The position numbers and the translations under genes are program-made. This document shows positions 1 through 64,000 of a DNA stretch of 64,000 nucleotides, in pieces; the stretch's first letter is position 1, and the number at the start of each line of letters is the position of its first letter. Below the pieces are notes generated by a model. It was not told the origin of the DNA. It did no database searches and saw only the letters and a list, made by a program, of their open reading frames with translations. This DNA comes from Lacticaseibacillus suibinensis (GTDB lineage: Bacteria > Bacillota > Bacilli > Lactobacillales > Lactobacillaceae): assembly GCF_003946175.1 (NCBI RefSeq), contig NZ_RHOK01000003.1:1-64000 (forward strand). Direction: 5' to 3'.

Positions 1-141
1 TGTGAAGCCCCCCTCGAGATGAGATTTCCCATTCCTATATGGAAGTAAGACCCCTGAGAGATGATCAGGTAGATAGGCTGGAAGTGGAAGTGCAGCGATG
101 CATGGAGCGGACCAGTACTAATCGGTCGAGGACTTGACCAA
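1..141 (+). rRNA. 23S ribosomal RNA, 3' end (partial)
   Basis: The window opens inside the 23S rRNA. The last 140 bases read as the conserved 3' domain VI, including the helix around the ACTAATCGGTCGAGGACTTG motif that closes Firmicutes 23S genes. The 5' part lies before the window. The end is placed by similarity to known Lactobacillus 23S termini and may be off by a few bases. Confidence 0.95.
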
Positions 142-302
142 TACAGTGCAAACTTGAGCGCACTGAGGATGATGGCTAGCCTAGCTAGACCCGCATCCGG
201 TGCTCAGGCTTGCATGACTAGCGACAAATACGTCGTTCAAGGCATGATAAAACAATGATCTCCAGTTTTGAGAGCGCAAAGCCCTCAACGTAATTGAATA
301 TG
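142..302 (+). other. 23S-5S internal spacer
   Basis: This roughly 160-nt spacer has no tRNA that I can fold. It can form a hairpin between GATGATGGCTAG (about 170) and its CTAG/GCATC partners downstream, and probably holds the RNase III processing stem of the 23S and 5S precursors. The segment GATGATGGCTAGCCTAGCT is nearly identical to a piece of the intergenic repeat copy at 41031-41154, which may be chance. Confidence 0.7.
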
Positions 303-424
303 AAGTGCGGTGGCGATAGCGAGAAGGATACACCTGTTCCCATGCCGAACACAGAAGTTAAGCTTCTCTACGCCGAGAGTAGTTGGTGGGTGACTGCCTG
401 CGAGGGTAGGAAGCTGCCGCGCTT
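303..424 (+). rRNA. 5S ribosomal RNA
   Basis: The sequence contains the conserved 5S core GGTGGCGATAGCGAGAAGG, the CCGAACACAGAAGTTAAG loop and the GCGAGGGTAGGA 3' region. The ends are set by the terminal helix pairing AAGTGCGG at the start with CCGCGCTT at the end, so the boundaries are approximate to 2-3 nt. It is the last rRNA gene of the operon. Confidence 0.93.
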
Positions 425-429
425 CTCAG

Positions 430-452
430 AGACCGAGCGATCGGTCTTTTTT
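430..452 (+). terminator. rRNA operon terminator
   Basis: A perfect 7-bp stem AGACCGA/TCGGTCT (430-436 with 441-447) caps a GCGA tetraloop and is followed by a T run. It is an intrinsic terminator closing the rRNA operon just after 5S, so the RNA unit that follows must have its own promoter. Confidence 0.9.
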
Positions 453-485
453 GATGAAAAAGTCTGGTTGATTTTCACAGAACGG

Positions 486-514
486 TTTACAAAAACCGGT
501 GAGATTGGTAAGCT
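486..514 (+). promoter_or_regulatory. promoter of the tRNA-like RNA
   Basis: TTTACA (486-491) and TAAGCT (509-514) are separated by 17 nt. A TG at 506-507 gives an extended -10. Initiation would fall near 520, a few bases before the 5' end of the folded RNA. The CGGTTT/AAACCG inverted repeat (483-488, 493-498) overlaps the -35 and could be an operator. Confidence 0.7.
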
Positions 515-526
515 AGACCTTGTTAT

Positions 527-614
527 GGAGAGTTGGCAGAGTGGTAATGTTGCGAGTCGCTTGCGATTTGTGGGCGCAGCAATGCGTACGGAGGTTCGAT
601 CCCTTCGCTCTCCT
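527..614 (+). ncRNA. class-II-tRNA-like RNA without an anticodon loop
   Basis: Fold seen by hand: acceptor GGAGAGT/GCTCTCC (527-533/607-613, last pair T-G); D stem GCA/TGC (536-538/551-553) with a serine-tRNA-like GAGTGGTAAT loop holding the GG pair; an anticodon-position stem AGTCG/CGATT (555-559/564-568) closed by a CTTG tetraloop; a long variable arm GCGCA/TGCGT (574-578/583-587) with a GCAA tetraloop; T stem GGAGG/CCTTC (590-594/602-606) with canonical loop TTCGATC. The elbow and acceptor features of tRNA are intact, but no 7-nt loop with T33 and an anticodon can be formed. CCA is not encoded; TTCA follows. Its own promoter and terminator flank it. It could be a tRNA-Ser pseudogene, but the compensated stems and two stable tetraloops argue for a maintained RNA. 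The peptidoglycan-bridge genes begin 150 nt downstream. Confidence 0.75.
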
Positions 615-621
615 TCAGTGC

Positions 622-653
622 GAAGCCAAGGCGGTTGCCTTGGCTTCTTTTTT
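622..653 (+). terminator. terminator of the tRNA-like RNA
   Basis: A perfect 11-bp stem GAAGCCAAGGC/GCCTTGGCTTC (622-632/637-647) with a GGTT loop is followed by six T. It begins eight bases after the folded RNA ends, so the transcript is a short, single-RNA unit of about 130 nt. Confidence 0.92.
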
Positions 654-698
654 GCGTCAGGAGTTGTTGAGAAATTCAAAAAGGCCGGCCCCGAGGCC

Positions 699-726
699 TT
701 TACCCCGCGGGAAACTATGCGATAAT
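699..726 (+). promoter_or_regulatory. promoter of the cross-bridge operon
   Basis: TTTACC (699-704) and GATAAT (721-726) with 16-nt spacing precede the ATP-grasp gene. An AAAGGCC/GGCCTTT inverted repeat lies immediately upstream and overlaps the -35, so it may be a terminator remnant or an operator. Confidence 0.6.
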
Positions 727-766
727 GAGAAATGAAACTTAAGTTAAGCAAATAAAGGAGTCCATT

Positions 767-1996
767 ATGGTAGATACAAATCGAATCGTGCCAATTTTGG
801 TTGGTACGGATGTCAATATTTACGGCATGGCCCGCTCATTCTATGAGGCTTATGGCGTTAAAAGTCACTGTATCGGTGTTTCGGCGCTGGCGATGACCAA
901 GGATTCACAAATTTGTGACGTGACACTGGTTGATCAATTCAAAACCAACGACGGCTTTGTTGCTGGTTTGAAACAAATGGCAGCGAAGTATGCCACCCCA
1001 GGCGTGAAGCCGATTTTGATCACGGCTGGGGATGAATACACGGAACTGGCTATTCGCAATCGCCAGGCGCTTAAAGACCTCTACATTATTCCTTATCCTT
1101 CTGAAACCGTTCTGGACAACGTTTACTATAAAGACCACTTCTACGCCTTGTGCGAAGAAAATGACCTTCCTTACCCTAAGACCGTGGTGGTTGATCAGAG
1201 CAACTTCGAAGCCAAGGTGGCTGAACTGCCACTGCCTTTCCCGGTTGCCATGAAGCCAGCCGATGCCGCGCAGCAAATTGCGCTGAATTTTGAAGGCCAA
1301 CGCAAGGCTTATAAGTTCAATGACAAGGCTGCCATTGTGGACATGATTAAGCGCACTTACGCTGCCGGTTACGATGGCCGTATTTTGCTGCAAGACTTCA
1401 TTCCTGGTGGCGATACGGCCATGTATACCATTAACTTCTATGCTGATGAAAACCACAAGGTGCGGCAAATGACGATGGGGCGGCAATTGCTGCAGGACCC
1501 ATCTGACTTTTTGGTCGGCAATTACGTGGCGACCTTCATTGAATACCACGAAGATATTGAGAACCGGCTGACCAAGTTCGTTGAGCACATGGGCTATTCT
1601 GGGTTTGGCAACTTTGATCTGAAGTTCGACGTGCGTGATCAGCAGTTTAAGCTGATTGAACTGAATCCGCGTCAAGGCCGCAGTGGCTTTTACACCACGG
1701 CTAGCGGGTACAACCTGATTAAGCCGATGGTTGAAGATCGCGTGTTCAACCAACCTTTCACCGCGACGGAATACGCTGATACTGACTTCTTGTGGCTTGG
1801 AGTCAACCCTGATGATGCGGTGGCAAATGTCACTGATCCGGAAATTCAAAAGCACATGCAGGCCTTAATTGATGCTGGCAAGTGGGGCAATACGCTAGAA
1901 TATGCGGAAGACAAGTCATTCATGCGTAACCACCGGATTAAGAAATATTACGCCAGCTACAAAGCGCGTTTTGCCGCCAAGAAGGAAGGAAAATAG
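767..1996 (+). CDS. ATP-grasp ligase, probable D-aspartate ligase of the peptidoglycan bridge
   Basis: This 409-residue protein starts with a short N-terminal region (VPILVGTDVNIYGMAR, residues 8-23) followed by an ATP-grasp fold. In it, PVAMKPAD (about 160) is the ATP-binding lysine strand and LIELNPRQGRSGFY (about 300) carries the metal-binding Glu/Asn. Length and N-terminus fit the D-aspartate ligase (Asl) family, which activates D-Asp with ATP and attaches it to the lysine side chain of the stem peptide in lactobacilli, lactococci and Enterococcus faecium. The enzyme is cytoplasmic. AAAGGAG lies eight bases before the ATG. The next gene follows after 3 nt and is a FemAB transferase, so the pair is an operon for branch formation. 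Substrate assignment is from memory of family sequences; another carboxylate-amine ligase is possible. Confidence 0.72.
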   Translation: MVDTNRIVPILVGTDVNIYGMARSFYEAYGVKSHCIGVSALAMTKDSQICDVTLVDQFKTNDGFVAGLKQMAAKYATPGVKPILITAGDEYTELAIRNRQALKDLYIIPYPSETVLDNVYYKDHFYALCEENDLPYPKTVVVDQSNFEAKVAELPLPFPVAMKPADAAQQIALNFEGQRKAYKFNDKAAIVDMIKRTYAAGYDGRILLQDFIPGGDTAMYTINFYADENHKVRQMTMGRQLLQDPSDFLVGNYVATFIEYHEDIENRLTKFVEHMGYSGFGNFDLKFDVRDQQFKLIELNPRQGRSGFYTTASGYNLIKPMVEDRVFNQPFTATEYADTDFLWLGVNPDDAVANVTDPEIQKHMQALIDAGKWGNTLEYAEDKSFMRNHRIKKYYASYKARFAAKKEGK

Positions 1997-1999
1997 CCG

Positions 2000-3010
2000 A
2001 TGCCAATTGTTGATTTGAATGATGCGCAGGCCGTTGCGCGCTACGAACAGTTTGTCGAGGATGCACCGTACACCTCAGTCACCCAATCGGTTGCTTGGTC
2101 CAAGGTCAAAAGTAACTGGCAGCCACTGTATGTTTATCTGGAAAAGGGGGGCCAAATCACGGCCGGGATGTCCATTTTGACTGTGACTGACAAAGCTGGC
2201 AATACCTTCGCCTACTGCTCCAAAGGCCCAGTGTGTGACCCCACTGACCTCGACACCATCGATGCCTTGGTGCAAGAAGCCTTGCCAGAGTTGAAAGCCC
2301 GCCATGCTTTTCTGCTGCGGATGGACCCAGAGCTGGATTATAGCGATGCTTTGAATGATGCGTTCAAAGCCCGCGGTTATGTGATGCGCAATCGCCAGTT
2401 CGATGGCAATCACGACACCATTCAGCCGCGCTTCAATATTGTGCTGGATATTAAAGACAAAGACATCGATGGCGTGATGGCCACGATGACCGGCAAAACT
2501 CGCACCAAGATTCGCCATGCCATGAAAAGTGGCGTGACCGTCGAAAGCGGCGATGTCGATAAACTGATGCCAGAGTTCTTTGAAGCCTACAAGACCATGA
2601 GTGACATCCACGGCATTACCTACCGCCCCTTGGCTTACTTTGACCGGATGGCCGCCGCTTTTGCCGGCAAAGGCCAGATGAAGATTTTCATCGCCCGGGT
2701 GGATGGCCAGCTGCAAGCCAGCGCCATTGCCTTTGCTTTTGGCGACAAGGTTTGGCACATGTACGGTGGTTCCATGCGCATCAAAAACAGCCTGATGATT
2801 CCTTACCTGCTGCAATATGAGATGATCAAGTGGGCCTGTGATTTGCACAAGGACCGCTACGATATGGGCGGCGTTTGGGGCCTGGATAGCAGTGATGGTT
2901 TGTATCGCTTCAAGCATCCATTCGCACCGGATACCCCAGTGCATGAATATATCGGCGAAATCGATTACGTGATGGATCAAGCCGCGTATGATGAATTCAC
3001 CAAAGAATAA
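2000..3010 (+). CDS. FemAB/MurM-family aminoacyltransferase
   Basis: The 336-residue protein shows the two GNAT-like subdomains of the Fem family. The N-terminal part has SVTQSVAWSKVK (about residue 26), and the C-terminal part has the typical MYGGSMRIKNSLMIPYLLQYEMIKWA and YDMGGVWG segments (about 255-300). Fem proteins move an amino acid from aminoacyl-tRNA to lipid-linked peptidoglycan precursors. It lies 3 nt after the ATP-grasp gene and is probably translationally coupled to it. There is no long coiled-coil insertion of the FemA/FemX type between the subdomains, so it is a compact form. Pairing of an ATP-dependent D-Asp ligase with a tRNA-dependent transferase suggests a mixed or variable cross-bridge. 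The amino acid used cannot be read from sequence. See the tRNA-like RNA at 527. Confidence 0.85.
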   Translation: MPIVDLNDAQAVARYEQFVEDAPYTSVTQSVAWSKVKSNWQPLYVYLEKGGQITAGMSILTVTDKAGNTFAYCSKGPVCDPTDLDTIDALVQEALPELKARHAFLLRMDPELDYSDALNDAFKARGYVMRNRQFDGNHDTIQPRFNIVLDIKDKDIDGVMATMTGKTRTKIRHAMKSGVTVESGDVDKLMPEFFEAYKTMSDIHGITYRPLAYFDRMAAAFAGKGQMKIFIARVDGQLQASAIAFAFGDKVWHMYGGSMRIKNSLMIPYLLQYEMIKWACDLHKDRYDMGGVWGLDSSDGLYRFKHPFAPDTPVHEYIGEIDYVMDQAAYDEFTKE

Positions 3011-3020
3011 GTTTCAATCG

Positions 3021-3049
3021 AACGAGGCGGCCCTGGGCCCCTCGTTTTT
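3021..3049 (+). terminator. terminator after the cross-bridge operon
   Basis: AACGAGG (3021-3027) pairs with CCTCGTT (3040-3046) around a GC-rich loop and is followed by T residues. Confidence 0.8.
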
Positions 3050-3125
3050 GCTTGGCCAAAGCTAGGCGCCACTGGCTGACAATGCTAAAATGAGCCTTAG
3101 ACTTTAACCAATTGGGGGGATGACG

Positions 3126-3449
3126 ATGCCAACCGCAGTTACGAGCAAAACGCTGCCCAGCCAGCTTGGCCGTGGGCTCACCGTGATCGATTTGTGGGCC
3201 GAATGGTGCGCGCCGTGCCGAATTTTGAGCCCGACCTTGGCGGCGCTAGAACAAGAGCTGCCGCTGAAGGTGCTGACGCTGGATGTGGCGGGCGACAAAG
3301 CGGTGGCCGAGCAGTATCACGTGCAAAGCATTCCGACGATGCTGCTGTTTTGGGATGGTAAGCCGGTGCAAAAAATTACCGGCGCCTATCCGAAAGCCAA
3401 ACTCGCCCAATTTTTCCAAACCTTTATTGAGGATAAACAGCATGGCTGA
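3126..3449 (+). CDS. thioredoxin-like protein
   Basis: A 107-residue thioredoxin fold with WAEWCAPCR (WCxPC active site, near residue 24), the cis-proline segment QSIPTMLLF (about 69) and GAYPKAKL near the C-terminus. It lacks a signal peptide, so it is a cytoplasmic disulfide reductase. An in-frame ATG at 3120 is possible, but its ribosome site GGGGGG would be directly adjacent; the ATG at 3126 has six bases of spacing and is chosen. The 3' end overlaps the ThrE-type gene by 8 nt, so the three genes to 4691 form one operon. Coupling to an exporter is unusual and its meaning is not evident. Confidence 0.88.
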   Translation: MPTAVTSKTLPSQLGRGLTVIDLWAEWCAPCRILSPTLAALEQELPLKVLTLDVAGDKAVAEQYHVQSIPTMLLFWDGKPVQKITGAYPKAKLAQFFQTFIEDKQHG

Positions 3450-4185
3450 TAAAATTTTGAAAACCTGTCTGCTGGCGGGGCGAATCATGATCGAAGGCGG
3501 GTCGGAAATGTACCGGGTCGACGACACCATGGCCCGCATCGCCAAAAACGCTGGGGAAACGGCGCCTCAAGTCTTCACCACGCCCACCGGGTTGTTCATC
3601 GGCGTGGCCGGCCAGCCGGACGTCCAAATCGCGCCGGTCAGCCAGCGTGGCATTGATATGGAAAAAGTCGCTGGGGTGAACAATCTTTCCCGGCAATTTG
3701 CCGCCGGTGAAATCGATCTCGACGCGCTCTACACCGCGCTGGAAAAATTGGATCGCAACACGCCATTTTTCCCGGTGTGGCTGCAGATCATCGCGGCCGC
3801 ATTATGTAGTACCACTTTGATGGTGATTTTCGCCCAGAAATACGACTTCTTTGATATGCCGTTAGCTGCCGTCGTGGGTGCCATTGGCTTTGCGGTGTAT
3901 CTGCGGATGAGTAGCTTGACCAAGGTGCGGTTCATGAGTGAACTGCTTGGCGCCTTCGCCGTGGGCCTAACCGCCTGGCTAGGGGTACGCCTCGGCGTCG
4001 GCCGCAGCTTGAACAATGTGATTGTAGGCGCCGTGATGCCCTTAGTACCAGGGGTGGCAATCACCAATTCGATACGCGACATGCTCGCGGGGCACTTGCT
4101 GTCGGGCATGGCCCGCGGTATGGAGGCCATTCTCAGCGCCTGCGCGATTGGCGCAGGCGTGGCCATTATTTTCCGGTTCTTTTAA
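3442..4185 (+). CDS. threonine/serine exporter, N-terminal ThrE-type subunit
   Basis: The 247-residue protein has the ThrE (DUF1212) pattern: a soluble N-terminal domain (LAGRIMIEGGSEMYRVDDTM, TTPTGLFIG) followed by about five hydrophobic segments from residue 115 on, including MPLVPGVAITNSIRDMLAG. In Corynebacterium ThrE exports threonine and serine; in Firmicutes the protein is split in two, as here. The reading frame is open further upstream, but the ATG at 3442 is the natural start because it lies inside the thioredoxin 3' end and begins the conserved domain. The partner follows at 4233. Confidence 0.85.
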   Translation: MADKILKTCLLAGRIMIEGGSEMYRVDDTMARIAKNAGETAPQVFTTPTGLFIGVAGQPDVQIAPVSQRGIDMEKVAGVNNLSRQFAAGEIDLDALYTALEKLDRNTPFFPVWLQIIAAALCSTTLMVIFAQKYDFFDMPLAAVVGAIGFAVYLRMSSLTKVRFMSELLGAFAVGLTAWLGVRLGVGRSLNNVIVGAVMPLVPGVAITNSIRDMLAGHLLSGMARGMEAILSACAIGAGVAIIFRFF

Positions 4186-4232
4186 GCTCTTCAACGGGAG
4201 CTTTTACCTCATTGCTTAAGGAGCGTCAGCTT

Positions 4233-4691
4233 ATGCCACTACCGGTGCAAATTTTGATTCAGGTCAGCTTTAGCTACCTTTCCACCATCGCGTTTGCGAT
4301 TATTATTAACGTGCCGCATCGTGCCTTGAACCTGGCTGGGTGGGCGGGGGCAATTGGCTGGCTGGTGTATTGGAGCCTCATGCAGCTTGCCACTGGCCGC
4401 ATGCTTGCTAACCTCTTGGGCGCGTTTGCGATTGGGATTTGTGGCCTGATTTTCTCCCGCCGCAAAAAAATGCCGGTGATCATTTTCAACATTCCCGGCT
4501 TAGTACCCTTAGTCCCTGGGGCTACCGCTTATCAAGCCGTGCGGGCGCTGGTGTTAGGCAACTTCGATCAAGCCTTATCGCTTACCTTTCGGGTGGCGAT
4601 GGTGGCCGGTGCGATTGCGGTGGGGTTCATGATGGCCCAGCTGCTGGCAGAGCAAACCTACCGGCGGGCTGCAATGCCGCTGGAAAAATGA
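4233..4691 (+). CDS. threonine/serine exporter, C-terminal ThrE-type subunit
   Basis: A 152-residue, almost wholly hydrophobic protein with four or five transmembrane segments and the motif FNIPGLVPLVPGATAYQAVR (about residue 88), matching the ThrE_2 (DUF3815) half. It is expected to form a complex with the preceding protein in the cytoplasmic membrane. AAGGAG at 4218-4223 sets the ATG at 4233; an upstream in-frame TTG at 4212 has no ribosome site. The extended -10 for the next RNA overlaps its last codons. Confidence 0.85.
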   Translation: MPLPVQILIQVSFSYLSTIAFAIIINVPHRALNLAGWAGAIGWLVYWSLMQLATGRMLANLLGAFAIGICGLIFSRRKKMPVIIFNIPGLVPLVPGATAYQAVRALVLGNFDQALSLTFRVAMVAGAIAVGFMMAQLLAEQTYRRAAMPLEK

Positions 4692-4697
4692 TATAAT
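4689..4697 (+). promoter_or_regulatory. extended -10 promoter for the RNA at 4704
   Basis: TGATATAAT is a consensus extended -10 element (TG at 4689-4690, TATAAT at 4692-4697). No good -35 is seen, which is usual for extended -10 promoters. It overlaps the stop of the exporter gene. Confidence 0.75.
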
Positions 4698-4703
4698 GGC
4701 TTC

Positions 4704-4871
4704 ATGCGATGAGTCGAGTAACCAGTAATGGTGAAAGGTCAGCTGATCACGTCAGGCTCGCCTGACACCCGCCGGATTGTGGGGATCAGTGGTCCAAGGT
4801 TGTGGAGCCAGCGGGCCTTATCGGTATCCGGTACTGACATATGCACGGCAACCAAGTTCAACTTGGCTGGC
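4704..4871 (+). ncRNA. unidentified structured RNA
   Basis: This is a transcription unit of about 168 nt with a consensus promoter at its start and an intrinsic terminator at its end: CCAAG/CTTGG inside CACG/CGTG, then eight T at about 4864-4871. Inside are a GTCAGG/CCTGAC hairpin with a CTCG loop nested in a CTGATC/GATCAG helix, and GTCAG near 4738 could pair with CTGAC near 4826. No reading frame has a convincing ribosome site. I could not match it to T-box, TPP, FMN, SAM, c-di-AMP, 6S, SRP or tmRNA signatures. It may be a stand-alone small RNA, or a leader with premature termination for the glucosidase gene about 220 nt downstream. Confidence 0.6.
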
Positions 4872-5092
4872 GTGTTTTTTTTGCGTTGGCAAAGCAGAGC
4901 CGCCATAGCCCACCAGTCAGTGAAGCATTGAGGCTGATTGGCGGCGCGTGTGCGCAGATTGGCGCCCAAAGCGTAGCGGTCAATCGCAACGTTACGCGAA
5001 CGTCGGCCGGTTTTTGTTAGCGGTAACAATGCCTGCGCACTTGTGGTGGCCGTGTTTTTTTCATAAGGTTAAAAAAGAAAGGAAGGATGGTT
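4872..5092 (+). other. leader region of the first maltose gene
   Basis: This 220-nt stretch holds two hairpins: GCCGCCA...TGGCGGC around 4893-4945, and GCGTA...TACGC around 4970-4997. A perfect cre-like operator lies at 5015, followed by an A-rich ribosome-binding region. No coding sequence is apparent. The promoter of the glucosidase gene should lie here, near the operator, but I cannot pick hexamers with confidence. Confidence 0.5.
5015..5028 (+). promoter_or_regulatory. cre-like (CcpA/LacI-family) operator
   Basis: TGTTAGCGGTAACA matches the catabolite-responsive element consensus TGWNANCGNTNWCA at every defined position and is nearly palindromic. It lies 65 nt before the glucosidase start. 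Either CcpA or the LacI-type MalR encoded at 18152 could bind it; the two families use similar sites. Confidence 0.8.
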
Positions 5093-6760
5093 ATGGGCGC
5101 TTGGTATGAGCATGCAATTATTTACCAGATCTATCCAAAATCGTTTCAAGACAGCAACGGCGATGGCGTCGGGGACCTGAACGGAATCCGGCAACGGATC
5201 CCGTACCTGCAAGCTCTCGGCATCAACACGGTGTGGCTGAACCCGATTTTCGTCTCTCCACAGGTGGATAATGGCTACGATGTGGCCAATTACTTCGCCG
5301 TGGACGAGACCATGGGTACGATGGCCGACCTGGAGGCGCTGATTGCGGCGTTGCACGCGGCGGGCATCCGCCTGATCATGGACTTCGTGCTGAACCACAC
5401 CTCGGATCAGCACCCATGGTTCCAAGACGCCATTCACGCCAAAAACAGTCTGTACCGCGACTATTACATTTTCTCCGGGCATGACGGGAAGGTGCCGAAC
5501 AACTGGGGCAGCTTCTTCGGCGGGTCAGTGTGGTCGCCGGATCCAGCGGGTACCGGGCAGTCGTATTTTCACCTGTTCGACCGGCGGATGCCGGATCTGA
5601 ACTGGGCCAATCCCGAGGTGCGGCGGGCAATGGGGGATGTTGCCATGTTCTGGCTGGGCAAGGGTATCGATGGGCTGCGGCTGGATGCCTTCATCCACAT
5701 TGCTAAGGCCGAGCTGGGGCAGGATTATCCCCTTGCCCCGGGGCAGCAGGCGCCGGTGGTGGCGGAGCCGTTTTTCGCTAACCTACCAAAGGCGCAGGAA
5801 TGGCTGCGGCCGTTCTGCGACCGCATCAAAACCGACTACCCCGACGCTTTCCTGCTTGGCGAGGCAGCATCGGCCAATGTCAACCTGGCGGCGGATTACA
5901 CCGCGCCCAGCCGGCACCTGATGGACAGTGTGATCACGTTCCGCTACTTCACTGAGGACGAAAGCAACCTGGATCCGCTGCTGCCAGCGCAGTACCAGCC
6001 GCGGCCACTGAACTTCACGGCGTTCAAGCAAACCCAGGCGGTGTGGCAGCAGACCCTCGCCGGAGTGTCGATGCCGACGCTGTACTGGGGCAACCACGAC
6101 ATGGCCCGGCTGGCGACGCGGGTGGCCAAAACCGCCACCCAAGCGCGCAGTCTGGCCATGCTGATGTACCTGCAGCGTGGCCTGCCGGTGATCTACTACG
6201 GCGAGGAGCTCGGACTGCACAACCTACAGTTCGACCACGTTGATCAGTTCGCGGATCGCACGGTGGCGCCGTTCGTAGCTGCGGTCGAGGCCACCGGGCA
6301 GTCCCGCACCGCGGCGCTGGCCATGGTGTCAGCGACGCACAAACTGCCGGCGCGGGGGCCGATGCCATGGACGGCCGGGCCGCACCAAGGCTTTTCCAGT
6401 CACCTGCCATGGTTGGTTGGACGCAGCGAGGACGCGACCAGCGTGGCCGGGCAGCAGGCCGATGAAACCAGCATGCTGCACTTCTACCAGGCGCTGATTG
6501 TACTGAAAAAGCAGCCGCTGTTTCAGGCCGGCCATTACCGGCTGTTGACCACGGCGCCCAATCTGTACGTGTACGAACGCACGCTGGCCAGCCAGCGGGC
6601 CCTGGTGGCGGTGGTCTTGGATGAGCAAGGCGCCACCTTCACCGTGCCTGAAGGCCTGACGACGGTGGCGCTGGCCGCCGGTGATTACCAACTTGAAGGT
6701 CAAACACTCACGCTTGGCGCGAATGCCGGCGTGGTGTTAAACGAAAGGGGAACTCGATAA
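5093..6760 (+). CDS. GH13_31 alpha-glucosidase, predicted alpha-1,4 type
   Basis: A 555-residue cytoplasmic glycoside hydrolase family 13 enzyme. Region I is DFVLNHTS (about residue 98), region II GLRLDAFIH with the nucleophile Asp (about 196), region III LLGEAAS with the acid/base Glu, and region IV YWGNHDMAR with the transition-state Asp. The opening YEHAIIYQIYPKSFQDSNGDG is typical of the oligo-1,6-glucosidase / alpha-glucosidase subfamily. The residue right after the nucleophile is Ala; established work on this subfamily links Val there to alpha-1,6 and Ala/Thr to alpha-1,4 preference, so it is probably a maltase-type enzyme. The ATG at 5093 has GGAAGG six bases upstream; the in-frame ATG at 5087 would be too close. 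First gene of the maltose cluster. Confidence 0.88.
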   Translation: MGAWYEHAIIYQIYPKSFQDSNGDGVGDLNGIRQRIPYLQALGINTVWLNPIFVSPQVDNGYDVANYFAVDETMGTMADLEALIAALHAAGIRLIMDFVLNHTSDQHPWFQDAIHAKNSLYRDYYIFSGHDGKVPNNWGSFFGGSVWSPDPAGTGQSYFHLFDRRMPDLNWANPEVRRAMGDVAMFWLGKGIDGLRLDAFIHIAKAELGQDYPLAPGQQAPVVAEPFFANLPKAQEWLRPFCDRIKTDYPDAFLLGEAASANVNLAADYTAPSRHLMDSVITFRYFTEDESNLDPLLPAQYQPRPLNFTAFKQTQAVWQQTLAGVSMPTLYWGNHDMARLATRVAKTATQARSLAMLMYLQRGLPVIYYGEELGLHNLQFDHVDQFADRTVAPFVAAVEATGQSRTAALAMVSATHKLPARGPMPWTAGPHQGFSSHLPWLVGRSEDATSVAGQQADETSMLHFYQALIVLKKQPLFQAGHYRLLTTAPNLYVYERTLASQRALVAVVLDEQGATFTVPEGLTTVALAAGDYQLEGQTLTLGANAGVVLNERGTR

Positions 6761-6762
6761 TC

Positions 6763-8502
6763 ATGCAACTTGCAGCATTACGGCACCGCCCAGAAAGCGA
6801 AGATTGTTTTTTGTACACTCCAGATGAGCTGCGGCTGCGGCTCCACACGGCCAAGGCCGACGTGCAGGCGGTCACCGTACTGTACGGGGATCCGTATGTC
6901 ACGGCGCCGAATGCGGCCACCGGGGAGCCGGAATTCGCCTATCAAGAGGCGGCGATGACCAAAACCGGCACCGGCCAAACCAGCGACTACTGGACCATCA
7001 GCCTGACCGCGCCGTACCACCGGCTGCAGTACCAGTTCCTGGTGACCGGCCAGGACGGCAGCACCATCCTGCTCGGCGACCGCGGTCTGCGCGCCGACAG
7101 CGCCGCCAACCGCCGGGCCAATCTGTTCCGAGTGCCGTACTTCCACGCGATTGACACGGTGCAGACGCCGGCTTGGGTCAAGGAAACCGTGTGGTACCAG
7201 ATCTTCCCAGAGCGCTTCGCTAACGGGGACCAGACGAATGACCCCAAGGGTACCAAGCCCTGGCGGCCGGCGGATCACCCGGGCCGCGAGGATTACTACG
7301 GCGGCGACCTGCAAGGGGTGCTGGATCACCTGGCCGACCTGCAGGCGCTTGGCGTGAACGGGCTGTATTTCTGCCCGGTGTTCACCGCGATGTCGAACCA
7401 CAAGTACGACACCATCGACTACTTCAACATTGACCCGGCGTTTGGCGACAAGGCTTTGTTCGCCGAACTGGTTAACCAGGCCCACCGGCGCGGCATGCGG
7501 GTGATGCTGGATGCCGTGTTCAACCACATGGGCAGCCGCAGCATGCAGTGGCAGGACGTGCTGAAGTTCGGCGCGCAGTCGCGCTTCGCCTCCTGGTTCC
7601 ACATCAACCGCTTCCCGGTGGCCCCATTCGCCGCGCCGGCGCAAGGCAGCGTGCCGCAGTACGACACGTTTGCCTTCGAGCCCCACATGCCGAAGCTCGA
7701 CACCAGCAGCCCGGCGGTGCAGGACTACCTGCTCGAGGTGGCGACGTACTGGATCAAGCAGTTCGATATCGACGCCTGGCGGCTGGATGTGGCCAACGAG
7801 GTGGACCACCACTTCTGGAAACGGTTCAACCAGGCAACCAAGGCCATCAAGCCCGATTTCTTCGTGCTGGGCGAGGTCTGGCACTCCAGCCAGCCGTGGC
7901 TTAACGGGGATGAGTTCGACGGCGTCATGAATTACGCGTTCACCGAACAGATTGAGGCCCACTTCCTGACCGGCAAGCTGAGCGCGCCCGAGCTGACCGC
8001 AGCGCTGACGGATCAGCTGATGCTGTACCGCGACCAAACCGACCAGGCGATGCTGAACATGCTGGATTCGCACGACACCGCGCGGCTGCTGACGGTGGCC
8101 GGTGGCGACGAGGACTTGGCCCTGCAGGCGCTGGCCTTCACCTTCCTGCAGACTGGGATGCCGTGCCTGTATTACGGCACGGAAATGGGCATGGCCGGTG
8201 AAAACGATCCCGACTGCCGGCGGCCGATGGACTGGGCGCAGCTGAAGGGGCCAATCTGGCAGCGCGTGCAGGCCCTGGTGACCTTCCGCCGCGCCCAGGC
8301 GGCAACGCTGGGCACCGGCACCACGGCGCTGAGCGTGACCGCGGCCGGGCTGCTCAAGGTGACCCGCACCGGTGCGCACACCGTGACGGCGTATTTTAAC
8401 ACCACCAAGCAGCCGGTGGCCCTGACCGCTAGGCCAGTGCTGGCACAGGGTTACGCCGACCAGCAGCTGGCGCCGACCGGGTTCGCCGTTATGGTTCAGT
8501 AA
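6763..8502 (+). CDS. neopullulanase / maltogenic amylase (GH13_20 type)
   Basis: This 579-residue enzyme has an N-terminal CBM34-like beta domain (residues 1-125) before the GH13 barrel, the hallmark of cyclomaltodextrinase, neopullulanase and maltogenic amylase. Catalytic regions are DAVFNHMG, WRLDVANEVDHHFW (nucleophile Asp), LGEVWHSS (acid/base Glu) and LDSHDTARL. There is no signal peptide, so it hydrolyses imported maltodextrins, cyclodextrins or short pullulan fragments in the cytoplasm, feeding the phosphorylase and glucosidases. It starts 3 nt after the preceding stop, with AAAGGGG twelve bases before the ATG. Confidence 0.88.
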   Translation: MQLAALRHRPESEDCFLYTPDELRLRLHTAKADVQAVTVLYGDPYVTAPNAATGEPEFAYQEAAMTKTGTGQTSDYWTISLTAPYHRLQYQFLVTGQDGSTILLGDRGLRADSAANRRANLFRVPYFHAIDTVQTPAWVKETVWYQIFPERFANGDQTNDPKGTKPWRPADHPGREDYYGGDLQGVLDHLADLQALGVNGLYFCPVFTAMSNHKYDTIDYFNIDPAFGDKALFAELVNQAHRRGMRVMLDAVFNHMGSRSMQWQDVLKFGAQSRFASWFHINRFPVAPFAAPAQGSVPQYDTFAFEPHMPKLDTSSPAVQDYLLEVATYWIKQFDIDAWRLDVANEVDHHFWKRFNQATKAIKPDFFVLGEVWHSSQPWLNGDEFDGVMNYAFTEQIEAHFLTGKLSAPELTAALTDQLMLYRDQTDQAMLNMLDSHDTARLLTVAGGDEDLALQALAFTFLQTGMPCLYYGTEMGMAGENDPDCRRPMDWAQLKGPIWQRVQALVTFRRAQAATLGTGTTALSVTAAGLLKVTRTGAHTVTAYFNTTKQPVALTARPVLAQGYADQQLAPTGFAVMVQ

Positions 8503-8507
8503 GATTC

Positions 8508-8521
8508 TGATAGCGGTAACA
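8508..8521 (+). promoter_or_regulatory. second cre-like operator
   Basis: TGATAGCGGTAACA fits the cre consensus at all defined positions and shares AGCGGTAACA with the site at 5015. It lies upstream of a candidate promoter rather than within it, centred about 54 nt before the presumed start, a position seen at CcpA-activated promoters. The bound regulator (CcpA or MalR) is not known. Confidence 0.78.
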
Positions 8522-8534
8522 GGCGATTCGACCT

Positions 8535-8562
8535 TTTAAAAGCGGTTTCATCTTATCATAAT
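8535..8562 (+). promoter_or_regulatory. candidate promoter for the maltose phosphorylase operon
   Basis: TTTAAA (8535-8540) and CATAAT (8557-8562) are spaced by 16 nt and lie 60 nt before the phosphorylase start. An AGGTG...CACCT hairpin (about 8581-8600) follows in the leader. The hexamers are only fair matches. Confidence 0.5.
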
Positions 8563-8620
8563 CAGCAGTGTAGAAAAGTTCAGGTGGCGCAATTCACCTC
8601 CCGAAAGTGAAGGATGCAAG

Positions 8621-10879
8621 ATGAAACGGATATTTGAAATCGACCCGTGGCTGGTACAAAGCCACCAATTAAACCCCAACGAGAAACGCCTGCAGGAAAG
8701 CATGACCGCCATTGGCAACGGCTACATGGGCCTGCGCGGTAACTTCGAAGAAGGTTACAGCGGTGATCACCTGCAAGGCACGTATCTCGGTGGCGTCTGG
8801 TTCCCAGATAAAACTGTCGTCGGCTGGTGGAAAAACGGCTACCCGGATTACTTCGGCAAGGCGATCAACGCGCCGAGCTTCATCGGCATGGCGCTCACCG
8901 TGAACGGTGAGCGCGTCGATCTGGCCACCAGCGCCTACCGCGATTTCACCCTCACGCTTGACCTGCACCAGGGCCTGCTGACCCGCAGCTTCGTATTTGA
9001 GGGCAAAAAGGCCACGGTGCGCTTCACCTTCAAACGCTTCCTCAGCAACGTGATTAAGGAGGCGGCGCTGGTGCAGCTCACTGCCGAAAGCTTGGCCGGA
9101 CCGGCCGAGCTGACGGTGGCCGCCCAGCTCGACGGCAACGTCACGAACGAGGACAGCAACTACGACGAGTGCTTCTGGGCGCCGCAGGGGGAGGACGCCG
9201 CGGCTGGCACGATCCAGCTGCAGACCAAGCCCAACCCGTTCGGAGTCCCGCAGTTCACGGTGTTGCTCAAGCAAAGCCTGCGCCAAGGCGCAACCATTTT
9301 GCCCGGCACCGTGACTACCAGCACCGGCCAGCTGACCAGCACGGTCACGCTGGCGCTGGCGCCGAACGTGCCGGTCCAGCTGGAAAAGGACGTCATCGTG
9401 GTCACGAGCCGCGACGTCGCCCCTGAGGCCCAGACCGAAGCGGCCTCAGGGCTGATGACGCAGCTGCAGGGGCAGAGCTTCGCGGCCCACCTGGCGGCGC
9501 ACACCGCCTTGTGGACCAAGCGCTGGGCCCAAAGCGACGTTGTGATTGAAGGCGACGACGCGGCCCAGCAAGGCATCCGCTTCAACCTCGCCCAGCTGTT
9601 CATGACCTACTACGGCGACGATAAGCGGCTCAACGTGGGGCCGAAGGGTTTCACCGGTGAGAAGTACGGCGGCGCGACCTACTGGGATACCGAGGCCTAC
9701 GTGGTGCCGATGTACGTCGCCGCCACCCCGCCGGCCGTGACCCGGGCGCTGCTGCAGTACCGGCACGACCAGCTGCCCGGCGCCTACCACAACGCCCAGC
9801 AGCAGGGGCTCAAAGGCGCCTTGTTCCCGATGGTGACCTTCAATGGCATCGAGTGCCACAATGAATGGGAAATCACCTTCGAGGAACTGCACCGCAACGC
9901 GGCGGTCGCTTTTGCGATTTACCAGTACACGGCCTACACCGGCGATGAAAGCTACGTCAACCACGACGGCATGGAGGTGCTGGTGGGCATCAGCCGCTTC
10001 TGGGCGGACCGGGTCCACTTCTCCAAGCGCGCCGGCAAGTACATGATCCACGGGGTCACCGGGCCGAACGAGTACGAAAACAACGTCAACAACAACTGGT
10101 ACACCAACACAATGGCCGCGTGGTGCCTGGAGTACACCCTGGCCCGGCTGCCCAAGGCCGATGCCGCCATTCAGGCCAGGCTGGCCGTGAGCGCCGCCGA
10201 GCAGCAACAATGGCAGGACATTATCGACCGCATGTACTATCCGGAGGACAAGAAGCTGGGCATTTTCGTCCAGCACGACACCTTCCTGGATAAGGACCTG
10301 CGGCCGGCAAGCTCGATTCCAGCAGATCAGCGGCCAATCAACCAGCACTGGTCCTGGGACCGCATCCTGCGGTCACCGTTCATCAAGCAGGCGGATGTGC
10401 TTCAGGGCGTGTACTTCCTGAACGACCGCTTCACCCGCGAGCAGAAGGAACGCAATTTTGACTTCTACGAGCCGCTGACGGTGCACGAAAGCTCGCTGAG
10501 CGCCTCGATTCATGCGGTGCTGGCCGCCGAACTTGGCAAGCAGGACAAGGCCGTTGAGCTGTACCAGCGCACGGCCCGCCTGGACCTGGATAACTACAAC
10601 AACGACACGGCAGACGGCCTGCACATCACCTCGATGACCGGCGGCTGGCTGGCCATTGTGCAGGGCTTTGCCGGCATGCGCTACGACCATGATCAACTGC
10701 GGTTCGCTCCGTTCCTGCCGAAGCAGTGGCAGGGTTACCAGTTCCGCATCAACTACCGCGGCCGGGTGATTCAAGTCGCGGTTGGGAAAGAAGTGGCGGT
10801 GACCCTGCTAGCCGGCCCGCCGCTGACCGTGATGGTTGCCGGCCGGCCGCAGCATTTGGAGGTGAGCGCGCATGCTTAA
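8621..10879 (+). CDS. mapA: maltose phosphorylase (GH65)
   Basis: At 752 residues this matches the family length. GH65 maltose phosphorylase splits maltose with phosphate to glucose and beta-glucose 1-phosphate in the cytoplasm. It shows the N-terminal [14 protein letters not shown] segment, the central [10 protein letters not shown] and [15 protein letters not shown] motifs, and [20 protein letters not shown], which carries the general-acid Glu in the GP(N/D)EY motif (about residue 485). The C-terminal beta sandwich is complete. AAGGATGCAAG precedes the ATG. The last 8 nt overlap the beta-phosphoglucomutase gene, which uses its product. Confidence 0.95.
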
Positions 10880-11552
10880 AGGATTACTATTCGACCTCGA
10901 CGGGGTCTTGACCGACTCGGCCAAGTTCCACTTGCAGGCCTGGAGTCAGTTGGCCACCCAGCTGGGCATCACCCTGACGCCGGCTGAGCGCGAAGGCCTG
11001 CGCGGTCGATCTCGGCTGGACTCGCTGAACCTGATTTTGGCGGCTGGTGGCCAGGAAGACCGGTTCAGTGCGGCGGAGAAAACGGCGCTGACCGACCAGA
11101 AGAACGCGGTTTACCTGCAGCTGATTCAGACGATGACGCCGGCGGACATCCTGCCAGGTATTCCGCAACTGCTGAAGGACGCGCAGGCGGCCGGCCTAAA
11201 AATGGCCATCGCCTCGGCCTCGCGAAACGCCCCGACGATTCTTGACCACCTGGGCCTGGCCGCCAGCTTCGACGCTATCGTCGATCCGGCGACCCTGCAC
11301 CGCGGCAAGCCTGACCCGGAAATCTACGAGCAGGCGCAAGCGCTGCTGGGGCTCCAGGCCGCTGAGGTGATTGGTTTCGAGGACGCCTCGGCCGGGGTCG
11401 CCGCCATCAAAGCGGCTGGTCAATTCGCGGTTGGCATTGGGGATGCCCGGCGTCTGGCCGCGGCGGATTACCTAGTGAAAGACACGGCGGCCCTGCAGCT
11501 GAGCCAGTTGCAAGCGGCGTTCGCCAAAGAAAGTGGGGAGACTAATGGTTGA
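10872..11552 (+). CDS. pgmB: beta-phosphoglucomutase
   Basis: A 226-residue HAD-superfamily protein with [16 protein letters not shown] (phospho-accepting Asp8 and acid/base Asp10), a helical cap containing [21 protein letters not shown] as motif II, and [16 protein letters not shown] as motif IV. Beta-phosphoglucomutase turns the beta-glucose 1-phosphate from maltose phosphorylase into glucose 6-phosphate. It overlaps the phosphorylase and malK genes by 8 nt at each end, so translation is coupled through all three. Confidence 0.95.
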
Positions 11553-12672
11553 AATCGACTTGGACCACCTCTACAAGAAGTACGATGACGGCGAGGATTA
11601 CTCGGTGGTAGACTTCGATCTTCACATCAAGGATAAGGAGTTCATCGTGTTCGTCGGGCCCTCGGGCTGCGGGAAGTCTACCACGCTGCGCATGATTGCG
11701 GGGCTGGAAGACATTACCAAAGGCGAACTGAAAATCGACGATAAGGTGATGAACGACGTGGCCCCCAAGGACCGCAACATCGCCATGGTGTTTCAGAACT
11801 ACGCCTTGTACCCGCACATGTCGGTGTACGACAACATGGCGTTCGGCCTGAAGCTGCGGCACTACAAGAAGGAGGACATCGACGAACGCGTGCAAAACGC
11901 GGCGGAGATTCTCGGCTTGAAGCCGTTTCTCGACCGGAAGCCGGCCGCCTTGTCCGGGGGCCAGCGGCAGCGGGTCGCTTTGGGGCGGGCCATTGTCCGC
12001 GATGCTCCAATCTTCCTGATGGATGAGCCCCTGTCGAACCTGGACGCGAAGCTGCGGGTGTCCATGCGGGCGGAAATCGCCAAGCTTCACCAGCGCCTGA
12101 ACACCACCACGATTTACGTGACCCACGATCAAACCGAGGCCATGACCATGGCCGACCGGGTTGTCGTCATGTCCGTGGGCCACGTGCAGCAAATCGGCAC
12201 GCCGGCCGAGGTTTACCAGAACCCGCGGAACCAGTTCGTGGCCGGGTTCATCGGGTCGCCGGCGATGAACTTCTTCAACATGACGTACCAAGACGGCTTC
12301 GTCAGCGATGGCCAAAGCATTCGCCTCAAGGTGCCAGAAGGCCGGGCGAAGATTTTGGACGATCAGGGCTACAACGGCAAGGAAGTCGTGTTCGGCATCC
12401 GGCCGGAGGACATCCATTCAGAGGAGGCCTTCCTGGAGACCTGGCCGGACGCGGTGATCAGTTCAACCGTGTCGGTGTCCGAGCTCCTGGGCGCCACCGA
12501 GCAGCTTTACCTGAAGGCGGATGACACCGAGTACGTTGCCAACGTCAACGCGCGCGACTTCCACAACCCTGGGGACCACGTGAAAATGGGCTTCGACGTC
12601 AACAAGGCGCACTTCTTCGACAAGGACACGACAATGGCAATCGTGGCCAAGCCGATACCGCTGGAAGGCTGA
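11545..12672 (+). CDS. malK: maltodextrin ABC transporter ATP-binding protein MalK/MsmK
   Basis: A 375-residue CUT1-type sugar ATPase: Walker [10 protein letters not shown] (about 38), Q-loop [11 protein letters not shown], signature [14 protein letters not shown], Walker [14 protein letters not shown]-loop [10 protein letters not shown], and a C-terminal OB-type regulatory domain ([12 protein letters not shown]). It energises MalEFG encoded at 14464-17971. GTGGGGAG lies five bases before the ATG at 11545; an upstream GTG at 11533 falls in the ribosome site. Proteins of this type can also serve other sugar importers. Confidence 0.93.
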
Positions 12673-12684
12673 GGAGGTGAAGGC

Positions 12685-14292
12685 ATGACCCCATGGTGGC
12701 AGCAAGCCGTCATTTATCAGATCTACCCGAAGAGTTTTCAGGACAGCAACGGCGATGGCATCGGCGATTTGCCGGGCATTACCAGTCGCCTCGATTACCT
12801 CAAGCGGCTGGGCGTCGATGCCCTGTGGCTGAGCCCGGTGTACGTGTCGCCCGGCGAGGACAACGGCTACGACATTGCGGACTACGAGGCCATCGATCCC
12901 CATTTCGGGACGATGGCTGACATGGACGCCTTGATCGCCGCCGCCAAGCAGCGCGACATCCGCATCATCATGGACCTGGTCGTCAACCACACCTCCTCGG
13001 CCCACCGCTGGTTCGTTGAGGCCCGCCGCAGCCGAGACGCGCCGCACCGCGACTTTTACCTCTGGCGCGACCCGAAAGCTGGGCAGGTGCCCAACGCCAT
13101 GACCTCGACCTTCGGCGGCTCGGCCTGGCAGTACGACGCGCCAACCGGCCAGTACTACCTGCACCTCTTCGGCAAGGGCCAGCCGGACCTCAACTGGGCC
13201 AACCCGGCGGTCCGCCAGGCGATTTACCGGATGATGAACTTCTGGATTGAGAAGGGCATCGGCGGGTTCCGCATGGATGTCATCGACCTGATTGGCAAGG
13301 ACCCGGACCGTGAGATTCGTGAAAACGGTCCGCAGCTCCACCCTTACCTTCGCGAAATGAACCAAGCCACATTCGGCGGCACCGACCTAATGACCGTTGG
13401 CGAGACCTGGGGGGCCACGCCGGCCATTGCCCAGCAGTACTCCGATCCGCAGCACCACGAGCTCTCGATGGTGTTCCAGTTCGAGGCCATGCAGCTCGAC
13501 CAGCAGCCCGGCAAGGAAAAGTGGGACCTCAAGGCCTTTGACCCGGCGGCGCTCAAGCAGGTGCTGGCGAAGTGGCAGACCCAGCTCGACTATGCGCACG
13601 GCTGGAACAGCCTGTTTTGGAACAACCACGACCTGCCGCGTATCGTGTCCCGCTGGGGCGACGATGGCCGCTACCGGGAGCGCTCGGCCAAGATGTTCGC
13701 CATCCTGCTTCACCTGCTGCGCGGCACTCCGTACATCTACCAAGGCGAGGAAATCGGCATGACCAATACCCCGGTCGCCGATATCGTCGAGGTCAACGAT
13801 CTGGAAAGCCGCAACATGTACGAGGCGCGGCTGGCGCAAGGGGTGCCGCGCGCCACCTTGCTTCACGCCATCAACGTCAAGGGCCGCGACAACGCGCGCC
13901 GGCCGCTGCAGTGGGACGCCAGCGCGAACGCCGGCTTCACCACCGGCACACCGTGGCTGGGGATCAACCCCAACTACAAGACGCTGAACGTCGAGGCGGC
14001 GCTGGCGGCGCCGGAGTCTGTGTTTTACACCTACCAGCAGCTGATTGCGCTGCGCCACGAACACGACATTGTGGTGCACGGGGCCTTCACCCTGCTGGCC
14101 ACGGCCCCTGGCGTGATGGCCTACTACCGCACGCTGGGCACCGCACGCTGGCTGGTCGTGGCCAACCTCACCGCGACGCGTCAGCCGTTCCACCTGCCGG
14201 CGGCGCTCAAGCGGGTCTTAATCACCAACCTGCCTGGCCTGACCGGTGAAACGCTTGCGCCGTACCAGGCCTTCGCAGCGGTTATCGATTGA
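12685..14292 (+). CDS. malL: GH13_31 oligo-1,6-glucosidase
   Basis: This 535-residue cytoplasmic enzyme opens with WWQQAVIYQIYPKSFQDSNGDG and carries region I DLVVNHTS, region II GFRMDVIDLI (nucleophile Asp followed by Val), region III TVGETWG and region IV FWNNHDLPR. Val after the nucleophile is the signature of alpha-1,6-acting members, so isomaltose/panose-type substrates are expected. It complements the alpha-1,4-type paralogue at 5093. Trehalose-6-phosphate hydrolase is a less likely alternative because the gene sits in a maltodextrin cluster. GAGGAGG precedes the ATG, 12 nt after malK. Confidence 0.88.
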   Translation: MTPWWQQAVIYQIYPKSFQDSNGDGIGDLPGITSRLDYLKRLGVDALWLSPVYVSPGEDNGYDIADYEAIDPHFGTMADMDALIAAAKQRDIRIIMDLVVNHTSSAHRWFVEARRSRDAPHRDFYLWRDPKAGQVPNAMTSTFGGSAWQYDAPTGQYYLHLFGKGQPDLNWANPAVRQAIYRMMNFWIEKGIGGFRMDVIDLIGKDPDREIRENGPQLHPYLREMNQATFGGTDLMTVGETWGATPAIAQQYSDPQHHELSMVFQFEAMQLDQQPGKEKWDLKAFDPAALKQVLAKWQTQLDYAHGWNSLFWNNHDLPRIVSRWGDDGRYRERSAKMFAILLHLLRGTPYIYQGEEIGMTNTPVADIVEVNDLESRNMYEARLAQGVPRATLLHAINVKGRDNARRPLQWDASANAGFTTGTPWLGINPNYKTLNVEAALAAPESVFYTYQQLIALRHEHDIVVHGAFTLLATAPGVMAYYRTLGTARWLVVANLTATRQPFHLPAALKRVLITNLPGLTGETLAPYQAFAAVID

Positions 14293-14351
14293 ATCTGGGT
14301 TACCGGTATTATTGACGCACCATGCGGGGCACCGCCTGCACGCTTGGCTTT

Positions 14352-14394
14352 GCCCAGGACCTCACTACCAAAATGCGGCAGCAATGTCCTGGGC
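14352..14394 (+). repeat. intercistronic stem-loop between malL and malE
   Basis: GCCCAGGAC (14352-14360) and GTCCTGGGC (14386-14394) form a perfect 9-bp stem around a 25-nt loop. No T run follows, so it is not a normal terminator. Its place just before the binding-protein gene fits a processing or mRNA-stabilising hairpin that raises malE levels over the enzyme genes. Confidence 0.65.
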
Positions 14395-14463
14395 GCCGCT
14401 AATCGTCGGGCTACGAACGCCCCGCTTCGCAGCTTTTATTATTCCATTAGGAGGAATCTCATC

Positions 14464-15696
14464 ATGAAATTATGGCAAAAGATCGCTTTGGGGAGCACCG
14501 CTTTGCTATCTGCAACCGTTCTTGCCGCATGTGGTAGCTCCAGCTCCAGTTCTTCCAGCACCGACAGCAGCAAGGTTACCGGCACCGTGAAGCTCTGGGC
14601 CGATACCACCCAGGTGTCGTACTACAAGAAAATCGTGAAGAACTTTAACAAGAAGTACCCAGACGTGACGGTCAAGGTCACCCAAAGCCCGAACGGCTCC
14701 GCCAACGCGAAGACCGATGTCGGTAAGGACCCGGCCAAGGCGGCAGACGTCTTCGAAGTGCCAAACGATCAGCTGGGGTCGATGGCCGATCAGGGCTACA
14801 TCAACCCGTTGTCACCAGCCGCAACCAAGCAGGTCAAGGCCAACAACGTGGCCGTGTCCGTCAAAGGCGTGACCTGGAAGAACAAGCTCTACGCCTTCCC
14901 GTTTGCTGAACAAGCTCAGACGGTGTACTACAACAAGTCCAAGCTGTCCGCCGAAGACGTCAAGGACTGGGACACCTTGACCAGCAAGGGCGTGCTGGCC
15001 ACCGACTTCACCAACGCGTACAACTTCTATCCTGTCTTCCTCAGCGCCGGCACCTACCTGTACGGCAAGGACGGCGAAACCCTGACCGGCACCAACGTCA
15101 ACAGCGCCGCCGGGGTCGCCGCAATGACCTGGCTGGCTCAGCAGAAGCAAAACAAGAACGTGATGCAAACCTCTAACGCTTTGAACCAGCTGAAGTCCGG
15201 CAACGCCGCGGCAACCCTGGACGGTCCGTGGAATGCGGCGAACATCAAGAAGATTCTCGGCGACGACTTCGCCGTTGCCCCGTACCCAACTGTGACGATC
15301 AACGGCAAGAAAGTGCAGCTCCAGGCCTTCCAAGGCATCGAAGCCTTTGCCGTGAACTCCCACACGGCCACCAAGAACCAGAAGGCGGCCGCAACGCTGG
15401 CTGAATTTATCACCAACAAACAGTCCCAGCTGATTGTCTACAACGAATCCGGCCAGATTCCAGTCGACAAGTCCGCCCAGAAGAGCGACGCCGTGGCCAG
15501 CGATCCAGTTGCCCAAGCGGTGATGACCATGGGCAAGCCGGGTTACTCCACGCTGATGCCAATGATGCCTCAGATGGCCACCTTCTGGAACCTGTCCGCA
15601 CCACTGATCAACGGTGCTTATACTGGCTCCATCAAGGCGGCTGACTACGCTGCCAAACTGGACACCTTTGCGGCAGCCATTTCGAAGAAGAACTAA
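14464..15696 (+). CDS. malE: maltose/maltodextrin-binding lipoprotein
   Basis: A 410-residue extracellular solute-binding protein. The signal peptide MKLWQKIALGSTALLSATVLAACG ends in the lipobox LAAC (Cys23), followed by a serine-rich tether; the remainder matches the MalE fold, with GTVKLWADTTQVSYY, FEVPNDQLGSMADQG, FPFAEQAQTVYYNK and DGPWNAANIKK. It delivers maltodextrins to MalFG. The frame is open upstream to 14344, but TTAGGAGG at 14449 and the signal peptide fix the start at 14464. Confidence 0.95.
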   Translation: MKLWQKIALGSTALLSATVLAACGSSSSSSSSTDSSKVTGTVKLWADTTQVSYYKKIVKNFNKKYPDVTVKVTQSPNGSANAKTDVGKDPAKAADVFEVPNDQLGSMADQGYINPLSPAATKQVKANNVAVSVKGVTWKNKLYAFPFAEQAQTVYYNKSKLSAEDVKDWDTLTSKGVLATDFTNAYNFYPVFLSAGTYLYGKDGETLTGTNVNSAAGVAAMTWLAQQKQNKNVMQTSNALNQLKSGNAAATLDGPWNAANIKKILGDDFAVAPYPTVTINGKKVQLQAFQGIEAFAVNSHTATKNQKAAATLAEFITNKQSQLIVYNESGQIPVDKSAQKSDAVASDPVAQAVMTMGKPGYSTLMPMMPQMATFWNLSAPLINGAYTGSIKAADYAAKLDTFAAAISKKN

Positions 15697-15752
15697 GGCT
15701 GACCCCGAGCGGCTAAGGGTCGACTCGTTAGCCGGTTCAGGAAGGAGCAATT

Positions 15753-17111
15753 ATGTTTAAAAAGAAAAGTAATTTACCTCCTGCAGCCACGTACAAGGAA
15801 GTTTGGCAAAAAGGTGATCTCAGCTTCAAGCTATCGTTCTTCTTCATGGGCCTGGCCCAGCTGAAGCGGCGGCAGTGGGCGCAGGGTATTTCGCTGCTGG
15901 GGCTCGAGCTGGCCTTCATTGGCTGGCTGAGCTTCAGCGGGGTCTCGGCCTTGGGCATGCTGAGCAACTTGGGGGCCAACAAAACCAAGCGAGTCGTCTT
16001 CGACAACGCGCAAGGCGTGTACCTGACCAAGCTGCCGGATAACTCCGTTGTGATTTTGCTGTTCGGCGTGCTGGCGGTGATCCTCGTGCTGGCCATGATC
16101 GGCCTGTACATTGCCAGCCTGCGGTCCTTGCGCACGCTGTACGTGCAGGTGCGGGACGGCGAGCACGTTGCCACCAACCGCGAGCAGCTGCGTTCACTGC
16201 TCGACAGCCGGCTCCACCTCACTTTGATGGTGATTCCAATCATCGGAGTGATGGCCTTCACTGTGCTGCCGACCCTGTACATGATCTCGATGGCGTTCAC
16301 AAATTATGATTCTAAGCACCCAATCGGCTTCTCCTGGACCGGTTTCAAGGCGTTTGGCAACGTATTGACCGGCGATTTGGCCGGCACCTTCTTCCCGGTG
16401 CTCGGCTGGACCCTGGTCTGGGCCGTCTGTGCGACGGTGACCACCTTCTTCTTCGGCGTCCTTTTGGCCATGCTGATTGAATCCAAGGGCATCACCCACA
16501 AGGGCCTCTGGCGCACGCTGTTCGTGATTGTGTACGCGGTGCCGCAGTTCGTCTCCCTGCTGATGATGGCGCAGTTCCTGGACCTGCAAGGCCCGCTGAA
16601 CACGCTGCTGATGAACTGGGGGTGGATCAGCCATCCCATCAACTTCATCGGGGCCTCGGCAAACGCCACCGTGGCGCGAATCACGGTCATCGTGGTCAAC
16701 ATGTGGATAGGGATTCCGGTGTCGATGCTGACTTCCACGGCAATCATTCAGAACCTGCCGCAGGACCAGATCGAAGCGGCGCGCATGGACGGGGCCAACC
16801 CGTTCCAGGTGTTCCGTCACATCACCTTCCCGCAGATTCTGTTCGTGATGGCGCCGGCCTTGATCCAGCAGTTCATCGGCAACATCAACAACTTCAACGT
16901 CATCTTCCTGTTGACCGGCGGCTACCCAATGAACAACAACTACAATGGCGCGGGGGACACCGACCTGCTGGTGACCTGGCTGTACAACTTGGTCTTCGGC
17001 CAGACGCAGCGTTACAACGCGTCTGCGGTGCTCGGTATCTTGATCTTCATCATCAGTGCCACCGTGTCGCTGCTGGCGTACCGGCGGACCAACGCCTTTA
17101 AGGAGGGATGA
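15753..17111 (+). CDS. malF: maltodextrin ABC transporter permease MalF
   Basis: A 452-residue membrane protein with a long cytoplasmic N-terminus (residues 1-25), about eight transmembrane segments and the EAA loop IEAARMDGANPFQVFRHITFP (about 345), which contacts MalK. The large N-terminal part before the transport domain is normal for MalF. GGAAGGAGCA precedes the ATG. It ends 2 nt before the chosen malG start and their ribosome sites overlap. Confidence 0.93.
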   Translation: MFKKKSNLPPAATYKEVWQKGDLSFKLSFFFMGLAQLKRRQWAQGISLLGLELAFIGWLSFSGVSALGMLSNLGANKTKRVVFDNAQGVYLTKLPDNSVVILLFGVLAVILVLAMIGLYIASLRSLRTLYVQVRDGEHVATNREQLRSLLDSRLHLTLMVIPIIGVMAFTVLPTLYMISMAFTNYDSKHPIGFSWTGFKAFGNVLTGDLAGTFFPVLGWTLVWAVCATVTTFFFGVLLAMLIESKGITHKGLWRTLFVIVYAVPQFVSLLMMAQFLDLQGPLNTLLMNWGWISHPINFIGASANATVARITVIVVNMWIGIPVSMLTSTAIIQNLPQDQIEAARMDGANPFQVFRHITFPQILFVMAPALIQQFIGNINNFNVIFLLTGGYPMNNNYNGAGDTDLLVTWLYNLVFGQTQRYNASAVLGILIFIISATVSLLAYRRTNAFKEG

Positions 17112-17113
17112 TC

Positions 17114-17971
17114 ATGACTTCATATCATGCACAACGCCGCGCGTCGTTGATCGCCCGTTACGTGCTGCTGGCACTGCTTGCCGCGCTGTGGCTGTTTCCC
17201 ATCGTGTGGATCGTTCTGGCCAGCTTCTCGTACAACGACACCGGCTTCGTCTCCACGATTTGGCCGAAGCAGTTCACGCTGAGCAACTACACCGGCATTT
17301 TTACCAGCACCCAGTTTCCGTTCGTTTATTGGATCCGCAACACCTTGTTCGTTTCCCTGGTGTCAATGGTGCTGTCGACCTTTGTCACTATCTCGGTGGC
17401 CTATGCGCTGTCGCGGCTGCGTTTCCGTTTCCGCAAGCCGTACCTCCAGATTGCGCTGGTGCTGGGGATGTTCCCCGGGTTCATGTCAATGATTGCGCTG
17501 TACTACATTCTGAAGAGCTTCAACATGCTGAACCTCGGCGGCTTGATCCTCGTGTACGTCGGCGGCGCGGGCCTGGGCTTCTACATCGCGAAGGGCTTCT
17601 TCGACACCATTCCGCGCTCGATTGACGAGGCGGCGGAAATCGACGGCGCGTCGCGGTGGCAGGTGTTCCTGCATATTGGGCTGCCGATGTCTAAGCCAAT
17701 CATTGTGTACACCGCGCTAACCGCCTTCATCGCGCCTTGGACCGACTTCATCTTCTCCGGGATCATCCTCTCGTCCTCGGGGAACGCGAAGACCTACACC
17801 ATCGCGTACGGGCTGTACAACATGGTGCACGCGACGAAGGGCACGTCGACCACCTACTTCACCTGGTTCATCGCCGGGTGTGTCGTGATCGCCGTTCCCA
17901 TCACCATCTTGTTCATTATCATGCAGAAATTCTACGTCAACGGCATCACCGCTGGCGCGGACAAGGGCTAA
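17114..17971 (+). CDS. malG: maltodextrin ABC transporter permease MalG
   Basis: A 285-residue permease with six transmembrane segments and the EAA motif IDEAAEIDGASRWQVFLHIGLP (about 177). AGGAGG at 17101-17106 leaves seven bases to the ATG at 17114; the in-frame ATG at 17108 overlaps the malF stop and would have only one base of spacing. It completes the MalEFGK importer and is the last structural gene before the terminator. Confidence 0.93.
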   Translation: MTSYHAQRRASLIARYVLLALLAALWLFPIVWIVLASFSYNDTGFVSTIWPKQFTLSNYTGIFTSTQFPFVYWIRNTLFVSLVSMVLSTFVTISVAYALSRLRFRFRKPYLQIALVLGMFPGFMSMIALYYILKSFNMLNLGGLILVYVGGAGLGFYIAKGFFDTIPRSIDEAAEIDGASRWQVFLHIGLPMSKPIIVYTALTAFIAPWTDFIFSGIILSSSGNAKTYTIAYGLYNMVHATKGTSTTYFTWFIAGCVVIAVPITILFIIMQKFYVNGITAGADKG

Positions 17972-18030
17972 CTTCCGCGGCCGCTAGCTGGTTTGGAGCG
18001 GCCTAGAGGCAGACTCTCTTTCTCCTGAAA

Positions 18031-18056
18031 AGGGCTCGCGCACGCGAGTCCTTTTT
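18031..18056 (+). terminator. terminator of the maltose operon
   Basis: AGGGCTCGCG (18031-18040) pairs with CGCGAGTCCT (18043-18052) and is followed by T residues. It separates malG from the regulator gene. Confidence 0.85.
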
Positions 18057-18151
18057 GGCAGCCGAGACGAAAAATGTAATCTGACTCGTCGAATACCGCG
18101 GAATGTTTTATGATAGACGTAGACCAGTTTTTCTGAAACGGGGGATGCAAA

Positions 18152-19108
18152 ATGGTGACCTTATCGGATGTGGCCAAACAGGCGAATGTCTCCAAAATGA
18201 CCGTTTCGCGGGTCATTAACCACCCGGAGCAGGTGACTGCCGAACTACGCCAGTTGGTGGAGGCGGCGATGACTACTCTAGATTACCGGCCCAATGCGGC
18301 GGCCAAGGCGCTGGCCAACAACCGTACCAACGTGGTCAAGCTCGTCATCCTGGAGGACATCGATACCACTGAGCCATATTACATGAGCCTGCTGTTCGGT
18401 ATCGCGAAGGGGCTGGATAAACGCGGCTACGCGCTGCAGTTGGTCACCGAGCGCGCGCGCCTCGGCACAGGCAACGCCGCCGATGGCTTTATCGTTACCG
18501 GCGCTCGGGTCTCCGACCTGCCCCTAATCGATGCGCTGGCCAAGCCAACAGTGATTTTCGGCGAAAATCATAACGGCTATGACTTCATCGACACCGACAA
18601 CAAGGCCGGTACCGCGATGGCCACCGAATACGCCTTGGCGAAGAACTACCAGTCGCTGGTGTTTCTCGGCATCGACGTCAAGGAGGCCTTCGAGTACTCA
18701 CGTGAGGCGGGCTACATCAACACCCTGCAGCAACACAAGAAGCTGCCGCAGATTCACCGCATGAGTAACCACAGTCACCAGTCCCAGCAATTCATCAACG
18801 CCCACTGGGCCGAGTTCGCCCGGGACACGTGCTTCATCTGTGCCAGTGATCGGCTGGCGATTGGGGTGGTGCGAGGTATCCTGCAAAACGGCGGTAATAT
18901 TCCTCGCGATTTTGGCATCATTGGCTTCGATGGGGTGTTCCTGGACCAGGTGTCCAACCCCCAGCTCACCACAGTGAAGCAGCCAGTGCAGCATCTCGGT
19001 GAGCTTCTGGCGCGCATGATCTTGCAGAAAGTGACCCAGTCTGGTGCCCAGCAGGGGGAGCTATTGATTGACCCAGAGTTGGTGGTGCGAGATACGACGC
19101 GAAAATAG
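18152..19108 (+). CDS. malR: LacI-family maltose regulator
   Basis: A 318-residue LacI/GalR repressor. The N-terminal helix-turn-helix and hinge read VTLSDVAKQANVSKMTVSRV and ANNRTNVVKLVIL, followed by the periplasmic-binding-protein-like effector domain (IGFDGVFLDQVSNPQLTTVKQP). It is probably the maltose-responsive regulator acting on the two cre-like sites and/or the malE leader. It has its own leader after the operon terminator; TATGAT at about 18109 may be the -10. GGGGGATGCAAA precedes the ATG. Being downstream rather than divergent is common in lactobacilli. Confidence 0.9.
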   Translation: MVTLSDVAKQANVSKMTVSRVINHPEQVTAELRQLVEAAMTTLDYRPNAAAKALANNRTNVVKLVILEDIDTTEPYYMSLLFGIAKGLDKRGYALQLVTERARLGTGNAADGFIVTGARVSDLPLIDALAKPTVIFGENHNGYDFIDTDNKAGTAMATEYALAKNYQSLVFLGIDVKEAFEYSREAGYINTLQQHKKLPQIHRMSNHSHQSQQFINAHWAEFARDTCFICASDRLAIGVVRGILQNGGNIPRDFGIIGFDGVFLDQVSNPQLTTVKQPVQHLGELLARMILQKVTQSGAQQGELLIDPELVVRDTTRK

Positions 19109-19117
19109 ATGGAGCTC

Positions 19118-19145
19118 AGGGGCTGTGACAAATGTCACAGCCCCT
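19118..19145 (+). repeat. perfect 13-bp palindrome downstream of malR
   Basis: AGGGGCTGTGACA (19118-19130) is followed by AA and its exact reverse complement TGTCACAGCCCCT. No T tract follows directly. GTCACAGTCCC at 19374-19384, followed by TTTT, can pair with GGGGCTGTGAC instead, so two mutually exclusive folds are possible, the second enclosing the repeat at 19190-19360 and looking like a terminator. Confidence 0.8.
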
Positions 19146-19189
19146 ACATTCACTCCGAATGTTCCAGCAGAGTTACGTGCCAAAAGGCC

Positions 19190-19360
19190 GGAGCCGAGCA
19201 GCTTGCTCAGCCTGTAGTGCAAAGCACGTACAGGCCGACATGCGGCAGCAGCTACGCCATCCACCGAGTCCAAAGTTCGGACTTGGTAGATGGCTTGATC
19301 AGCCAGTAGCGCACGGCGCGTACAGGCTGACATACGGCAGAAAGGCTACCTGTCGGCTCC
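19190..19360 (-). repeat. inverted, long-form copy of the interspersed hairpin repeat
   Basis: Read on the minus strand, this 171-nt element matches the long copy at 27573-27744: both have GTAGCCTTTCT, then CATGTC(A/G)G(T/C)CTGTACG and CTACAG(A/G)CTGAGCAAG. Closing stem GGAGCCGA (19190-19197) pairs with TCGGCTCC (19353-19360). Inside are GCCTGTA/TACAGGC, CCATC..GAGTCC with GGACT..GATGG, and a second GCC(A/T)GTA-type hairpin, so this copy has an extra arm. No coding sequence is seen. Confidence 0.7.
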
Positions 19361-19568
19361 AAAACCGCCTTTCGTCACAGTCCCTTTTCCTACGATTAGT
19401 CAAGGGCTTTGAACTGGGTTTTAGGTTTAAGTTTCAGATTTAGGGCTTAGGGTTGGAGGCACTAGTGGGGCACTGTAAACGTTCATCACTTTTTGGGTAA
19501 GCTAAATAAACCTTGTGCCTTCCCCTTTAAAATCGAATCGGATTGAACTACTATACGGGTGTAGGAGC
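19361..19568. other. non-coding flank, probable IS110 right end
   Basis: After the repeat and a T-rich stretch at 19385 there is low-complexity sequence (GTTTTAGGTTTAAG.., about 19422-19455) and then non-coding DNA up to the IS110 transposase stop at 19569. The outer end of the IS110 element must lie somewhere here, but I cannot place it: this family lacks terminal inverted repeats. Confidence 0.4.
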
Positions 19569-19713
19569 TTATGACTCCGCGCTAATAATGGACTTCGAGT
19601 CCGTGTATCGGTAACGATACTTAGTGCCTGCCATTACCATGGCATATAGGCATTTCAGCGTCTTGTTCATACAAGCCACTGTGGCAACCTTATCCCGTTT
19701 CGGGATAGGGTTG
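19569..19713 (-). pseudogene. IS110-family transposase, severed C-terminal part
   Basis: Read on the minus strand after one copy of the CTAAAAAA target repeat, the frame of the upstream transposase continues as KNNPIPKRDKVATVACMNK and so on for about 48 codons to a TAA at 19569. Removing the ISL3 element and one 8-bp repeat restores an uninterrupted 407-residue reading frame (1224 nt with stop), a usual IS110 length. This shows the gene was whole before the insertion. Confidence 0.88.
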
Positions 19714-19721
19714 TTTTTTAG
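19714..19721. repeat. target site duplication of the ISL3 element, left copy
   Basis: TTTTTTAG here and at 21218-21225 is the 8-bp duplicated target flanking the ISL3 element. Confidence 0.9.
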
Positions 19722-21217
19722 GACTCTTCGTCAAGTAGAGTTGATAGAGATTTTTATGAGTATCTGGACATTGATTGGTCTAGGTACTCTATTTTTATAC
19801 CGCCAGCTTCCGCTTGGACAACCAGAACCACACTCTTTCCAGAAAGATGCGATTGATAAAGTTGCTCCAGTTCTGGTACCCGTATGCGGTGTTCTTGATT
19901 TTCTTGATCTGGCTATTGATTCCTTCTAGGAACCCATTTGAATAGTCATACCGTAAAGCGTTGAGTACTTGGCAACGATATTTACGGAGTGACTTCATTG
20001 ATTGATCCATCCTGTTGCCCAGAGCTTTATAGCTCACTAGCGTTTCTTCCAGAGCTGTAACGTCACGTTCTTTCACAGCGGTCAGTACGCTTTGGTAGGT
20101 CTCATATGCGGCACGAAAAGCGGGATCTAAATCAAGACATTTGCTAATCAGATTGACCACAGTGTCGAAGTAACCAACACTAGCGTGATAGACAGTGTTT
20201 ACTGCATCAAGTTCTTCAAAGCGTTTGAGAAATACTTTCCATTCCCGCTTCATGAAACGATATTCAGTACTTGTTTTAGGTACTGTCTTCATGACTTGAA
20301 CCCGGACCATATTCAATGCCGTTGAAACCATTTGAACGATGTGAAAGCGATCAACGACGACTTTCGCATTAGGAAACAGCCTTGGGACTAGATGCACGTA
20401 GCCAGCATTCAAATCCAGTGAGACCGTTTTTACCTGTCTTCTAACGGTCAGCGGGAAGCGTTCGAAATACTGAGTGAGCTGGTAAGAAGTGCGCGAAGGC
20501 AGAATTGCCCCGATTTCTTGGCAGTCGCTGTTGGCCCAGATAAAGCTCATCCGGTCAGTCGCTTTGAATTCATCAAACGCCAAGTGTTCGGGTAACCATG
20601 TAGTCTGTTGGAAATTATGTAGATTGGCCTCTTCGTCAATCACGCGCTGGACCGTCTTGTCAGAGATATGGTGGCGTTGACCAATATCTGTAAGTGAGTG
20701 ATTTGAGATGGCGTCAAACAGGACCATCTGGCGAACGGGTTCACTGATGACGCAACCCGGACGGACGTAGTCGGTTCGGCTTTGAAAAGTCGTCTGACAC
20801 GCTTGGCAGAAAAAACGTTGGCAACTCAGTTTTAGATAAGTCGGCCGATAGCCAAAGCTAGGGGCTACAATCCTTACTTGGTTGAAGCCGAATCGGACGA
20901 TTTGATCCGTAAATCCGCAGTTGGGACAGTGGTCGGGCTTGACCGTCAACTTTGCGCGATATACTAGAGCTGCTTGATTTTGAATCGTCTCAATTTCACC
21001 ATCTTCGAAAAAGATGATGTTTGGGTCTGTAATTTCGAGGGCTAATCGAATAGACTTGCTAGTAAGGGGCATCACACACACTCCATTTCTCTTTTCTTTG
21101 GTCGGACGAGTGACAAAGGGACAGTGTGATGTCCCGTTTGTGTACTCGAATATAAAAATGGTATGGAAAAAGGAGTTGGCAGGCAAGTTGCCTATCAACT
21201 CCAAATATCGTAGCGCC
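19722..21217 (-). mobile_element. ISL3-family insertion sequence, complete
   Basis: The 1496-bp element carries one ISL3-type transposase and imperfect terminal inverted repeats. The left end GACTCTTCGTCAAGTA-GAGTTGATAG and the right end read inward GGCGCTACGATATTTG-GAGTTGATAG agree at 18 of 26 positions, with the inner ten identical. It is flanked by perfect 8-bp direct repeats TTTTTTAG, the target duplication length known for ISL3. The host gene is the IS110 transposase, making this a nested insertion. The intact repeats suggest a fairly recent event. Confidence 0.92.
19795..21072 (-). CDS. ISL3-family transposase
   Basis: A 425-residue transposase with an N-terminal zinc-ribbon-like region (HCPNCGFTDQIVRFGFN and CQRFFCQACQTTFQSRT), a helix-turn-helix region (SNHSLTDIGQRHHISDKTVQRV) and a DDE catalytic domain (AFDEFKATD, SLDLNAGYVHLVPRLFPNAKVVVDRFH, and the Glu in YSNGFLEGINSQIKKIKNTA). 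Length and motifs match ISL3/IS204/IS1001/IS1165 enzymes. The ATG at 21072 starts the conserved domain. The frame is also open upstream through the inverted repeat into the IS110 transposase, giving an 833-codon chimera that I regard as accidental. Confidence 0.93.
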   Translation of the reverse strand: MPLTSKSIRLALEITDPNIIFFEDGEIETIQNQAALVYRAKLTVKPDHCPNCGFTDQIVRFGFNQVRIVAPSFGYRPTYLKLSCQRFFCQACQTTFQSRTDYVRPGCVISEPVRQMVLFDAISNHSLTDIGQRHHISDKTVQRVIDEEANLHNFQQTTWLPEHLAFDEFKATDRMSFIWANSDCQEIGAILPSRTSYQLTQYFERFPLTVRRQVKTVSLDLNAGYVHLVPRLFPNAKVVVDRFHIVQMVSTALNMVRVQVMKTVPKTSTEYRFMKREWKVFLKRFEELDAVNTVYHASVGYFDTVVNLISKCLDLDPAFRAAYETYQSVLTAVKERDVTALEETLVSYKALGNRMDQSMKSLRKYRCQVLNALRYDYSNGFLEGINSQIKKIKNTAYGYQNWSNFINRIFLERVWFWLSKRKLAV

Positions 21218-21225
21218 TTTTTTAG
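21218..21225. repeat. target site duplication of the ISL3 element, right copy
   Basis: Second TTTTTTAG copy, inside the lysine-rich KLKK codons of the disrupted IS110 transposase. Confidence 0.9.
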
Positions 21226-22296
21226 CTTGTAGTAATAATCGACAATATGATTGGATGACGTGGCCTTTTGCCGAATCATGTTTTTGACGATCAGATAAAT
21301 CAAGGCACGCGCATGAGGATTACCCCGCTTATTGATATGGTCTTGCCGTGTGTACTTGCCGGACTGGTAACGGTTCAGATCAATCCCAACGTATGCGTTG
21401 ACTTGATTGGCATTATCAAAGCGCAGAATATCACCAAGCTCACCGACTAGTTGCGCTGCGGACAGTGCGCCAATACCAGGCATTGATTGATAAATCTGAA
21501 ATTGTGGCAACCCCTCCGCTGCGCTCGTCATTTGCTTGCGTAGTGACTCTTCTTGTTTGGTTAACTCAATCAGTTGGCGACAATAATACTGCACTTCTTG
21601 AACTTGAACACTAGCTGAGTCGGCGGCGGGATAGCTAGACTTGGCAAAGGCGATCAGTTTATCCGCATACTTCAAGCCTTTGGTCTGGGACAGTTTCTTA
21701 TCGGTCTCACTCATCAGCTTGTCCTTCAAGCAAGTACGGGAGATCCCACGCACAAAGGCTGGATGTGGAAACAACAGGATCACATTCAGTGCCAGCTTCG
21801 AAACGCGCGAGCTAAACAGTTGCTCAACTTCTGGGAAAGTCTGCTGGAGGGCAGTGTAAAGCCTTAGCCGCGTTAGCTTGACCTCATCTATTACCTGTTG
21901 GTAGAAGCGATTCAACTGGCGTAGTTGCTCATATTCGGGGGCCCACGGGGTAGTCAACCGGTACTGGTGATGCATCACAGATAGCGCAATCCTGTGGGCA
22001 TCTTTTTGATCGGTCTTCACGCGGCGTAGACTCTCTGAGTGTAGGTGTAACTCTAGTGGGTTCAAGCGGCCATAACGTAGTTGATGGTCTTGGCAGAAGC
22101 GCACTAGCGGTTGCGAATAGATTCCTGTAGCTTCAAAGTACACGACCGGGTCATCCGCTTGCTTGAGCATTTGATCAAGCTGAGCGAACCCAAGCTTATT
22201 GTGGATACATTCGAACTCCTGTAAACATTGGTCACCACGGTACCAAACACCGTAGCTGTGGCCTTTAGAAACATCCAATGCGAACACATCGGACAA
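21218..22296 (-). pseudogene. IS110-family transposase, N-terminal part interrupted by ISL3
   Basis: About 359 codons of an IS110 recombinase. The RuvC-like DEDD domain shows FALDVSKGHSYG (Asp), YFEATGIYS (Glu) and RRVKTDQKDAHRIA (two Asp); the C-terminal Transposase_20 domain shows SMPGIGALSAAQLVGELGDI and YQSGKYTRQDHINKRGNP. AAAGGAAG on the minus strand precedes a TTG start at 22296. The last 48 residues are cut off by the ISL3 element. All catalytic acids and the Transposase_20 serines remain, so a truncated or read-through protein could retain activity, though loss of the C-terminus makes this doubtful. Confidence 0.9.
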
Positions 22297-22727
22297 AATA
22301 TTACTTCCTTTCTGAATTGGTGAAGCTAACCCGCATCTTCTTCTCGTAACTCATTTCCTGCACGCGACCTCGAAGGCCCTCAATCTTAAACCAGATTTGC
22401 GCGACGAAGATGACGGAGATCCTTTTAAGTTACGGACTCGAAGTCCCAGGGGCTATGAACGATCTTAGCTTCATCTTCAGTGTAACGGGCAAAAAGAAAA
22501 TCCCGGTAAGAAACTGGAAAATTCACCAGTTCTTACCGGAACTAATCTTAGATTGTTTAGGTTTACGGCCCGCCGCTGGTTTGGCGGCATGGTAGCAGGT
22601 TCTAGAAGGCCAATTGTCCGGTTTAAAAGCCGGCGGCGCTTCGGGCTGGGAAGGTGACAGCTAGTGATGCCCGGCCAACCCTGGGGCCGGCAACCTAACA
22701 ATGTGAGGCTGAGGTTAAAAAAAGCTG
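22297..22727 (-). other. upstream flank of the IS110 gene, candidate bridge-RNA region
   Basis: About 430 nt without a gene. IS110 elements carry a structured non-coding end; in IS621 the end upstream of the recombinase encodes a bridge RNA on the same strand, so here it would be read on the minus strand from about 22480 to 22297. CATCTTCTTC near 22332 and GACGAAGATG near 22404 could pair. GGACTCGAAGTCC at 22434-22446 is the exact reverse complement of 19590-19602 at the other end. The outer boundary is not identifiable. From 22570 to 22700 there are GC-rich hairpins (CCGCC/GGCGG, GCCGGCC-type) of unknown role. Confidence 0.4.
22485..22539 (-). terminator. minus-strand intrinsic terminator
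   Basis: CCGGTAAGAAACTGG (22503-22517) pairs with CCAGTTCTTACCGG (22526-22539), with one bulged A. On the minus strand the stem is followed by ATTTTCTTTTT, so it would stop transcription entering the IS110 gene from the right. Confidence 0.75.
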
Positions 22728-22756
22728 TTGACGAAAATGAGTTGTTGGTGTAAGTT
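22728..22756 (+). promoter_or_regulatory. promoter of the liv operon
   Basis: TTGACG (22728-22733) and TAAGTT (22751-22756) with 17-nt spacing. Transcription would start near 22763, about 30 nt before the leader peptide. Confidence 0.7.
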
Positions 22757-22793
22757 CTAATCATTGCTTAATGTTGAAAGGGGCGAGGCGCTC

Positions 22794-22877
22794 ATGATTG
22801 AAAACACAACTAGTCAAGCACTTCGCACCACCCAAATTCTGGCCTTGTTGTTGCTGGAGAAGGACCCAACAGTTTAG
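22794..22877 (+). CDS. leucine-rich leader peptide of the liv operon
   Basis: A 27-residue open frame, MIENTTSQALRTTQILALLL and then LEKDPTV, contains Ile-Leu-Ala-Leu-Leu-Leu-Leu (ATT CTG GCC TTG TTG TTG CTG) just before a terminator. It is typical of amino-acid attenuation leader peptides: ribosome stalling at leucine codons when Leu-tRNA is scarce would favour an antiterminator. GGGGCGAGG upstream can serve as ribosome site. It is too short for most gene finders. It precedes the branched-chain amino-acid importer genes, whose substrate it would sense. Confidence 0.8.
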   Translation: MIENTTSQALRTTQILALLLLEKDPTV

Positions 22878-22892
22878 CAAATCTGCTGACAT

Positions 22893-22968
22893 GTTGAGCC
22901 CTATCTTTGCTTTAGCAATGGGGCGCTTCGGATCCGGCCTCGTTGCAATAATGAGACCGGATTTTTTA
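22893..22968 (+). promoter_or_regulatory. attenuator of the liv operon
   Basis: Terminator: ATCCGG-CTC (22932-22941) pairs with GAG-CCGGAT (22953-22962) with one C-A mismatch, then T residues. Upstream GCCCTAT (about 22900-22906) can pair with ATGGGGC (about 22918-22924), giving a further hairpin that could participate in switching. It lies 55 nt after the leader-peptide stop and 42 nt before livJ. Confidence 0.78.
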
Positions 22969-23009
22969 TGGCCAAGCACCACCATTAATTTGGGAAAAGG
23001 GGAAAACAA

Positions 23010-24203
23010 ATGAAGATTTCTGTGAAAAAGATGATGATGGGCGCCGTTGCCTTGATGAGTGCTGTCGCCTTAGCCGGTTGTGCTACCAGCACCGCCAGCA
23101 GCAAAGGTAACGAAAGCAAAGGCAACACCATCAAAATTGGCATGAACATGGAGCTGTCTGGTGCCGCCGCTGGTTATGGGGCCCAGATGAAGCAAGGCTT
23201 CCAACTGGCGGTGAAGCAGATCAATGCCGCCGGTGGTATCAAGGTCAACGGCAAGAAAATGAAGATTGAAACCGTCATTCGCGATAACAAGTCCACCACC
23301 TCTGGTTCGGCTTCCGTGGCGGCGCAGTTAGCCGGTTCTGACGGCGTTTCCGCGATTGTGGGACCAGCCACCACCAACGATGGCACGGCCGCAATTCCGA
23401 ATATCACCAAAGCTCAGGTGGCCTCAGTCTCACCAAGTGCCACGGATCCTGATTACACCTTGCAAAAAAATGGCAAAGTGCAGCCGTATGTTTTCCGGGC
23501 TTGCTTTGAAAACAACTTCCAAGGTGAAACGGCCGCGCATTTTGCGGATAACACGTTGAAAGCCAAGCGGGTGGCGATTTTGGAAGATAACTCCAGTGAT
23601 TACGGCACTGGGTTGGCCAAGGCCTTCAAAAAAGCCTTCAGTGGCACGATTGTCTCCCAGCAGTCCTTCCAGGAGGGTGACAAAGACTTTAACGCTTTGC
23701 TGACGGCCATCAAAGACAAGCAAATCGACGCGATTTACGCGCCAGGCTACTACTCCGAAGTGGGGTTGATTATCAAGCAAGCCCGCGCGGCTGGCATTAC
23801 CGTGCCAATCGTTGGCTCTGATGGTATGGCAGATCCAAAACTGGCCGAAATTGCTGGCGATGCCAATGCATCCGACATCTACTACACCACGCCATTTTCC
23901 AGTAAGGCTGGGGCCACCAACAAGCTTGCTAAGACCTTTATGACTGACTTCAAAAAGGAATACAGCACCGAAGCGCCAACGTTCTCGGCGCTGGCCTATG
24001 ACTCCGTGCTGATGATTAAGCAAGCCATCGAATCCGCTAACTCCACCAACTCAGTCAAGATTGCCAAAGCCTTAGCCAAGATCAAAAAGATGCCAGCGGT
24101 CACCGGTGAAATGACCGTGAACGCCCATCATGATCCAGAAAAGCCGATTATGATTGAGGAACTGAAGGCTGGCAAAGTTGTCAGTGCTAGCGAACAGAAG
24201 TAA
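23010..24203 (+). CDS. livJ: branched-chain amino-acid-binding lipoprotein
   Basis: A 397-residue periplasmic-binding-protein type I lipoprotein. Signal peptide MKISVKKMMMGAVALMSAVA ends in the lipobox LAGC (Cys23). The mature part has IKIGMNMELSGAAAGYGAQM, DNKSTTSGSASVAAQL, IVGPATTNDGTAAIPN and FQEGDKDFNALLTAIK, all usual in Leu/Ile/Val-binding proteins. AAAGGGG precedes the ATG. First gene of a complete livJHMGF importer, downstream of a leucine attenuator. Confidence 0.94.
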   Translation: MKISVKKMMMGAVALMSAVALAGCATSTASSKGNESKGNTIKIGMNMELSGAAAGYGAQMKQGFQLAVKQINAAGGIKVNGKKMKIETVIRDNKSTTSGSASVAAQLAGSDGVSAIVGPATTNDGTAAIPNITKAQVASVSPSATDPDYTLQKNGKVQPYVFRACFENNFQGETAAHFADNTLKAKRVAILEDNSSDYGTGLAKAFKKAFSGTIVSQQSFQEGDKDFNALLTAIKDKQIDAIYAPGYYSEVGLIIKQARAAGITVPIVGSDGMADPKLAEIAGDANASDIYYTTPFSSKAGATNKLAKTFMTDFKKEYSTEAPTFSALAYDSVLMIKQAIESANSTNSVKIAKALAKIKKMPAVTGEMTVNAHHDPEKPIMIEELKAGKVVSASEQK

Positions 24204-24221
24204 CCGCAAGGAGGCTGCGTT

Positions 24222-25100
24222 GTGCAAACCTTTTTCCAGCAAGTGATCAACGGCTTGTCCTTAGGCAGTATCTACGCGCTGCTGGCGCTGGGGTACACCA
24301 TGGTATATGGCATCATCAAGCTGATCAATTTTGCCCATGGGGATATTTATATGATCGGGGCCTTTTGGGGCTACTATGTGATCAACCAATACCACGTCGA
24401 TTTCGGCGTGGCTTTAGTGTCTGCCATGGCCGTTTCGGCGATTTTAGGCATGGTGATCGAGTACCTGGCTTACCGGCCGCTGCGCCATTCGCCGCGCATT
24501 ACCGCCTTGATTACCGCCATCGGGGTGTCGTATTTTCTTGAAAATGGGATGTCGTTCCTGTTCGGGGCCAATACGCGGAACTTTCCGCAGGTGATCGGGC
24601 AGGCGCGCTACACCTTCTTCGGCGTCACCATTACCAATATTCAACTGCTGATTGTGGCAGTCGCGTTGGTGCTGATGGTCGGGCTCCAACTGATCGTTCA
24701 GCACACCCGGATGGGCACCGCGATGCGCGCCGTGGCGGTGGATCAAGAAGCAGCCGAGCTGGTGGGCATCGACCCGAATCACATAATTTCCTTCACCTTT
24801 GGCCTGGGTTCGGCGTTGGCCGGCGCCGCCGGGGTGTTGATTGGGTTGTATTACAACTCCATCGATCCGCTGATGGGTATGGTGCCAGGCATCAAAGCCT
24901 TTGTGGCGGCGGTGGTTGGCGGTATTGGCTCGATTCCAGGGGCCGCGATTGGCGGCTTCCTGATTGGGCTGCTGGAAACCTTCGTACAGGCGATTGGACT
25001 CTCAGCCTACAAGGATGCGGCGGTGTACATCGTCTTGATTATTATTTTGATTGTGCTGCCAGCTGGGCTGTTGGGCAAAAACGTGAAGGAGAAGGTGTAA
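24222..25100 (+). CDS. livH: branched-chain amino-acid ABC transporter permease
   Basis: A 292-residue inner-membrane permease of the LivH family: QQVINGLSLGSIYALLALGY at the start, eight or so transmembrane segments, and the conserved GMVPGIKAFVAAVVGGIGSIPGA loop (about 225) that contacts the ATPases. The start is GTG at 24222, with AAGGAGG eight bases upstream. Confidence 0.93.
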   Translation: MQTFFQQVINGLSLGSIYALLALGYTMVYGIIKLINFAHGDIYMIGAFWGYYVINQYHVDFGVALVSAMAVSAILGMVIEYLAYRPLRHSPRITALITAIGVSYFLENGMSFLFGANTRNFPQVIGQARYTFFGVTITNIQLLIVAVALVLMVGLQLIVQHTRMGTAMRAVAVDQEAAELVGIDPNHIISFTFGLGSALAGAAGVLIGLYYNSIDPLMGMVPGIKAFVAAVVGGIGSIPGAAIGGFLIGLLETFVQAIGLSAYKDAAVYIVLIIILIVLPAGLLGKNVKEKV

Positions 25101-25104
25101 GGTC

Positions 25105-26079
25105 ATGCAAGCCAAATGGAAAGCAGCGTTGATCTGGCTGGTTTTGGCCGTGGCAGGCTTTTACCTGATCAATGAACTGATTGTGGTCGGTGTGATCAAT
25201 GCCTTCATTGAAAACATGCTGGTTACCATCGGCATCAACATTATTTTGGCCACCGGGCTGAATTTGATCATTGGCTTTTCGGGTCAATTCTCGTTGGGTC
25301 ATGCCGGCTTTATGGCGATTGGGGCGTATGCCACTGCCATCATCACGCAGCAAATAAGTAACACGCTGGGCTTTTACCTGTCGCTAGGCGTGGGCATGGT
25401 GATTGCCATGCTGGTGGCGGTGGTCATCGGTATTCCGACCTTGCGCCTGCGCGGGGATTACCTGGCCATTGCGACCATGGGGGCCGCGGAGATCATTCGC
25501 GTGGTGATTAACAATCTGAAAATTACCAACGGCGCGGCGGGGATGTACAACATTCCAGCGCTGGCGAACTGGCCAACGGTGTATGTGTTTGTTTGCTTGA
25601 CGACCTTGATGATTGTCAACTTTGCCCGCAGTCGCGCCGGGCGCGCCATTCAGGCGATTCGTGAAGACGAAATCGCCGCCGAAGCAGTGGGCATCAATCC
25701 GACCAAGTGGAAGCTGGCGGCGTTTGTGATGGGGGCGGCCACGGCGGCCATCGGGGGCTCCTTGCATGCGGTGTATATCCAAACCATTGCCCCCAGCGAC
25801 TTTGGCATTATGCAATCCATCTCGTTGCTGATTATCGTGGTGCTGGGCGGGGTCGGCAGTATCACTGGCACCTTTGTGGCCGCAATCGTGCTCGGCGTGT
25901 TGGACACGGCGTTGCAGCAATTCGGCGCGCTGCGGATGGTGATTTACGCCTTAGCCCTGATTTTGATTATGGTGTTCAAGCCTAGCGGCCTGTTGGGCCG
26001 CTATGAAGTGTCGATCAAAGGGCTTTTGGAGCGGAAAGGAGGCCATCATGGCACTACTGACAGTCACGAAGTTGAGTAA
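25105..26079 (+). CDS. livM: branched-chain amino-acid ABC transporter permease
   Basis: A 324-residue LivM permease: GLNLIIGFSGQFSLGHAGFM (about 53), then AIREDEIAAEAVGINPTKWK (about 188) and the coupling segment VVLGGVGSITGTFVAAIVLG. It starts 4 nt after livH. Its last 32 nt overlap livG in another frame. Confidence 0.93.
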   Translation: MQAKWKAALIWLVLAVAGFYLINELIVVGVINAFIENMLVTIGINIILATGLNLIIGFSGQFSLGHAGFMAIGAYATAIITQQISNTLGFYLSLGVGMVIAMLVAVVIGIPTLRLRGDYLAIATMGAAEIIRVVINNLKITNGAAGMYNIPALANWPTVYVFVCLTTLMIVNFARSRAGRAIQAIREDEIAAEAVGINPTKWKLAAFVMGAATAAIGGSLHAVYIQTIAPSDFGIMQSISLLIIVVLGGVGSITGTFVAAIVLGVLDTALQQFGALRMVIYALALILIMVFKPSGLLGRYEVSIKGLLERKGGHHGTTDSHEVE

Positions 26080-26830
26080 ACAATTTGGCGGCCTGGATGC
26101 GGTGGCCGATGTCGACATGCATGTCGATGCTGGCGAATTGGTCGCTTTGATTGGCCCGAATGGCGCTGGGAAAACGACGCTGTTCAACCTGCTGACCGGT
26201 GTGACGCCAGCCACCAGCGGCAAAGTGACCTTGACCACGGCCAGCGGCAAAGTGGCGCTGTTAGGTAAGCGCCCCAGCGACATTGCCAAACTGGGCTTGG
26301 CTCGCACCTTTCAGAATATCCGCCTATTTTCTAAACTTTCGGTGCGTGATAACCTGCAAGCCGCGATGACGCATCGTTACCATGAGAACTTCTTTGCTGA
26401 AATTCTGCGCTTGCCGGCTTACTACAAAAAAGAGGCCTTGGTGGGCGGCTGGACCGATGCTTTGCTCCGGGAATTTGATTTGACGGCGGTGGCCGATCTC
26501 GATGCTGGCAATCTGCCTTATGGCACCCAGCGCCGGGTGGAAATCGCCCGCGCCGCGGCCACCGCGCCCCGCATCATTTTTCTCGACGAACCGGCCGCTG
26601 GGATGAACCCAGAGGAAACCGCCGGGCTGCGGGAGTTGATTGAAAAGCTGCGGACCGATTTTCAGCTCACCGTGGTGCTGATTGAACATGATATGAGCCT
26701 CGTGATGAACCTGGCGGAGCGCATTTATGTGCTTGATCACGGCAAAATGATTGCAGAAGGCACCCCGGCCCAAATTCAAAAGGACCCCGCCGTGATTGCC
26801 GCATATCTGGGAGGTGGCGTGCATGCTTAA
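26048..26830 (+). CDS. livG: branched-chain amino-acid ABC transporter ATPase
   Basis: A 260-residue ATPase with Walker A GPNGAGKTTL, Q-loop RTFQNIRLF, signature GTQRRVEIARA (the variant signature normal in LivG), Walker B IIFLDEPAAGM and H-loop LIEHDMSLV. AAAGGAGG lies six bases before the ATG at 26048, inside the end of livM. Confidence 0.94.
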   Translation: MALLTVTKLSKQFGGLDAVADVDMHVDAGELVALIGPNGAGKTTLFNLLTGVTPATSGKVTLTTASGKVALLGKRPSDIAKLGLARTFQNIRLFSKLSVRDNLQAAMTHRYHENFFAEILRLPAYYKKEALVGGWTDALLREFDLTAVADLDAGNLPYGTQRRVEIARAAATAPRIIFLDEPAAGMNPEETAGLRELIEKLRTDFQLTVVLIEHDMSLVMNLAERIYVLDHGKMIAEGTPAQIQKDPAVIAAYLGGGVHA

Positions 26831-27521
26831 AGTGACCGACCTGGCCGTGCATTACGGCGCCATCCAAGCCGTGAGCGGCGTGGATTTCACCGTGAACGAT
26901 GGCGAAATTGTGACCCTGATTGGCGCCAATGGGGCAGGCAAAAGCACGATTTTGAAAACCATCAGCGGCTTGCTCCGGCCCAGCCGTGGGACCATTGATT
27001 ATGATGGGCAAAATCTCGCCAAAATGGCGGCCTCGAAAATCGTCAAAGCCGGTATCGCCCAGGTGCCAGAAGGCCGGCATGTGTTCGAAGGCCTGACGGT
27101 CAGTGAGAACTTACGCATGGGGGCGTATCTCACGCCCAAGACCCAAAGTGAGCAGCTGACGGCGGTGTTCGACCAGTTCCCCGTGCTGAAAGAGCGCCGT
27201 GGCCAAGACGCAGCCACCTTGTCCGGCGGCGAGCAGCAGATGCTGGCGATGGGGCGGGCCATGATGGCCAAACCCAAGCTCTTGCTGCTAGACGAGCCGT
27301 CAATGGGCCTGGCTCCGATTTACATCAACAAGATTTTTGATATCATCAAAGCCATTCATGCCCAAGGGGTGACGGTGCTGTTAATTGAGCAAAACGCCCA
27401 GCAGGCCTTGCAGATTGCCGATCGCGCTTATGTGCTGGCTAATGGGCAAGTGAAAATGACCGGCACCGGCCAGGAACTGCTGGCCAGTGAAGACGTCCAG
27501 GCCACTTACCTGGGCGGTTAG
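26823..27521 (+). CDS. livF: branched-chain amino-acid ABC transporter ATPase
   Basis: A 232-residue ATPase: Walker A GANGAGKST, signature LSGGEQQMLAMGRAMM, Walker B LLLLDEPSMGL, H-loop LIEQNAQQAL. The last livG codons (GCATGCTTAA) overlap its start by 8 nt; GGGAGGTGG is the ribosome site. It forms the ATPase heterodimer with LivG. Confidence 0.94.
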   Translation: MLKVTDLAVHYGAIQAVSGVDFTVNDGEIVTLIGANGAGKSTILKTISGLLRPSRGTIDYDGQNLAKMAASKIVKAGIAQVPEGRHVFEGLTVSENLRMGAYLTPKTQSEQLTAVFDQFPVLKERRGQDAATLSGGEQQMLAMGRAMMAKPKLLLLDEPSMGLAPIYINKIFDIIKAIHAQGVTVLLIEQNAQQALQIADRAYVLANGQVKMTGTGQELLASEDVQATYLGG

Positions 27522-27543
27522 GCACAACATGATGGATTTTGGG

Positions 27544-27571
27544 ACAGTCATCTGCGGATGGCTGTTTTTTT
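27544..27571 (+). terminator. terminator of the liv operon
   Basis: ACAGTCATC (27544-27552) pairs with GATGGCTGT (27557-27565), loop TGCG, then T residues to 27571. Confidence 0.92.
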
Positions 27572-27572
27572 G

Positions 27573-27744
27573 AGGCTGCGAAGGTCGGCGGGCTTAGTCC
27601 GACGAGTAGCCTTTCTAACGCATGTCAGTCTGTACGTGCTTCGCGCTACAGACTGAGCAAGCCTGAAGTATTGCCAGCGCTTTTTGCTGGCGAGGCTTCA
27701 GGCGTAGCCAGTCGCTCGGACGTTGCCGACCGGAGCGCAACTAT
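27573..27744 (+). repeat. interspersed hairpin repeat, long form
   Basis: Begins AGGCTGCGAAGGTCGGCG two bases after the liv terminator and ends GAGCGCAACTAT. The outer arms pair TCGGC, GTCCGA and AGCC segments with GGCTAC.., TCGGAC and GCCGA segments. They enclose two hairpins: CAGTCTGTA/TACAGACTG (27626-27634/27647-27655) and CCTGAAG..GCCAGC / GCTGGC..CTTCAGG (27662-27702). The first hairpin is absent from the 125-nt copies elsewhere but present in the inverted copy at 19190. Confidence 0.85.
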
Positions 27745-27746
27745 GA

Positions 27747-27810
27747 AGGCTGCGAAGTCGAGCGCTTTTAGGAAACTGAGCGCAACTATGAAGCCCGCGG
27801 AGCGCAACTA
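27747..27810 (+). repeat. degenerate tandem remnants of the hairpin repeat
   Basis: 27747-27788 joins the 5' motif AGGCTGCGAAG directly to the 3' motif GAGCGCAACTAT, a deletion of the inner arms. 27793-27810 retains only CCCGCGGAGCGCAACTA. Confidence 0.75.
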
Positions 27811-27855
27811 AAACGGCGGATTTTTCGCAGAGAGGCGAGTGAGGGGCCGGTTATA

Positions 27856-27864
27856 TGGTACTAT
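27856..27864 (+). promoter_or_regulatory. extended -10 promoter of the deo operon
   Basis: TGGTACTAT is an extended -10 about 46 nt before deoC, just past the repeat block. No clear -35 or DeoR/CytR-type operator is visible. Confidence 0.55.
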
Positions 27865-27910
27865 TTAGAAAGATGACGCATTAAATCAGGACGTTTTAAA
27901 GGAGCATACT

Positions 27911-28576
27911 ATGGAAAAGCCATTAGCGAAGTATATTGATCACACCTTGTTGAAGCCAGACGCCACTCAGGCCCAAATTGACCAGATTATGACGGAAGCC
28001 AAGCAGTACGATTTTGCCAGTGTCTGCATCAATCCTTACTGGGTCCCGCGGGCCGCGGCGGCCTTGCGCGATAGCGATGTGAATGTGTGCACCGTGATTG
28101 GTTTTCCCTTGGGGGCCAATACCACCTTCATTAAAGTGGCTGAAGCCAACCAGGCGTTAGATGATGGCGCCAAGGAAGTCGATATGGTTCTAAACATCGG
28201 TGAGCTCAAAGCCGGCCATGATGACCAGGTCAAAGCCGATATTCAGGCAGTGGCGGATGCCACGCACGCCAAAGCTGGCCTGTTGAAGGTCATCATTGAA
28301 GCGGTTTTGCTCACTGATGACGAAAAAGTCCGGGCCTGCCAAGCGGCTGAAGCGGCTGGCGCAGACTTTGTGAAGACTTCGACGGGCTTTGCTGCCGGTG
28401 GCGCGACGGTGCATGATGTGGCTTTGATGCGCGAAACCGTTGGCACTCGGCTCGGCGTGAAGGCTGCTGGGGGCATTCATTCATATGCTGAGGCCAAAGC
28501 CTTGATTGATGCCGGTGCCGATCGGTTAGGCGCCAGCGCTGGGGTTAAGATTCTCGAAGAAAGCGAGGCCCACTAA
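27911..28576 (+). CDS. deoC: deoxyribose-phosphate aldolase
   Basis: A 221-residue TIM-barrel class I aldolase that splits 2-deoxyribose 5-phosphate to acetaldehyde and glyceraldehyde 3-phosphate. Visible motifs are [12 protein letters not shown] at the start, [29 protein letters not shown] with the Schiff-base Lys (about 152), and [10 protein letters not shown] with the second Lys. AAAGGAGCATACT precedes the ATG. Its stop overlaps the deoB start (TAATG). Confidence 0.95.
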
Positions 28577-29769
28577 TGGCTCAGTTCAAGCGTGTGATTG
28601 GCATTGTCACGGATTCCATCGGGATCGGCGAAGCGCCGGATGCGGCCAAGTTTAACGACGAAGGGTCTGATACCTTAGGCCACATTGGCAGCTACTTCAA
28701 AGGCCAGCTGGCACTTCCTAACTGGCAACAGCTGGGCTTGGGCAACATTCGCCAAGATCGGCCAATTGAAGGCGTGGCGCCCATCGCCCACCCGATTGGT
28801 TATTTCGGCAAAATGGCGGAAATTTCCGCCGGCAAAGATAGCATGGATGGCCACTGGGAAATGATGGGGCTGCCGGTGACGGCACCGTTGGGCTTTTTCC
28901 CGCAGGGCTTTCCGGAAGCGCTGATCAAGCAAATCGAAGACTTCTCAGGCCGCAAGGTGATTGTTAATTTGCCTTATTCCGGCACCGAAGTCATCGCTAA
29001 ATACGGTGAACAGCAGCTCAAAACCGGTGATCTGATTGTTTATACCTCAGGGGATTCGGTGCTGCAGATTGCCGCTAATACGGCGGTGATTCCACTCAAG
29101 GAACTGTATAAGATTTGTGAGTACGCCCGCAGCATTACCACGGATGCGCCTTACAAGATTGGCCGAGTGATTGCGCGGCCGTATGTCGGTGATTCGGCTG
29201 AAAACTTCACTCGCACCTCTGATCGGCATGATTATGCCTTGATGCCCAACGCCCCGACCGACCTCGACCGCTTGCAAGCCGCTGGGGTGCCAACTTATGG
29301 GGTGGGGAAGATCAACGATATTTTCTCTGGCCAAGGGCTCGATGATGGTATTCACACCGTGTCGAATGTCGATGGCATGAATCAAACCATTAAGCAGGTT
29401 AAATCTGACCGCCAAGGCTTTATTTTCACCAACTTAGTGGATTTTGACGCCATGTATGGCCACCGCCGCAATGCACAAGGGGATGGCGAGGCGCTGATGA
29501 CTTTTGACCAGCAGCTGGGCGAATTAATGGCGGCGATGCAGCCAGAAGACTTGCTGATGATCACTTCCGACCATGGCAATGACCCGACCTTCCGCGGGAC
29601 CGACCACACGCGGGAATTTGTGCCATTAGTGGTTTATAGCAAGTCGCTCCCTGGTGGCGGTGATTTAGGCATTCGGTCACCATTTGCTGACATGGGCGCC
29701 ACCATTTTGGAAAACTTTGGTGTTGCTGGCACTGGCGTGGGCCACTCGTTTTTGGCCGCGTTGAAGTAA
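28576..29769 (+). CDS. deoB: phosphopentomutase
   Basis: A 397-residue alkaline-phosphatase-superfamily enzyme that interconverts (deoxy)ribose 1- and 5-phosphate. Metal-binding residues are seen in [12 protein letters not shown] near the N-terminus, [18 protein letters not shown] (about 335) and GHSFL near the end; [18 protein letters not shown] carries the phospho-accepting Thr/Ser region. Length is normal. It links DeoD output to DeoC. Confidence 0.95.
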
Positions 29770-29779
29770 GGAGGACCTG

Positions 29780-30487
29780 ATGAGTACACATATTGATGCC
29801 CCTAAAGACGCGATTGCTGACGTGGTGCTGCTGCCAGGCGATCCGTTGCGGGCAAAATACATTGCGGAAACCTATCTGGAAGATGCGGTGCTGTATAACA
29901 CTGTGCGGAATGCTTTTGGTTACACTGGGACGTATCAGGGCCGCCGGGTGTCAGTGCAGGCTACTGGGATGGGGATTCCTTCCATCAGCATTTATGCCAC
30001 GGAATTGATGCAAGATTATGGCGTGAAGACGCTGATTCGTGTCGGCACCACTGGCGGGTTAGCGAACGATGTGAAGGTCCGCGACTTGGTGATTGCGCAA
30101 GGAGCCACCACGGATTCCAGCATTATTTTGAACACCTTTGGTCCGGGGCTGTATTTCGCTCCCCTGGCTGATTATGGCTTGCTGTCCAAGGCCGCAGCCA
30201 CAGCCAAGCAACTGGGCGTGCGCCTGCATGTCGGTAATGTCTTAGGTGAAGATCGCTTCTATAATGACGAAATGGATCGGCAAAAGCTGATTGACTACGG
30301 TGTGTTAGCGACGGAAATGGAAACCCCGGCCTTGTATCTGTTGGCGGCGAAGTATCACCGCCAGGCCCTAGCGATTCTGACTGTTTCCAACCACCTGATC
30401 ACCGGCGAAGAAACCACTGCCCAAGAACGGCAAACGAGTTTTGACGACATGATCAAGGTCGCTTTGGAGACCGTGAAGACTCTGTAA
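29780..30487 (+). CDS. deoD: purine nucleoside phosphorylase
   Basis: A 235-residue hexameric (low-specificity) nucleoside phosphorylase: [36 protein letters not shown] and TEMETPALY with the purine-binding Glu. It cleaves purine (deoxy)nucleosides with phosphate, feeding DeoB. AAGGAGG precedes the ATG, 10 nt after deoB. Last gene of the operon. Confidence 0.94.
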
Positions 30488-30692
30488 CATAAATGAAAAA
30501 TAACGAACTTGGACGGTTTTCAGGCCGTGGTTATCGCTTGTATCACGGCTTGGCCAGGGTAACTTGGACAAAAACGAACGCTTATTCGGTGCATTGCGTG
30601 CTTCAGCGTGATAATCTTACATTAAACGTTAAGAAAATTTAAAATAGCTATCATAAGTTTAAAAGTGATGTTCGAATTGGAGGCTCTATCGT
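30488..30692 (+). other. deoD - cell-wall hydrolase intergenic region
   Basis: Contains a hairpin GGCCGTG...CACGGC (about 30522-30548) without a T run. An A/T-rich promoter region follows; TTACA at about 30618 and TTAAG six bases later loosely resemble a WalR-type direct repeat on the opposite strand, which would fit a peptidoglycan hydrolase, but the match is weak. TTGGAGG is the ribosome site for the next gene. Confidence 0.4.
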
Positions 30693-32207
30693 ATGAAAAA
30701 GTCAACTAAGGCATTGGCACTTACCGCAGGGTTAGCAGGCGCAGCCGGCTTAGCCGCTGCTGTTGCCACGCCAAACCAAGTAAGCGCAGCAACAACTGGC
30801 ACAGTGACTTACCAGCAGGGTGCAACCACTGTCTGGAAGACGCCTGCGTTCAATCAAGCTAAGCGCTATGTGCTGTTCAATCAGCAGATCGCCATTCAAG
30901 GCCAAAAGAAGGTCAATGGTGCGACCTGGTACCAGATCGGCGCTAACGAGTGGATTCCTGAAATCTACCTGCGCATCGAAGGCCAACAGCAGGCTAACGC
31001 TACGGCTGCCGCCACCAAAGCCACCACGCAAACCGCTGGCAGTGCCAGCACCGCGGGTCAGTACAACCTGACCGTGACTTATACTGCTGGCGCCACCACC
31101 GTCTGGACGGGCACGCGTTATGCCAACCCAACCGGCCGCTATTTGACTGCCGGTCAAAAAGTCACTGCGGTGGCTAAGACCAGCAGTAATGGCGAAACCT
31201 GGTATCAACTGAGCTCAGGCGGTTATGTCCCAGCCCGGTTTGCCTCTGAAAATGGTACAGTAGCAGCCGCTCCGGCTACGACCACCACGCCAGCGCAGAC
31301 CACCCAAGCTGCGGCAACGCCAGCTAAGACAACCACGACCACCACGACGCCAGCTGCTACCACGACCACACCGGCCGCGACGACCACGCCAGCGGCAACC
31401 ACGACGCCAGCGGCAACGACCACGCCAGCAGCTACCACGACGACGCCAGCCAAGACGACCACCACGACGCCAACTGCTAGTCAGCCAGCCGTGACCGCCG
31501 GCACTTACAACATGACCGTCAACTATAGCGGTGCTGTCACCGTTTGGTCCACGGCCGCTTATAAGACCGCAACCGGCAAATACTTAGCCAATGGGACCAA
31601 GCTGACGGCCACCGGCAAAGTGGTTGCTGGCGGTGAAACCTGGTATCAGGTTAGCGGTGGCTTTGTTCCTGCGCGCTTCCTGACGAACACGGCTACGGCG
31701 ACCACGCCGGCGGCCACGACGCCAGCGCAAACCACCACGACGCCTGCTCAGACGACACCGGCGCAAACCACACCAGCTAAGCCAAGCACGCCAGCACCAA
31801 CGCCAGTGGCAAAACCAACCCAAACCACACCAACCAAGACCCGCGCGCAGCGGATCCAGGCCATCATCAACTTGGCCCGGGCGCAGTTCGGTAAGCCATA
31901 TCAATGGGGTTCGAAAGGCCCAGCTTCCTTTGATTGCTCAGGCTTGATGTACTACGTCTTCAAGAATGCCGCTGGCATCACCTTGGGCGGCTACACGGGT
32001 TCGCAGCAGTACGATGGGACGCGCGTTTCCATCAGCAACCTGCAAGCTGGCGACTTGGTCTTCTGGGCCACCAACGGCACGCCATACCACGTCGCGCTTT
32101 ACATCGGCAACGGTCAGTACATCCACTCAGTTCAACCTGGGAAGACCGTTTCTACCGGGACAATTTCAAGCTACTTCATGCCTTCCTTCGGGGTCCGCGT
32201 GTTCTAG
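30693..32207 (+). CDS. secreted NlpC/P60 peptidoglycan hydrolase with three SH3/SLAP-like repeats
   Basis: A 504-residue exported protein. The signal peptide (residues 1-32) ends near NQVSAATTG. Three repeats of about 60 residues follow, each with TTVW or VTVW, a Tyr-Leu or Tyr-Val pair and WYQ(I/L/V) (about 35-95, 118-180, 268-330), like bacterial SH3 or SLAP wall-binding domains. Between and after them are Thr/Ala/Pro linkers with tandem TTTPAA units, likely glycosylated. The C-terminal NlpC/P60 domain (from about 385) has catalytic Cys in FDCSGLMYY and His in PYHVALYIGNGQYIH. It should cut gamma-D-Glu-Lys type peptide bonds in septum or daughter-cell separation, like lactobacillar p75/p40 proteins. 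Monocistronic, with terminator. Confidence 0.92.
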   Translation: MKKSTKALALTAGLAGAAGLAAAVATPNQVSAATTGTVTYQQGATTVWKTPAFNQAKRYVLFNQQIAIQGQKKVNGATWYQIGANEWIPEIYLRIEGQQQANATAAATKATTQTAGSASTAGQYNLTVTYTAGATTVWTGTRYANPTGRYLTAGQKVTAVAKTSSNGETWYQLSSGGYVPARFASENGTVAAAPATTTTPAQTTQAAATPAKTTTTTTTPAATTTTPAATTTPAATTTPAATTTPAATTTTPAKTTTTTPTASQPAVTAGTYNMTVNYSGAVTVWSTAAYKTATGKYLANGTKLTATGKVVAGGETWYQVSGGFVPARFLTNTATATTPAATTPAQTTTTPAQTTPAQTTPAKPSTPAPTPVAKPTQTTPTKTRAQRIQAIINLARAQFGKPYQWGSKGPASFDCSGLMYYVFKNAAGITLGGYTGSQQYDGTRVSISNLQAGDLVFWATNGTPYHVALYIGNGQYIHSVQPGKTVSTGTISSYFMPSFGVRVF

Positions 32208-32225
32208 CTGAAAGCCCCAAAAAAA

Positions 32226-32266
32226 CCTCAAGTATCCAGCATTTTCGCTGGTGCTTGAGGCTTTTT
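32226..32266 (+). terminator. terminator of the NlpC/P60 gene
   Basis: CCTCAAG (32226-32232) and CTTGAGG (32254-32260) close a stem with an inner CCAGC/GCTGG helix, followed by TTTTT. A-rich sequence on the other side makes it usable for the convergent gene too. Confidence 0.9.
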
Positions 32267-32274
32267 GTATGGAG

Positions 32275-33105
32275 TTAAGCGAGCCAGCGGCCCATGATGC
32301 TGAGCAAATGCCGCAGCTGGAGCTTGCGCAGGGTGCCGAGTCCGGGAAAATGATGCTGGGCCAGGAGTGCTAGCAGGGCATCTGTGGCCGGAGTGCCGGC
32401 GTCGGGATGCGCCGCTAGCCAGGCCGGAAGCGGCGCTAGTGCTTCGAAGAACTTGCCTGCCGGGTCGCTGTAATCCGCGTTGTTTACCGACACCAAATGC
32501 TGTAGCCAGAGACTGTCACCTTGCGGGTAAAGCAAATGGAGGGCAATGGCGCGCTGCGGATAACCATGCGGGTCAAAATGCTGCACTGCCAGCGGGTAAT
32601 CCGCAAAGCCCACATCAGGTAGCGCGCGGAGCGGATACTGGTAAAATTCGCGTTGCACCGTCGCGTAATCTTCGGTGCGTTCGCGAGTCGGGGTGTGATC
32701 TTCCAGGTAAATGGCCTGGGGATGGGCAAGCTGGCGCACCCGGGCTTCGTTGGGCACCATGGCCAGCTGCTTTTTCGGTAAGGTCTGGACTTGGGCCTTG
32801 GTTTGCGCAATCAGGAGCGGCGCTGGTTGGCCGTCAAAATAACGGGCCGGCTGACACCACTGATCAAGGGTTGGCACATAGCGCGGCGCCGCCAGCAGAC
32901 CATAGTCGCCGACTTGTGGATTTTGGATGATGTATAAGGGATGAGCCGCGGCCCGGAAGGCCTGAGCGACGCTGACTAGCGCTGGGAGGTCTTTCACCGG
33001 CTCAAGCACTGGGATAATCTGCGGGCTTAGCTGATCTTGTTGCACGGCCTCCCGCAGCGCCAGCAAATCAAACTGGCGGCCGCGAATTAAGGGATAATAC
33101 TTCAT
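32275..33105 (-). CDS. sce7725/Beta-family protein
   Basis: A 276-residue protein beginning YYPLIRGRQFDLLALREAV, then IIPVLEPVK and HPLYIIQNPQVGDYG, which I recognise as the sce7725 family, related to the phage Beta protein (PF14350). The fold is thought to be TIM-barrel-like; biochemical function is not established. sce7725 genes are commonly paired with sce7726 genes that encode PD-(D/E)XK-like proteins, as seen here: its ATG overlaps the stop of the upstream nuclease-like gene by 4 nt. Third gene of a minus-strand operon with a helicase-nuclease; a role in DNA repair or phage defence is an inference. Confidence 0.72.
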   Translation of the reverse strand: MKYYPLIRGRQFDLLALREAVQQDQLSPQIIPVLEPVKDLPALVSVAQAFRAAAHPLYIIQNPQVGDYGLLAAPRYVPTLDQWCQPARYFDGQPAPLLIAQTKAQVQTLPKKQLAMVPNEARVRQLAHPQAIYLEDHTPTRERTEDYATVQREFYQYPLRALPDVGFADYPLAVQHFDPHGYPQRAIALHLLYPQGDSLWLQHLVSVNNADYSDPAGKFFEALAPLPAWLAAHPDAGTPATDALLALLAQHHFPGLGTLRKLQLRHLLSIMGRWLA

Positions 33106-33776
33106 GCCTTGGCCCTCAAAGCCGCCAGCTCAGCGCTTAAGGCGTCCACTTCTTCCTGCAGACTGAACGCGGCGGTCGCTTCGATGTCGCCCAGCACGCG
33201 GTCATAGAGGTTGCTCTCAGGGTCGTAGATTTGATAGTGGTCGCTGCGGCGTTTTAATTCTTTCAGTAGCTCATTGTCGCTAAAATGTGAGAGCCCCTTG
33301 TCCACCTGTTTGGCCTTTTGCACTTCGCGGTTGAGACTGGCCATAAAGCGATCCAGCAGCTCCGCTTCTGGTACCTGCAGTTCCTGGTAGCGCGGCGGCC
33401 GGGAAATGGTCAGCTGGCCTGGCGTCGTGATGGGCACCGTGGCGGCGGCCAGTGCGGCTTTGGCGAAGGGCTGATAAGTCATCACCCCGATGCCTTGCGG
33501 AATTTCGGCTTGGACTTGCTGATAAAGCTTCAGGGGCAAGACAAAATAGTTGTAGTGGCCAATAAAGCTGAGTTTGGCGGTGCTGTGAAAGTCGCTTTTG
33601 GTCACCTTGAGTTCAAAGCAGCGCCAGGTGCGGGGATGGCCACTTTGCATCACTAAAGTGTCCACAATGCCTTGATCATCTGGCATCGTGACTTCTTCGA
33701 CGGCAGTGGCGCCTTGCTCTTCCCAGTAGGCATACAGGGTCTTTTCTAAATCAAGGGTGAGGTTGGTTTTCATCAT
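33102..33776 (-). CDS. PD-(D/E)XK nuclease-like protein (sce7726/MmcB-like)
   Basis: A 224-residue protein whose first 110 residues show the pattern of a PD-(D/E)XK nuclease: VEEVTMPDDQGIVDTLVM supplies the Asp, WRCFELKVTKSDFH supplies the E-x-K, and YNYFVLPLKLYQQVQAEIPQGIGVMTY completes the core strands. The C-terminus (about 150-224) is charged and predicted helical. It overlaps the helicase gene by 26 nt and the sce7725-like gene by 4 nt. Two consecutive Met codons begin the frame; GGGAGG favours the second (33773). Catalysis is predicted, not shown. Confidence 0.65.
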   Translation of the reverse strand: MMKTNLTLDLEKTLYAYWEEQGATAVEEVTMPDDQGIVDTLVMQSGHPRTWRCFELKVTKSDFHSTAKLSFIGHYNYFVLPLKLYQQVQAEIPQGIGVMTYQPFAKAALAAATVPITTPGQLTISRPPRYQELQVPEAELLDRFMASLNREVQKAKQVDKGLSHFSDNELLKELKRRSDHYQIYDPESNLYDRVLGDIEATAAFSLQEEVDALSAELAALRAKA

Positions 33777-36126
33777 GGGCCTCCCAGAATTGGGTCAAAA
33801 CCTGAGCTAAACTATCGACGCCATTGGTCACCTGGGCGTGGGTCCAGTGCGGCGGAAACAGCGGGGCGTACCGCGGCCCGGCAAAGCGGCTATCGGCCAG
33901 CAACACCACCCCGACGTCATGCATGCCGCGAATGACACGGCCGCCGGCTTGAAGCACATTGTTGAAGCCGGGCAGCTGATAGGCATAGGCGAAACCGTCT
34001 TTACCTTGCTGGTCAAAGTAGCGCCGCAACTCATCGGTTTCGGGATTAAGTCCAGGCAAACCGACTGTGACAATGGCCACGCCGATCAGCTTCGCGCCGC
34101 CAAGGTCGATGCCTTCGGAGAAAATCCCGCCGAGCACCGCAAAGCCAATAACAGGCGTATCATCATCGCGAAACCGCGCAAGGAAGGCACTGCGCGCGGC
34201 ACCGTCCATTTGGCTCCCTTGGACCAGGCATTCTAAATCCGGATTGGCCTGTTGGAAGGCCGCGGCCACCGTGGTGAGGTAGCTGTGCGAAGGCAAAAAG
34301 ACGAGGTAATGGCCAGGTTTGGTGCTGACCATCACCGTGAGGCTGGCAATCAGCGCCGGCAGGCTTTGCTCGCGTAGCCGATAAGTGGGGGTGATATTGG
34401 TAGTGACCACCACTTTGAGATTATCCTGCGGAAACGGCGAGGTAAGGCGGTAAGCCAGGCTGTTTTCTTGGCCACCGAGGACATCTTGGTAGTAATCCAG
34501 CGGCGACAAAGTGGCAGAAAAGAATACTGCCCCGCCGCCTTTTTGGATGCAGGCGTCAATGAAGGCGCTGGGGTCTAGGCAGAGCTCGGTGAAGACCAGC
34601 TGACCGTCAGTGCTGGCTATTTCAGTTTCGTAAGCCGAATTATAGTAATCGGCAATGCGCAGGTAACTGGTGGCAGCAAAAAACACGGGTAGCACCAAAT
34701 CGACCAGCGCCTGATCGCGGGCTTCCGGCGGCAGTCCCAGCCAGTCATGGACAGCAGTGGTGAAGGTGGTGAGTTGACCGATAAAATCATCGAGCTGGTC
34801 GCGCTGGAAGGTGAGGGGCTGGGAGTCCACACTGAGCCAGGCAGCGTCAAAGGCAGTAATCACTTTGGTCAGGGCGCCTTTAATCGCCGGTAAGCCCTGG
34901 CCTTTTTTGGCATCAAGGCTTTGGCGCAGGCTGGTAAAGTCGCTGTCGGTGACACTGGCGCTGTACATTTCCCGGGCCCGGGCCACGAGATTGTGGGCTT
35001 CGTCGACTAAGAAGAAGTTGGTCGGATCATCTTCGGCAAAGAAGCGCTGCAGGTACACAGCGGGATCGAATAGATAGTTGTAGTCGCAGATGATGACATC
35101 ACAAAACAAGCTCACATCCAGTGAAAACTCGAAGGGATCAAGCGTGTGCTTGCGGGCGTAGCTTTCGATGGTGGCGCGGGTGATGGCATTTTCGTGGCCC
35201 AGGATATCTTTTAGCGCTGGCTTGAGTCGATCATAATAGCCGAGCATGTACGGGTTAATGGTGGGGTCGTCGGGTTCTTCGGGAAACGTAATGGTGTCTT
35301 TGGCCGTCAGCGTGATGCTTTTGGCCACCAAGCCGCCTTGGGCCAGCAGCGTCATCGCTTCTTCAGCAACGTGCCGAGTGCTTTGCTTGGCGGTGAGGTA
35401 AAACAGGCGTTGAATGAGACCGGCGCCCATCGCTTTGATGGCTGGGAACAAGGTAGAAATTGTTTTGCCGGTGCCAGTTGGCGCTTCGACGAACAGCCGG
35501 GTGTGGTTGGCCACGGTGCGGTACACCGCCGCGGCCAATTCCCGCTGGCCTTTACGGTAAGCTGGGAACGGAAAGGCCAACGGCTCGATGCTCACGTCGC
35601 GGGCGGCAATGATATCGCTGCGCATTTTGAGCCAGTCACCAAAGTCGTTCAGCAGATCTTGAAAATAATCCGCCAACGCTTCGGCAGTGGCGACTTCGGT
35701 GAAGCGGGTGATTTGGTCGGTATTGGTTTGATAGTAGATCAAATCCAGCTCGACTTCAGGCAAATCGCGCTTGTCGCACAGAAAATGGCCATACACTCGC
35801 GCCTGCGCCCAGTAGCGATCCTTGGTGTTTTGGGTGACATCGGCCCAATCCCGGGCGGAGGTTTTGATTTCCTCGATGATCACGCGGGCTTGGCTACTGT
35901 CGACCCCGTCGGCGCGGCCATCAATGGTGTAGGCATGGTCGTTAACGGTCACGGTTTGGGCGAGGTAGACTTCTTTTTCGTAGTCGGCATCGTGGGCCGC
36001 TTGCAGCTTGCGGTGAATATGAGCGCCAAGCAGCGCTGTGTTATTCGAATTGGTGGTCACCGGGTCCAAATCACCAGTCCGCACCGTTAATTCGACTAAT
36101 TCACGCACCCCAATGCGATTGCTCAC
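33751..36126 (-). CDS. XPD/DinG-like helicase with N-terminal RecB-type nuclease domain, no Fe-S cysteines
   Basis: From the GTG at 36126 (GGAGG nine bases upstream) the protein has 791 residues; an in-frame ATG at 36168 lacks a ribosome site. Residues 1-130 hold a RecB-like PD-(D/E)XK domain: GAHIHRKL, DGRADGV, IIEEIKTS, YWAQARVYGHF. The SF2 helicase follows: Walker A EAPTGTGKT (about 214-222), DEAH (about 375-378), and C-terminal motifs VFLPSHSYL, VIGFAVLGGIFSEGIDL and QAGGRVIRG. In relatives four cysteines between motifs Ia and II bind a 4Fe-4S cluster; here the matching places read TITFPEEPDDPTINPY and TLDPFEF (about 278-293 and 329-335) with no cysteine. First gene of the operon with the nuclease-like and sce7725-like genes. 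Confidence 0.85.
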   Translation of the reverse strand: MSNRIGVRELVELTVRTGDLDPVTTNSNNTALLGAHIHRKLQAAHDADYEKEVYLAQTVTVNDHAYTIDGRADGVDSSQARVIIEEIKTSARDWADVTQNTKDRYWAQARVYGHFLCDKRDLPEVELDLIYYQTNTDQITRFTEVATAEALADYFQDLLNDFGDWLKMRSDIIAARDVSIEPLAFPFPAYRKGQRELAAAVYRTVANHTRLFVEAPTGTGKTISTLFPAIKAMGAGLIQRLFYLTAKQSTRHVAEEAMTLLAQGGLVAKSITLTAKDTITFPEEPDDPTINPYMLGYYDRLKPALKDILGHENAITRATIESYARKHTLDPFEFSLDVSLFCDVIICDYNYLFDPAVYLQRFFAEDDPTNFFLVDEAHNLVARAREMYSASVTDSDFTSLRQSLDAKKGQGLPAIKGALTKVITAFDAAWLSVDSQPLTFQRDQLDDFIGQLTTFTTAVHDWLGLPPEARDQALVDLVLPVFFAATSYLRIADYYNSAYETEIASTDGQLVFTELCLDPSAFIDACIQKGGGAVFFSATLSPLDYYQDVLGGQENSLAYRLTSPFPQDNLKVVVTTNITPTYRLREQSLPALIASLTVMVSTKPGHYLVFLPSHSYLTTVAAAFQQANPDLECLVQGSQMDGAARSAFLARFRDDDTPVIGFAVLGGIFSEGIDLGGAKLIGVAIVTVGLPGLNPETDELRRYFDQQGKDGFAYAYQLPGFNNVLQAGGRVIRGMHDVGVVLLADSRFAGPRYAPLFPPHWTHAQVTNGVDSLAQVLTQFWEAHDENQPHP

Positions 36127-36266
36127 GTCCTCACCTCCCGCCGCTAGTTTCCTTCCAGTATAAAACAAGTGTTCGGGCTTTGAAAGCCGGCGCTGGCGGT
36201 GGCAACTTGAAACCGTATAGCGATTTATTATATGATGGCGACAGTAATCGACGAAGAAGGGTGAAT

Positions 36267-36860
36267 ATGGAAATCAACGTCAAGGCGTTTCAAACCGCCA
36301 TTCAAGAAGCAAACTTCGAACAAATCAACCACTCAGTGACGCCAAAGCAGGCGCAAGCTGACCTCACCGGAGCGCTGGCGCCGGTTTTTGCTGATCTAGA
36401 AGCGGCCATTAACGCCGGCAAGCTAATTCAAGCGCAGCTGACCATCACCTCTGAGACGCCAACTTATGTGCGACTCGAAACCGGCGTGATCAACCTGCCT
36501 TTTGCTGATAGCAAAAAGGTCAGCAATTTCCTGGACCCTGACAGCATGGCGCCCCTCAAGGTCTATCTGATTGTGGCCACGCCGGATTTGAACGCCTCGG
36601 ATTTGCATATCGACCTGGTCGCCGACGCCGAAACCTATTTGGCTCATCCTAAGGCTAACCAGGCAGCGGTGATTGCCGAGGTCAGCGAAGACCTGATCCG
36701 CATCAAAGCCAACCACGACGCCCCGCAACCAGTGGTGAAAGCCGCACCGGCAAGCCGCGCCAAAACCACCCGGAAAACCACGACTCGTAAAGCGACCACC
36801 CGTAAAACCACGCGCAAAGCCGCAACCAAACGGACTCCTGCTGCCAAAAAGGGGGAGTAG
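36267..36860 (+). CDS. unknown protein with lysine/arginine-threonine repeat tail
   Basis: I do not recognise this 197-residue protein. The first 150 residues are soluble and mixed alpha/beta (EINVKAFQTAIQEANFEQIN, TYVRLETGVINLPFADSKKV) with no signal peptide. The last 45 are a histone-H1-like tail of TTRK, ATTRK and TTRKAATKR units, suggesting binding to nucleic acid or another polyanion. GAAGAAGG sets the ATG at 36267, although the frame is open upstream. It diverges from the helicase operon across a 140-nt gap and is followed closely by the TauE and DUF1634 genes, with which it is probably transcribed. Confidence 0.7.
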   Translation: MEINVKAFQTAIQEANFEQINHSVTPKQAQADLTGALAPVFADLEAAINAGKLIQAQLTITSETPTYVRLETGVINLPFADSKKVSNFLDPDSMAPLKVYLIVATPDLNASDLHIDLVADAETYLAHPKANQAAVIAEVSEDLIRIKANHDAPQPVVKAAPASRAKTTRKTTTRKATTRKTTRKAATKRTPAAKKGE

Positions 36861-36863
36861 TTC

Positions 36864-37709
36864 GTGTTAAGTCAAGCGATATTGTTGATTGGCGTCGGGC
36901 TGATGGCCGGCATTCTTGGCGCGCTGTTGGGGCTGGGCGGCGGCATTATCATCACGCCGGTGTTGACACTGATGATGGGGTTACCCATTCAGTATGCCAT
37001 TGCCGCTAGCATCATCGCGGTGATTGCGACTTCCTCTGGCGCCACCATTGCCTATTTGAAAGATGAAATGCTGAACCTGCGCGTGGCCATGTTCCTAGAA
37101 ATTGCCACCACGGTCGGCGCGGTGCTCGGTGCCGTATTGACTGGGCTGATTGATGGCCAGTTCCTCTACTTCCTGTTTGGTGCTTTGCTCCTGTTTTCGG
37201 TGTACAACATGATCAGGAAAATGCTGATGAAGCCGGAAAACATCAAGGCGCCCACGCCTGATCCCGCCGCTGAGAAGCTCAAGCTGAATGGCGCGTACTT
37301 CGACAAGGCCCAAGGCAAAGAGGTCAATTATCAAGTCACCAACGTGCCTGGTGGTTTTGCTATGATGTTTGGCGCCGGGCTGGCTTCTGGCTTGCTCGGT
37401 ATCGGCTCTGGGGCGTTCAAAGTACTGGCGATGGATACCATCATGAAAATGCCACTCAAGCCTTCCACTGCGACCTCCAATCTGATGATGGGGGTCACGG
37501 CTGCCGCCAGTGCCACGGTGTACTTCTTCAATGGTAGTCTGCGACCAGAAATCGCGGCACCGCTGGCAGTGGGGATTTTGGTTGGGGCTACCTTAGGCAC
37601 GCGGCTGATGCAAATCATGCCGACCAAGGTGCTACGGCTGATTTTCATTCCAGTAATCGGCTATATGGGCTTGCAAATGCTGCTTAAAGGATTCGGGGTG
37701 AGCATCTAA
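36864..37709 (+). CDS. TauE/SafE-family membrane transporter
   Basis: A 281-residue protein with about eight transmembrane segments and the DUF81 repeats: GILGALLGLGGGIIITPVL at the start, and GLASGLLGIGSGAFKVLAMD in the second half. TauE/SafE proteins export sulfite, sulfoacetate or related anions, but the substrate here is unknown. The start is GTG at 36864, with GGGGGAG seven bases before. The stop overlaps the DUF1634 start by 1 nt. Confidence 0.85.
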   Translation: MLSQAILLIGVGLMAGILGALLGLGGGIIITPVLTLMMGLPIQYAIAASIIAVIATSSGATIAYLKDEMLNLRVAMFLEIATTVGAVLGAVLTGLIDGQFLYFLFGALLLFSVYNMIRKMLMKPENIKAPTPDPAAEKLKLNGAYFDKAQGKEVNYQVTNVPGGFAMMFGAGLASGLLGIGSGAFKVLAMDTIMKMPLKPSTATSNLMMGVTAAASATVYFFNGSLRPEIAAPLAVGILVGATLGTRLMQIMPTKVLRLIFIPVIGYMGLQMLLKGFGVSI

Positions 37710-38077
37710 TGGACAATGAGGTCAAAAAAGAAACCCAAGACATTGAGCTCATCATCGGCCAGATTTTACGCATTGGGGTCATCATTGCCGCCGCCGTAAT
37801 CGTGATTGGGTTGGCGCTGCTGTTGATTACCGGCCAAAGCGGCTATCCGGCTGGGGTGCATCCCAGCAAGCCGGGAGCGATTTTGCAAGGTGTGATCGCG
37901 TTCAAGCCATACGCCGTGTTGATGCTGGGCTTGTTTCTCTTGATTTTGACACCGGTGCTCCGGGTCGTGGTTTCGATTTATGCGTTCATCAAAGAAAAAG
38001 ACCATCTCTACGCCTGGATCACGACGATTGTGTTGGTGATTTTGGTCATTGCGATGGTGATTGGGTACTTAGGTTAA
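37709..38077 (+). CDS. DUF1634 membrane protein
   Basis: A 122-residue protein with three transmembrane segments (about 23-46, 68-90, 98-120) and the DUF1634 core IIGQILRIGVIIAAAVIVIG and LMLGLFLLILTPVLRVVVSI. It is commonly encoded next to TauE/SafE genes and is presumably an accessory subunit. It overlaps the transporter stop (TAATG). Confidence 0.85.
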   Translation: MDNEVKKETQDIELIIGQILRIGVIIAAAVIVIGLALLLITGQSGYPAGVHPSKPGAILQGVIAFKPYAVLMLGLFLLILTPVLRVVVSIYAFIKEKDHLYAWITTIVLVILVIAMVIGYLG

Positions 38078-38080
38078 ACG

Positions 38081-38115
38081 GACGCTGATTCCTTTTTTGG
38101 AGTCAGCGTCTTTGT
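38081..38115 (+). terminator. terminator after the DUF1634 gene
   Basis: GACGCTGA-TCC (38081-38092) pairs with GGA-TCAGCGTC (38099-38110) around a T-rich loop and is followed by TTTG TTT. Confidence 0.8.
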
Positions 38116-38129
38116 TTGGGATGGGCCGC

Positions 38130-38355
38130 GGCGGCAGGCGGGGCGGCGCCGGGGCGTGGTGGTCCTGCTGCGGGGTCGGCTGGAGCCAAAATGCGGTCTC
38201 CAGCCTCAACAGCGAGCCAGCATCGCGCTAACGCGCTCAACGCTGTCTCCCTGTTGCCCCCAGTTAGCCCAGGAGCTGCCTGCTACGCAGTCACCTCGTG
38301 GGCTAACTGTTTCGCGGCTGGACCACCTCGCCCCTCTGCTGCCCCGCCTGCCGCC
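38130..38355. repeat. 226-nt multi-arm cruciform element
   Basis: Perfect 15-bp ends GGCGGCAGGCGGGGC (38130-38144) and GCCCCGCCTGCCGCC (38341-38355). Just inside, GGGGCGTGGTGGTCC pairs with GGACCACCTCGCCCC at 14 of 15 positions. The interior holds three more hairpins: GGCTGGAG/CTCCAGCC, ACAGCG/CGCTGT, and AGTTAGCCCA/TGGGCTAACT. There is no convincing coding sequence. It could be a small non-autonomous mobile element or a structured RNA; no flanking target duplication is evident. Confidence 0.75.
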
Positions 38356-38493
38356 GCTGGAGAACAGTAGAGGTATCAAATTGGCAGTTACCGGTTTCGT
38401 GATACTGGTCAACCAGTTTGCCGTACCCGTATTGTGGTGCTGTTCCGTCTGCACGTGGGTAGCTGGACTCACTGGATTCGTTATTGTTATCGA

Positions 38494-38541
38494 GCGGGTG
38501 GTGGTGATGGCCGTCACGCGGAGCCCGACACCACCACCCGC
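38494..38541. repeat. 13-bp inverted repeat upstream of the LysR gene
   Basis: GCGGGTGGTGGTG (38494-38506) and CACCACCACCCGC (38529-38541) are perfectly complementary with a 22-nt loop. No T run follows. It lies 90 nt before the LysR start. Confidence 0.75.
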
Positions 38542-38631
38542 GGTCCATTGACGGCGCTGTGAACTCGTGTATCATAAATAATAATCAACTATCAGAATAT
38601 AAAATGAAATACGTTCACATAAGGAGTTAGC

Positions 38632-39528
38632 ATGAGCAATTTTAGCTATCAAGTATTTCGGGCGGTGGTCGAGAAAGGAACCTTCATTCAGGCCGCAGCG
38701 AGCCTGAATGTCACGCCCAGCGCCGTCAGCCACAGTGTGAGTCAGCTGGAAACTGACTTGGGTTTTCCCTTGTTTATCCGCAATCGCACCGGCGTGGCAC
38801 TGACGCCAGACGGGGCGAAGGTGCTGCCGACGGTGCAGGCGATTTTGAATCTGGAAGATCAACTGGCGCAAATCGCCGATAACATCAACGGTCTGAATAC
38901 CGGACGGGTGCGGCTGGGGGCCTTTTCTTCAGTTTCAACCAACTGGCTGCCAGGCATCATTCAAGCCTTCAAACGGGAAACCCCGGCGGTAGCGGTATCG
39001 GTCATGCAAGGCGGGTTCAACGAAATTGGGGAGCAAGTGCGCACCGGGGCCGTGGATATTGGCTTTTCCTTGCTCCCGGTGGCGGAGGCGAATGTGGTGC
39101 CGCTGCTCAAGGATCCGATTTACTGCATCACGCCGCGCGATTTTGTCCCGCAAAATGGCAAGACCATGACGGATGCCGATATGGCCAAGCGTTCCTTTAT
39201 CCTCCAGCAAGGCGACTATGACCGTGACACCAAGGCGGCGCTGGATCGTTACCAAGTGTCCACCAATTCGTTGGTGTATTCCGTCGATGACCAATCCATT
39301 TTGTCGATGGTGGAAGCGGGTCTTGGCTGGGGTGTGTTGCCCAAACTAGCGTTGCAAAAGCTGACGGGCGACGTGAATATCTATCCGTTCTCGGAACCGT
39401 TCGCGCGTACGCTGTGTTTGGTGACGAATCCCACCACGCAAAAATCACCGTCAGTGGCGCACATGTTGACGGTGATTCAAACGTTTATTCAAACCACTTA
39501 CCCCGATAATTTACTGCCGGTCCGGTAG
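38632..39528 (+). CDS. LysR-family transcriptional regulator
   Basis: A 298-residue LysR protein: N-terminal winged helix FRAVVEKGTFIQAAASLNVT and PSAVSHSVSQLETDLGFPLF, then a type 2 periplasmic-binding-protein effector domain (VRLGAFSSVSTNWLPGI, VDIGFSLLP, SMVEAGLGWGVLP). Target and ligand are unknown; it has no divergent partner gene, so autoregulation is the only context clue. AAGGAG precedes the ATG. Its 3' end overlaps the convergent RNase H gene by 18 nt. Confidence 0.9.
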   Translation: MSNFSYQVFRAVVEKGTFIQAAASLNVTPSAVSHSVSQLETDLGFPLFIRNRTGVALTPDGAKVLPTVQAILNLEDQLAQIADNINGLNTGRVRLGAFSSVSTNWLPGIIQAFKRETPAVAVSVMQGGFNEIGEQVRTGAVDIGFSLLPVAEANVVPLLKDPIYCITPRDFVPQNGKTMTDADMAKRSFILQQGDYDRDTKAALDRYQVSTNSLVYSVDDQSILSMVEAGLGWGVLPKLALQKLTGDVNIYPFSEPFARTLCLVTNPTTQKSPSVAHMLTVIQTFIQTTYPDNLLPVR

Positions 39529-39990
39529 TTGGTCCATGGTGTGGTTAAGGGCGGCATCGACTTCGTTATTGTGCTGATTGGTGGCGTGGCCTTTGACTTT
39601 ATGGAACACCGGCGCCTGTGGGAAGCGGCTGATTTGGGCCAGCAGCGCCTGCCACAGTTCGGCGTTGATGACAGGCTTGCCTTTTTTGCGCCAGCCGTTT
39701 TTCTGCCAGTTGACCCACCATTTTTCCGTCATGGTGTTGATGACATAAGCTGAGTCAGAGTAGATGTCAACTTGATAGCTGGTGTCTTTGATGGCAGTCA
39801 GGCCTTCGATGACGGCGGTGATTTCCATAAAATTGTTGGTGCGGCCATAATCGCCGCCGGACAGCATTTTCTTGTGCTCGCCAAAAATGAGCAGCGCTGC
39901 CCAAGCACTTTTGTCGGTGGGCTTGACCTTGCCGCCGGCGATGTTGCCGGTGTTGCGGTTGCCGCCGTCGGTATAGAGTTGAATGTTCAT
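39511..39990 (-). CDS. rnhA: ribonuclease HI
   Basis: A 159-residue RNase H fold: YTDGGNRNTGN (first Asp), NNFMEITAVIEGL (Glu), IYSDSAYVINTM (Asp), the basic WQKNGWRKKGK loop, KVKGHATNQHNNEVD (last Asp). It removes RNA from RNA-DNA hybrids. All four catalytic acids are present. CAGGAGGT precedes the ATG. Monocistronic and convergent with the LysR gene. Confidence 0.94.
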   Translation of the reverse strand: MNIQLYTDGGNRNTGNIAGGKVKPTDKSAWAALLIFGEHKKMLSGGDYGRTNNFMEITAVIEGLTAIKDTSYQVDIYSDSAYVINTMTEKWWVNWQKNGWRKKGKPVINAELWQALLAQISRFPQAPVFHKVKGHATNQHNNEVDAALNHTMDQLPDRQ

Positions 39991-40100
39991 GTGCTGACCT
40001 CCTGCGTTCTATTATACGCGAGTGTGGCGTGACTTGGGGAAATCCCCAAATTCTGATAAACTAGATGCAATTCATTTTGACTGGAAAGGATGGCGCACGC

Positions 40101-40904
40101 ATGCAACGAAAAATGATCGCCTTAGATTTGGACGGCACCACCTTGAATACAGAGGGGACGCTGACGGCCGCCACGGTGGCGACGCTCAAGCAAGCCGAAG
40201 CGGCAGGCCATCTGGTGGTGATTGCTACTGGCCGACCGGATTCGATTTCTGAGCAGTTTTACGATCAGCTGGGGTTGCAAGGACCGATGATCAACTTCAA
40301 CGGCGCCTTGATTCATATTCCGCATCAAGCGTGGGCCCATGAGCTCGAGTCGACGATTCCAGTGGCGGATGCGCTGAATTTATTGACGCTGCGCCAGGAT
40401 TATGACATCAAGGTGATGGTGGCCGAGGGTAAGCAACTGTTGCGGGCAGATCATGGGTACACAGACATTCCGTTTCTCCCGGATATGCCGCAGCCGGCTT
40501 CACTCTTTGACGCGGCGGGGCTCACGCAAGCTCCGGTTTCGGTGACCATGTTTATCGACGAGGCGACTTTGGCGCCGTTGACGGCCGCGGTCAAACAACG
40601 GCACCCGGAACTCATTGCCAAAACCTGGGGGGCGTGGAGCGGCGAAAACACGGCGCTGGAAATCACCACGGCTCATGCCAGCAAGTCGCGTGGCTTAGCG
40701 TATGTCGCCGCAGCGTATGGCATTGCCCAGGATGATATCATTGCCTTTGGCGACGACATGAATGATTTGGATATGATTGAATACGCCGGTGTCGGGGTCG
40801 CCATGGGCAATGCCCGCCCTGCGATCCTAGCCGCTGCCAATGCCGTTACAGCGCCAAATTCAGAAAACGGCGTCGCTCAATATTTGACGAAGTATTTGTT
40901 GTAG
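40101..40904 (+). CDS. Cof-type HAD phosphatase
   Basis: A 267-residue HAD-superfamily IIB protein: MIALDLDGTTLNTEG with the two catalytic Asp, VVIATGRPDS as motif II, and IIAFGDDMNDLDMIEYAGVGVAMGNA as motif IV. Probably dephosphorylates a sugar phosphate or flavin intermediate; the exact substrate cannot be told. GGAAAGGA is ten bases upstream of the ATG at 40101. The stop codon TAG is also the first bases of the repeat array that follows. Confidence 0.88.
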   Translation: MQRKMIALDLDGTTLNTEGTLTAATVATLKQAEAAGHLVVIATGRPDSISEQFYDQLGLQGPMINFNGALIHIPHQAWAHELESTIPVADALNLLTLRQDYDIKVMVAEGKQLLRADHGYTDIPFLPDMPQPASLFDAAGLTQAPVSVTMFIDEATLAPLTAAVKQRHPELIAKTWGAWSGENTALEITTAHASKSRGLAYVAAAYGIAQDDIIAFGDDMNDLDMIEYAGVGVAMGNARPAILAAANAVTAPNSENGVAQYLTKYLL

Positions 40905-41027
40905 GCTGCGAAGGTCGGCGGTTTTAGCTCGATGAGTAGCCTAGCTATGAGCATTGCCGGCGTTCTTTGCCGGTGAGGCTCATAGCGTAGCTACTCGCTC
41001 GAGCGTTGCCGAACGGAGCGCAACTAT
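40903..41027 (+). repeat. interspersed hairpin repeat, 125-nt copy
   Basis: Starts AGGCTGCGAAGGTCGGCG and ends GAGCGCAACTAT. GCTCGATGAGTAGC pairs with GCTACTCGCTCGAGC, and the tip is CTATGAGC/GCTCATAG enclosing CCGGC/GCCGG. Confidence 0.9.
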
Positions 41028-41030
41028 AAC

Positions 41031-41154
41031 AGGCTGCGGAGGCTGGCGTACTTAGGATGACGGCTAGCCTAGCTTAAGGCATTATCGCCGGTTTTGGGCG
41101 ATGAGGACTTAAGCGTAGCTGGACGCTCATCCGTTGCCAGCCGGAGCGCAACTA
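41031..41154 (+). repeat. interspersed hairpin repeat, second tandem copy
   Basis: Same architecture: AGGCTGCGGAGGCTGGCG at the start, GAGCGCAACTA at the end; GGATGACGGCTAGC pairs with GCTGGACGCTCATCC, tip CTTAAGGC-type arm with CGCCGG. Stem bases differ from the first copy in a compensating way. Confidence 0.9.
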
Positions 41155-41157
41155 GGC

Positions 41158-41284
41158 AGGCAGCGTAGTGAGGCCGGGTTTAGCCGGATGGATAGCCTAG
41201 TTCAAGGCATTGCCGCCGAATTTTGGCGGCGAGGCCTTGAACGTAGCTAGCCACTCCGGCGTTGGCCACACGAAGCGCAACTAT
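41158..41284 (+). repeat. interspersed hairpin repeat, third tandem copy
   Basis: Starts AGGCAGCGTAGTGAGGCC and ends AAGCGCAACTAT. GCCGGATGGATAGC pairs with GCTAGCCACTCCGGC, tip TTCAAGGC/GCCTTGAA around GCCGCC/GGCGGC. Confidence 0.88.
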
Positions 41285-41287
41285 AAT

Positions 41288-41330
41288 AGGCTGCGGAGGC
41301 CGCCGAATTTAACGAGATGACTATCCAGCC
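41288..41330 (+). repeat. truncated fourth copy of the hairpin repeat
   Basis: Only the 5' arm remains (AGGCTGCGGAGGCCGCCG, then ACGAGATGACTATCCAGCC). The remainder is replaced by unrelated sequence leading to brnQ. Confidence 0.75.
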
Positions 41331-41386
41331 AGCATCACGTTTTCTTGTATGTCCCAACTGACACCCTTGGAAAGGAGCCCGATGAG

Positions 41387-42742
41387 ATGGGCGAACGCAA
41401 GCTCACACGAGGCGAGCTATTTTTCATTGGCACCATGCTTTTCGGCCTGTTTTTTGGCGCCGGTAATTTGATCTTTCCGGTGTTTGTCGGGCAGCAGGCG
41501 GGGCAGGCGCTGGGGCCAGCGGTGCTTGGCTTTCTGATTTCAGGCGTCGGCCTGCCGCTGTTAGGGGTGGCGGCGATTGGGATGAGCAAAAGCGATGGCG
41601 TTTATACCATGGCTCAGCGGATCAATCGCCCGTATGCCTATGGCTTCACCTTGCTCCTGTACCTCTGCATCGGGCCTTTTTTTGCCTTGCCGCGGCTGGT
41701 GCCGATTTCCTATGAGATTGGCCTCGCGCCGTTCATTAAGCCGGCACATGGCACCTTGGGTCTAGCGGTGTTTTCAGTGTTGTTCTTCGCGGCGGCGTGG
41801 TGGTTTGCGCGGAAGCCGAGCAAAATCATGACTTACGTGGGGAAAATTCTGACGCCGGCGTTTTTGATTGCCTTGGCGATTTTACTGATTGCCGTGGTGG
41901 TTAAACCCATGGGCCGCGGCCAACTACCGACTGCGGCTTATCAACGGGTGCCAGTACTGACGGGCTTTACCGCCGGGTATTCGACCATGGATGCGCTAGC
42001 CGCGTTGGCCTTTGGCATCATTGTGGTGGATGCCATCAAGGATTTAGGGGTGACGGCGCCCACCCAAATTGCTAAGGATACCATCAAAGCCGGGGTGCTG
42101 GCGGCGGTGATGATGGCGGTGCTCTACGCGCTGTTAGCTATTTTGGGGCGCAATGCCTTGGGCGAATTTGCCCGCGCCAGTAACGGCGGTCCCATTTTGG
42201 CTAATGTGGCCAATGCTTATTTCGGGCCGGTGGGCAGCGTGCTGCTGGCCATCATTGTGATTTTAGCTTGTTTGAAAACGGCGATTGGCTTGATCTCTGC
42301 GTTTGGTGATACCTTGCACGAGCTTCTGCCGCAAGTGCCGTATCAAGGGCTGATCTTGGTCGCGACGATTTTACCTATCATCTTCGCCAACGCCGGCTTG
42401 AATCAGATCTTGGCGGTAGCCACGCCGGTGCTGTATTTCATCTACCCGCTGGCAATCACGCTGATTTTGCTCAGCCTGCTGACGCCAGTGTTAGGAACAT
42501 CGCGGTGGCTGTTTAACACGGTGACGGTGTTCACGTTGGTACCGGCACTACTGGATGGCCTCAACGCCTTGCCGGCCAGCTGGCATCACGGCGTCGTGCA
42601 AACGTTGCTGAATTTTGGCCACTACTTACCGGGGTTTGCTTACGGTTTAGGGTGGTGTGTGCCGGCGGTGCTGGGGCTGGCGGTCGGTTGGGTGCTGGCG
42701 CAACTGGCGGCGCATCACAACACTAAAAAAGACGTCGGTTGA
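41387..42742 (+). CDS. brnQ: branched-chain amino-acid:cation symporter BrnQ
   Basis: A 451-residue membrane protein with about twelve transmembrane segments and the LIVCS-family N-terminus LTRGELFFIGTMLFGLFFGA GNLIFPV, plus LAALAFGIIVVDAIKDLGV (about 215) and ILACLKTAIGLISAFGD. It imports Leu, Ile and Val with Na+ or H+, a second route beside the liv ABC system. AAGGAG lies before the ATG at 41387; an upstream in-frame TTG at 41345 is less likely. It is immediately preceded by the repeat array. Confidence 0.93.
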   Translation: MGERKLTRGELFFIGTMLFGLFFGAGNLIFPVFVGQQAGQALGPAVLGFLISGVGLPLLGVAAIGMSKSDGVYTMAQRINRPYAYGFTLLLYLCIGPFFALPRLVPISYEIGLAPFIKPAHGTLGLAVFSVLFFAAAWWFARKPSKIMTYVGKILTPAFLIALAILLIAVVVKPMGRGQLPTAAYQRVPVLTGFTAGYSTMDALAALAFGIIVVDAIKDLGVTAPTQIAKDTIKAGVLAAVMMAVLYALLAILGRNALGEFARASNGGPILANVANAYFGPVGSVLLAIIVILACLKTAIGLISAFGDTLHELLPQVPYQGLILVATILPIIFANAGLNQILAVATPVLYFIYPLAITLILLSLLTPVLGTSRWLFNTVTVFTLVPALLDGLNALPASWHHGVVQTLLNFGHYLPGFAYGLGWCVPAVLGLAVGWVLAQLAAHHNTKKDVG

Positions 42743-42768
42743 TGGCAACCGGCGCCTTTGCTTCATAC

Positions 42769-43038
42769 TTAAGCTTGAGAATCAGCTTCGTCTTCTGATG
42801 GGGTGGGGTTCGGCCGGCCGCCACCCAAGTTCTTGGTGATGGCCTTGAAGTTGATCACGATTTTGAAGTTAAGTTCGGCGGCATTGGTTTTGTCGCTGGT
42901 TTCATAGTCCGTGATATCAAGCAGTGCCGAGTTTTCGTAAACCTTTTGCACGGTGCCGGTGAAGGGGTGGTCCATGTCTTCTTTGACCTTACACTTCACG
43001 GTATCGCCGAGATGAATGTCTTCTTTCTTCACTATCAT
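42769..43038 (-). CDS. DUF2187/YkvS-like small protein
   Basis: An 89-residue protein, KKEDIHLGDTVKCKVKEDMD then FTGTVQKVYENSALLDIT, which fits the DUF2187 (YkvS-like) SH3-like family; the C-terminal tail is acidic and disordered. Function unknown. AGGAAGGAAC before the ATG at 43038 decides the start; an upstream in-frame Met at 43098 has no ribosome site. Confidence 0.75.
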   Translation of the reverse strand: MIVKKEDIHLGDTVKCKVKEDMDHPFTGTVQKVYENSALLDITDYETSDKTNAAELNFKIVINFKAITKNLGGGRPNPTPSEDEADSQA

Positions 43039-43197
43039 CAGTTCCTTCCTAGAGCTATCAATGGTTAATTGATAGAAGGATAGTAGCGCATTGAGCAAGT
43101 GAAAGCAATAGACTTCATTTAATTCTTTGAATACTATAATTGTTTGCCAAACCGGCCTTCATTGGCTTATCGTATAAGGTGAACATTTTGAAAAGGG

Positions 43198-43554
43198 ATG
43201 ACTGAGGACATGGCTGAAAAGACGGTATTATTTGACGCGTTGGGTGATTCGGCGAAGCATACGGCACTGGTGGGTTTTGCCAAGTTTTATATTGAAAAAT
43301 ATTACAATGAAGGGCTGGATTTGCTGGCTCAGATCGATGTGTCCGGGCATGTGGCAGACATCAACCAATGGCTGATTGATAACGATAGCTTTTTGAAAGA
43401 AGAAAAGCTGGACGGACTGGTCGCCGACCGCGGCGATAACATGGCGGCGTTGTTGGTCGCTTTGAAGGCGCCGTTTACCGCTAACGGTCAGCCAGAAACG
43501 CCTTGGGAGACCTGGTTCAAGGATGAAATTGGGCAGGCTCAGCAAGGTCGTTAA
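43198..43554 (+). CDS. unknown 118-residue protein
   Basis: Not recognised. A small acidic, mostly helical soluble protein (TVLFDALGDSAKHTALVGFA, KLDGLVADRGDNMAALLVAL) without membrane segment, signal peptide or known motif. Start is uncertain: the ATG at 43198 has AAAAGGG directly adjacent, while the ATG at 43210 is preceded by GAGG at only two bases. It has its own terminator and is divergent from the DUF2187 gene across a 160-nt A/T-rich region that should hold promoters for both. Confidence 0.7.
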   Translation: MTEDMAEKTVLFDALGDSAKHTALVGFAKFYIEKYYNEGLDLLAQIDVSGHVADINQWLIDNDSFLKEEKLDGLVADRGDNMAALLVALKAPFTANGQPETPWETWFKDEIGQAQQGR

Positions 43555-43560
43555 GCCGTA

Positions 43561-43593
43561 AAGCAGTCGCGCGTGATGCCGACTGCTTTTTTG
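43561..43593 (+). terminator. terminator of the 43198 gene
   Basis: AAGCAGTCG (43561-43569) pairs with CGACTGCTT (43580-43588), then TTTT. Confidence 0.9.
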
Positions 43594-43600
43594 GTATAAT
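43592..43600 (+). promoter_or_regulatory. extended -10 promoter of the HAD/aldo-keto reductase pair
   Basis: TGGTATAAT (TG at 43592-43593, TATAAT at 43595-43600) follows the terminator T run directly, so a -35 region would lie in the terminator stem. AAGGAGG is 8 nt before the next ATG. Confidence 0.7.
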
Positions 43601-43628
43601 AACAGCGAGTGGCGAAGGAGGTCGACGC

Positions 43629-44450
43629 ATGGCACAATATTTGATCGTTTCGGATGTGGATGGCACGCTGGCGTATGATAGCACCACGATTTCGGCTCGC
43701 ACCAGCCAGGTCATTAACCAGCTCCTGGATGCTGGTCACCTGTTTTACTTAGCTACCGGGCGGATGTACGCACTGGCGGCGGCGATGGCCGATCAAATTG
43801 GCCCGCGGGCGGAAATCATTTCGGCTAATGGCGCTGCCTATGAATTTTCCGGTCAAAAAACGCATCACCTGCTCGGCAGCAAAGCCTTAGCCGCGATTGA
43901 AGCCGCCGCTGCCAGCAATGGCTTAACGGCCGTATATTTTACCGACACAGCGGTTTATTATGTCACCACGCCACCGCCAGCCATCGAGCAAATGCTGTAT
44001 TCCTTTGCGCCCAAGGATGTCACCATTGACGTGACGCAGCTGCCAGATATTATGGCGCTGCAGGTTCATGCTGATGAGATTACCAACGGCATTATTTTCT
44101 CGCTGAGTGATCCTGAAGCCTTGGCTAATACCCGCGAGCAACTGGCTGCTCAGTCGCTGCTGCATCTGTCGGCCTCAGACCCGACCAACATCGAGTTAAT
44201 TCCTAAGCATGTGGATAAGGCCAATGCAATTTTGGAGTTGCAAGCCAAAACTGGCATTCCTAAGGACCGCACGATTGCCTTCGGGGATGGCCTGAATGAC
44301 TTGGGGATGCTCAAAGCCGCCGGCATCAGCGTTGCCATGGGTAATGCGGTGCCAGAGGTGAAGGCGGTCGCCAAGTATGTGACTGAGACCAATAAACAAG
44401 ATGGTCTCGCCCATTTTTTACTGCGGTTTTTCGATAAGGAGGAAAGCTAA
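43629..44450 (+). CDS. Cof-type HAD phosphatase
   Basis: A 273-residue HAD-IIB hydrolase: IVSDVDGTLAYDSTT (two catalytic Asp), FYLATGRMYA, HVDKANAILEL and IAFGDGLNDLGMLKAAGISVAMGNAVPEVK. Paralogue of the gene at 40101. Substrate unknown; sugar phosphate likely. Its stop overlaps the following reductase start (TAATG), so the two are translationally coupled. Confidence 0.88.
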   Translation: MAQYLIVSDVDGTLAYDSTTISARTSQVINQLLDAGHLFYLATGRMYALAAAMADQIGPRAEIISANGAAYEFSGQKTHHLLGSKALAAIEAAAASNGLTAVYFTDTAVYYVTTPPPAIEQMLYSFAPKDVTIDVTQLPDIMALQVHADEITNGIIFSLSDPEALANTREQLAAQSLLHLSASDPTNIELIPKHVDKANAILELQAKTGIPKDRTIAFGDGLNDLGMLKAAGISVAMGNAVPEVKAVAKYVTETNKQDGLAHFLLRFFDKEES

Positions 44451-45439
44451 TGTATCAAGCCCAAGCAGAGCGTTATGAAGGCGTACCCGTCCGGCCCGCC
44501 GGGAATTCCGGGTTAGTGATGCCACCGATTTCTTTAGGCCTGTGGCAGCATTTTGGCAGCGGTGATCCCCTGGCGGCGCGCCGTGATGTGATTTTAGCCG
44601 CCTTTGATCACGGTGTCTTTCAATTTGATGTGGCCAATCACTATGGCGATGGCGATTTTGGTTCCAGCGAAGCGCTGCTCGGTCAGGTGTTAGCCAATGA
44701 GCTCAAGCCGTACCGCGATGAGCTGGTCATTGCCACCAAGGTCGGCTACGAAATCCATCCCGGTCCATTTGGTACCGGCACCTCGCGTAAGGCGATTTTG
44801 CAAGGCATCGATGATTCGCTGCGCCGGCTGAATCTTGACTATGTGGATCTCTATTACGCCCACCGCTTTGATGCCGGCGTGCCAGTGGCAGAAACTGTGC
44901 GGGCGCTGGACGATGTGGTGCGTCAAGGGAAAGCCCTCTACATCGGGGTCTCCAACTACGATACGGATCAGGCCAAACAGGCGGTTGCCTTGTTCAAGCA
45001 GCTGGGCACGCCGTTTGTGGTGGACCAGATGAGCTACAACATGTTCAACCGCAGCGTTGAAACCAGCGGCTTGCTTGATGAGCTGCGGGCTGCTGGGGCT
45101 GGGGTAGTGGCTTACGGGCCGCTTTCGGAAGGGTTGTTGTCAGATCGCTATCTGACTGGCATTCCTGATACCTTCAAAATTCACCCGACCAACGAAGGCA
45201 CCTTTGCGCATGGCCGCGAGGCGGTGGTGACGAAGCTTAACGCCCTGAATGAAATTGCGCAAGATCGAGGCCAAACGCTGTCGCAAATGGCCCTGGCCTG
45301 GCTGCTGCGAGACCCAATTGTGGCGTCGGTGCTGGTTGGCACCACCAGCGTTGAGCACTTGATCGATGACCTCAAAGCCTGTGAGCACCTCGAATTTACC
45401 GCCACTGAATGCGAAGCCATTGACAATATCCTGGCCTGA
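44450..45439 (+). CDS. aldo/keto reductase, YghZ-like
   Basis: A 329-residue NADPH-dependent aldo/keto reductase with the catalytic tetrad in FDVANHYGDGDFGSSE (Asp and Tyr), VIATKVGYEIHPGPFG (Lys) and VDLYYAHRFD (His). The SLGLWQHFG and HPGPFGTGTSRKAI segments resemble YghZ, which reduces L-glyceraldehyde 3-phosphate and methylglyoxal. Co-transcription with a HAD phosphatase suggests detoxification or recycling of a carbonyl sugar phosphate, an inference. Confidence 0.9.
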   Translation: MYQAQAERYEGVPVRPAGNSGLVMPPISLGLWQHFGSGDPLAARRDVILAAFDHGVFQFDVANHYGDGDFGSSEALLGQVLANELKPYRDELVIATKVGYEIHPGPFGTGTSRKAILQGIDDSLRRLNLDYVDLYYAHRFDAGVPVAETVRALDDVVRQGKALYIGVSNYDTDQAKQAVALFKQLGTPFVVDQMSYNMFNRSVETSGLLDELRAAGAGVVAYGPLSEGLLSDRYLTGIPDTFKIHPTNEGTFAHGREAVVTKLNALNEIAQDRGQTLSQMALAWLLRDPIVASVLVGTTSVEHLIDDLKACEHLEFTATECEAIDNILA

Positions 45440-45524
45440 GTAAACATTTCACAAACTGTGGCGAATACGGGCCCCGCTGACTGGCAAGTCGCCGCCGATA
45501 AAGGTTGAATATAAATATATTTTT

Positions 45525-45563
45525 GCCCCAAACCCTTGTTGCTAAAAGGGTTTGGGGCTTTTT
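45525..45563 (+). terminator. terminator of the aldo/keto reductase operon
   Basis: Perfect 13-bp stem GCCCCAAACCCTT/AAGGGTTTGGGGC (45525-45537/45546-45558) followed by TTTTT. Confidence 0.93.
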
Positions 45564-45771
45564 GTATACGCCATTTATTAAAATAACTATCGCTATGTTT
45601 CCCTTCTCACAATTCACCATGCTAGGCTTAATATAAGCAGGTATTAAGCGCTTGCATAACGTTTACCTGTCAATGCAGAAGTAAGGGGGAACAGAGATGA
45701 ACGGAAAATGGTACGACGATACTTAAAGTGACACTGCTGTTGGTCATCTCAACGACACAAGGGGGAAGCCC
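45564..45771 (+). promoter_or_regulatory. leader region of the pilus operon
   Basis: About 200 nt from the terminator to the tip pilin. AAGCGCTTGCAT (about 45646-45657) resembles half a cre box, with three mismatches to the 16-nt consensus, and an ACGTTTAC motif follows. A nine-codon open frame with a strong ribosome site lies at 45697. Promoter hexamers are not clear. Confidence 0.4.
45697..45726 (+). CDS. possible 9-residue leader peptide
   Basis: MNGKWYDDT is preceded by GTAAGGGGGA, a stronger ribosome site than many real genes have. It ends 45 nt before the tip pilin. It could be a leader peptide affecting pilus expression or a chance frame; no terminator-like hairpin follows. Confidence 0.35.
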   Translation: MNGKWYDDT

Positions 45772-48700
45772 ATGAAAGCAAAAATAATGCATAGCTTCAT
45801 GGTGGTCGTGCTGCTTTTCATGCAGCTGATGAATCTGGGGGGTATTCAAACCGCCGCGGCGACGACGCCGGATCAGATTGAAAAGGTCATCACCACAAGC
45901 AATGCGCTAGATGTCAACGTCACAGGCACGGTCCAAGGCGATCAGATTAACTGGGCGCTGAGTTACAACAAAAAGGACCAAGGCGAACTGCGTGCCCTTA
46001 AAGTGCGCGTTTCGACCGATCGAGACGCGACGCTACGCTTAGCACCGAAAGCTAATCAGCTGGTGCAAGCGATGCAGGGCCAAGATAGCCAGCCGAAAAA
46101 TCAATGGTGGATCGAAAAAGCCTACAGCCGTTCTTCACAAAATGTGCTGTACTATTCGACGCCAAAAACAAATAACCGTTTGTACGTTGCCGTTGAACTG
46201 AACCGTCGCGAAGTAGCGCAGACGGCACAGTCAACGACCACGACCGTGGAAGCAGCTGATGCTGAAGCGGACCCTGACCCTCTCCAAACACCAGTCGATT
46301 CTGCATTGACTGATACCTTGGTGGGGCCAGTTGAAGTGTTGCTGCCGCTTTCGACTGCAACGGAAGAAGAACAAGCCGTTGCCATCGACCGCCCAGCAGC
46401 CAACACCCCACAAACCGAAGCAGACGCAGCGAATACTGTGGATGCTGTGGAAGAAAAAGTCCAAGCGACGCAAGGACTGTTGAACGCGAATGTTTACGCT
46501 AAGGAATATGACCGTAGTCAGAGCTTTAGTCTTGAAGACTATCGGATGCCACTTGATTACACGCCAGTAGGCACGGCTGACGGCGTGTACCCAACTAAAG
46601 CGTGGGCCTTCAAGGACAACACCAATGTGAAAAATCATATTGGTGGGAATAGCCAAGAAAACAAACTATATAGCAATACCGGCGTTGTTGATGCTGTTAA
46701 CAACACTTGGTTGGACTATGGTGCAAATAAATCAAATCCGGAATTCCGTATTCGGAAGTACGCCAAGGAAACCTCGACCAAGGGTTTGTTTGATGTTCAG
46801 CTGGACATCAAAGGCAATACAGTTGACAACAGCAAGCCGATGGCGGTGGTGTTGGTCCTCGATTATTCAGGCAGTATGGGTGGGGACAATAAAGACCGGA
46901 TTGAAGCGCTCCGTACAGGGGTAACCAATTTTCTGGCTGATATTCGCAAAGCCGGTTTAGCGGAATTGGTTTCGGTCGGCGTCGTCGGGTTTTCCAAGGA
47001 TGCCGATGGTCTGTTCTCAATCAAAATCGATACAGTAGCAGAAAATGAAACCAAGATAATTAATAAACTGAGCACGGTTCCAACCGGTGGCACGTTTACC
47101 CAGGCTGGATTGACGTTAGGTGCAGATATGTTAAAAACGTCAGACATCGCTGACAAAAAAATGATTGTCCTCACCGATGGCGTCCCTGCGTTCGCCTACA
47201 AAATCACTCAAGTCGCAAATTTGAACGATGCCGATAAGACCTTAATCGGTACCAGATTCCAAACCACAGGCACCGGTAGCATTCGCGGGAGCGGTTCTAG
47301 CCCGATTCTGTCCGATCGTAATACTAATACTACCGGGAAGTACAGTGTTGGTTCCACGGAAATTAATGATACCTGGTCCGCAACCACCGGCCAGGCCCAT
47401 CTTATCAAACAGTCAGGCGTTAACCTGCATGTGTTAGGTATTGAAATTAAAGATGCAACTGGCTCTGACAGGAAGAATACGCTGAATCAAATGACAAAAT
47501 GGGCCAGCATAGGTAGCGATAACAAGCCACTATTCCATGAGGCGCTTAACGCTGATGATGTTGAGGCTTATTTAGACGCCCATGCCAAGGCTGTGATTGA
47601 CAGCTATAGCACAGTGCTGGATGGCACCATTACTGATCCGATTGGGGCCCAGTTTAGCTTCAACACCAATGCGAACGGTCAAGTGATTCAGCCAACAGTC
47701 ACTTTAGAGAATTCGACCATTCAACCGGTTGCAACAATCTCCGGCCGGACCGTTAATGTGTCTAAACTGACCCTTGGTAAGAACCAAACTGCAACAATCA
47801 AGTACCAGGTGCGCATCAATACCGAGGAAGAAGGGTTTAAGGCTGATTATTGGTATCCGATGAATGGTACGACCACCTTTACCGCTAAAGAAGGTACCCC
47901 AACCGTTGAGTTTGGTGTTCCTTCTGCCAAAGCACCTTCTAAGATCTACACAGTCAAAAAAGTCTGGGAAGATATTCCAGACGCGGGTGTCAAGCCTGAA
48001 CAATTGACAGTTCAAGTTGCTCGTGAAGGTTCAACATTCAAGAATGATCAGATTTTGACGCTCGTTCCAAATGGTTGGACTGCGACGTTCAAGGACGTTG
48101 CCTATGGTAATCAGGGCCAAGCCTTGAAGTATCAGGTGACTGGGGAAATCGGTGCTGATGCTTCGTATGTCTCAACTCAAAAATACGATACAAACACCCT
48201 CACGCTGACTTTAACCAACGTGCAATATGGCGTTCAGGTGAAAAAGGAATCAACGGATCTAAACTATCTAATGTCTACCGATGCAGCTAAAACGGCCCAA
48301 TTCACGTTAAATACGTACAAGAATCAAGATTTCACCGACCCAAGTGGGACAGGTCTGGTTGCCGGTGTTCCTCAAGGGCTTGCTGAAGGTTTCTATGGCA
48401 TCAAGGAAACTGTTGCTCCAGAAGGCTTCAAATTAGATCCAACCGAATATCTGTTCCGGCGTGACAGCGCAGGCAAATGGTTCTATTACGGTTTCCGCAA
48501 AGAAGGCAGCAATATCAGCATTCCACGCGAGATTGCCGGCACCATGAACTTGAATCAAGTTGATGGCAAGTATGATCGCTTTGAACTGGAAAACGGCACC
48601 TTGCTGAAACTGGTGAAATACAACGAACCGAAGCGTAACTTGAAACTGGTTCTGGTCAAGAAGGGCTTTATGGATAGCTTCCTGCCAGGTGCCAAATTCA

Positions 48701-49119
48701 CCTTAACCGGCCCTGAAACCGAAACTTTGACCTCAGTAGCAACTGAAGCCGGGGTGACCGCGGAAACCAAACTTTTTGGCAACGATGACTACACCTTGAC
48801 CGAAATCGAAGCACCAGGTGGCTATGAAAAGCTTGATGCGACAGTTTCGATTAAAGTGAACGCCAGAGGCGATGGCGCTACGGTGAAGGTTGACGGTCAG
48901 ACTTTGACCAGCAATGGCGCCGCAGTTGAGGGCTACTCTTATAAACTCGTTGATGGCAAGCTGATCATCACGGCAGTTAACCAACTTGCTGTGCAAGAAA
49001 TGCCTGTCACCGGTGGCCCTGGCCTCAATGCGTTTATCGCCAGTGCCTTGGTGCTGATGGTTGGCGCAACCGCAGCGGGGTTGACCCTGCGCTACAAGAA
49101 AGAACAGGAGGGACGGTAA
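45772..49119 (+). CDS. pilus tip adhesin with VWA domain and LPXTG-type anchor (SpaC/SpaF-like)
   Basis: A 1115-residue wall protein. Signal peptide (residues 1-30) ends near TAAAT. Residues about 355-600 form a von Willebrand A domain with MIDAS motif LVLDYSGSM (364-368) and IVLTDGVPAF. Several Cna-B-like domains follow (KIYTVKKVWEDIPDAGV; YGIKETVAPEGFKL; YTLTEIEAPGGYEKL, the last two being E-box-like). The C-terminal signal is MPVTGG, hydrophobic stretch, RYKKEQEGR. It should be the tip pilin giving adhesion to host glycoproteins. GGGGGAAGCCC precedes the ATG; the basal pilin starts 1 nt after the stop. Confidence 0.92.
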   Translation: MKAKIMHSFMVVVLLFMQLMNLGGIQTAAATTPDQIEKVITTSNALDVNVTGTVQGDQINWALSYNKKDQGELRALKVRVSTDRDATLRLAPKANQLVQAMQGQDSQPKNQWWIEKAYSRSSQNVLYYSTPKTNNRLYVAVELNRREVAQTAQSTTTTVEAADAEADPDPLQTPVDSALTDTLVGPVEVLLPLSTATEEEQAVAIDRPAANTPQTEADAANTVDAVEEKVQATQGLLNANVYAKEYDRSQSFSLEDYRMPLDYTPVGTADGVYPTKAWAFKDNTNVKNHIGGNSQENKLYSNTGVVDAVNNTWLDYGANKSNPEFRIRKYAKETSTKGLFDVQLDIKGNTVDNSKPMAVVLVLDYSGSMGGDNKDRIEALRTGVTNFLADIRKAGLAELVSVGVVGFSKDADGLFSIKIDTVAENETKIINKLSTVPTGGTFTQAGLTLGADMLKTSDIADKKMIVLTDGVPAFAYKITQVANLNDADKTLIGTRFQTTGTGSIRGSGSSPILSDRNTNTTGKYSVGSTEINDTWSATTGQAHLIKQSGVNLHVLGIEIKDATGSDRKNTLNQMTKWASIGSDNKPLFHEALNADDVEAYLDAHAKAVIDSYSTVLDGTITDPIGAQFSFNTNANGQVIQPTVTLENSTIQPVATISGRTVNVSKLTLGKNQTATIKYQVRINTEEEGFKADYWYPMNGTTTFTAKEGTPTVEFGVPSAKAPSKIYTVKKVWEDIPDAGVKPEQLTVQVAREGSTFKNDQILTLVPNGWTATFKDVAYGNQGQALKYQVTGEIGADASYVSTQKYDTNTLTLTLTNVQYGVQVKKESTDLNYLMSTDAAKTAQFTLNTYKNQDFTDPSGTGLVAGVPQGLAEGFYGIKETVAPEGFKLDPTEYLFRRDSAGKWFYYGFRKEGSNISIPREIAGTMNLNQVDGKYDRFELENGTLLKLVKYNEPKRNLKLVLVKKGFMDSFLPGAKFTLTGPETETLTSVATEAGVTAETKLFGNDDYTLTEIEAPGGYEKLDATVSIKVNARGDGATVKVDGQTLTSNGAAVEGYSYKLVDGKLIITAVNQLAVQEMPVTGGPGLNAFIASALVLMVGATAAGLTLRYKKEQEGR

Positions 49120-49120
49120 G

Positions 49121-50371
49121 ATGCTCAAGCGAATTCTCTTTAGTATTGCCGCAGCCGCAATGGCGCTCCCATTCCTGCAGGCAACCCCAACCCAGGCCGC
49201 GACGAAGAACGTCGACATCGTGGTGCACAAACGGATACACGATGATGCGCGGCTGAACACTGACACATGGTCATACGAAAACGATGGTAGTCTCAAATCC
49301 AGAATTGAACTGGCAGAAACCAAAGGCCTCAACGGCGCTGAAGTGGTCCTCTATGATGCCACGAAGTTGTACCAAGAAGCCTTGGAAGACGGGAAGACGC
49401 CGACTCAATTTGTGAATGAATGGCGCAACAAGGATCGCATGGACGCCTTCGCGGAAGCAGATGAAAATCTGGACCTGCTGGCAACCAAAACGACCCAGGA
49501 AGGGTTCATGGAAGATGGCAGTCGCGAAGACGGGATTGCTCGCTTCACCGTGGCGCAGAAGGTTGGCACTCAATATGCTGCTTACCTGCTCCTCGAAAAG
49601 AGTGTGGCGTCGGATCACAGTTTTGACGTCGACTTAAGCACCATGGCTGCCCCGATGATGGTGGTAATGCCCATCATGAATGCTGAGGGCGCCGCAATGG
49701 ACAACATTCATATCTACGCCAAGAACGTTGCCTATGTTCGGGACCCTTACTTCTTCAAGTTTGGGCGGAATGCGGCAGGCGATGATGTCCGTGTCCAAGG
49801 GGCAGTCTTTGCCCTGTATCAAATCGTGAACGGTGAAAAGCTTTGGCTGAGTACGGATCTCAGCGAAGCGCCGCGGAACGAATGGATCACTTCCAGCAAT
49901 CCGCTGACCGATGAAGCGGTTGATAAGTTCATCTCCGATAAAGACGGTTTGGTGAATACCGGGACCCGGTTCTTAGCTAGCGGCACCTACTACTTTGAAG
50001 AACTCAAGCCAGCGCTGGGCTACATCAATAACCTTGGCGCCACTGGGGTCAAAGTCGAAGTGCCAACTTCATGGACCAAGCCAGATGGCAGTTTCAATCC
50101 GGTGTTGGTGAACGGTGAAGTGCTGAATGAAACCACCGAAGGGATGGTTAGCGCCGAACAAGTCGCAATCGGCCGTCCGCGCGTCTATAACATTCGGGAA
50201 AAAGAAGACCAGGGCAATGTAACGGTGGTGGCTAAGCCATCTAACCCGCAAACGCCTGCTGGCAAGTTGCCACAAACCGGCAGCGTGATTTCTGGCCTGC
50301 TGATTGCCCTTGGCGCAGCGTTAATGCTCGGTGCATGGCTGCTTCAACGCCGTGCCCATACCAAGAATTAG
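49121..50371 (+). CDS. minor/basal pilin with LPQTG anchor (SpaB/SpaE-like)
   Basis: A 416-residue secreted protein: signal peptide 1-26 (LQATPTQAAT), a middle region with VDIVVHKRIHDD and GAEVVLYDAT, a Cna-B-like domain (VQGAVFALYQIVNGEKLWLS, YYFEELKPALGYINN as E-box) and the sorting signal LPQTGS, transmembrane helix, QRRAHTKN. Instead of a full YPKN it has YAKN in IHIYAKNVAYV. Position and size fit the basal subunit that is finally attached to the cell wall. GGAGGG lies before the ATG. Confidence 0.9.
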   Translation: MLKRILFSIAAAAMALPFLQATPTQAATKNVDIVVHKRIHDDARLNTDTWSYENDGSLKSRIELAETKGLNGAEVVLYDATKLYQEALEDGKTPTQFVNEWRNKDRMDAFAEADENLDLLATKTTQEGFMEDGSREDGIARFTVAQKVGTQYAAYLLLEKSVASDHSFDVDLSTMAAPMMVVMPIMNAEGAAMDNIHIYAKNVAYVRDPYFFKFGRNAAGDDVRVQGAVFALYQIVNGEKLWLSTDLSEAPRNEWITSSNPLTDEAVDKFISDKDGLVNTGTRFLASGTYYFEELKPALGYINNLGATGVKVEVPTSWTKPDGSFNPVLVNGEVLNETTEGMVSAEQVAIGRPRVYNIREKEDQGNVTVVAKPSNPQTPAGKLPQTGSVISGLLIALGAALMLGAWLLQRRAHTKN

Positions 50372-50384
50372 GAGGACCCACTTA

Positions 50385-51965
50385 ATGAAAATGACAATGA
50401 ATAAAGTGTCCCGTGCTGCCCTTGCTGGCTTAATGGTTTGCGGCCTCACTTTGTCCGCTGCCCCAGCATTGAATGCGGCCCCGGAAACGGTGCGGGCAAC
50501 GGCGGTAAGTCCGACTTTACCGGATAAAGTTACCGTGGAAATCAATAAGAAATTGCTCAAGTCCAATTATCAACTGACGCCAAACACTGGGGAAACCATC
50601 GCGGATCTTGAAGCGCTTGAGGGGATTGGAAACGTTGAATTTTCTGCCTACGATGTGACGAGTATCTTCTACGACTTACAGGCCGCTAATCCTGGTGTAT
50701 CTGCGGAGGATTTAACCAAGGAGATTGTGGCCGACTGGAGCGAAAAATATAAAGCTAGCGCGCCAGTGAAAGGCTCTGGAACGACTGACCCAGTAGATGG
50801 CACGCTCGAATTTAAAGACTTGGAGACGCGTACGACGAACGGAAAATACAAGCTGTATCTTTTCGAAGAAGGTAACAGTGATCGTACCGATATCTTGCGT
50901 TCCGTCCCAATGATTGTAGGTATGCCAGTGCGTAATGCGGCCAATACTGGGTTCTTAAAGACCATCAAGATTTATCCAAAGAATACCGGGCTAGAAAAAG
51001 AGCTGACGAACCCGAACGAAAACACCACAGACGGTAAAGTCTACAACTATGAAGTGGGTCAGAACCTTGAATACGAAACCAACTTGGTCATTCCTCATGG
51101 AATCCGGGATGCGGGTTCGAAAATCACTTCAATCAATCTGACCGACGTGATGTCGGCTGTTGGGACAACCCTGGATGGGGTACCATCAATCACCGTTGAA
51201 GGTGAGGATGAAGAGTTGCATGATCTCTTCGTGGCTGCCGGCACCTACACGGACTCCAACGATGATGATTGGGAGAATCATGCGGGCTTCAAGTATGAGA
51301 TTGATCTGGAAAAAGGGAGCAAGGAAAGTGAGATTATTGCCTTGCTGAACAAAATTGAAGGGAAAGCCTTGTCCATCAAGTACACCATGAAGATTAATAA
51401 GCATGCGGTGCCGAATCAAGATATTGGCAATACCTTCACCGGTGAATTTGGGAATGGACCAGAGCTGACCGTCGTTGACGAATCCCAAAAGGTTGAAACC
51501 AGTGGCCATAAGTTCACTAAATACGATGCCTATGATGAAAATCGAGGATTGCCAGATGCCGAATTCAAGTTGCAGAATAACGACGGTAAATGGGCAATTC
51601 TGAACAATCCTGGCGGGGAGGATGGCACATACAAACCAGAATCCATTCGTTGGGGCACCAAAGCCGAAGCGACAATCTTGAAGTCCGCAGCTAAGGGTCA
51701 CTTGCAGATCAATGGTTTGGAATCAGGCAAATATACTTTGGTTGAAACTAAGGCGCCAACTGGCTACAAGATTACCACTGAGGATACTAACTTCACGGTA
51801 GCCAAAGGCGTGCTGACTACAACTGCGCTTGGCTCAGATACCATCGCCAACACCCCACTCGATGGCGAACTGCCATTGACCGGTGGCATGGGCATTGCGG
51901 CCTTCCTGATTGTTGGGACGGCAGCGATGGGCACAGCGGTGATTTACAAGAAGCGCCACGCTTAA
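50385..51965 (+). CDS. major (backbone) pilin with LPLTG anchor (SpaA/SpaD-like)
   Basis: A 526-residue backbone pilin. Signal peptide 1-31. The pilin motif YPKN is at 197-200 (TIKIYPKN), supplying the lysine that accepts the sorted Thr of the next subunit. The E-box YTLVETKAPTGY is at 450-461, and the sorting signal LPLTG at 496-500 is followed by a hydrophobic helix and KKRHA. All three elements needed for sortase-C polymerisation are present. AGGAGG at 50370-50375 decides the start at 50385; the frame is open upstream. Confidence 0.94.
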   Translation: MKMTMNKVSRAALAGLMVCGLTLSAAPALNAAPETVRATAVSPTLPDKVTVEINKKLLKSNYQLTPNTGETIADLEALEGIGNVEFSAYDVTSIFYDLQAANPGVSAEDLTKEIVADWSEKYKASAPVKGSGTTDPVDGTLEFKDLETRTTNGKYKLYLFEEGNSDRTDILRSVPMIVGMPVRNAANTGFLKTIKIYPKNTGLEKELTNPNENTTDGKVYNYEVGQNLEYETNLVIPHGIRDAGSKITSINLTDVMSAVGTTLDGVPSITVEGEDEELHDLFVAAGTYTDSNDDDWENHAGFKYEIDLEKGSKESEIIALLNKIEGKALSIKYTMKINKHAVPNQDIGNTFTGEFGNGPELTVVDESQKVETSGHKFTKYDAYDENRGLPDAEFKLQNNDGKWAILNNPGGEDGTYKPESIRWGTKAEATILKSAAKGHLQINGLESGKYTLVETKAPTGYKITTEDTNFTVAKGVLTTTALGSDTIANTPLDGELPLTGGMGIAAFLIVGTAAMGTAVIYKKRHA

Positions 51966-51993
51966 TTCAATTTAAGTCAAAGGAGTGAAGGAG

Positions 51994-52824
51994 ATGAGCA
52001 AAAAACGCCGCTCCAGCCTCAAAGCTGAGCTGTTTGTGACCATCCTGTTTTTTGCCGGTCTGGCCGTGTTTGCTTATCCCTTCGTGGCCCGCGCTGTGAA
52101 TACCCTCACCTTAAGTGCTCGGGTGACGCGGGACCGGAAAAAAGCCGAAGCCAATGTGAAGCGGCAACAGGCGAAGATCAAGCGGGAAAACGAGGCTTTG
52201 GCCAAGCAAGGCTTGCGCCCAAATGCTGATGTTTTTACCCAAAAAGGCCAAGGGGTGCAGCAGATCAAAGCGCTACGTGAGCACCTGATTGGGGCAGTCA
52301 CGATTCCTAGTCTGGCGGTGAATCTGCCGCTCTACGACACCACCAATGAGGTTCTGATGGAATCAGGCGCGGTGGTGCTGCCAGGGACGAGTTTCCCGAC
52401 TGGCGGTGCCAGCACGCACACGGTGGTGACAGCGCATAGCGGGATTCCCAGCAAGACGTTGTTCGATGATCTGCATGAGCTGAAAAAAGGCCAGCTGTTC
52501 ATCTTCACCATCGATGGCGAGCATCTTGCCTACAAGGTGAATCGCATCAAGGTGATTGAGCCGGATGATGTGTCGAGTTTGCAGATTGAGCCAGGTAAAG
52601 ACTTGGCCACACTCATGACTTGCACACCAATCGGGCAAAATTCCCACCGGCTGCTGGTCACCGGCTACCGGGTCCCTTACACGGAGCAAGCCGCCAAGGC
52701 GAGTACCCGGAGCACCACGCGGGCCAAGGCCTTGAGCTGGGCGGTGATTGCTGCCGCGGTGCTGGGGCTGGCGCTCCTTGGGTATCTGATTTATCGCCTG
52801 GTGCGGAAGCATCGTCACCATTAA
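51994..52824 (+). CDS. srtC: class C pilin sortase
   Basis: A 276-residue membrane sortase with an N-terminal transmembrane helix (about 15-35), catalytic His in VVTAHSGIP, Cys in LATLMTCTPIGQN and Arg in HRLLVTGYR, and the C-terminal second transmembrane helix that marks class C. A lid-like region before the barrel contains PNADVF; the usual DP(F/W/Y) lid motif is not obvious. It polymerises the three pilins encoded before it. The ATG at 51994 has AAGGAG eight bases upstream; a GTG at 51985 is inside that site. Confidence 0.93.
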   Translation: MSKKRRSSLKAELFVTILFFAGLAVFAYPFVARAVNTLTLSARVTRDRKKAEANVKRQQAKIKRENEALAKQGLRPNADVFTQKGQGVQQIKALREHLIGAVTIPSLAVNLPLYDTTNEVLMESGAVVLPGTSFPTGGASTHTVVTAHSGIPSKTLFDDLHELKKGQLFIFTIDGEHLAYKVNRIKVIEPDDVSSLQIEPGKDLATLMTCTPIGQNSHRLLVTGYRVPYTEQAAKASTRSTTRAKALSWAVIAAAVLGLALLGYLIYRLVRKHRHH

Positions 52825-52833
52825 GGCGGCAGA

Positions 52834-52864
52834 ACGTCCTCGTTCATGAAGCGAGGGCGTTTTT
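52834..52864 (+). terminator. terminator of the pilus operon
   Basis: ACGTCCTCG (52834-52842) pairs with CGAGGGCGT (52852-52860), followed by TTTT. Confidence 0.88.
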
Positions 52865-52893
52865 GCATGCGCGTGAAAATTTTTTAAAATAAC

Positions 52894-52977
52894 GTTGACA
52901 GGTCAACTACTCGCTGTTACTATGTACCGGTACCTAGCAACAAAGAGTAGCTATCATTTGGCCCACTCTTGCTAGGA
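52894..52977 (+). promoter_or_regulatory. promoter and palindromic operators of the PadR operon
   Basis: TTGACA (52895-52900) and TACTAT (52918-52923) with 17-nt spacing form a near-consensus promoter. The -35 lies in the palindrome GTTGACAGGTCAAC (52894-52907), and GTACCGGTAC (52924-52933) sits right after the -10, so repressor binding would block initiation. CCTAGCAA and TTGCTAGG further on can form a leader hairpin. Confidence 0.78.
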
Positions 52978-53040
52978 CTCACAAGCTAGCAAGTGCCGCA
53001 TGCCGCCGAGCGAAGGCGGCTGCAGAGAAAGGTGAAGACA

Positions 53041-53376
53041 GTGAAGGGTTTAACGGAATTACTCAAAGGCGCGCTGGAAGGCATTGTCCTGCAGCGCATT
53101 AGCGAAGGCGAAACATACGGCTACGAGATCACAACGTATCTGGTCCACTTGGGCTTTGAAGATATCGTGGAAGGCACGGTGTATACCGTGCTGCTGCGGC
53201 TGGAGAAAAAAGGGCTACTCAATGTTGACCGGCGCAAGTCAGAAATGGGCCCGCCGCGCAAGTTCTACACGTTAAACTCAGCCGGCGCCGAGTATCTACA
53301 AGCATTTTGGCAGAAGTGGGAGTTTTTAGCCGCCACCATGGCCACATTGAAGGAGCAAGGTAATGACGAACATTAA
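53041..53376 (+). CDS. PadR-family transcriptional regulator
   Basis: A 111-residue PadR winged-helix protein: LLKGALEGIVLQRISEGETY, YGYEITTYLVHLGF, IVEGTVYTVLLRLEKKGLL and the wing GPPRKFYTLNSAGAEYL. It probably represses its own ABC operon through the palindromes at the promoter. Start is GTG at 53041, with AAAGGTGA upstream; the open frame continues upstream without a ribosome site. Overlaps the next gene by 14 nt. Confidence 0.9.
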   Translation: MKGLTELLKGALEGIVLQRISEGETYGYEITTYLVHLGFEDIVEGTVYTVLLRLEKKGLLNVDRRKSEMGPPRKFYTLNSAGAEYLQAFWQKWEFLAATMATLKEQGNDEH

Positions 53377-53710
53377 AAATAGTTTTAATAACATGATCAA
53401 AGACAAAAAACGCTACCGGCAATTTCTTAAGGACGTCAAGCAGCTGCCGGCGCCTTATGCCGACACGGTGACGGCGTTAACCAAGTATATTTGGAGCTTC
53501 GCCGGGAGCGGCGCGATGATGGATGTGCTGGAGGAAGTGCTGCACATTTTTCAAGAAAGTGCCGCTGATCAGGTCCCAGTCCGGCAAATTGTTGGCGAAG
53601 ATCCGGTGGAGTTTGCCGAAAATATCATGGCGCAATATCCAGAAGAAATGTGGCTGATTAAGTATCGCAAGCAGCTGCGGCAGAAAGTTAAAGAGGCTGA
53701 GCAGGAATGA
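53363..53710 (+). CDS. DUF1048 family protein
   Basis: A 115-residue helical protein (NSFNNMIKDKKRYRQFLKDV, VLEEVLHIFQESAADQVPV, FAENIMAQYPEEMWLIKYRK) matching DUF1048, which is typically found between a PadR regulator and a DrrA-type exporter. Function unknown; by context it takes part in the exporter or its control. Its stop overlaps the ATPase start by 4 nt. Confidence 0.82.
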   Translation: MTNIKNSFNNMIKDKKRYRQFLKDVKQLPAPYADTVTALTKYIWSFAGSGAMMDVLEEVLHIFQESAADQVPVRQIVGEDPVEFAENIMAQYPEEMWLIKYRKQLRQKVKEAEQE

Positions 53711-54621
53711 AAGCAATCATTGTCAAAGGCGTGACCAAAGATTTTGGCGCGCTGCCGGTGCTGAAAGGCGTCAATCTTGAAGTTGAGCAAGGCGAAATCT
53801 TCACCTTGCTCGGCGCAAATGGGGCCGGAAAAAGCACGTTGATCAATATTCTCACCACGCTGTCGCAGCCAACTGCCGGCACCGTGGTGATCATGGGGCT
53901 GGACCCGCGCACTGCTGGCAACCAGGTGCGCCGGCTGATGAGCTTGAATGCGCAGGCCACCACGTTGGACGGCGAATTCACCGGCGCCGAGAACCTGCGC
54001 TTGATTGCCCGGCTGCGGGGCGTGAAGGATGTCCCAGCCGAAATTGATGGCCTGGCGCAGCGGCTGGATTTGACCAGCTTTTTGAACCGGAAAGTCAAAA
54101 CCTATTCTGGCGGCATGCGGCGGCGCTTGGATTTGGCCATGTCCTTGTTGGGAGATCCGCAGCTGATTTTTCTGGATGAGCCAACCACTGGGGTTGATCC
54201 GCAAAACCGCCTTGCGTTGTGGCAGATGATTAAAGAACTGCGCGATGCCGGCAAAACCGTGTTCCTCACCACGCAATATCTCGATGAGGCTGACGCTTTA
54301 TCCGATCATATCGCGTTCATTCATGATGGCGTGATTGTTAAATCGGGCACGCCAGCGGCCATCAAGCAGCGGGTCACGGCGACTTATACCCTGCAAGTCG
54401 CACCAGCTGATGAGGCTGTCGCAACAGCGACGCTCGGGGCGGCAGGTATCGCCTTTACCCCAACAGAACATGGGCTTTCGCTGACTGCTACGCAGGGCGA
54501 GCCAGCCCTGGCGGCACTACTCGATCCAGGGGTGACGGTGGAACATTACGACCAGGATGAAACCGATTTGGAATCGGTCTTCCTCAATGTCACCAAGGAG
54601 GCAGTTCATGCAAACCTTTAA
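53707..54621 (+). CDS. ABC exporter ATPase, DrrA-like
   Basis: A 304-residue ATPase: Walker A GANGAGKSTLI, Q-loop region SLNAQATTLDGEFTG, signature YSGGMRRRLDLAMSL, Walker B LIFLDEPTTGVDP, H-loop LTTQYLDEADAL, and a C-terminal DrrA-like domain. Expected to drive drug or lipid export with the following permease. Overlaps both neighbours, so the operon is tightly coupled. Confidence 0.92.
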   Translation: MKAIIVKGVTKDFGALPVLKGVNLEVEQGEIFTLLGANGAGKSTLINILTTLSQPTAGTVVIMGLDPRTAGNQVRRLMSLNAQATTLDGEFTGAENLRLIARLRGVKDVPAEIDGLAQRLDLTSFLNRKVKTYSGGMRRRLDLAMSLLGDPQLIFLDEPTTGVDPQNRLALWQMIKELRDAGKTVFLTTQYLDEADALSDHIAFIHDGVIVKSGTPAAIKQRVTATYTLQVAPADEAVATATLGAAGIAFTPTEHGLSLTATQGEPALAALLDPGVTVEHYDQDETDLESVFLNVTKEAVHANL

Positions 54622-55387
54622 CCAGCTCCGCACGTTAACCGGGCGCATCATCCGGCAAAACCTGACCAACGCCGACACCATCATTACGGTGATTGCGATG
54701 CCGGTGTTCATGTTGCTGTTTTTCGTCTATGTCATGGGTGGCAACATTGCCACGACTGGGGCAGGCGGCGCCCAGGCTTATCTGCTTTACGCTTTGCCCG
54801 GGTTTCTGCTGCTGACAATGGCGATGGGGTCAGCTTACACCTCAATGCGCATCAACCTCGATCGCACTTCAGGCTTTTTGGATCGGCTGCACTCACTGCC
54901 GATTGCCCGCTGGGTGATTTTGGGTTCGCATGTCCTCGCGTCAGTGACCTTTATGCTGATGGCCGAAGCACTGGTCTTTCTGGTTGGCGTACTGATTGGC
55001 TACCGCGCTGATGTGACCGTCAGTTCGGCGCTGCTGTTTGTTGGCTTGTCGGTGTTGTTCGGCCTAGGCATCACGCTCCTAGCGATTCCATTTTCGCTGA
55101 AGGCCGACAACTACGCTTCTGCTGGCGGCTTCTCTTATGTGCTCCTGATGCTGCTGTTTGTCAGCTCGGCTTTGATGCCTACCACTGGGATGGCGAAGCC
55201 CGTGCATTTCTTTGCTGATCATCAGCCGATGACCCCGATTGTGAACACCGCCCGCGGTTTGCTCAATCAGGCGGTGGCGGTGAGTCAGCACACTGAATGG
55301 CTCGCGGCCGCTTGGTTAGTCGGCGCCATTGTGATTTGCGGTTTCCTGTCCTATCGCGTCTATGTGCGGATGTTTCTAACGCGCTAA
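54608..55387 (+). CDS. ABC-2 type permease of the exporter
   Basis: A 259-residue membrane protein with six transmembrane segments and the ABC-2 pattern (IITVIAMPVFMLLFFVYVMG, LDRTSGFLDRLHSLPIARW, and the final PMTPIVNTARGLLNQ). GGAGG lies five bases before the ATG at 54608, inside the ATPase gene. Substrate unknown; a PadR-controlled exporter usually relieves antibiotic or envelope stress. Confidence 0.9.
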   Translation: MQTFNQLRTLTGRIIRQNLTNADTIITVIAMPVFMLLFFVYVMGGNIATTGAGGAQAYLLYALPGFLLLTMAMGSAYTSMRINLDRTSGFLDRLHSLPIARWVILGSHVLASVTFMLMAEALVFLVGVLIGYRADVTVSSALLFVGLSVLFGLGITLLAIPFSLKADNYASAGGFSYVLLMLLFVSSALMPTTGMAKPVHFFADHQPMTPIVNTARGLLNQAVAVSQHTEWLAAAWLVGAIVICGFLSYRVYVRMFLTR

Positions 55388-55397
55388 CCCAGATTCA

Positions 55398-55438
55398 AAA
55401 AGTGTGCCCGCGGCGCTTGGCTGAGGGCACACTTTTTT
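55398..55438. terminator. bidirectional terminator
   Basis: AAAGTGTGCCC (55399-55409) and GGGCACACTTT (55425-55435) form an 11-bp stem with A and T runs outside on both strands. It serves the ABC operon and the convergent UvrA-like gene. Confidence 0.92.
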
Positions 55439-55445
55439 GTTGTAA

Positions 55446-57983
55446 TCACTTGGCAAAATGCGCGAGGTGAGCGGCAAGGTACTGGCCGGTGTGACCGGCT
55501 TTGCTCTGGGCTACTTCCTGCGGCGTGCCGCTGGCGACGATTTCACCGCCGAAGCGGCCCCCTTCAGGACCGAGGTCAAGCAGGTAGTCGGCATTGGCCA
55601 GAACATCAAGGTCATGTTCGATGGTGAGCACCGTGCCGCCGGCGTCGATCAAATGCTGGAACACTTGCAGCAAGGTGGCCACGTCCAAGGGATGCAAACC
55701 GACAGAGGGTTCATCGAAGACAAATAGCGTGCCTTTTTGGCTTTTCCCCATGTGAGCCGTGAGCTTGAGACGCTGGGCCTCGCCGCCGGAGAGACTCGGG
55801 GTGCTTTCGCCGAGGTGCAAATAACCCAGCCCCATGTCATGGAGCGTCTGCAAGGTTTGTTCAATCGCGGGTTGGTCGGCGAACACTGGCAGGGCCTCAT
55901 CGACGCCCAGGTTCAACAGATCCGCAATGGATTGGCCCTGCCACTTGATCTCCAGTACTTCGGGGTTGTAGCGCTGGCCTCGACAGGTTGGACAAACTTG
56001 CTGCATATCTGGCAGGTATTGGATGTCCAAACTGATTTGCCCGGTACCGCCACAAGTCGGGCAGGCGCCAGCAGCCACGTTATAGGAGAAGTTGCTGGCG
56101 GTATAGCCCCGCTGTTGACTGGCGGGCAGGCTGGCGAAAAGGTCGCGCAGGCGGTCGAGAATGTTGGTGTAAGTCGCCACGGTTGAGCGCACATTTTTGC
56201 CGACGGGACTGGCATCAATGGCGACCACGCGCCGCAGTCCGCCGCGGTGCAAGTTCTGGACAAAGCTGGGCGCGGGCTTGGTTTTCGTCGCCGTCAAAGC
56301 CGGGACTAGCGCATCAAACACCAGCGTCGACTTGCCGGCCCCGGAAAAACCGGACACGGCGCTAAGCTGGTTGACCGGGAAGGTAGCAGTGAGATGGTGC
56401 AAGTTGAAGCGGTCAGTGACGGTGACGCCGTACCACTTTTTGGCGGCCACGGTGGCGCGCTGGGCAGTCGGCCGCACAATCAAGTCGGCTTGGCCGGTGA
56501 GATACGGGCCGATCAAGGAGTGCGGCGCCTTGGCGATCGCGGTAGGTGGGCCTTGATTGATCAGACGGCCTCCCGCGGCGCCGGCGCGAGGGCCAATTTC
56601 AAGTACCTCATCAGCGGCTTCGATAATGGCCGTGTCGTGATCAACTACCACGACGGAATTACCTTGTGCGACCAAGCCGCGCATGACCGCAATCAAACCG
56701 GCCACGTTAGCGGGGTGCAAGCCAATCGACGGTTCATCAAGCACATAGAGGACGCCGGTGGTTTGGGTGCGTAGCGTGCGCGACAGTTGAATCCGTTGCA
56801 GCTCACCAGTGGACAAGCTGGCGCCGGCGCGACTGAGCTGCAGGTAAGACAGTCCCAAATCCAGCAGTGGCTGCAAAATCGTGGTTAATTCACGGATGAT
56901 ATCATGCGCTAAGGCCTGCATGTCCTCGGGCAACCAGGTGAAAATCTTGGGGATGAACGCCTGAAGGTCACTCAGCGTCATGGCGGAAACATCGGCAATG
57001 GTCTTGCCGGCAATCAGCTGATGCAGCAGCTCCGGCCGGAAGCGCGTGCCGTAGCAAGTGGGGCACACATCGAAGCGGTAGAAACGATTCAGCCGCGTGA
57101 TGGCGCGCTCGTTCGTGGTCGTCGCCATGGAGTCTTCCACGGCGTTGAAGGCATTTTCGAACATGGCATTGTCCATGTGGAAAATCTTGCCGGATTTACT
57201 AGGAATATTGATCGAGTAGGTGCGTTTGGTGCCGTGCCAAACCATGTCTTGCTGCTTTTTGGGCAGGTCTTGGAAAGGCGTGTCGATATCGATGCCGATC
57301 TGCTGGGCCACCAGGGGCATAAAATTGCGGCCGGGCAGGCGCCAAGAAGCGACGGCACCATTGCGAATGGTCAGGCTGGGGTCGGGAATTAGGCGATCCG
57401 TGGCCAGCGTTTTGGCTTCCCCAGTGCCGTTACAGGTGGGGCAGGCGCCAGCGGAGTTGAAGGCAAAATCTTCCGCCCCGAAAGCCTGAAATTTAACCCC
57501 ACAAGTGGGACAGGTGATCTCGCCCATGCCACTGCCAGGCTGATTCGGCAAATCCATGCTTTGGGCAATGGCCAGCGTGGGCGGGACCTGATGGCCATTG
57601 GGACATTGCGGCGATCCCAGACGAGAAAACATCAAGCGCAGGACATTTAGCGCCTCAGTGGTAGTGCCAACCGTGGAACGAATGCCCGGCACCACCGGGC
57701 GCTGACGCAAGGCAATGGCGCTGGGAATATGCTGAATCGATTCGACTTGGGCATGGCCGACTTGGCCGAGCCGGCGCCGGGTGTAAGTCGACAGCGCCGA
57801 GACATAGCGCCGCATGCCTTCTGCATACAACACGCCCATGGCCAGCGATGATTTACCGGAGCCGCTGCGGCCGGTGATAGCCACTAGCTTGTGCAGGGGG
57901 ATATTCACATTAACATGTTTGAGGTTATTGACGTACGCGCCAGTGACCCGAATTTGATCTGGAATCGTGGTAGACTGTGACAT
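55446..57983 (-). CDS. UvrA-like ABC ATPase (UvrA2 type)
   Basis: An 845-residue double-ATPase protein of the UvrA family, about 100 residues shorter than housekeeping UvrA. It has Walker A GRSGSGKSSLAMG near the N-terminus and GFSGAGKSTLVFD in the second half, signatures SLSTGELQRIQLSR and SLSGGEAQRLKLTAH, Walker B YVLDEPSIGLHP and FVFDEPSVGLHP, and several CPTC zinc-finger pairs. Short paralogues of this type (UvrA2/DrrC-like) are linked to drug tolerance rather than general excision repair; the normal UvrB partner is not nearby. Divergent from the nitroreductase gene with only 47 nt between starts. Confidence 0.88.
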   Translation of the reverse strand: MSQSTTIPDQIRVTGAYVNNLKHVNVNIPLHKLVAITGRSGSGKSSLAMGVLYAEGMRRYVSALSTYTRRRLGQVGHAQVESIQHIPSAIALRQRPVVPGIRSTVGTTTEALNVLRLMFSRLGSPQCPNGHQVPPTLAIAQSMDLPNQPGSGMGEITCPTCGVKFQAFGAEDFAFNSAGACPTCNGTGEAKTLATDRLIPDPSLTIRNGAVASWRLPGRNFMPLVAQQIGIDIDTPFQDLPKKQQDMVWHGTKRTYSINIPSKSGKIFHMDNAMFENAFNAVEDSMATTTNERAITRLNRFYRFDVCPTCYGTRFRPELLHQLIAGKTIADVSAMTLSDLQAFIPKIFTWLPEDMQALAHDIIRELTTILQPLLDLGLSYLQLSRAGASLSTGELQRIQLSRTLRTQTTGVLYVLDEPSIGLHPANVAGLIAVMRGLVAQGNSVVVVDHDTAIIEAADEVLEIGPRAGAAGGRLINQGPPTAIAKAPHSLIGPYLTGQADLIVRPTAQRATVAAKKWYGVTVTDRFNLHHLTATFPVNQLSAVSGFSGAGKSTLVFDALVPALTATKTKPAPSFVQNLHRGGLRRVVAIDASPVGKNVRSTVATYTNILDRLRDLFASLPASQQRGYTASNFSYNVAAGACPTCGGTGQISLDIQYLPDMQQVCPTCRGQRYNPEVLEIKWQGQSIADLLNLGVDEALPVFADQPAIEQTLQTLHDMGLGYLHLGESTPSLSGGEAQRLKLTAHMGKSQKGTLFVFDEPSVGLHPLDVATLLQVFQHLIDAGGTVLTIEHDLDVLANADYLLDLGPEGGRFGGEIVASGTPQEVAQSKAGHTGQYLAAHLAHFAK

Positions 57984-58030
57984 AGAAACCCTTCTTGGTG
58001 GATAAATTTGATGGTGAAAGTAGGCAAAAG

Positions 58031-58756
58031 ATGACTGAGCAACCTTTGAAACACCGCAGTATTCGCGATTTTGCCGCGGCGCCGAGTGCCGCGCAACAGG
58101 CAGCGCTTGAGACCACCGCGCAGGAAACCGCCTCGAGCAATTATTTGCAGCAGTTCACCTTGATTAAGGTGACGGATACAGCCAAAAAACAGGCCATCGC
58201 TGAGCTGACGCATTGCCCGTTTGTGGCTGGACCGGGGCTGCTTTATGTGTTCGTGCTGGATACCCACCGCAACTTGCGGCAGGTGCCTGCTGCTGACGCT
58301 CATAATTTAACCGGCTGGGCGGCATTTCTCGCTGGTGCGGCGGATTGCCAGTTGGCAGCGCAGGCGCTGGTCAGTGAAGCCGAAACGCAGGGACTGGGGA
58401 CGTGCTATTTGGGCAGTATCTTAAATGACCCGCGGCAGATGATTAGCCTGTTGCAGTTGCCGCGCCATACTTTTCCGTTGCTTGGCGTGATGGTTGGCGT
58501 GCCAGAAGGCTTATCGCAGCCCAAGCCCCGCCTGCCGCATGCGGTGGTGGTTGGGGACAATCAATACCCAACCTGGGATGCTGCTGCCCTTCAGGACTAT
58601 GATAACACCACCCGCGATTATTATCGGAATCGCCCGGTGAATGCCCGTGATAGCGGCTTCGTCGACATGCTTTTGGCCTACACAAAAACCGACCTGCATC
58701 AAAGAGATGAGATCGGTCGAATTTTGAAGGCTCAAGGGTTTGAGCTGCCGCAATGA
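58031..58756 (+). CDS. NADPH-dependent nitro/flavin reductase (NfrA-like)
   Basis: A 241-residue FMN-dependent nitroreductase-family protein: the opening LKHRSIRDFA supplies the FMN-phosphate Arg pair, ETQGLGTCYLGSILNDP and FPLLGVMVGVPEG are typical of NfrA/FrxA-type oxidoreductases. Cytoplasmic; reduces nitroaromatics, quinones or flavin. AGG is seven bases before the ATG at 58031; the frame is open to a GTG at 57995. Convergent with a MarR gene whose stop is directly adjacent. Confidence 0.87.
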   Translation: MTEQPLKHRSIRDFAAAPSAAQQAALETTAQETASSNYLQQFTLIKVTDTAKKQAIAELTHCPFVAGPGLLYVFVLDTHRNLRQVPAADAHNLTGWAAFLAGAADCQLAAQALVSEAETQGLGTCYLGSILNDPRQMISLLQLPRHTFPLLGVMVGVPEGLSQPKPRLPHAVVVGDNQYPTWDAAALQDYDNTTRDYYRNRPVNARDSGFVDMLLAYTKTDLHQRDEIGRILKAQGFELPQ

Positions 58757-59176
58757 TTACTCGGGATTAATCAGCACCTCATTGGCTTGATCCAGCAGGT
58801 CAATGAGTTTGTTGAATTGCTTTTTACCGAGGCCGGCTTTGAGCGTGTTCATCGGCTTGAAATAGGCTTCCGCCATTTCTCGCACAGCTGCTTTGCCTGG
58901 TTCGGTGACCACCAAGGTAAAACTGCGATTATCGTTAGGGTCGCCGATTCTCTCCAGCAGGCCGTCATCGAGCAGTGGTCCCATCATTTTGGTGATGGCG
59001 GCTTTGGATAGACCCATGGCATCAGCCAGCTCGGTCGGCGTTGGCGGCGTGTCCTCTGCCGCGACCCAAAACAGCAGATTTTGCTGCGCCAAGGGCCGCT
59101 CCTGGGCGCCTTCTGTGGCGGTGAGGCGGGTGAACTGGTTCAAGGTTTGGTTGATTTGAAGATGACGCAACTTCAT
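58757..59176 (-). CDS. MarR-family transcriptional regulator
   Basis: A 139-residue MarR protein: TPTELADAMGLSKAAITKMM is the recognition helix region and LLERIGDPNDNRSFTLVVTE the wing. AAGGAAG upstream of the ATG at 59176 decides the start; the open frame extends to 59263. GTTGA occurs twice (about 59195 and 59208, plus strand) in the promoter region and may belong to its operator. It may control the nitroreductase or UvrA-like gene, an inference from position. Confidence 0.9.
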   Translation of the reverse strand: MKLRHLQINQTLNQFTRLTATEGAQERPLAQQNLLFWVAAEDTPPTPTELADAMGLSKAAITKMMGPLLDDGLLERIGDPNDNRSFTLVVTEPGKAAVREMAEAYFKPMNTLKAGLGKKQFNKLIDLLDQANEVLINPE

Positions 59177-59285
59177 GAAGTTCACTTCCTTTATGTTGAT
59201 GATCCGGTTGACTACTTTAAGCATAGCCGGTTGCCAGTAAGGAAAGCAATTAAGAGGCGTCAAGGAAAGTGGAAGGAGTAAGCAG

Positions 59286-59930
59286 ATGACCCCAGAAGCA
59301 CAATTAATGGCCTACGCCGAGGCGGTACTGGCCGCGGACCATAGCGGCCACGGGCTGGACCATATCAAGCGGGTGGTGGCCACGGTCAAAACCCTGCTCG
59401 TGCAGACACCAGCAGCCAATCCGCGAGTAGCCATTGCCGCGGCGACGCTGCATGATACCTATGATGACAAACTGGTGGCTGACGTTGCCGCTGCCAAAGC
59501 GCGAACTGGCAAGGCGTTGACCGCGGCGGGGTATGCTGATGAAGAACAACAAGCCATTTTTGCCATTATCGATCACATGAGCTTTAAGGCCAACCTGGCT
59601 GGCCATCAGCCGCTGACGCTGACCGGCCAGCTGGTGCAAGACGCCGACCGACTTGATGCCATTGGCGCCATTGGCATTGCCCGGGCGCTGATGTATGGTG
59701 GGGCCCATGCCCGCCGCTTGTACGATCCGGCCGTGCCGCCGCGCTGTGAGCTGGATGCGACCAGCTACCGCGATACCACCAGCACCACGATTGATCATTT
59801 TTACGAAAAACTGCTTAAACTCAAGGATCAAATGAACACAGAAGCCGCCAAAACCTTGGCCGCTGGGCGTCAGCAGGTGATGCTCGACTATCTCGCTGAG
59901 TTCAAAGCCGAATGGCAAGGTGAACGGTAA
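59286..59930 (+). CDS. HD-domain phosphohydrolase
   Basis: A 214-residue HD protein: HSGHGLDHIKRV (first His), AATLHDTYDDK (HD pair, about 57), and LVQDADRLDAIGAIGIARA (last Asp). The family removes phosphate or pyrophosphate from nucleotides; the particular substrate is unknown. GGAAGGAG precedes the ATG. The terminator-less end runs into the tRNA-Thr promoter region. Confidence 0.9.
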   Translation: MTPEAQLMAYAEAVLAADHSGHGLDHIKRVVATVKTLLVQTPAANPRVAIAAATLHDTYDDKLVADVAAAKARTGKALTAAGYADEEQQAIFAIIDHMSFKANLAGHQPLTLTGQLVQDADRLDAIGAIGIARALMYGGAHARRLYDPAVPPRCELDATSYRDTTSTTIDHFYEKLLKLKDQMNTEAAKTLAAGRQQVMLDYLAEFKAEWQGER

Positions 59931-59960
59931 AAAATTCTGCCGGAATTTTCCGGCCGAGGG

Positions 59961-59989
59961 TTGCGAGCACCTGATATATATAGTATATT
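59961..59989 (+). promoter_or_regulatory. promoter of the tRNA-Thr gene
   Basis: TTGCGA (59961-59966) and TATATT (59984-59989) with 17-nt spacing, in an A/T-rich stretch, 33 nt before the tRNA. Confidence 0.75.
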
Positions 59990-60021
59990 GTTTAGGCAGT
60001 TGTTTTTACGAACAACGACAT

Positions 60022-60094
60022 GCCGTCTTAGCTCAGTAGGTAGAGCGCATCCATGGTAAGGATGAGGTCGTCGGTTCAAATCCGATAGACGGCT
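60022..60094 (+). tRNA. tRNA-Thr (anticodon GGT)
   Basis: Full cloverleaf: acceptor GCCGTCT/AGACGGC (60022-60028/60087-60093), D arm GCTCAGTAGGTAGAGC, anticodon stem CATCC/GGATG with loop ATGGTAA (anticodon GGT, reading ACC/ACT), T arm GTCGG-TTCAAAT-CCGAT. CCA is not encoded; the discriminator is T. A normal 7-nt anticodon loop contrasts with the RNA at 527. Confidence 0.97.
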
Positions 60095-60098
60095 GCAC

Positions 60099-60126
60099 AG
60101 ACCCGACAGAGATGTCGGGTCTTTTT
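60099..60126 (+). terminator. terminator of the tRNA-Thr gene
   Basis: Perfect 10-bp stem AGACCCGACA/TGTCGGGTCT with GAGA loop, then TTTT. Confidence 0.93.
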
Positions 60127-60132
60127 GAATAT

Positions 60133-60256
60133 AGGCGCGGAGGCCACCGTACTTAGCCCAATGAGCAGCCTAACCCAAGGCATTGCCGCTGCTTTTTGGC
60201 GGCGAGGCATTGGGTGTAGCTGGTCACTTGGGCGTTGGTGGCCGGAGCGCAACTAT
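60133..60256 (+). repeat. interspersed hairpin repeat, 124-nt copy
   Basis: Starts AGGCGCGGAGGCCACCG seven bases after the tRNA terminator and ends GAGCGCAACTAT. GCCCAATGAGCAGC pairs with GCTGGTCACTTGGGC; tip CCAAGGCATTGCCGC with GCGGCGAGGCATTGG. Confidence 0.9.
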
Positions 60257-60259
60257 GCA

Positions 60260-60317
60260 AGGCTGCGGAGGGTGGCCGGTTTTAGCCACTCCCGCGTTGC
60301 CCACCGGAGCGCAACTA
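60260..60317 (+). repeat. short deletion copy of the hairpin repeat
   Basis: AGGCTGCGGAGGGTGGCC is joined through TTTTAGCCACTCCCGC to CCACCGGAGCGCAACTA, giving a 58-nt copy that keeps both end motifs but lacks the inner arms. It ends 25 nt before the CPBP gene start and thus lies in its leader. Confidence 0.85.
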
Positions 60318-60341
60318 GAAGCTGTAGAAAAGAGGTCCCTC

Positions 60342-61010
60342 ATGCTCAAACTACTTGGACGGGCATTGTTGACGATGTTGGCATTTGTTGCTTATTCCTT
60401 TGCCCAGTCGCTGGCGCTGGTGCCAACTCTAATGACGAAAGGCCAGGCTAGTGCCTTAGAAGTGGCTGGCGTCTTCATCGTGGTGTTTGGCGCATTGCTT
60501 TGGGGGCTTTGGCGCCTGTATCAACGCTTCTTAGCTAAGGAGCCGGCAGGGAAAACGTGGGGCCTCAAGCGCCTGGACCGGCAAACCTTGGGCTTTACCG
60601 TGCTCATGGCGGCGCTGTTGATCCTCATTCAAATCGGTGGCGGCTACTTGCAGTTGCGGCACATTACCGCCGAACCGGCCAATCAAAGCGCCCTTTTGCA
60701 GTTAATGCAGCAAGCGCCCTTGGCAATGGTGTTGATTGCCTGCGTCGGCGGCCCGGCCGCGGAAGAACTGATTTTTCGCGGGCTGTTGATGCATTGTTTC
60801 CCGCATCAGGATCAAACGCGCTGGCGCGCATTAAGCGGCTTGGTGTCGGCAATCATTTTTGGTCTGGCGCATAGTGGCTTCAGTGATCCGCTGAACTGGC
60901 TGATTTATGCCGGCTTAGGCGCGGTGTTTGCCGCAACGTATGCCCACACCAAAGATATTCGCTATTCAATGGTGCTTCATTTTCTTAACAACTTAGCCGC
61001 CTTATTATGA
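60342..61010 (+). CDS. CPBP-family intramembrane metalloprotease
   Basis: A 222-residue membrane protein with about six transmembrane segments and the Abi/CPBP motifs: GGPAAEELIFRGLLMH (EExxxR), FGLAHSGF (His) and MVLHFLNNL (His-x3-Asn). Such proteins act in CAAX-like processing or bacteriocin self-immunity; the target is unknown. AGAGG lies before the ATG at 60342, directly behind the short repeat copy; the frame is open through the repeats but without sense. Confidence 0.88.
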   Translation: MLKLLGRALLTMLAFVAYSFAQSLALVPTLMTKGQASALEVAGVFIVVFGALLWGLWRLYQRFLAKEPAGKTWGLKRLDRQTLGFTVLMAALLILIQIGGGYLQLRHITAEPANQSALLQLMQQAPLAMVLIACVGGPAAEELIFRGLLMHCFPHQDQTRWRALSGLVSAIIFGLAHSGFSDPLNWLIYAGLGAVFAATYAHTKDIRYSMVLHFLNNLAALL

Positions 61011-61119
61011 TCCAGCATCGCGCTTGCGGTGCTTTTTTGTATGGGTGGCAGACTTGAACCGGGCGGCTCGTAAGTGTACCCTCGAACCTGTAAGCGGTTT
61101 AGCGCAAGGAGGAATTGAT

Positions 61120-62049
61120 ATGGTAAAACGTTTGATCAGTGCCAATACTAGTGAAATATTGGCCATGAACGGTGAGGAATTGAAGCAAAGCATCAAGGCC
61201 TCAGAAGGGCGCACGGTGCTGTCAGAGAATGTGGTGCTGCATGAGCCTGGCGATGGCATCACCACGGCGGAAATTGCAGCCGCATTTGGGGCGGATCTGA
61301 TTTTGCTAAATGTGCTGGATGTGTTCAATCCGGTGATTTTGGGCCTGTATCCCGGCGAAGAAACACTGGCCACGGCCAAGCCGCATCATGATGGCGAAAG
61401 TATTCATCGCCTGCAGAAGCTGGTGGGCCGGCCCATCGGTGTCAACCTTGAGCCGGTGGATCCTGATGCCGACATGGCGGAAAATCGTCGCGTGATTCCG
61501 GAAGGGCGGATGGCCTCAGAAAAGACTTTGATTGAAGCGGAAAAACTGGGGATGAATTTTGTCTGCCTGACCGGCAATCCCGGCACCGGCGTCACCAACG
61601 CCCAAATCGCCGCCAACATCAAAGTGGCCAAGCGCGTCTTCAACGGTTTGATCATCGCTGGCAAAATGCACGGCGCTGGCGTGAACGAACCGGTGGTCTC
61701 CGTGGAAGCCACGCAAAGCTTCCTGGATGCTGGGGCCGATGTCATTTTGGTGCCAGCCGTGGGCACGGTGCCTGGGCTCGATGATGCTGACATTAAGGCC
61801 GTCGTGCGGCTGGCGCACGCCCATGACGCGCTGGTGATGAGCACCATTGGCACGTCGCAGGAAGGCTCCGGCGCCAGCTATGTGGAATCGATTGCCATTC
61901 GTAACAAAATCGATGGCGTCGACATTCAACACATGGGGGATGCCGGCTGGGGCGTTGTTTCACCACTGGAGAACCTTTACGCCTTAAGCCGCGCAATTCG
62001 CGGCGAGCGGCACACCATCTCGCGCATGGCGCGGTCGATTAATCGTTAG
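61120..62049 (+). CDS. TIM-barrel protein, DUF7916-like
   Basis: A 309-residue soluble protein with barrel-type strands: VVLHEPGDGITTAEIAAAFG, LILLNVLDVFNP, VCLTGNPGTGVTNAQIAANI, GLIIAGKMHGAGVNEP and GADVILVPAVGTVPG. It looks like a PEP-mutase/aldolase-like barrel and I associate it with DUF7916, found in lactobacilli; no substrate can be assigned. AAGGAGG is placed well before the ATG at 61120. It stands alone with a terminator. Confidence 0.6.
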   Translation: MVKRLISANTSEILAMNGEELKQSIKASEGRTVLSENVVLHEPGDGITTAEIAAAFGADLILLNVLDVFNPVILGLYPGEETLATAKPHHDGESIHRLQKLVGRPIGVNLEPVDPDADMAENRRVIPEGRMASEKTLIEAEKLGMNFVCLTGNPGTGVTNAQIAANIKVAKRVFNGLIIAGKMHGAGVNEPVVSVEATQSFLDAGADVILVPAVGTVPGLDDADIKAVVRLAHAHDALVMSTIGTSQEGSGASYVESIAIRNKIDGVDIQHMGDAGWGVVSPLENLYALSRAIRGERHTISRMARSINR

Positions 62050-62066
62050 TCTGGTATCCATCCTAC

Positions 62067-62110
62067 AAAAATACCGGCACTGTCCACACGGGATGATGCC
62101 GGTATTTTTT
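62067..62110. terminator. bidirectional terminator
   Basis: AAATACCGGCA (62069-62079) pairs with TGCCGGTATTT (62097-62107), with A and T runs on the two sides. It serves the TIM-barrel gene and the convergent helD-like gene. Confidence 0.9.
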
Positions 62111-62113
62111 GCG

Positions 62114-64000
62114 TTAGAGCTGCTTGAGCGCCGTGGTTGGCTGGGTGTAGAGACTGGCATCCAGGGCCGTTAACAGCGGACTTGGTGCATCCAAACTGAT
62201 CAAAACCAAGGTGTGCAGGGCGCGTGAGGCCAAGGTGTACAAGGTATCACGATCGCCGGGCTGATTGTAAGTGGTAGCTGAAATGTCAAAGCCGATCACC
62301 GCATCAAATTCCAGCCCTTTAGCTAGATAAACCGGTAAAATCACGCAGCCGGTTTGCATCTGATGATCATTGGGGGACAGGAGGGTGATTGGGACATCGA
62401 GCTGCAAGGTAGTGAACAGCTGCTCGGCGGTTTGCATATCCCGGGTTAAAATCGCCACTGTCGTGTTGGTCGCGAGGAGCTGGGTCACCTGCTTGATGAG
62501 ACCGTTGCGGTAATCCGCGCGCGGTAGGGTGAGCACTTGCGGCTTTTGCCCATCGCGGTTGAAGGCTTGAATGTGATCGCTGGCCGGCAAAAAGGCCTTG
62601 GCAAAGTTGGTAATCGGTAGCGTGGACCGATAGCTGCGGTTTAGGGCAATGAGGCGCATGCTGCTGCGCGGAAAGACGGTTTTGATGTCGTGGCTGAAGT
62701 CACTCGGCGCATAGTCGCTGCTGAAGACATCCTGGCGCGCATCGCCCAGCAGGGTCAGCTTGGCTTTAGGGAAAGCGAAGTGCAAATAGCGCAGCTGGGC
62801 CATGCTGTAATCCTGCATTTCATCAATGAAGACGTACTGAATATTGTGGTTGCGCCCGGTGCCAGCAATCAAATCACGCAAGTACAGAATCGGAGCGGCA
62901 TCGCTGAGGCGCAAGACGTGTTGCTCCAAGTCCTGACGGTAAGCGGTAATCATCTCTTGCCACACCGCTGCGCTCACCGGCGCCTGGCATTGGCTCAAAA
63001 AGCGGGCGTAGTCTTCGTAGGGATCCAAGAAGTAGTCATTGTAAATGGCATCATACACTGGGGCGAAGGCCTGCTTGACGAGCTGGGTGGCAATATAGCG
63101 CTGTTCGTCTTCGCCAGTGTCAAAGCGGCGGTCCTGCAAAAAGTCGCGAATCTGCTCATCGCTTAAGCTGCCCATGGCGTCTTGCACCCAGTCTTCATAC
63201 ACCGCCATTTTGATGCGAGTTTTCAGGCGGCGAATGAGCGTGTTTTTGGTGTCGAGAAACTTGTTGGCTGCGGTGGCTTGCGCCGGCTGGCTGGCGTAGA
63301 TTTTGGCAATCGTACTGGCGGCGAAGAACACTTCACCGTTCAGGACGATGTCGACAAAGTACGGAATCTGGCCAGCTGTGTTGGCGTAAGCTTTCAGGGC
63401 CGTTAAGTAGGCGGCGTCTTCCTTGTAGCGGCGCATGGTTTTGGCTGCTGCTGGAAGGCCATTTAAGTCGCGTTCATAGCGTTCGAACAAGGTTTCCACA
63501 TGCAATCCAGAGAAACGCTTGGCCAAAAACTCGCCTAAGGTGGCCTGCCGCATGTTCTTTTCCCCTAAACTGGGCAGCACGGCAGAAATGTAGTTGGCAA
63601 ACAGCTGATTGGGCGAAAACAGCACCATTTGATCCGCATCCAAGCCGCTTTGGCTGTGGTACAACAGGTAGGCAACGCGCTGGAGCACCGCGGAGGTTTT
63701 CCCTGAACCAGCGACCCCTTGTACCACGAGCAAGTCGTGGCTGGTGTCGCGGATAATATCGTTTTGTTCCTGCTGAATCGTAGCGACGATGTTCTTCATA
63801 TAGATGTCGCTTTGCGCGCCGAGCACGGCTTGCAGGATCTCGTCGCCGACGGTTTCATCGGTATCGAACATATTGGTGATGTGGCCGTTTTGAATCGTGA
63901 ACTGGCGTTTGTTGACCAGCTGCACAGTTTCGGGGCCAAACGGGGCAGCGTAAGTGACTGGTCCCAGCGTGCCGTTGTAGTAAATGGCGGCAATCGGGGC
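62114..64000 (-). CDS. helD: HelD/UvrD-family helicase, partial
   Basis: The reading frame stays open to the window edge, so the N-terminus is missing; a GTG at 63925 is not the real start. Upstream codons read PIAAIYYNGTLGPVTYAAPFG, typical of the region before the helicase core in HelD. Visible are Walker A VVQGVAGSGKTSAVLQRV, Walker B VFIDEMQDYSMAQLRYL, LLGDARQDVF, RLIALNRSYRST, and C-terminal motifs LPVYLAKGLEFDAVIGFDI and YTLASRALHTLVLI. Gram-positive HelD removes stalled RNA polymerase from DNA; helicase IV is the alternative. Length seen: 628 codons. Confidence 0.88.
   Translation of the reverse strand, partial: APIAAIYYNGTLGPVTYAAPFGPETVQLVNKRQFTIQNGHITNMFDTDETVGDEILQAVLGAQSDIYMKNIVATIQQEQNDIIRDTSHDLLVVQGVAGSGKTSAVLQRVAYLLYHSQSGLDADQMVLFSPNQLFANYISAVLPSLGEKNMRQATLGEFLAKRFSGLHVETLFERYERDLNGLPAAAKTMRRYKEDAAYLTALKAYANTAGQIPYFVDIVLNGEVFFAASTIAKIYASQPAQATAANKFLDTKNTLIRRLKTRIKMAVYEDWVQDAMGSLSDEQIRDFLQDRRFDTGEDEQRYIATQLVKQAFAPVYDAIYNDYFLDPYEDYARFLSQCQAPVSAAVWQEMITAYRQDLEQHVLRLSDAAPILYLRDLIAGTGRNHNIQYVFIDEMQDYSMAQLRYLHFAFPKAKLTLLGDARQDVFSSDYAPSDFSHDIKTVFPRSSMRLIALNRSYRSTLPITNFAKAFLPASDHIQAFNRDGQKPQVLTLPRADYRNGLIKQVTQLLATNTTVAILTRDMQTAEQLFTTLQLDVPITLLSPNDHQMQTGCVILPVYLAKGLEFDAVIGFDISATTYNQPGDRDTLYTLASRALHTLVLISLDAPSPLLTALDASLYTQPTTALKQL

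What the first reader, a model, noticed from the sequence alone, without database searches (positions are those of the whole stretch)
486..653. tRNA-like RNA with a CUUG tetraloop in place of the anticodon loop, with its own promoter and terminator
All five tRNA helices can be drawn, including a 3-bp Watson-Crick D stem, a GNRA-capped class-II variable arm and a canonical TTCGATC T loop. The anticodon-position stem (555-559/564-568) closes on CTTG, so no anticodon exists. Class II tRNAs with long variable arms are mostly serine, leucine or tyrosine acceptors, and seryl-tRNA synthetase is known to read the variable arm rather than the anticodon. Such an RNA could be charged but could not decode. 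Non-decoding or unassigned tRNA-like genes have been reported in other Bacilli, but I know of none with this shape.
Basis: partly seen in the sequence, partly recalled or inferred. Interest (0 to 1): 0.9.

Follow-up and report, generated by a model that had tools for sequence, protein, structure and literature searches.

The report
Anticodon-less serine tRNA for cell wall
Some lactic acid bacteria carry a small RNA built like a serine tRNA whose anticodon has been replaced by a closed hairpin; it lies beside genes that build cell-wall cross-bridges, which suggests a tRNA that supplies an amino acid to the wall and cannot take part in protein synthesis.

Summary
Window 527-614 is a class-II tRNA gene whose anticodon arm is an 8-bp hairpin capped by CUUG, with promoter and terminator. 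Homologues occur in six other Lacticaseibacillus genomes and one Companilactobacillus. In 7 distinct sequences 194 of 194 cells pair, five pairs change on both sides (all in that arm) and CUUG never varies. The body resembles tRNA-Ser(CGA). The gene lies beside an ATP-grasp ligase and a FemX transferase in 8 of 8 genomes; FemX enzymes take amino acids from aminoacyl-tRNA for peptidoglycan. In the genus, 7 of 8 FemX-bearing genomes and 0 of 22 others have it. A second set (UUCG or UUUU loops) lies beside FemAB genes in another genus. In all, 15 of 17 such loci, against 0 of 132 ordinary tRNA-Ser loci, have Fem or ligase coding within 1.5 kb. Best reading: a serine donor dedicated to the wall. 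Expression, charging and bridge chemistry are inferred, and most Fem-bearing genomes examined lack such an RNA. Nearest known kind: staphylococcal cell-wall tRNA-Gly, of another design.

The parts
486..514 (+). promoter-like site: -35 TTTACA (486-491), 17-nt spacer, -10 TAAGCT (509-514)
   Evidence: same -35/17/-10 layout in 8 of 8 copies although upstream DNA is otherwise near shuffled level between distant copies (6 copies)
527..614 (+). anticodon-less class-II tRNA-Ser-like RNA (U73 at 614, no encoded CCA)
   Evidence: ARAGORN tRNA-???; model R1 106.3 bits, against at most 64.3 for the best listed hit in other genomes of the order sample
527..613 (+). acceptor stem 527-533/607-613, with G1-C72, G2-C71, A3-U70
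   Evidence: paired in 7 of 7 distinct sequences
552..571 (+). hairpin in place of the anticodon arm: 8-bp stem 552-559/564-571, CUUG loop 560-563
   Evidence: 5 of 8 pairs change on both sides across 7 sequences; loop invariant
574..587 (+). variable arm: 574-578/583-587, GCAA loop (GNRA in the 7 distinct sequences)
590..606 (+). T arm: 590-594/602-606, loop TTCGATC
622..653 (+). intrinsic terminator: 11-bp hairpin and T6
   Evidence: hairpin plus T run after 8 of 8 copies (for Companilactobacillus the T run is seen)
767..1996 (+). ATP-grasp ligase, FemX-paired, distantly related to stand-alone Asl-like (D-Asp ligase-like) proteins
   Evidence: Pfam CPSase_L_D2 23.6 bits over cut-off 19.8; model pLDDT 91.6 and ATP-grasp folds in the PDB; tree of 28 chosen rows
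2000..3010 (+). FemX-type transferase (aminoacyl-tRNA to peptidoglycan precursor)
   Evidence: Pfam FemAB 161.6 bits; FemX structures, best E 9.5e-94

Best explanation
The RNA is a dedicated, non-decoding seryl donor for peptidoglycan cross-bridge synthesis. A copy of tRNA-Ser(CGA) lost its anticodon: the 7-nt loop was replaced by an 8-bp hairpin closed by a CUUG tetraloop. SerRS, which reads the variable arm and acceptor end, still charges it (inferred). With no anticodon the seryl-RNA cannot be used at a codon, so it is kept for FemX, which moves the residue to the lysine of the peptidoglycan precursor (inferred); the neighbouring ATP-grasp ligase then adds a further, probably D-, amino acid (inferred). 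Shown here: structure and its conservation, conserved promoter- and terminator-like signals, likeness to tRNA-Ser, linkage to FemX plus ligase, and a second set of the same design beside FemAB genes. Not shown: expression, charging, transfer, and the chemistry of the bridge.
For: Linkage: 8 of 8 genomes with the CUUG RNA have ATP-grasp + FemX next to it, in different neighbourhoods and two orientations. Genus table: RNA in 7 of 8 FemX-bearing genomes and 0 of 22 others (Fisher p 3.9e-6, not corrected for relatedness). Second set: in genus g24 a tandem pair with UUCG loops precedes a FemAB gene on the same strand in 4 of 4 genomes, and a UUUU copy lies beside another FemAB coding sequence in 3 of 3 genomes with flanks, in one of them only a part. 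Control: 15 of 17 such loci against 0 of 132 ordinary tRNA-Ser loci have Fem/ligase coding within 1.5 kb. Identity: window 525-549 (the first 23 nt of the gene and 2 before it) is identical to the own tRNA-Ser(CGA) locus, which also carries U73. W. viridescens FemX requires G2-C71, and its exclusion of serine is put down to sterics in the active site, not to the tRNA-Ser sequence (PMC4052509, passages); G2-C71 is invariant here and the AlaRS G3-U70 pair (recalled) is absent. One SerRS over cut-off in the genome.
Against: L. daqingensis (G263, L035) keeps the ligase and a FemX but no such RNA; its FemX groups with the second FemX copy of G303, not with the RNA-linked copies, which softens but does not remove the point. 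Ligase + FemX pairs without the RNA also occur in Bhargavaea, a Clostridia MAG, Sporosarcina sp. P32b and three g4 genomes. None of 20 other FemX regions of 11.6-18 kb holds an anticodon-less tRNA, and only 10 of the 74 FemX-positive genomes are known to have one anywhere, although most of the 74 were not searched closely. Two of 17 loci have no Fem gene nearby: G019 (a real miss) and G165 (contig edge). W. viridescens FemX turns over Ser-tRNA 17-fold less well than Ala-tRNA. SerRS is described as reading G73 (PMC7609411, passages); here it is U73. No transcript or charging data.
Confidence: 0.72

Rival explanations
1. Regulatory RNA or protein-binding decoy: an uncharged tRNA mimic that binds FemX, SerRS or another factor, or acts as in the B. 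cereus pseudo-tRNA (tRNAOther), and regulates wall synthesis.
For: Own promoter- and terminator-like signals; a non-decoding tRNA whose deletion alters cell wall and antibiotic resistance is known (abstract and introduction of PMC3399842).
Against: Acceptor stem, D and T arms are the best-kept parts, as expected for a charged RNA; tRNAOther keeps a Trp anticodon and lies in larger RNAs, unlike this one; repeated linkage to transferase genes whose family uses aminoacyl-tRNA.
Confidence: 0.15
2. A quadruplet-decoding or frameshift-suppressor tRNA with an 8-nt anticodon loop (anticodon CUUG), as ARAGORN formally reads it.
For: ARAGORN assigns cttg at position 34.
Against: The three innermost pairs, which would lie at or inside such a loop, each change on both sides in at least one sequence (columns 32-34 with 39-41); ARAGORN reads another 'anticodon' (tgta) in Companilactobacillus although CUUG is invariant; the other set has UUCG/UUUU loops.
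Confidence: 0.03
3. A decaying tRNA-Ser pseudogene.
For: It differs from ordinary tRNA-Ser and is missing from most genomes searched.
Against: 194 of 194 cells paired with compensatory changes; promoter and terminator layout kept while flanks are near random between distant copies; GNRA and CUUG loops kept.
Confidence: 0.02
4. A dedicated donor, but charged with another amino acid than serine (for example alanine by mischarging, or leucine).
For: W. viridescens FemX prefers alanine; class II also includes Leu and Tyr tRNAs (PMC7609411).
Against: Body close to tRNA-Ser(CGA); A3-U70 instead of the AlaRS G3-U70 (recalled identity element).
Confidence: 0.08

Closest known systems
Staphylococcal non-proteinogenic cell-wall tRNA-Gly isoacceptors
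   Same: tRNAs thought to be set aside for Fem transferases and peptidoglycan bridges (PMC4052509 and PMC9976931, passages).
   Different: Those are glycine isoacceptors that avoid EF-Tu by changed T-arm positions and G18-G19; here the body is like tRNA-Ser, GG and TTCRA are kept, the anticodon itself is gone, and the gene sits beside the transferase.
Bacillus cereus tRNAOther (pseudo-tRNA)
   Same: tRNA-like, not in translation, deletion alters cell wall morphology (PMC3399842, abstract and introduction).
   Different: Has a Trp anticodon, is poorly charged in vitro, lies in larger RNAs; no Fem linkage stated in the parts read.
Weissella viridescens FemX and Ala-tRNA
   Same: FemX relative here; same G2-C71 pair.
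   Different: No dedicated tRNA described in the passages read; alanine preferred; the FemX here scores below the NCBIfam equivalog cut-off (389.8 of 500).
tmRNA tRNA-like domain
   Same: Aminoacylated tRNA-like RNA without an anticodon (abstract starts of PMC3985003 and PMC2481249 in a listing).
   Different: Full cloverleaf with D stem and long variable arm here, and a separate short gene; no G3-U70 (that determinant is recalled).
Allo-tRNA and tRNA-Sec
   Same: Unusual class-II tRNAs charged by SerRS or of serine type (PMC7609411, passages).
   Different: tRNA-Sec has a 13-bp acceptor domain, here it is 7 + 5 bp; both keep anticodons (recalled).

Membership tests
Elongator tRNA-Ser | class-II cloverleaf, 7-bp acceptor and 5-bp T stem | tested here: met
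   paired in 7 of 7 sequences
Elongator tRNA-Ser | 7-nt anticodon loop with a serine anticodon | tested here: not met
   8-bp stem plus CUUG, covarying; Rfam model skips the region
Elongator tRNA-Ser | serylated by SerRS | not testable with these tools
   acceptor, D arm and U73 as in own tRNA-Ser(CGA)
Cell-wall (non-proteinogenic) tRNAs | aminoacyl donor to a Fem-type transferase | not testable with these tools
   genetic linkage only
Cell-wall (non-proteinogenic) tRNAs | EF-Tu-evading changes as in staphylococcal tRNA-Gly (G18-G19 replaced) | tested here: not met
   GG and TTCRA kept in 7 of 7
B. cereus tRNAOther | Trp anticodon | tested here: not met
   no anticodon
tmRNA | G3-U70 alanine determinant (recalled) and mRNA-like part | tested here: not met
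   A3-U70 in 7 of 7; ARAGORN reports a tRNA, no tmRNA, in the window
FemAB transferase family (gene 2000-3010) | Pfam PF02388 above cut-off | tested here: met
   161.6 bits over 24
FemX alanyltransferase equivalog | NCBIfam NF047883 cut-off of 500 bits | tested here: not met
   389.8 bits
ATP-grasp ligases (gene 767-1996) | ATP-grasp fold or profile | tested here: met
D-aspartate ligase (AslA) | D-Asp transfer to the precursor | not testable with these tools
   about 40% identity or less to stand-alone Asl-like proteins, separate from them in the tree; AslA role from PMC4155827 passages

The most novel reading that the evidence does not exclude
Lactobacillaceae have at least twice turned a copy of tRNA-Ser into an anticodon-less amino-acid donor (CUUG, and UUCG/UUUU, tetraloop forms) encoded beside its own Fem transferase: a class of wall tRNAs that separates cell-wall synthesis from translation by removing the anticodon altogether.
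Probability: 0.66. Interest if true: 0.92.

Novelty: new variant of a known kind. Interest (0 to 1): 0.87.

Why it matters
[quoted passage not shown] An RNA that cannot decode, encoded beside the enzyme, would answer that question in one system and make it directly testable. It would also be a natural orthogonal aminoacyl donor, and it suggests that tRNA genes with unassignable anticodons, easily dismissed as pseudogenes, can be a functional class.

Tried and rejected
Quadruplet-decoding tRNA: rejected, the would-be loop positions covary as pairs. Pseudogene: rejected. Part of the rRNA operon: rejected as a general feature; the neighbourhoods of relatives differ and their ORF lists show other genes. 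Phage or plasmid origin: no match in the plasmid and phage collections at E 1e-5; the one viral-contig hit is an ordinary tRNA-Ser(TGA). Duplicate SerRS: one gene over cut-off, two weak matches below it. Energy z-scores: uninformative. Thioredoxin- and exporter-like neighbours are not conserved with the RNA. Mixed alignments of the tetraloop types (A6; A7) were not used for counts because the arms differ in length. Counts on the g24 set (A8: 6 distinct sequences, 25 pairs, 3 pairs changed on both sides, 149 of 150 cells by the 99.3% shown) are weak evidence: little divergence, one of the three in the anticodon-position arm, and the UUUU row does not fit the inner pairs as aligned. Cell-wall type of the named species: a paper search gave three papers, none read. 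Fonvielle et al. 2009 on FemX is not held; its result is cited through PMC4052509. PMC8007984 (missing tRNA genes; listed) was not read.

Searches covered more than 40 genomes, where stricter filters apply, and their match lists are capped. Of the hits most class-II ones, not all, were fetched (its own 30 loci). The trees use chosen rows, not every locus fetched. In one search the Fem line printed for L324 repeats the previous row's table and is not used. The 132 control loci are those fetched by tRNA hits and some are cut by contig ends; an ordinary tRNA-Ser(TGA) 131 nt after femX in G220 was seen outside that set (L350). ARAGORN was run on fetched loci and the window, not on whole genomes. 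The separate origin of the g24 RNAs rests on D-arm likeness; no tree of tRNAs was made.

Full report
Observation. Window 527-614 (+) is called by ARAGORN as a tRNA with an unassignable anticodon, cttg. The isolated RNA's minimum-energy fold is a cloverleaf with an 8-bp hairpin and CUUG tetraloop where the anticodon arm should be; two relatives show the same hairpin, the Companilactobacillus RNA's best fold does not, and energies are not clearly below shuffles (z -0.92 for the window), so the case rests on comparison. The Rfam tRNA model was not reported in the whole-window scan and reaches 30.3 bits (threshold 29) with laxer filters, skipping the anticodon region.

Homologues. A BLAST search of 301 genomes of the family gave matches over nearly the whole query in 5 (G000, G277, G198, G179, G069); the other listed matches cover only about 25-30 nt at the 5' end, the part shared with tRNA-Ser. 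A covariance model (R1) gave 103-113 bits in 7 of 30 genomes of the genus, the next hit being 61.1, and in a sample of 395 genomes of the order the best listed hit outside the window's genome was 64.3 bits. With G069 this makes 8 genomes. Public loci point to the genus Lacticaseibacillus: L. suilingensis (99% identical ligase), L. hegangensis and L. kribbianus carry the RNA, as does Companilactobacillus sp. RD055328; L. daqingensis does not.

Structure under selection. Among 7 distinct sequences 194 of 194 cells form standard pairs; five pairs change on both sides and all five are in the anticodon-position arm. The three innermost pairs, which a decoding loop would need open, are among them. 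CUUG is invariant and the variable arm ends in a GNRA loop in all seven. In six copies compared, distant pairs are 79-90% identical in the gene while the 100-base flanks are 37-57%, shuffled means being 37-51%; the three close relatives G198, G179 and G303 are 98-99% in the gene and 67-74% in flanks. All 8 copies have a -35/17-nt/-10 promoter-like site and a hairpin followed by a T run.

Origin. Window 525-549 is identical to the genome's own tRNA-Ser(CGA) locus; the acceptor stem (except pair 7-66) and U73 are shared too. Among ordinary tRNA-Ser(CGA) sequences in fetched loci 47 of 49 distinct ones end in t as ARAGORN bounds them, so U73 does not speak against SerRS here. The genome has ordinary tRNA-Ser genes for CGA, GCT, TGA and GGA and one SerRS over cut-off.

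Neighbourhood. Downstream lie an ATP-grasp gene (767-1996) and a FemX-type gene (2000-3010; Pfam FemAB 161.6 bits; FemX structures, best E 9.5e-94). The ligase model (pLDDT 91.6) matches ATP-grasp enzymes. All 8 genomes with the RNA have this pair next to it; the surroundings otherwise differ (rRNA in the window; other genes in L. kribbianus and in Companilactobacillus, where the RNA is divergent from the ligase). In the genus FemX occurs in 8 of 30 genomes and the ligase orthologue (71% or more) in the same 8; the RNA is in 7 of these 8 and in 0 of the other 22. The exception, L. daqingensis (G263), has a FemX that groups with the second FemX copy of G303 (support 100/100), while its ligase groups with that of L. 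kribbianus (100/100), so it may have changed its FemX and lost the RNA; this is inference.

Against a strict need for the RNA: ligase + FemX pairs without it occur in Bhargavaea, a Clostridia MAG, Sporosarcina sp. P32b and three genomes of genus g4, and 0 of 20 further FemX regions of 11.6-18 kb held an anticodon-less tRNA, one holding ordinary tRNAs.

Wider search. Twenty FemX-bearing genomes (G263 and 19 with more distant FemX) were searched with R1; no hit exceeded 58.2 bits. Most class-II hits were fetched. Besides ordinary tRNA genes, ARAGORN flagged further class-II genes without an anticodon: in genus g24 a tandem pair with a 6-bp stem and UUCG loop (G061, G092, G118, G142) and a single copy with a 7-bp stem and UUUU loop (G061, G118, G142); in G165 the latter type reads UUCG in the loop by sequence, although its best fold is not a cloverleaf; in G019 one copy has a UUAU loop and no match in four congeners. 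The g24 and G019 D arms are of the TTACCCAAG type of the window genome's tRNA-Ser(TGA), not of tRNA-Ser(CGA), which points to a separate origin; no tree was made. A model of the g24 RNAs (R2) gave 97.8-115.1 bits in 5 of 397 family genomes, all g24, the next hit being 75.0; that hit and 12 more next-best ones looked at are ordinary tRNA-Ser.

These RNAs also sit beside Fem genes. The UUCG pair lies directly before a FemAB gene on the same strand in 4 of 4 genomes; the UUUU copy lies beside another FemAB coding sequence in 3 of 3 genomes with flanks, in G061 only a part of it. The gene beside the UUCG pair is nearest to 1lrz ('factor essential for expression of methicillin resistance', E 1.4e-43) among solved structures. 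Counting all loci, 15 of 17 have Fem or ligase coding within 1.5 kb; the two others are G019 (none) and G165 (contig end). The same test on 132 ordinary tRNA-Ser loci found 0; one ordinary tRNA-Ser beside femX (G220) was seen outside that set.

Mechanism. FemX enzymes move an amino acid from aminoacyl-tRNA to the peptidoglycan precursor; the W. viridescens enzyme needs G2-C71, uses Ser-tRNA 17-fold less well than Ala-tRNA, and its exclusion of serine is attributed to sterics rather than to the tRNA-Ser sequence (PMC4052509, passages). G2-C71 is invariant here. The ATP-grasp family includes AslA, which adds D-Asp to the bridge in lactic acid bacteria (PMC4155827, passages). In a tree of 28 chosen ligases the FemX-paired ones of Lactobacillaceae (8 rows, support 91/81) are apart from the stand-alone ones of Lactobacillaceae and Enterococcus (11 rows, 100/99), while the pairs of Bhargavaea, a Clostridia MAG and Sporosarcina fall elsewhere. 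I therefore propose a seryl-RNA that ribosomes cannot use, spent by FemX, followed by the ligase. Transcription, charging, transfer and bridge composition are not shown.

Known or new. Staphylococcal tRNA-Gly isoacceptors are the known dedicated wall tRNAs, by changed EF-Tu elements. A review of non-canonical tRNAs was seen in 12 passages only, none of which describes an anticodon-less tRNA (PMC7609411). Searches for anticodon-less or non-decoding tRNAs, and for tRNA with Fem or wall terms, listed no such report that I could recognise (listings, and passages of a few papers; most subscription papers are not held). I file it as a new variant of a known kind: what it works like is a dedicated wall tRNA, but the staphylococcal G18-G19 change was tested and not met.

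Noticed in passing
L226 (G303:C29:15000-27095), 5776-7925 and 7932-9157: Two tandem femX genes after the RNA and ligase; the second is of the L. daqingensis type. The ligase matches in two pieces in different frames, perhaps a sequencing error; the assembly is 84% complete.
   Followed up: partly
L244 5967-6039 (G000 contig C19): Another odd tRNA-like gene of the same genome: 73 nt, ARAGORN anticodon 'tc', among phage-like genes (judged by eye from ORF starts, not searched).
   Followed up: partly
L267 1504-1595 (G019:C2): Class-II tRNA-Ser-like gene with a 7-8 bp anticodon-position stem and UUAU loop, not beside a Fem gene; no match in four congeners.
   Followed up: partly
L350 5732-6968 (G220:C9): An ordinary tRNA-Ser(TGA) lies 131 nt after a femX gene, perhaps an early stage of such linkage.
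   Followed up: no
window 3120-4691: A thioredoxin-like ORF and two ORFs that look like a split threonine/serine exporter (recalled resemblance, not searched) follow femX; similar ORFs follow it in the close relatives but not in L. kribbianus or Companilactobacillus.
   Followed up: partly
G000 and G313: No second Asl-like ATP-grasp gene at E 1e-40 or better, whereas G198, G179, G277, G308 and G263 have one; the cross-bridge of the first two may depend on the window's ligase alone.
   Followed up: no
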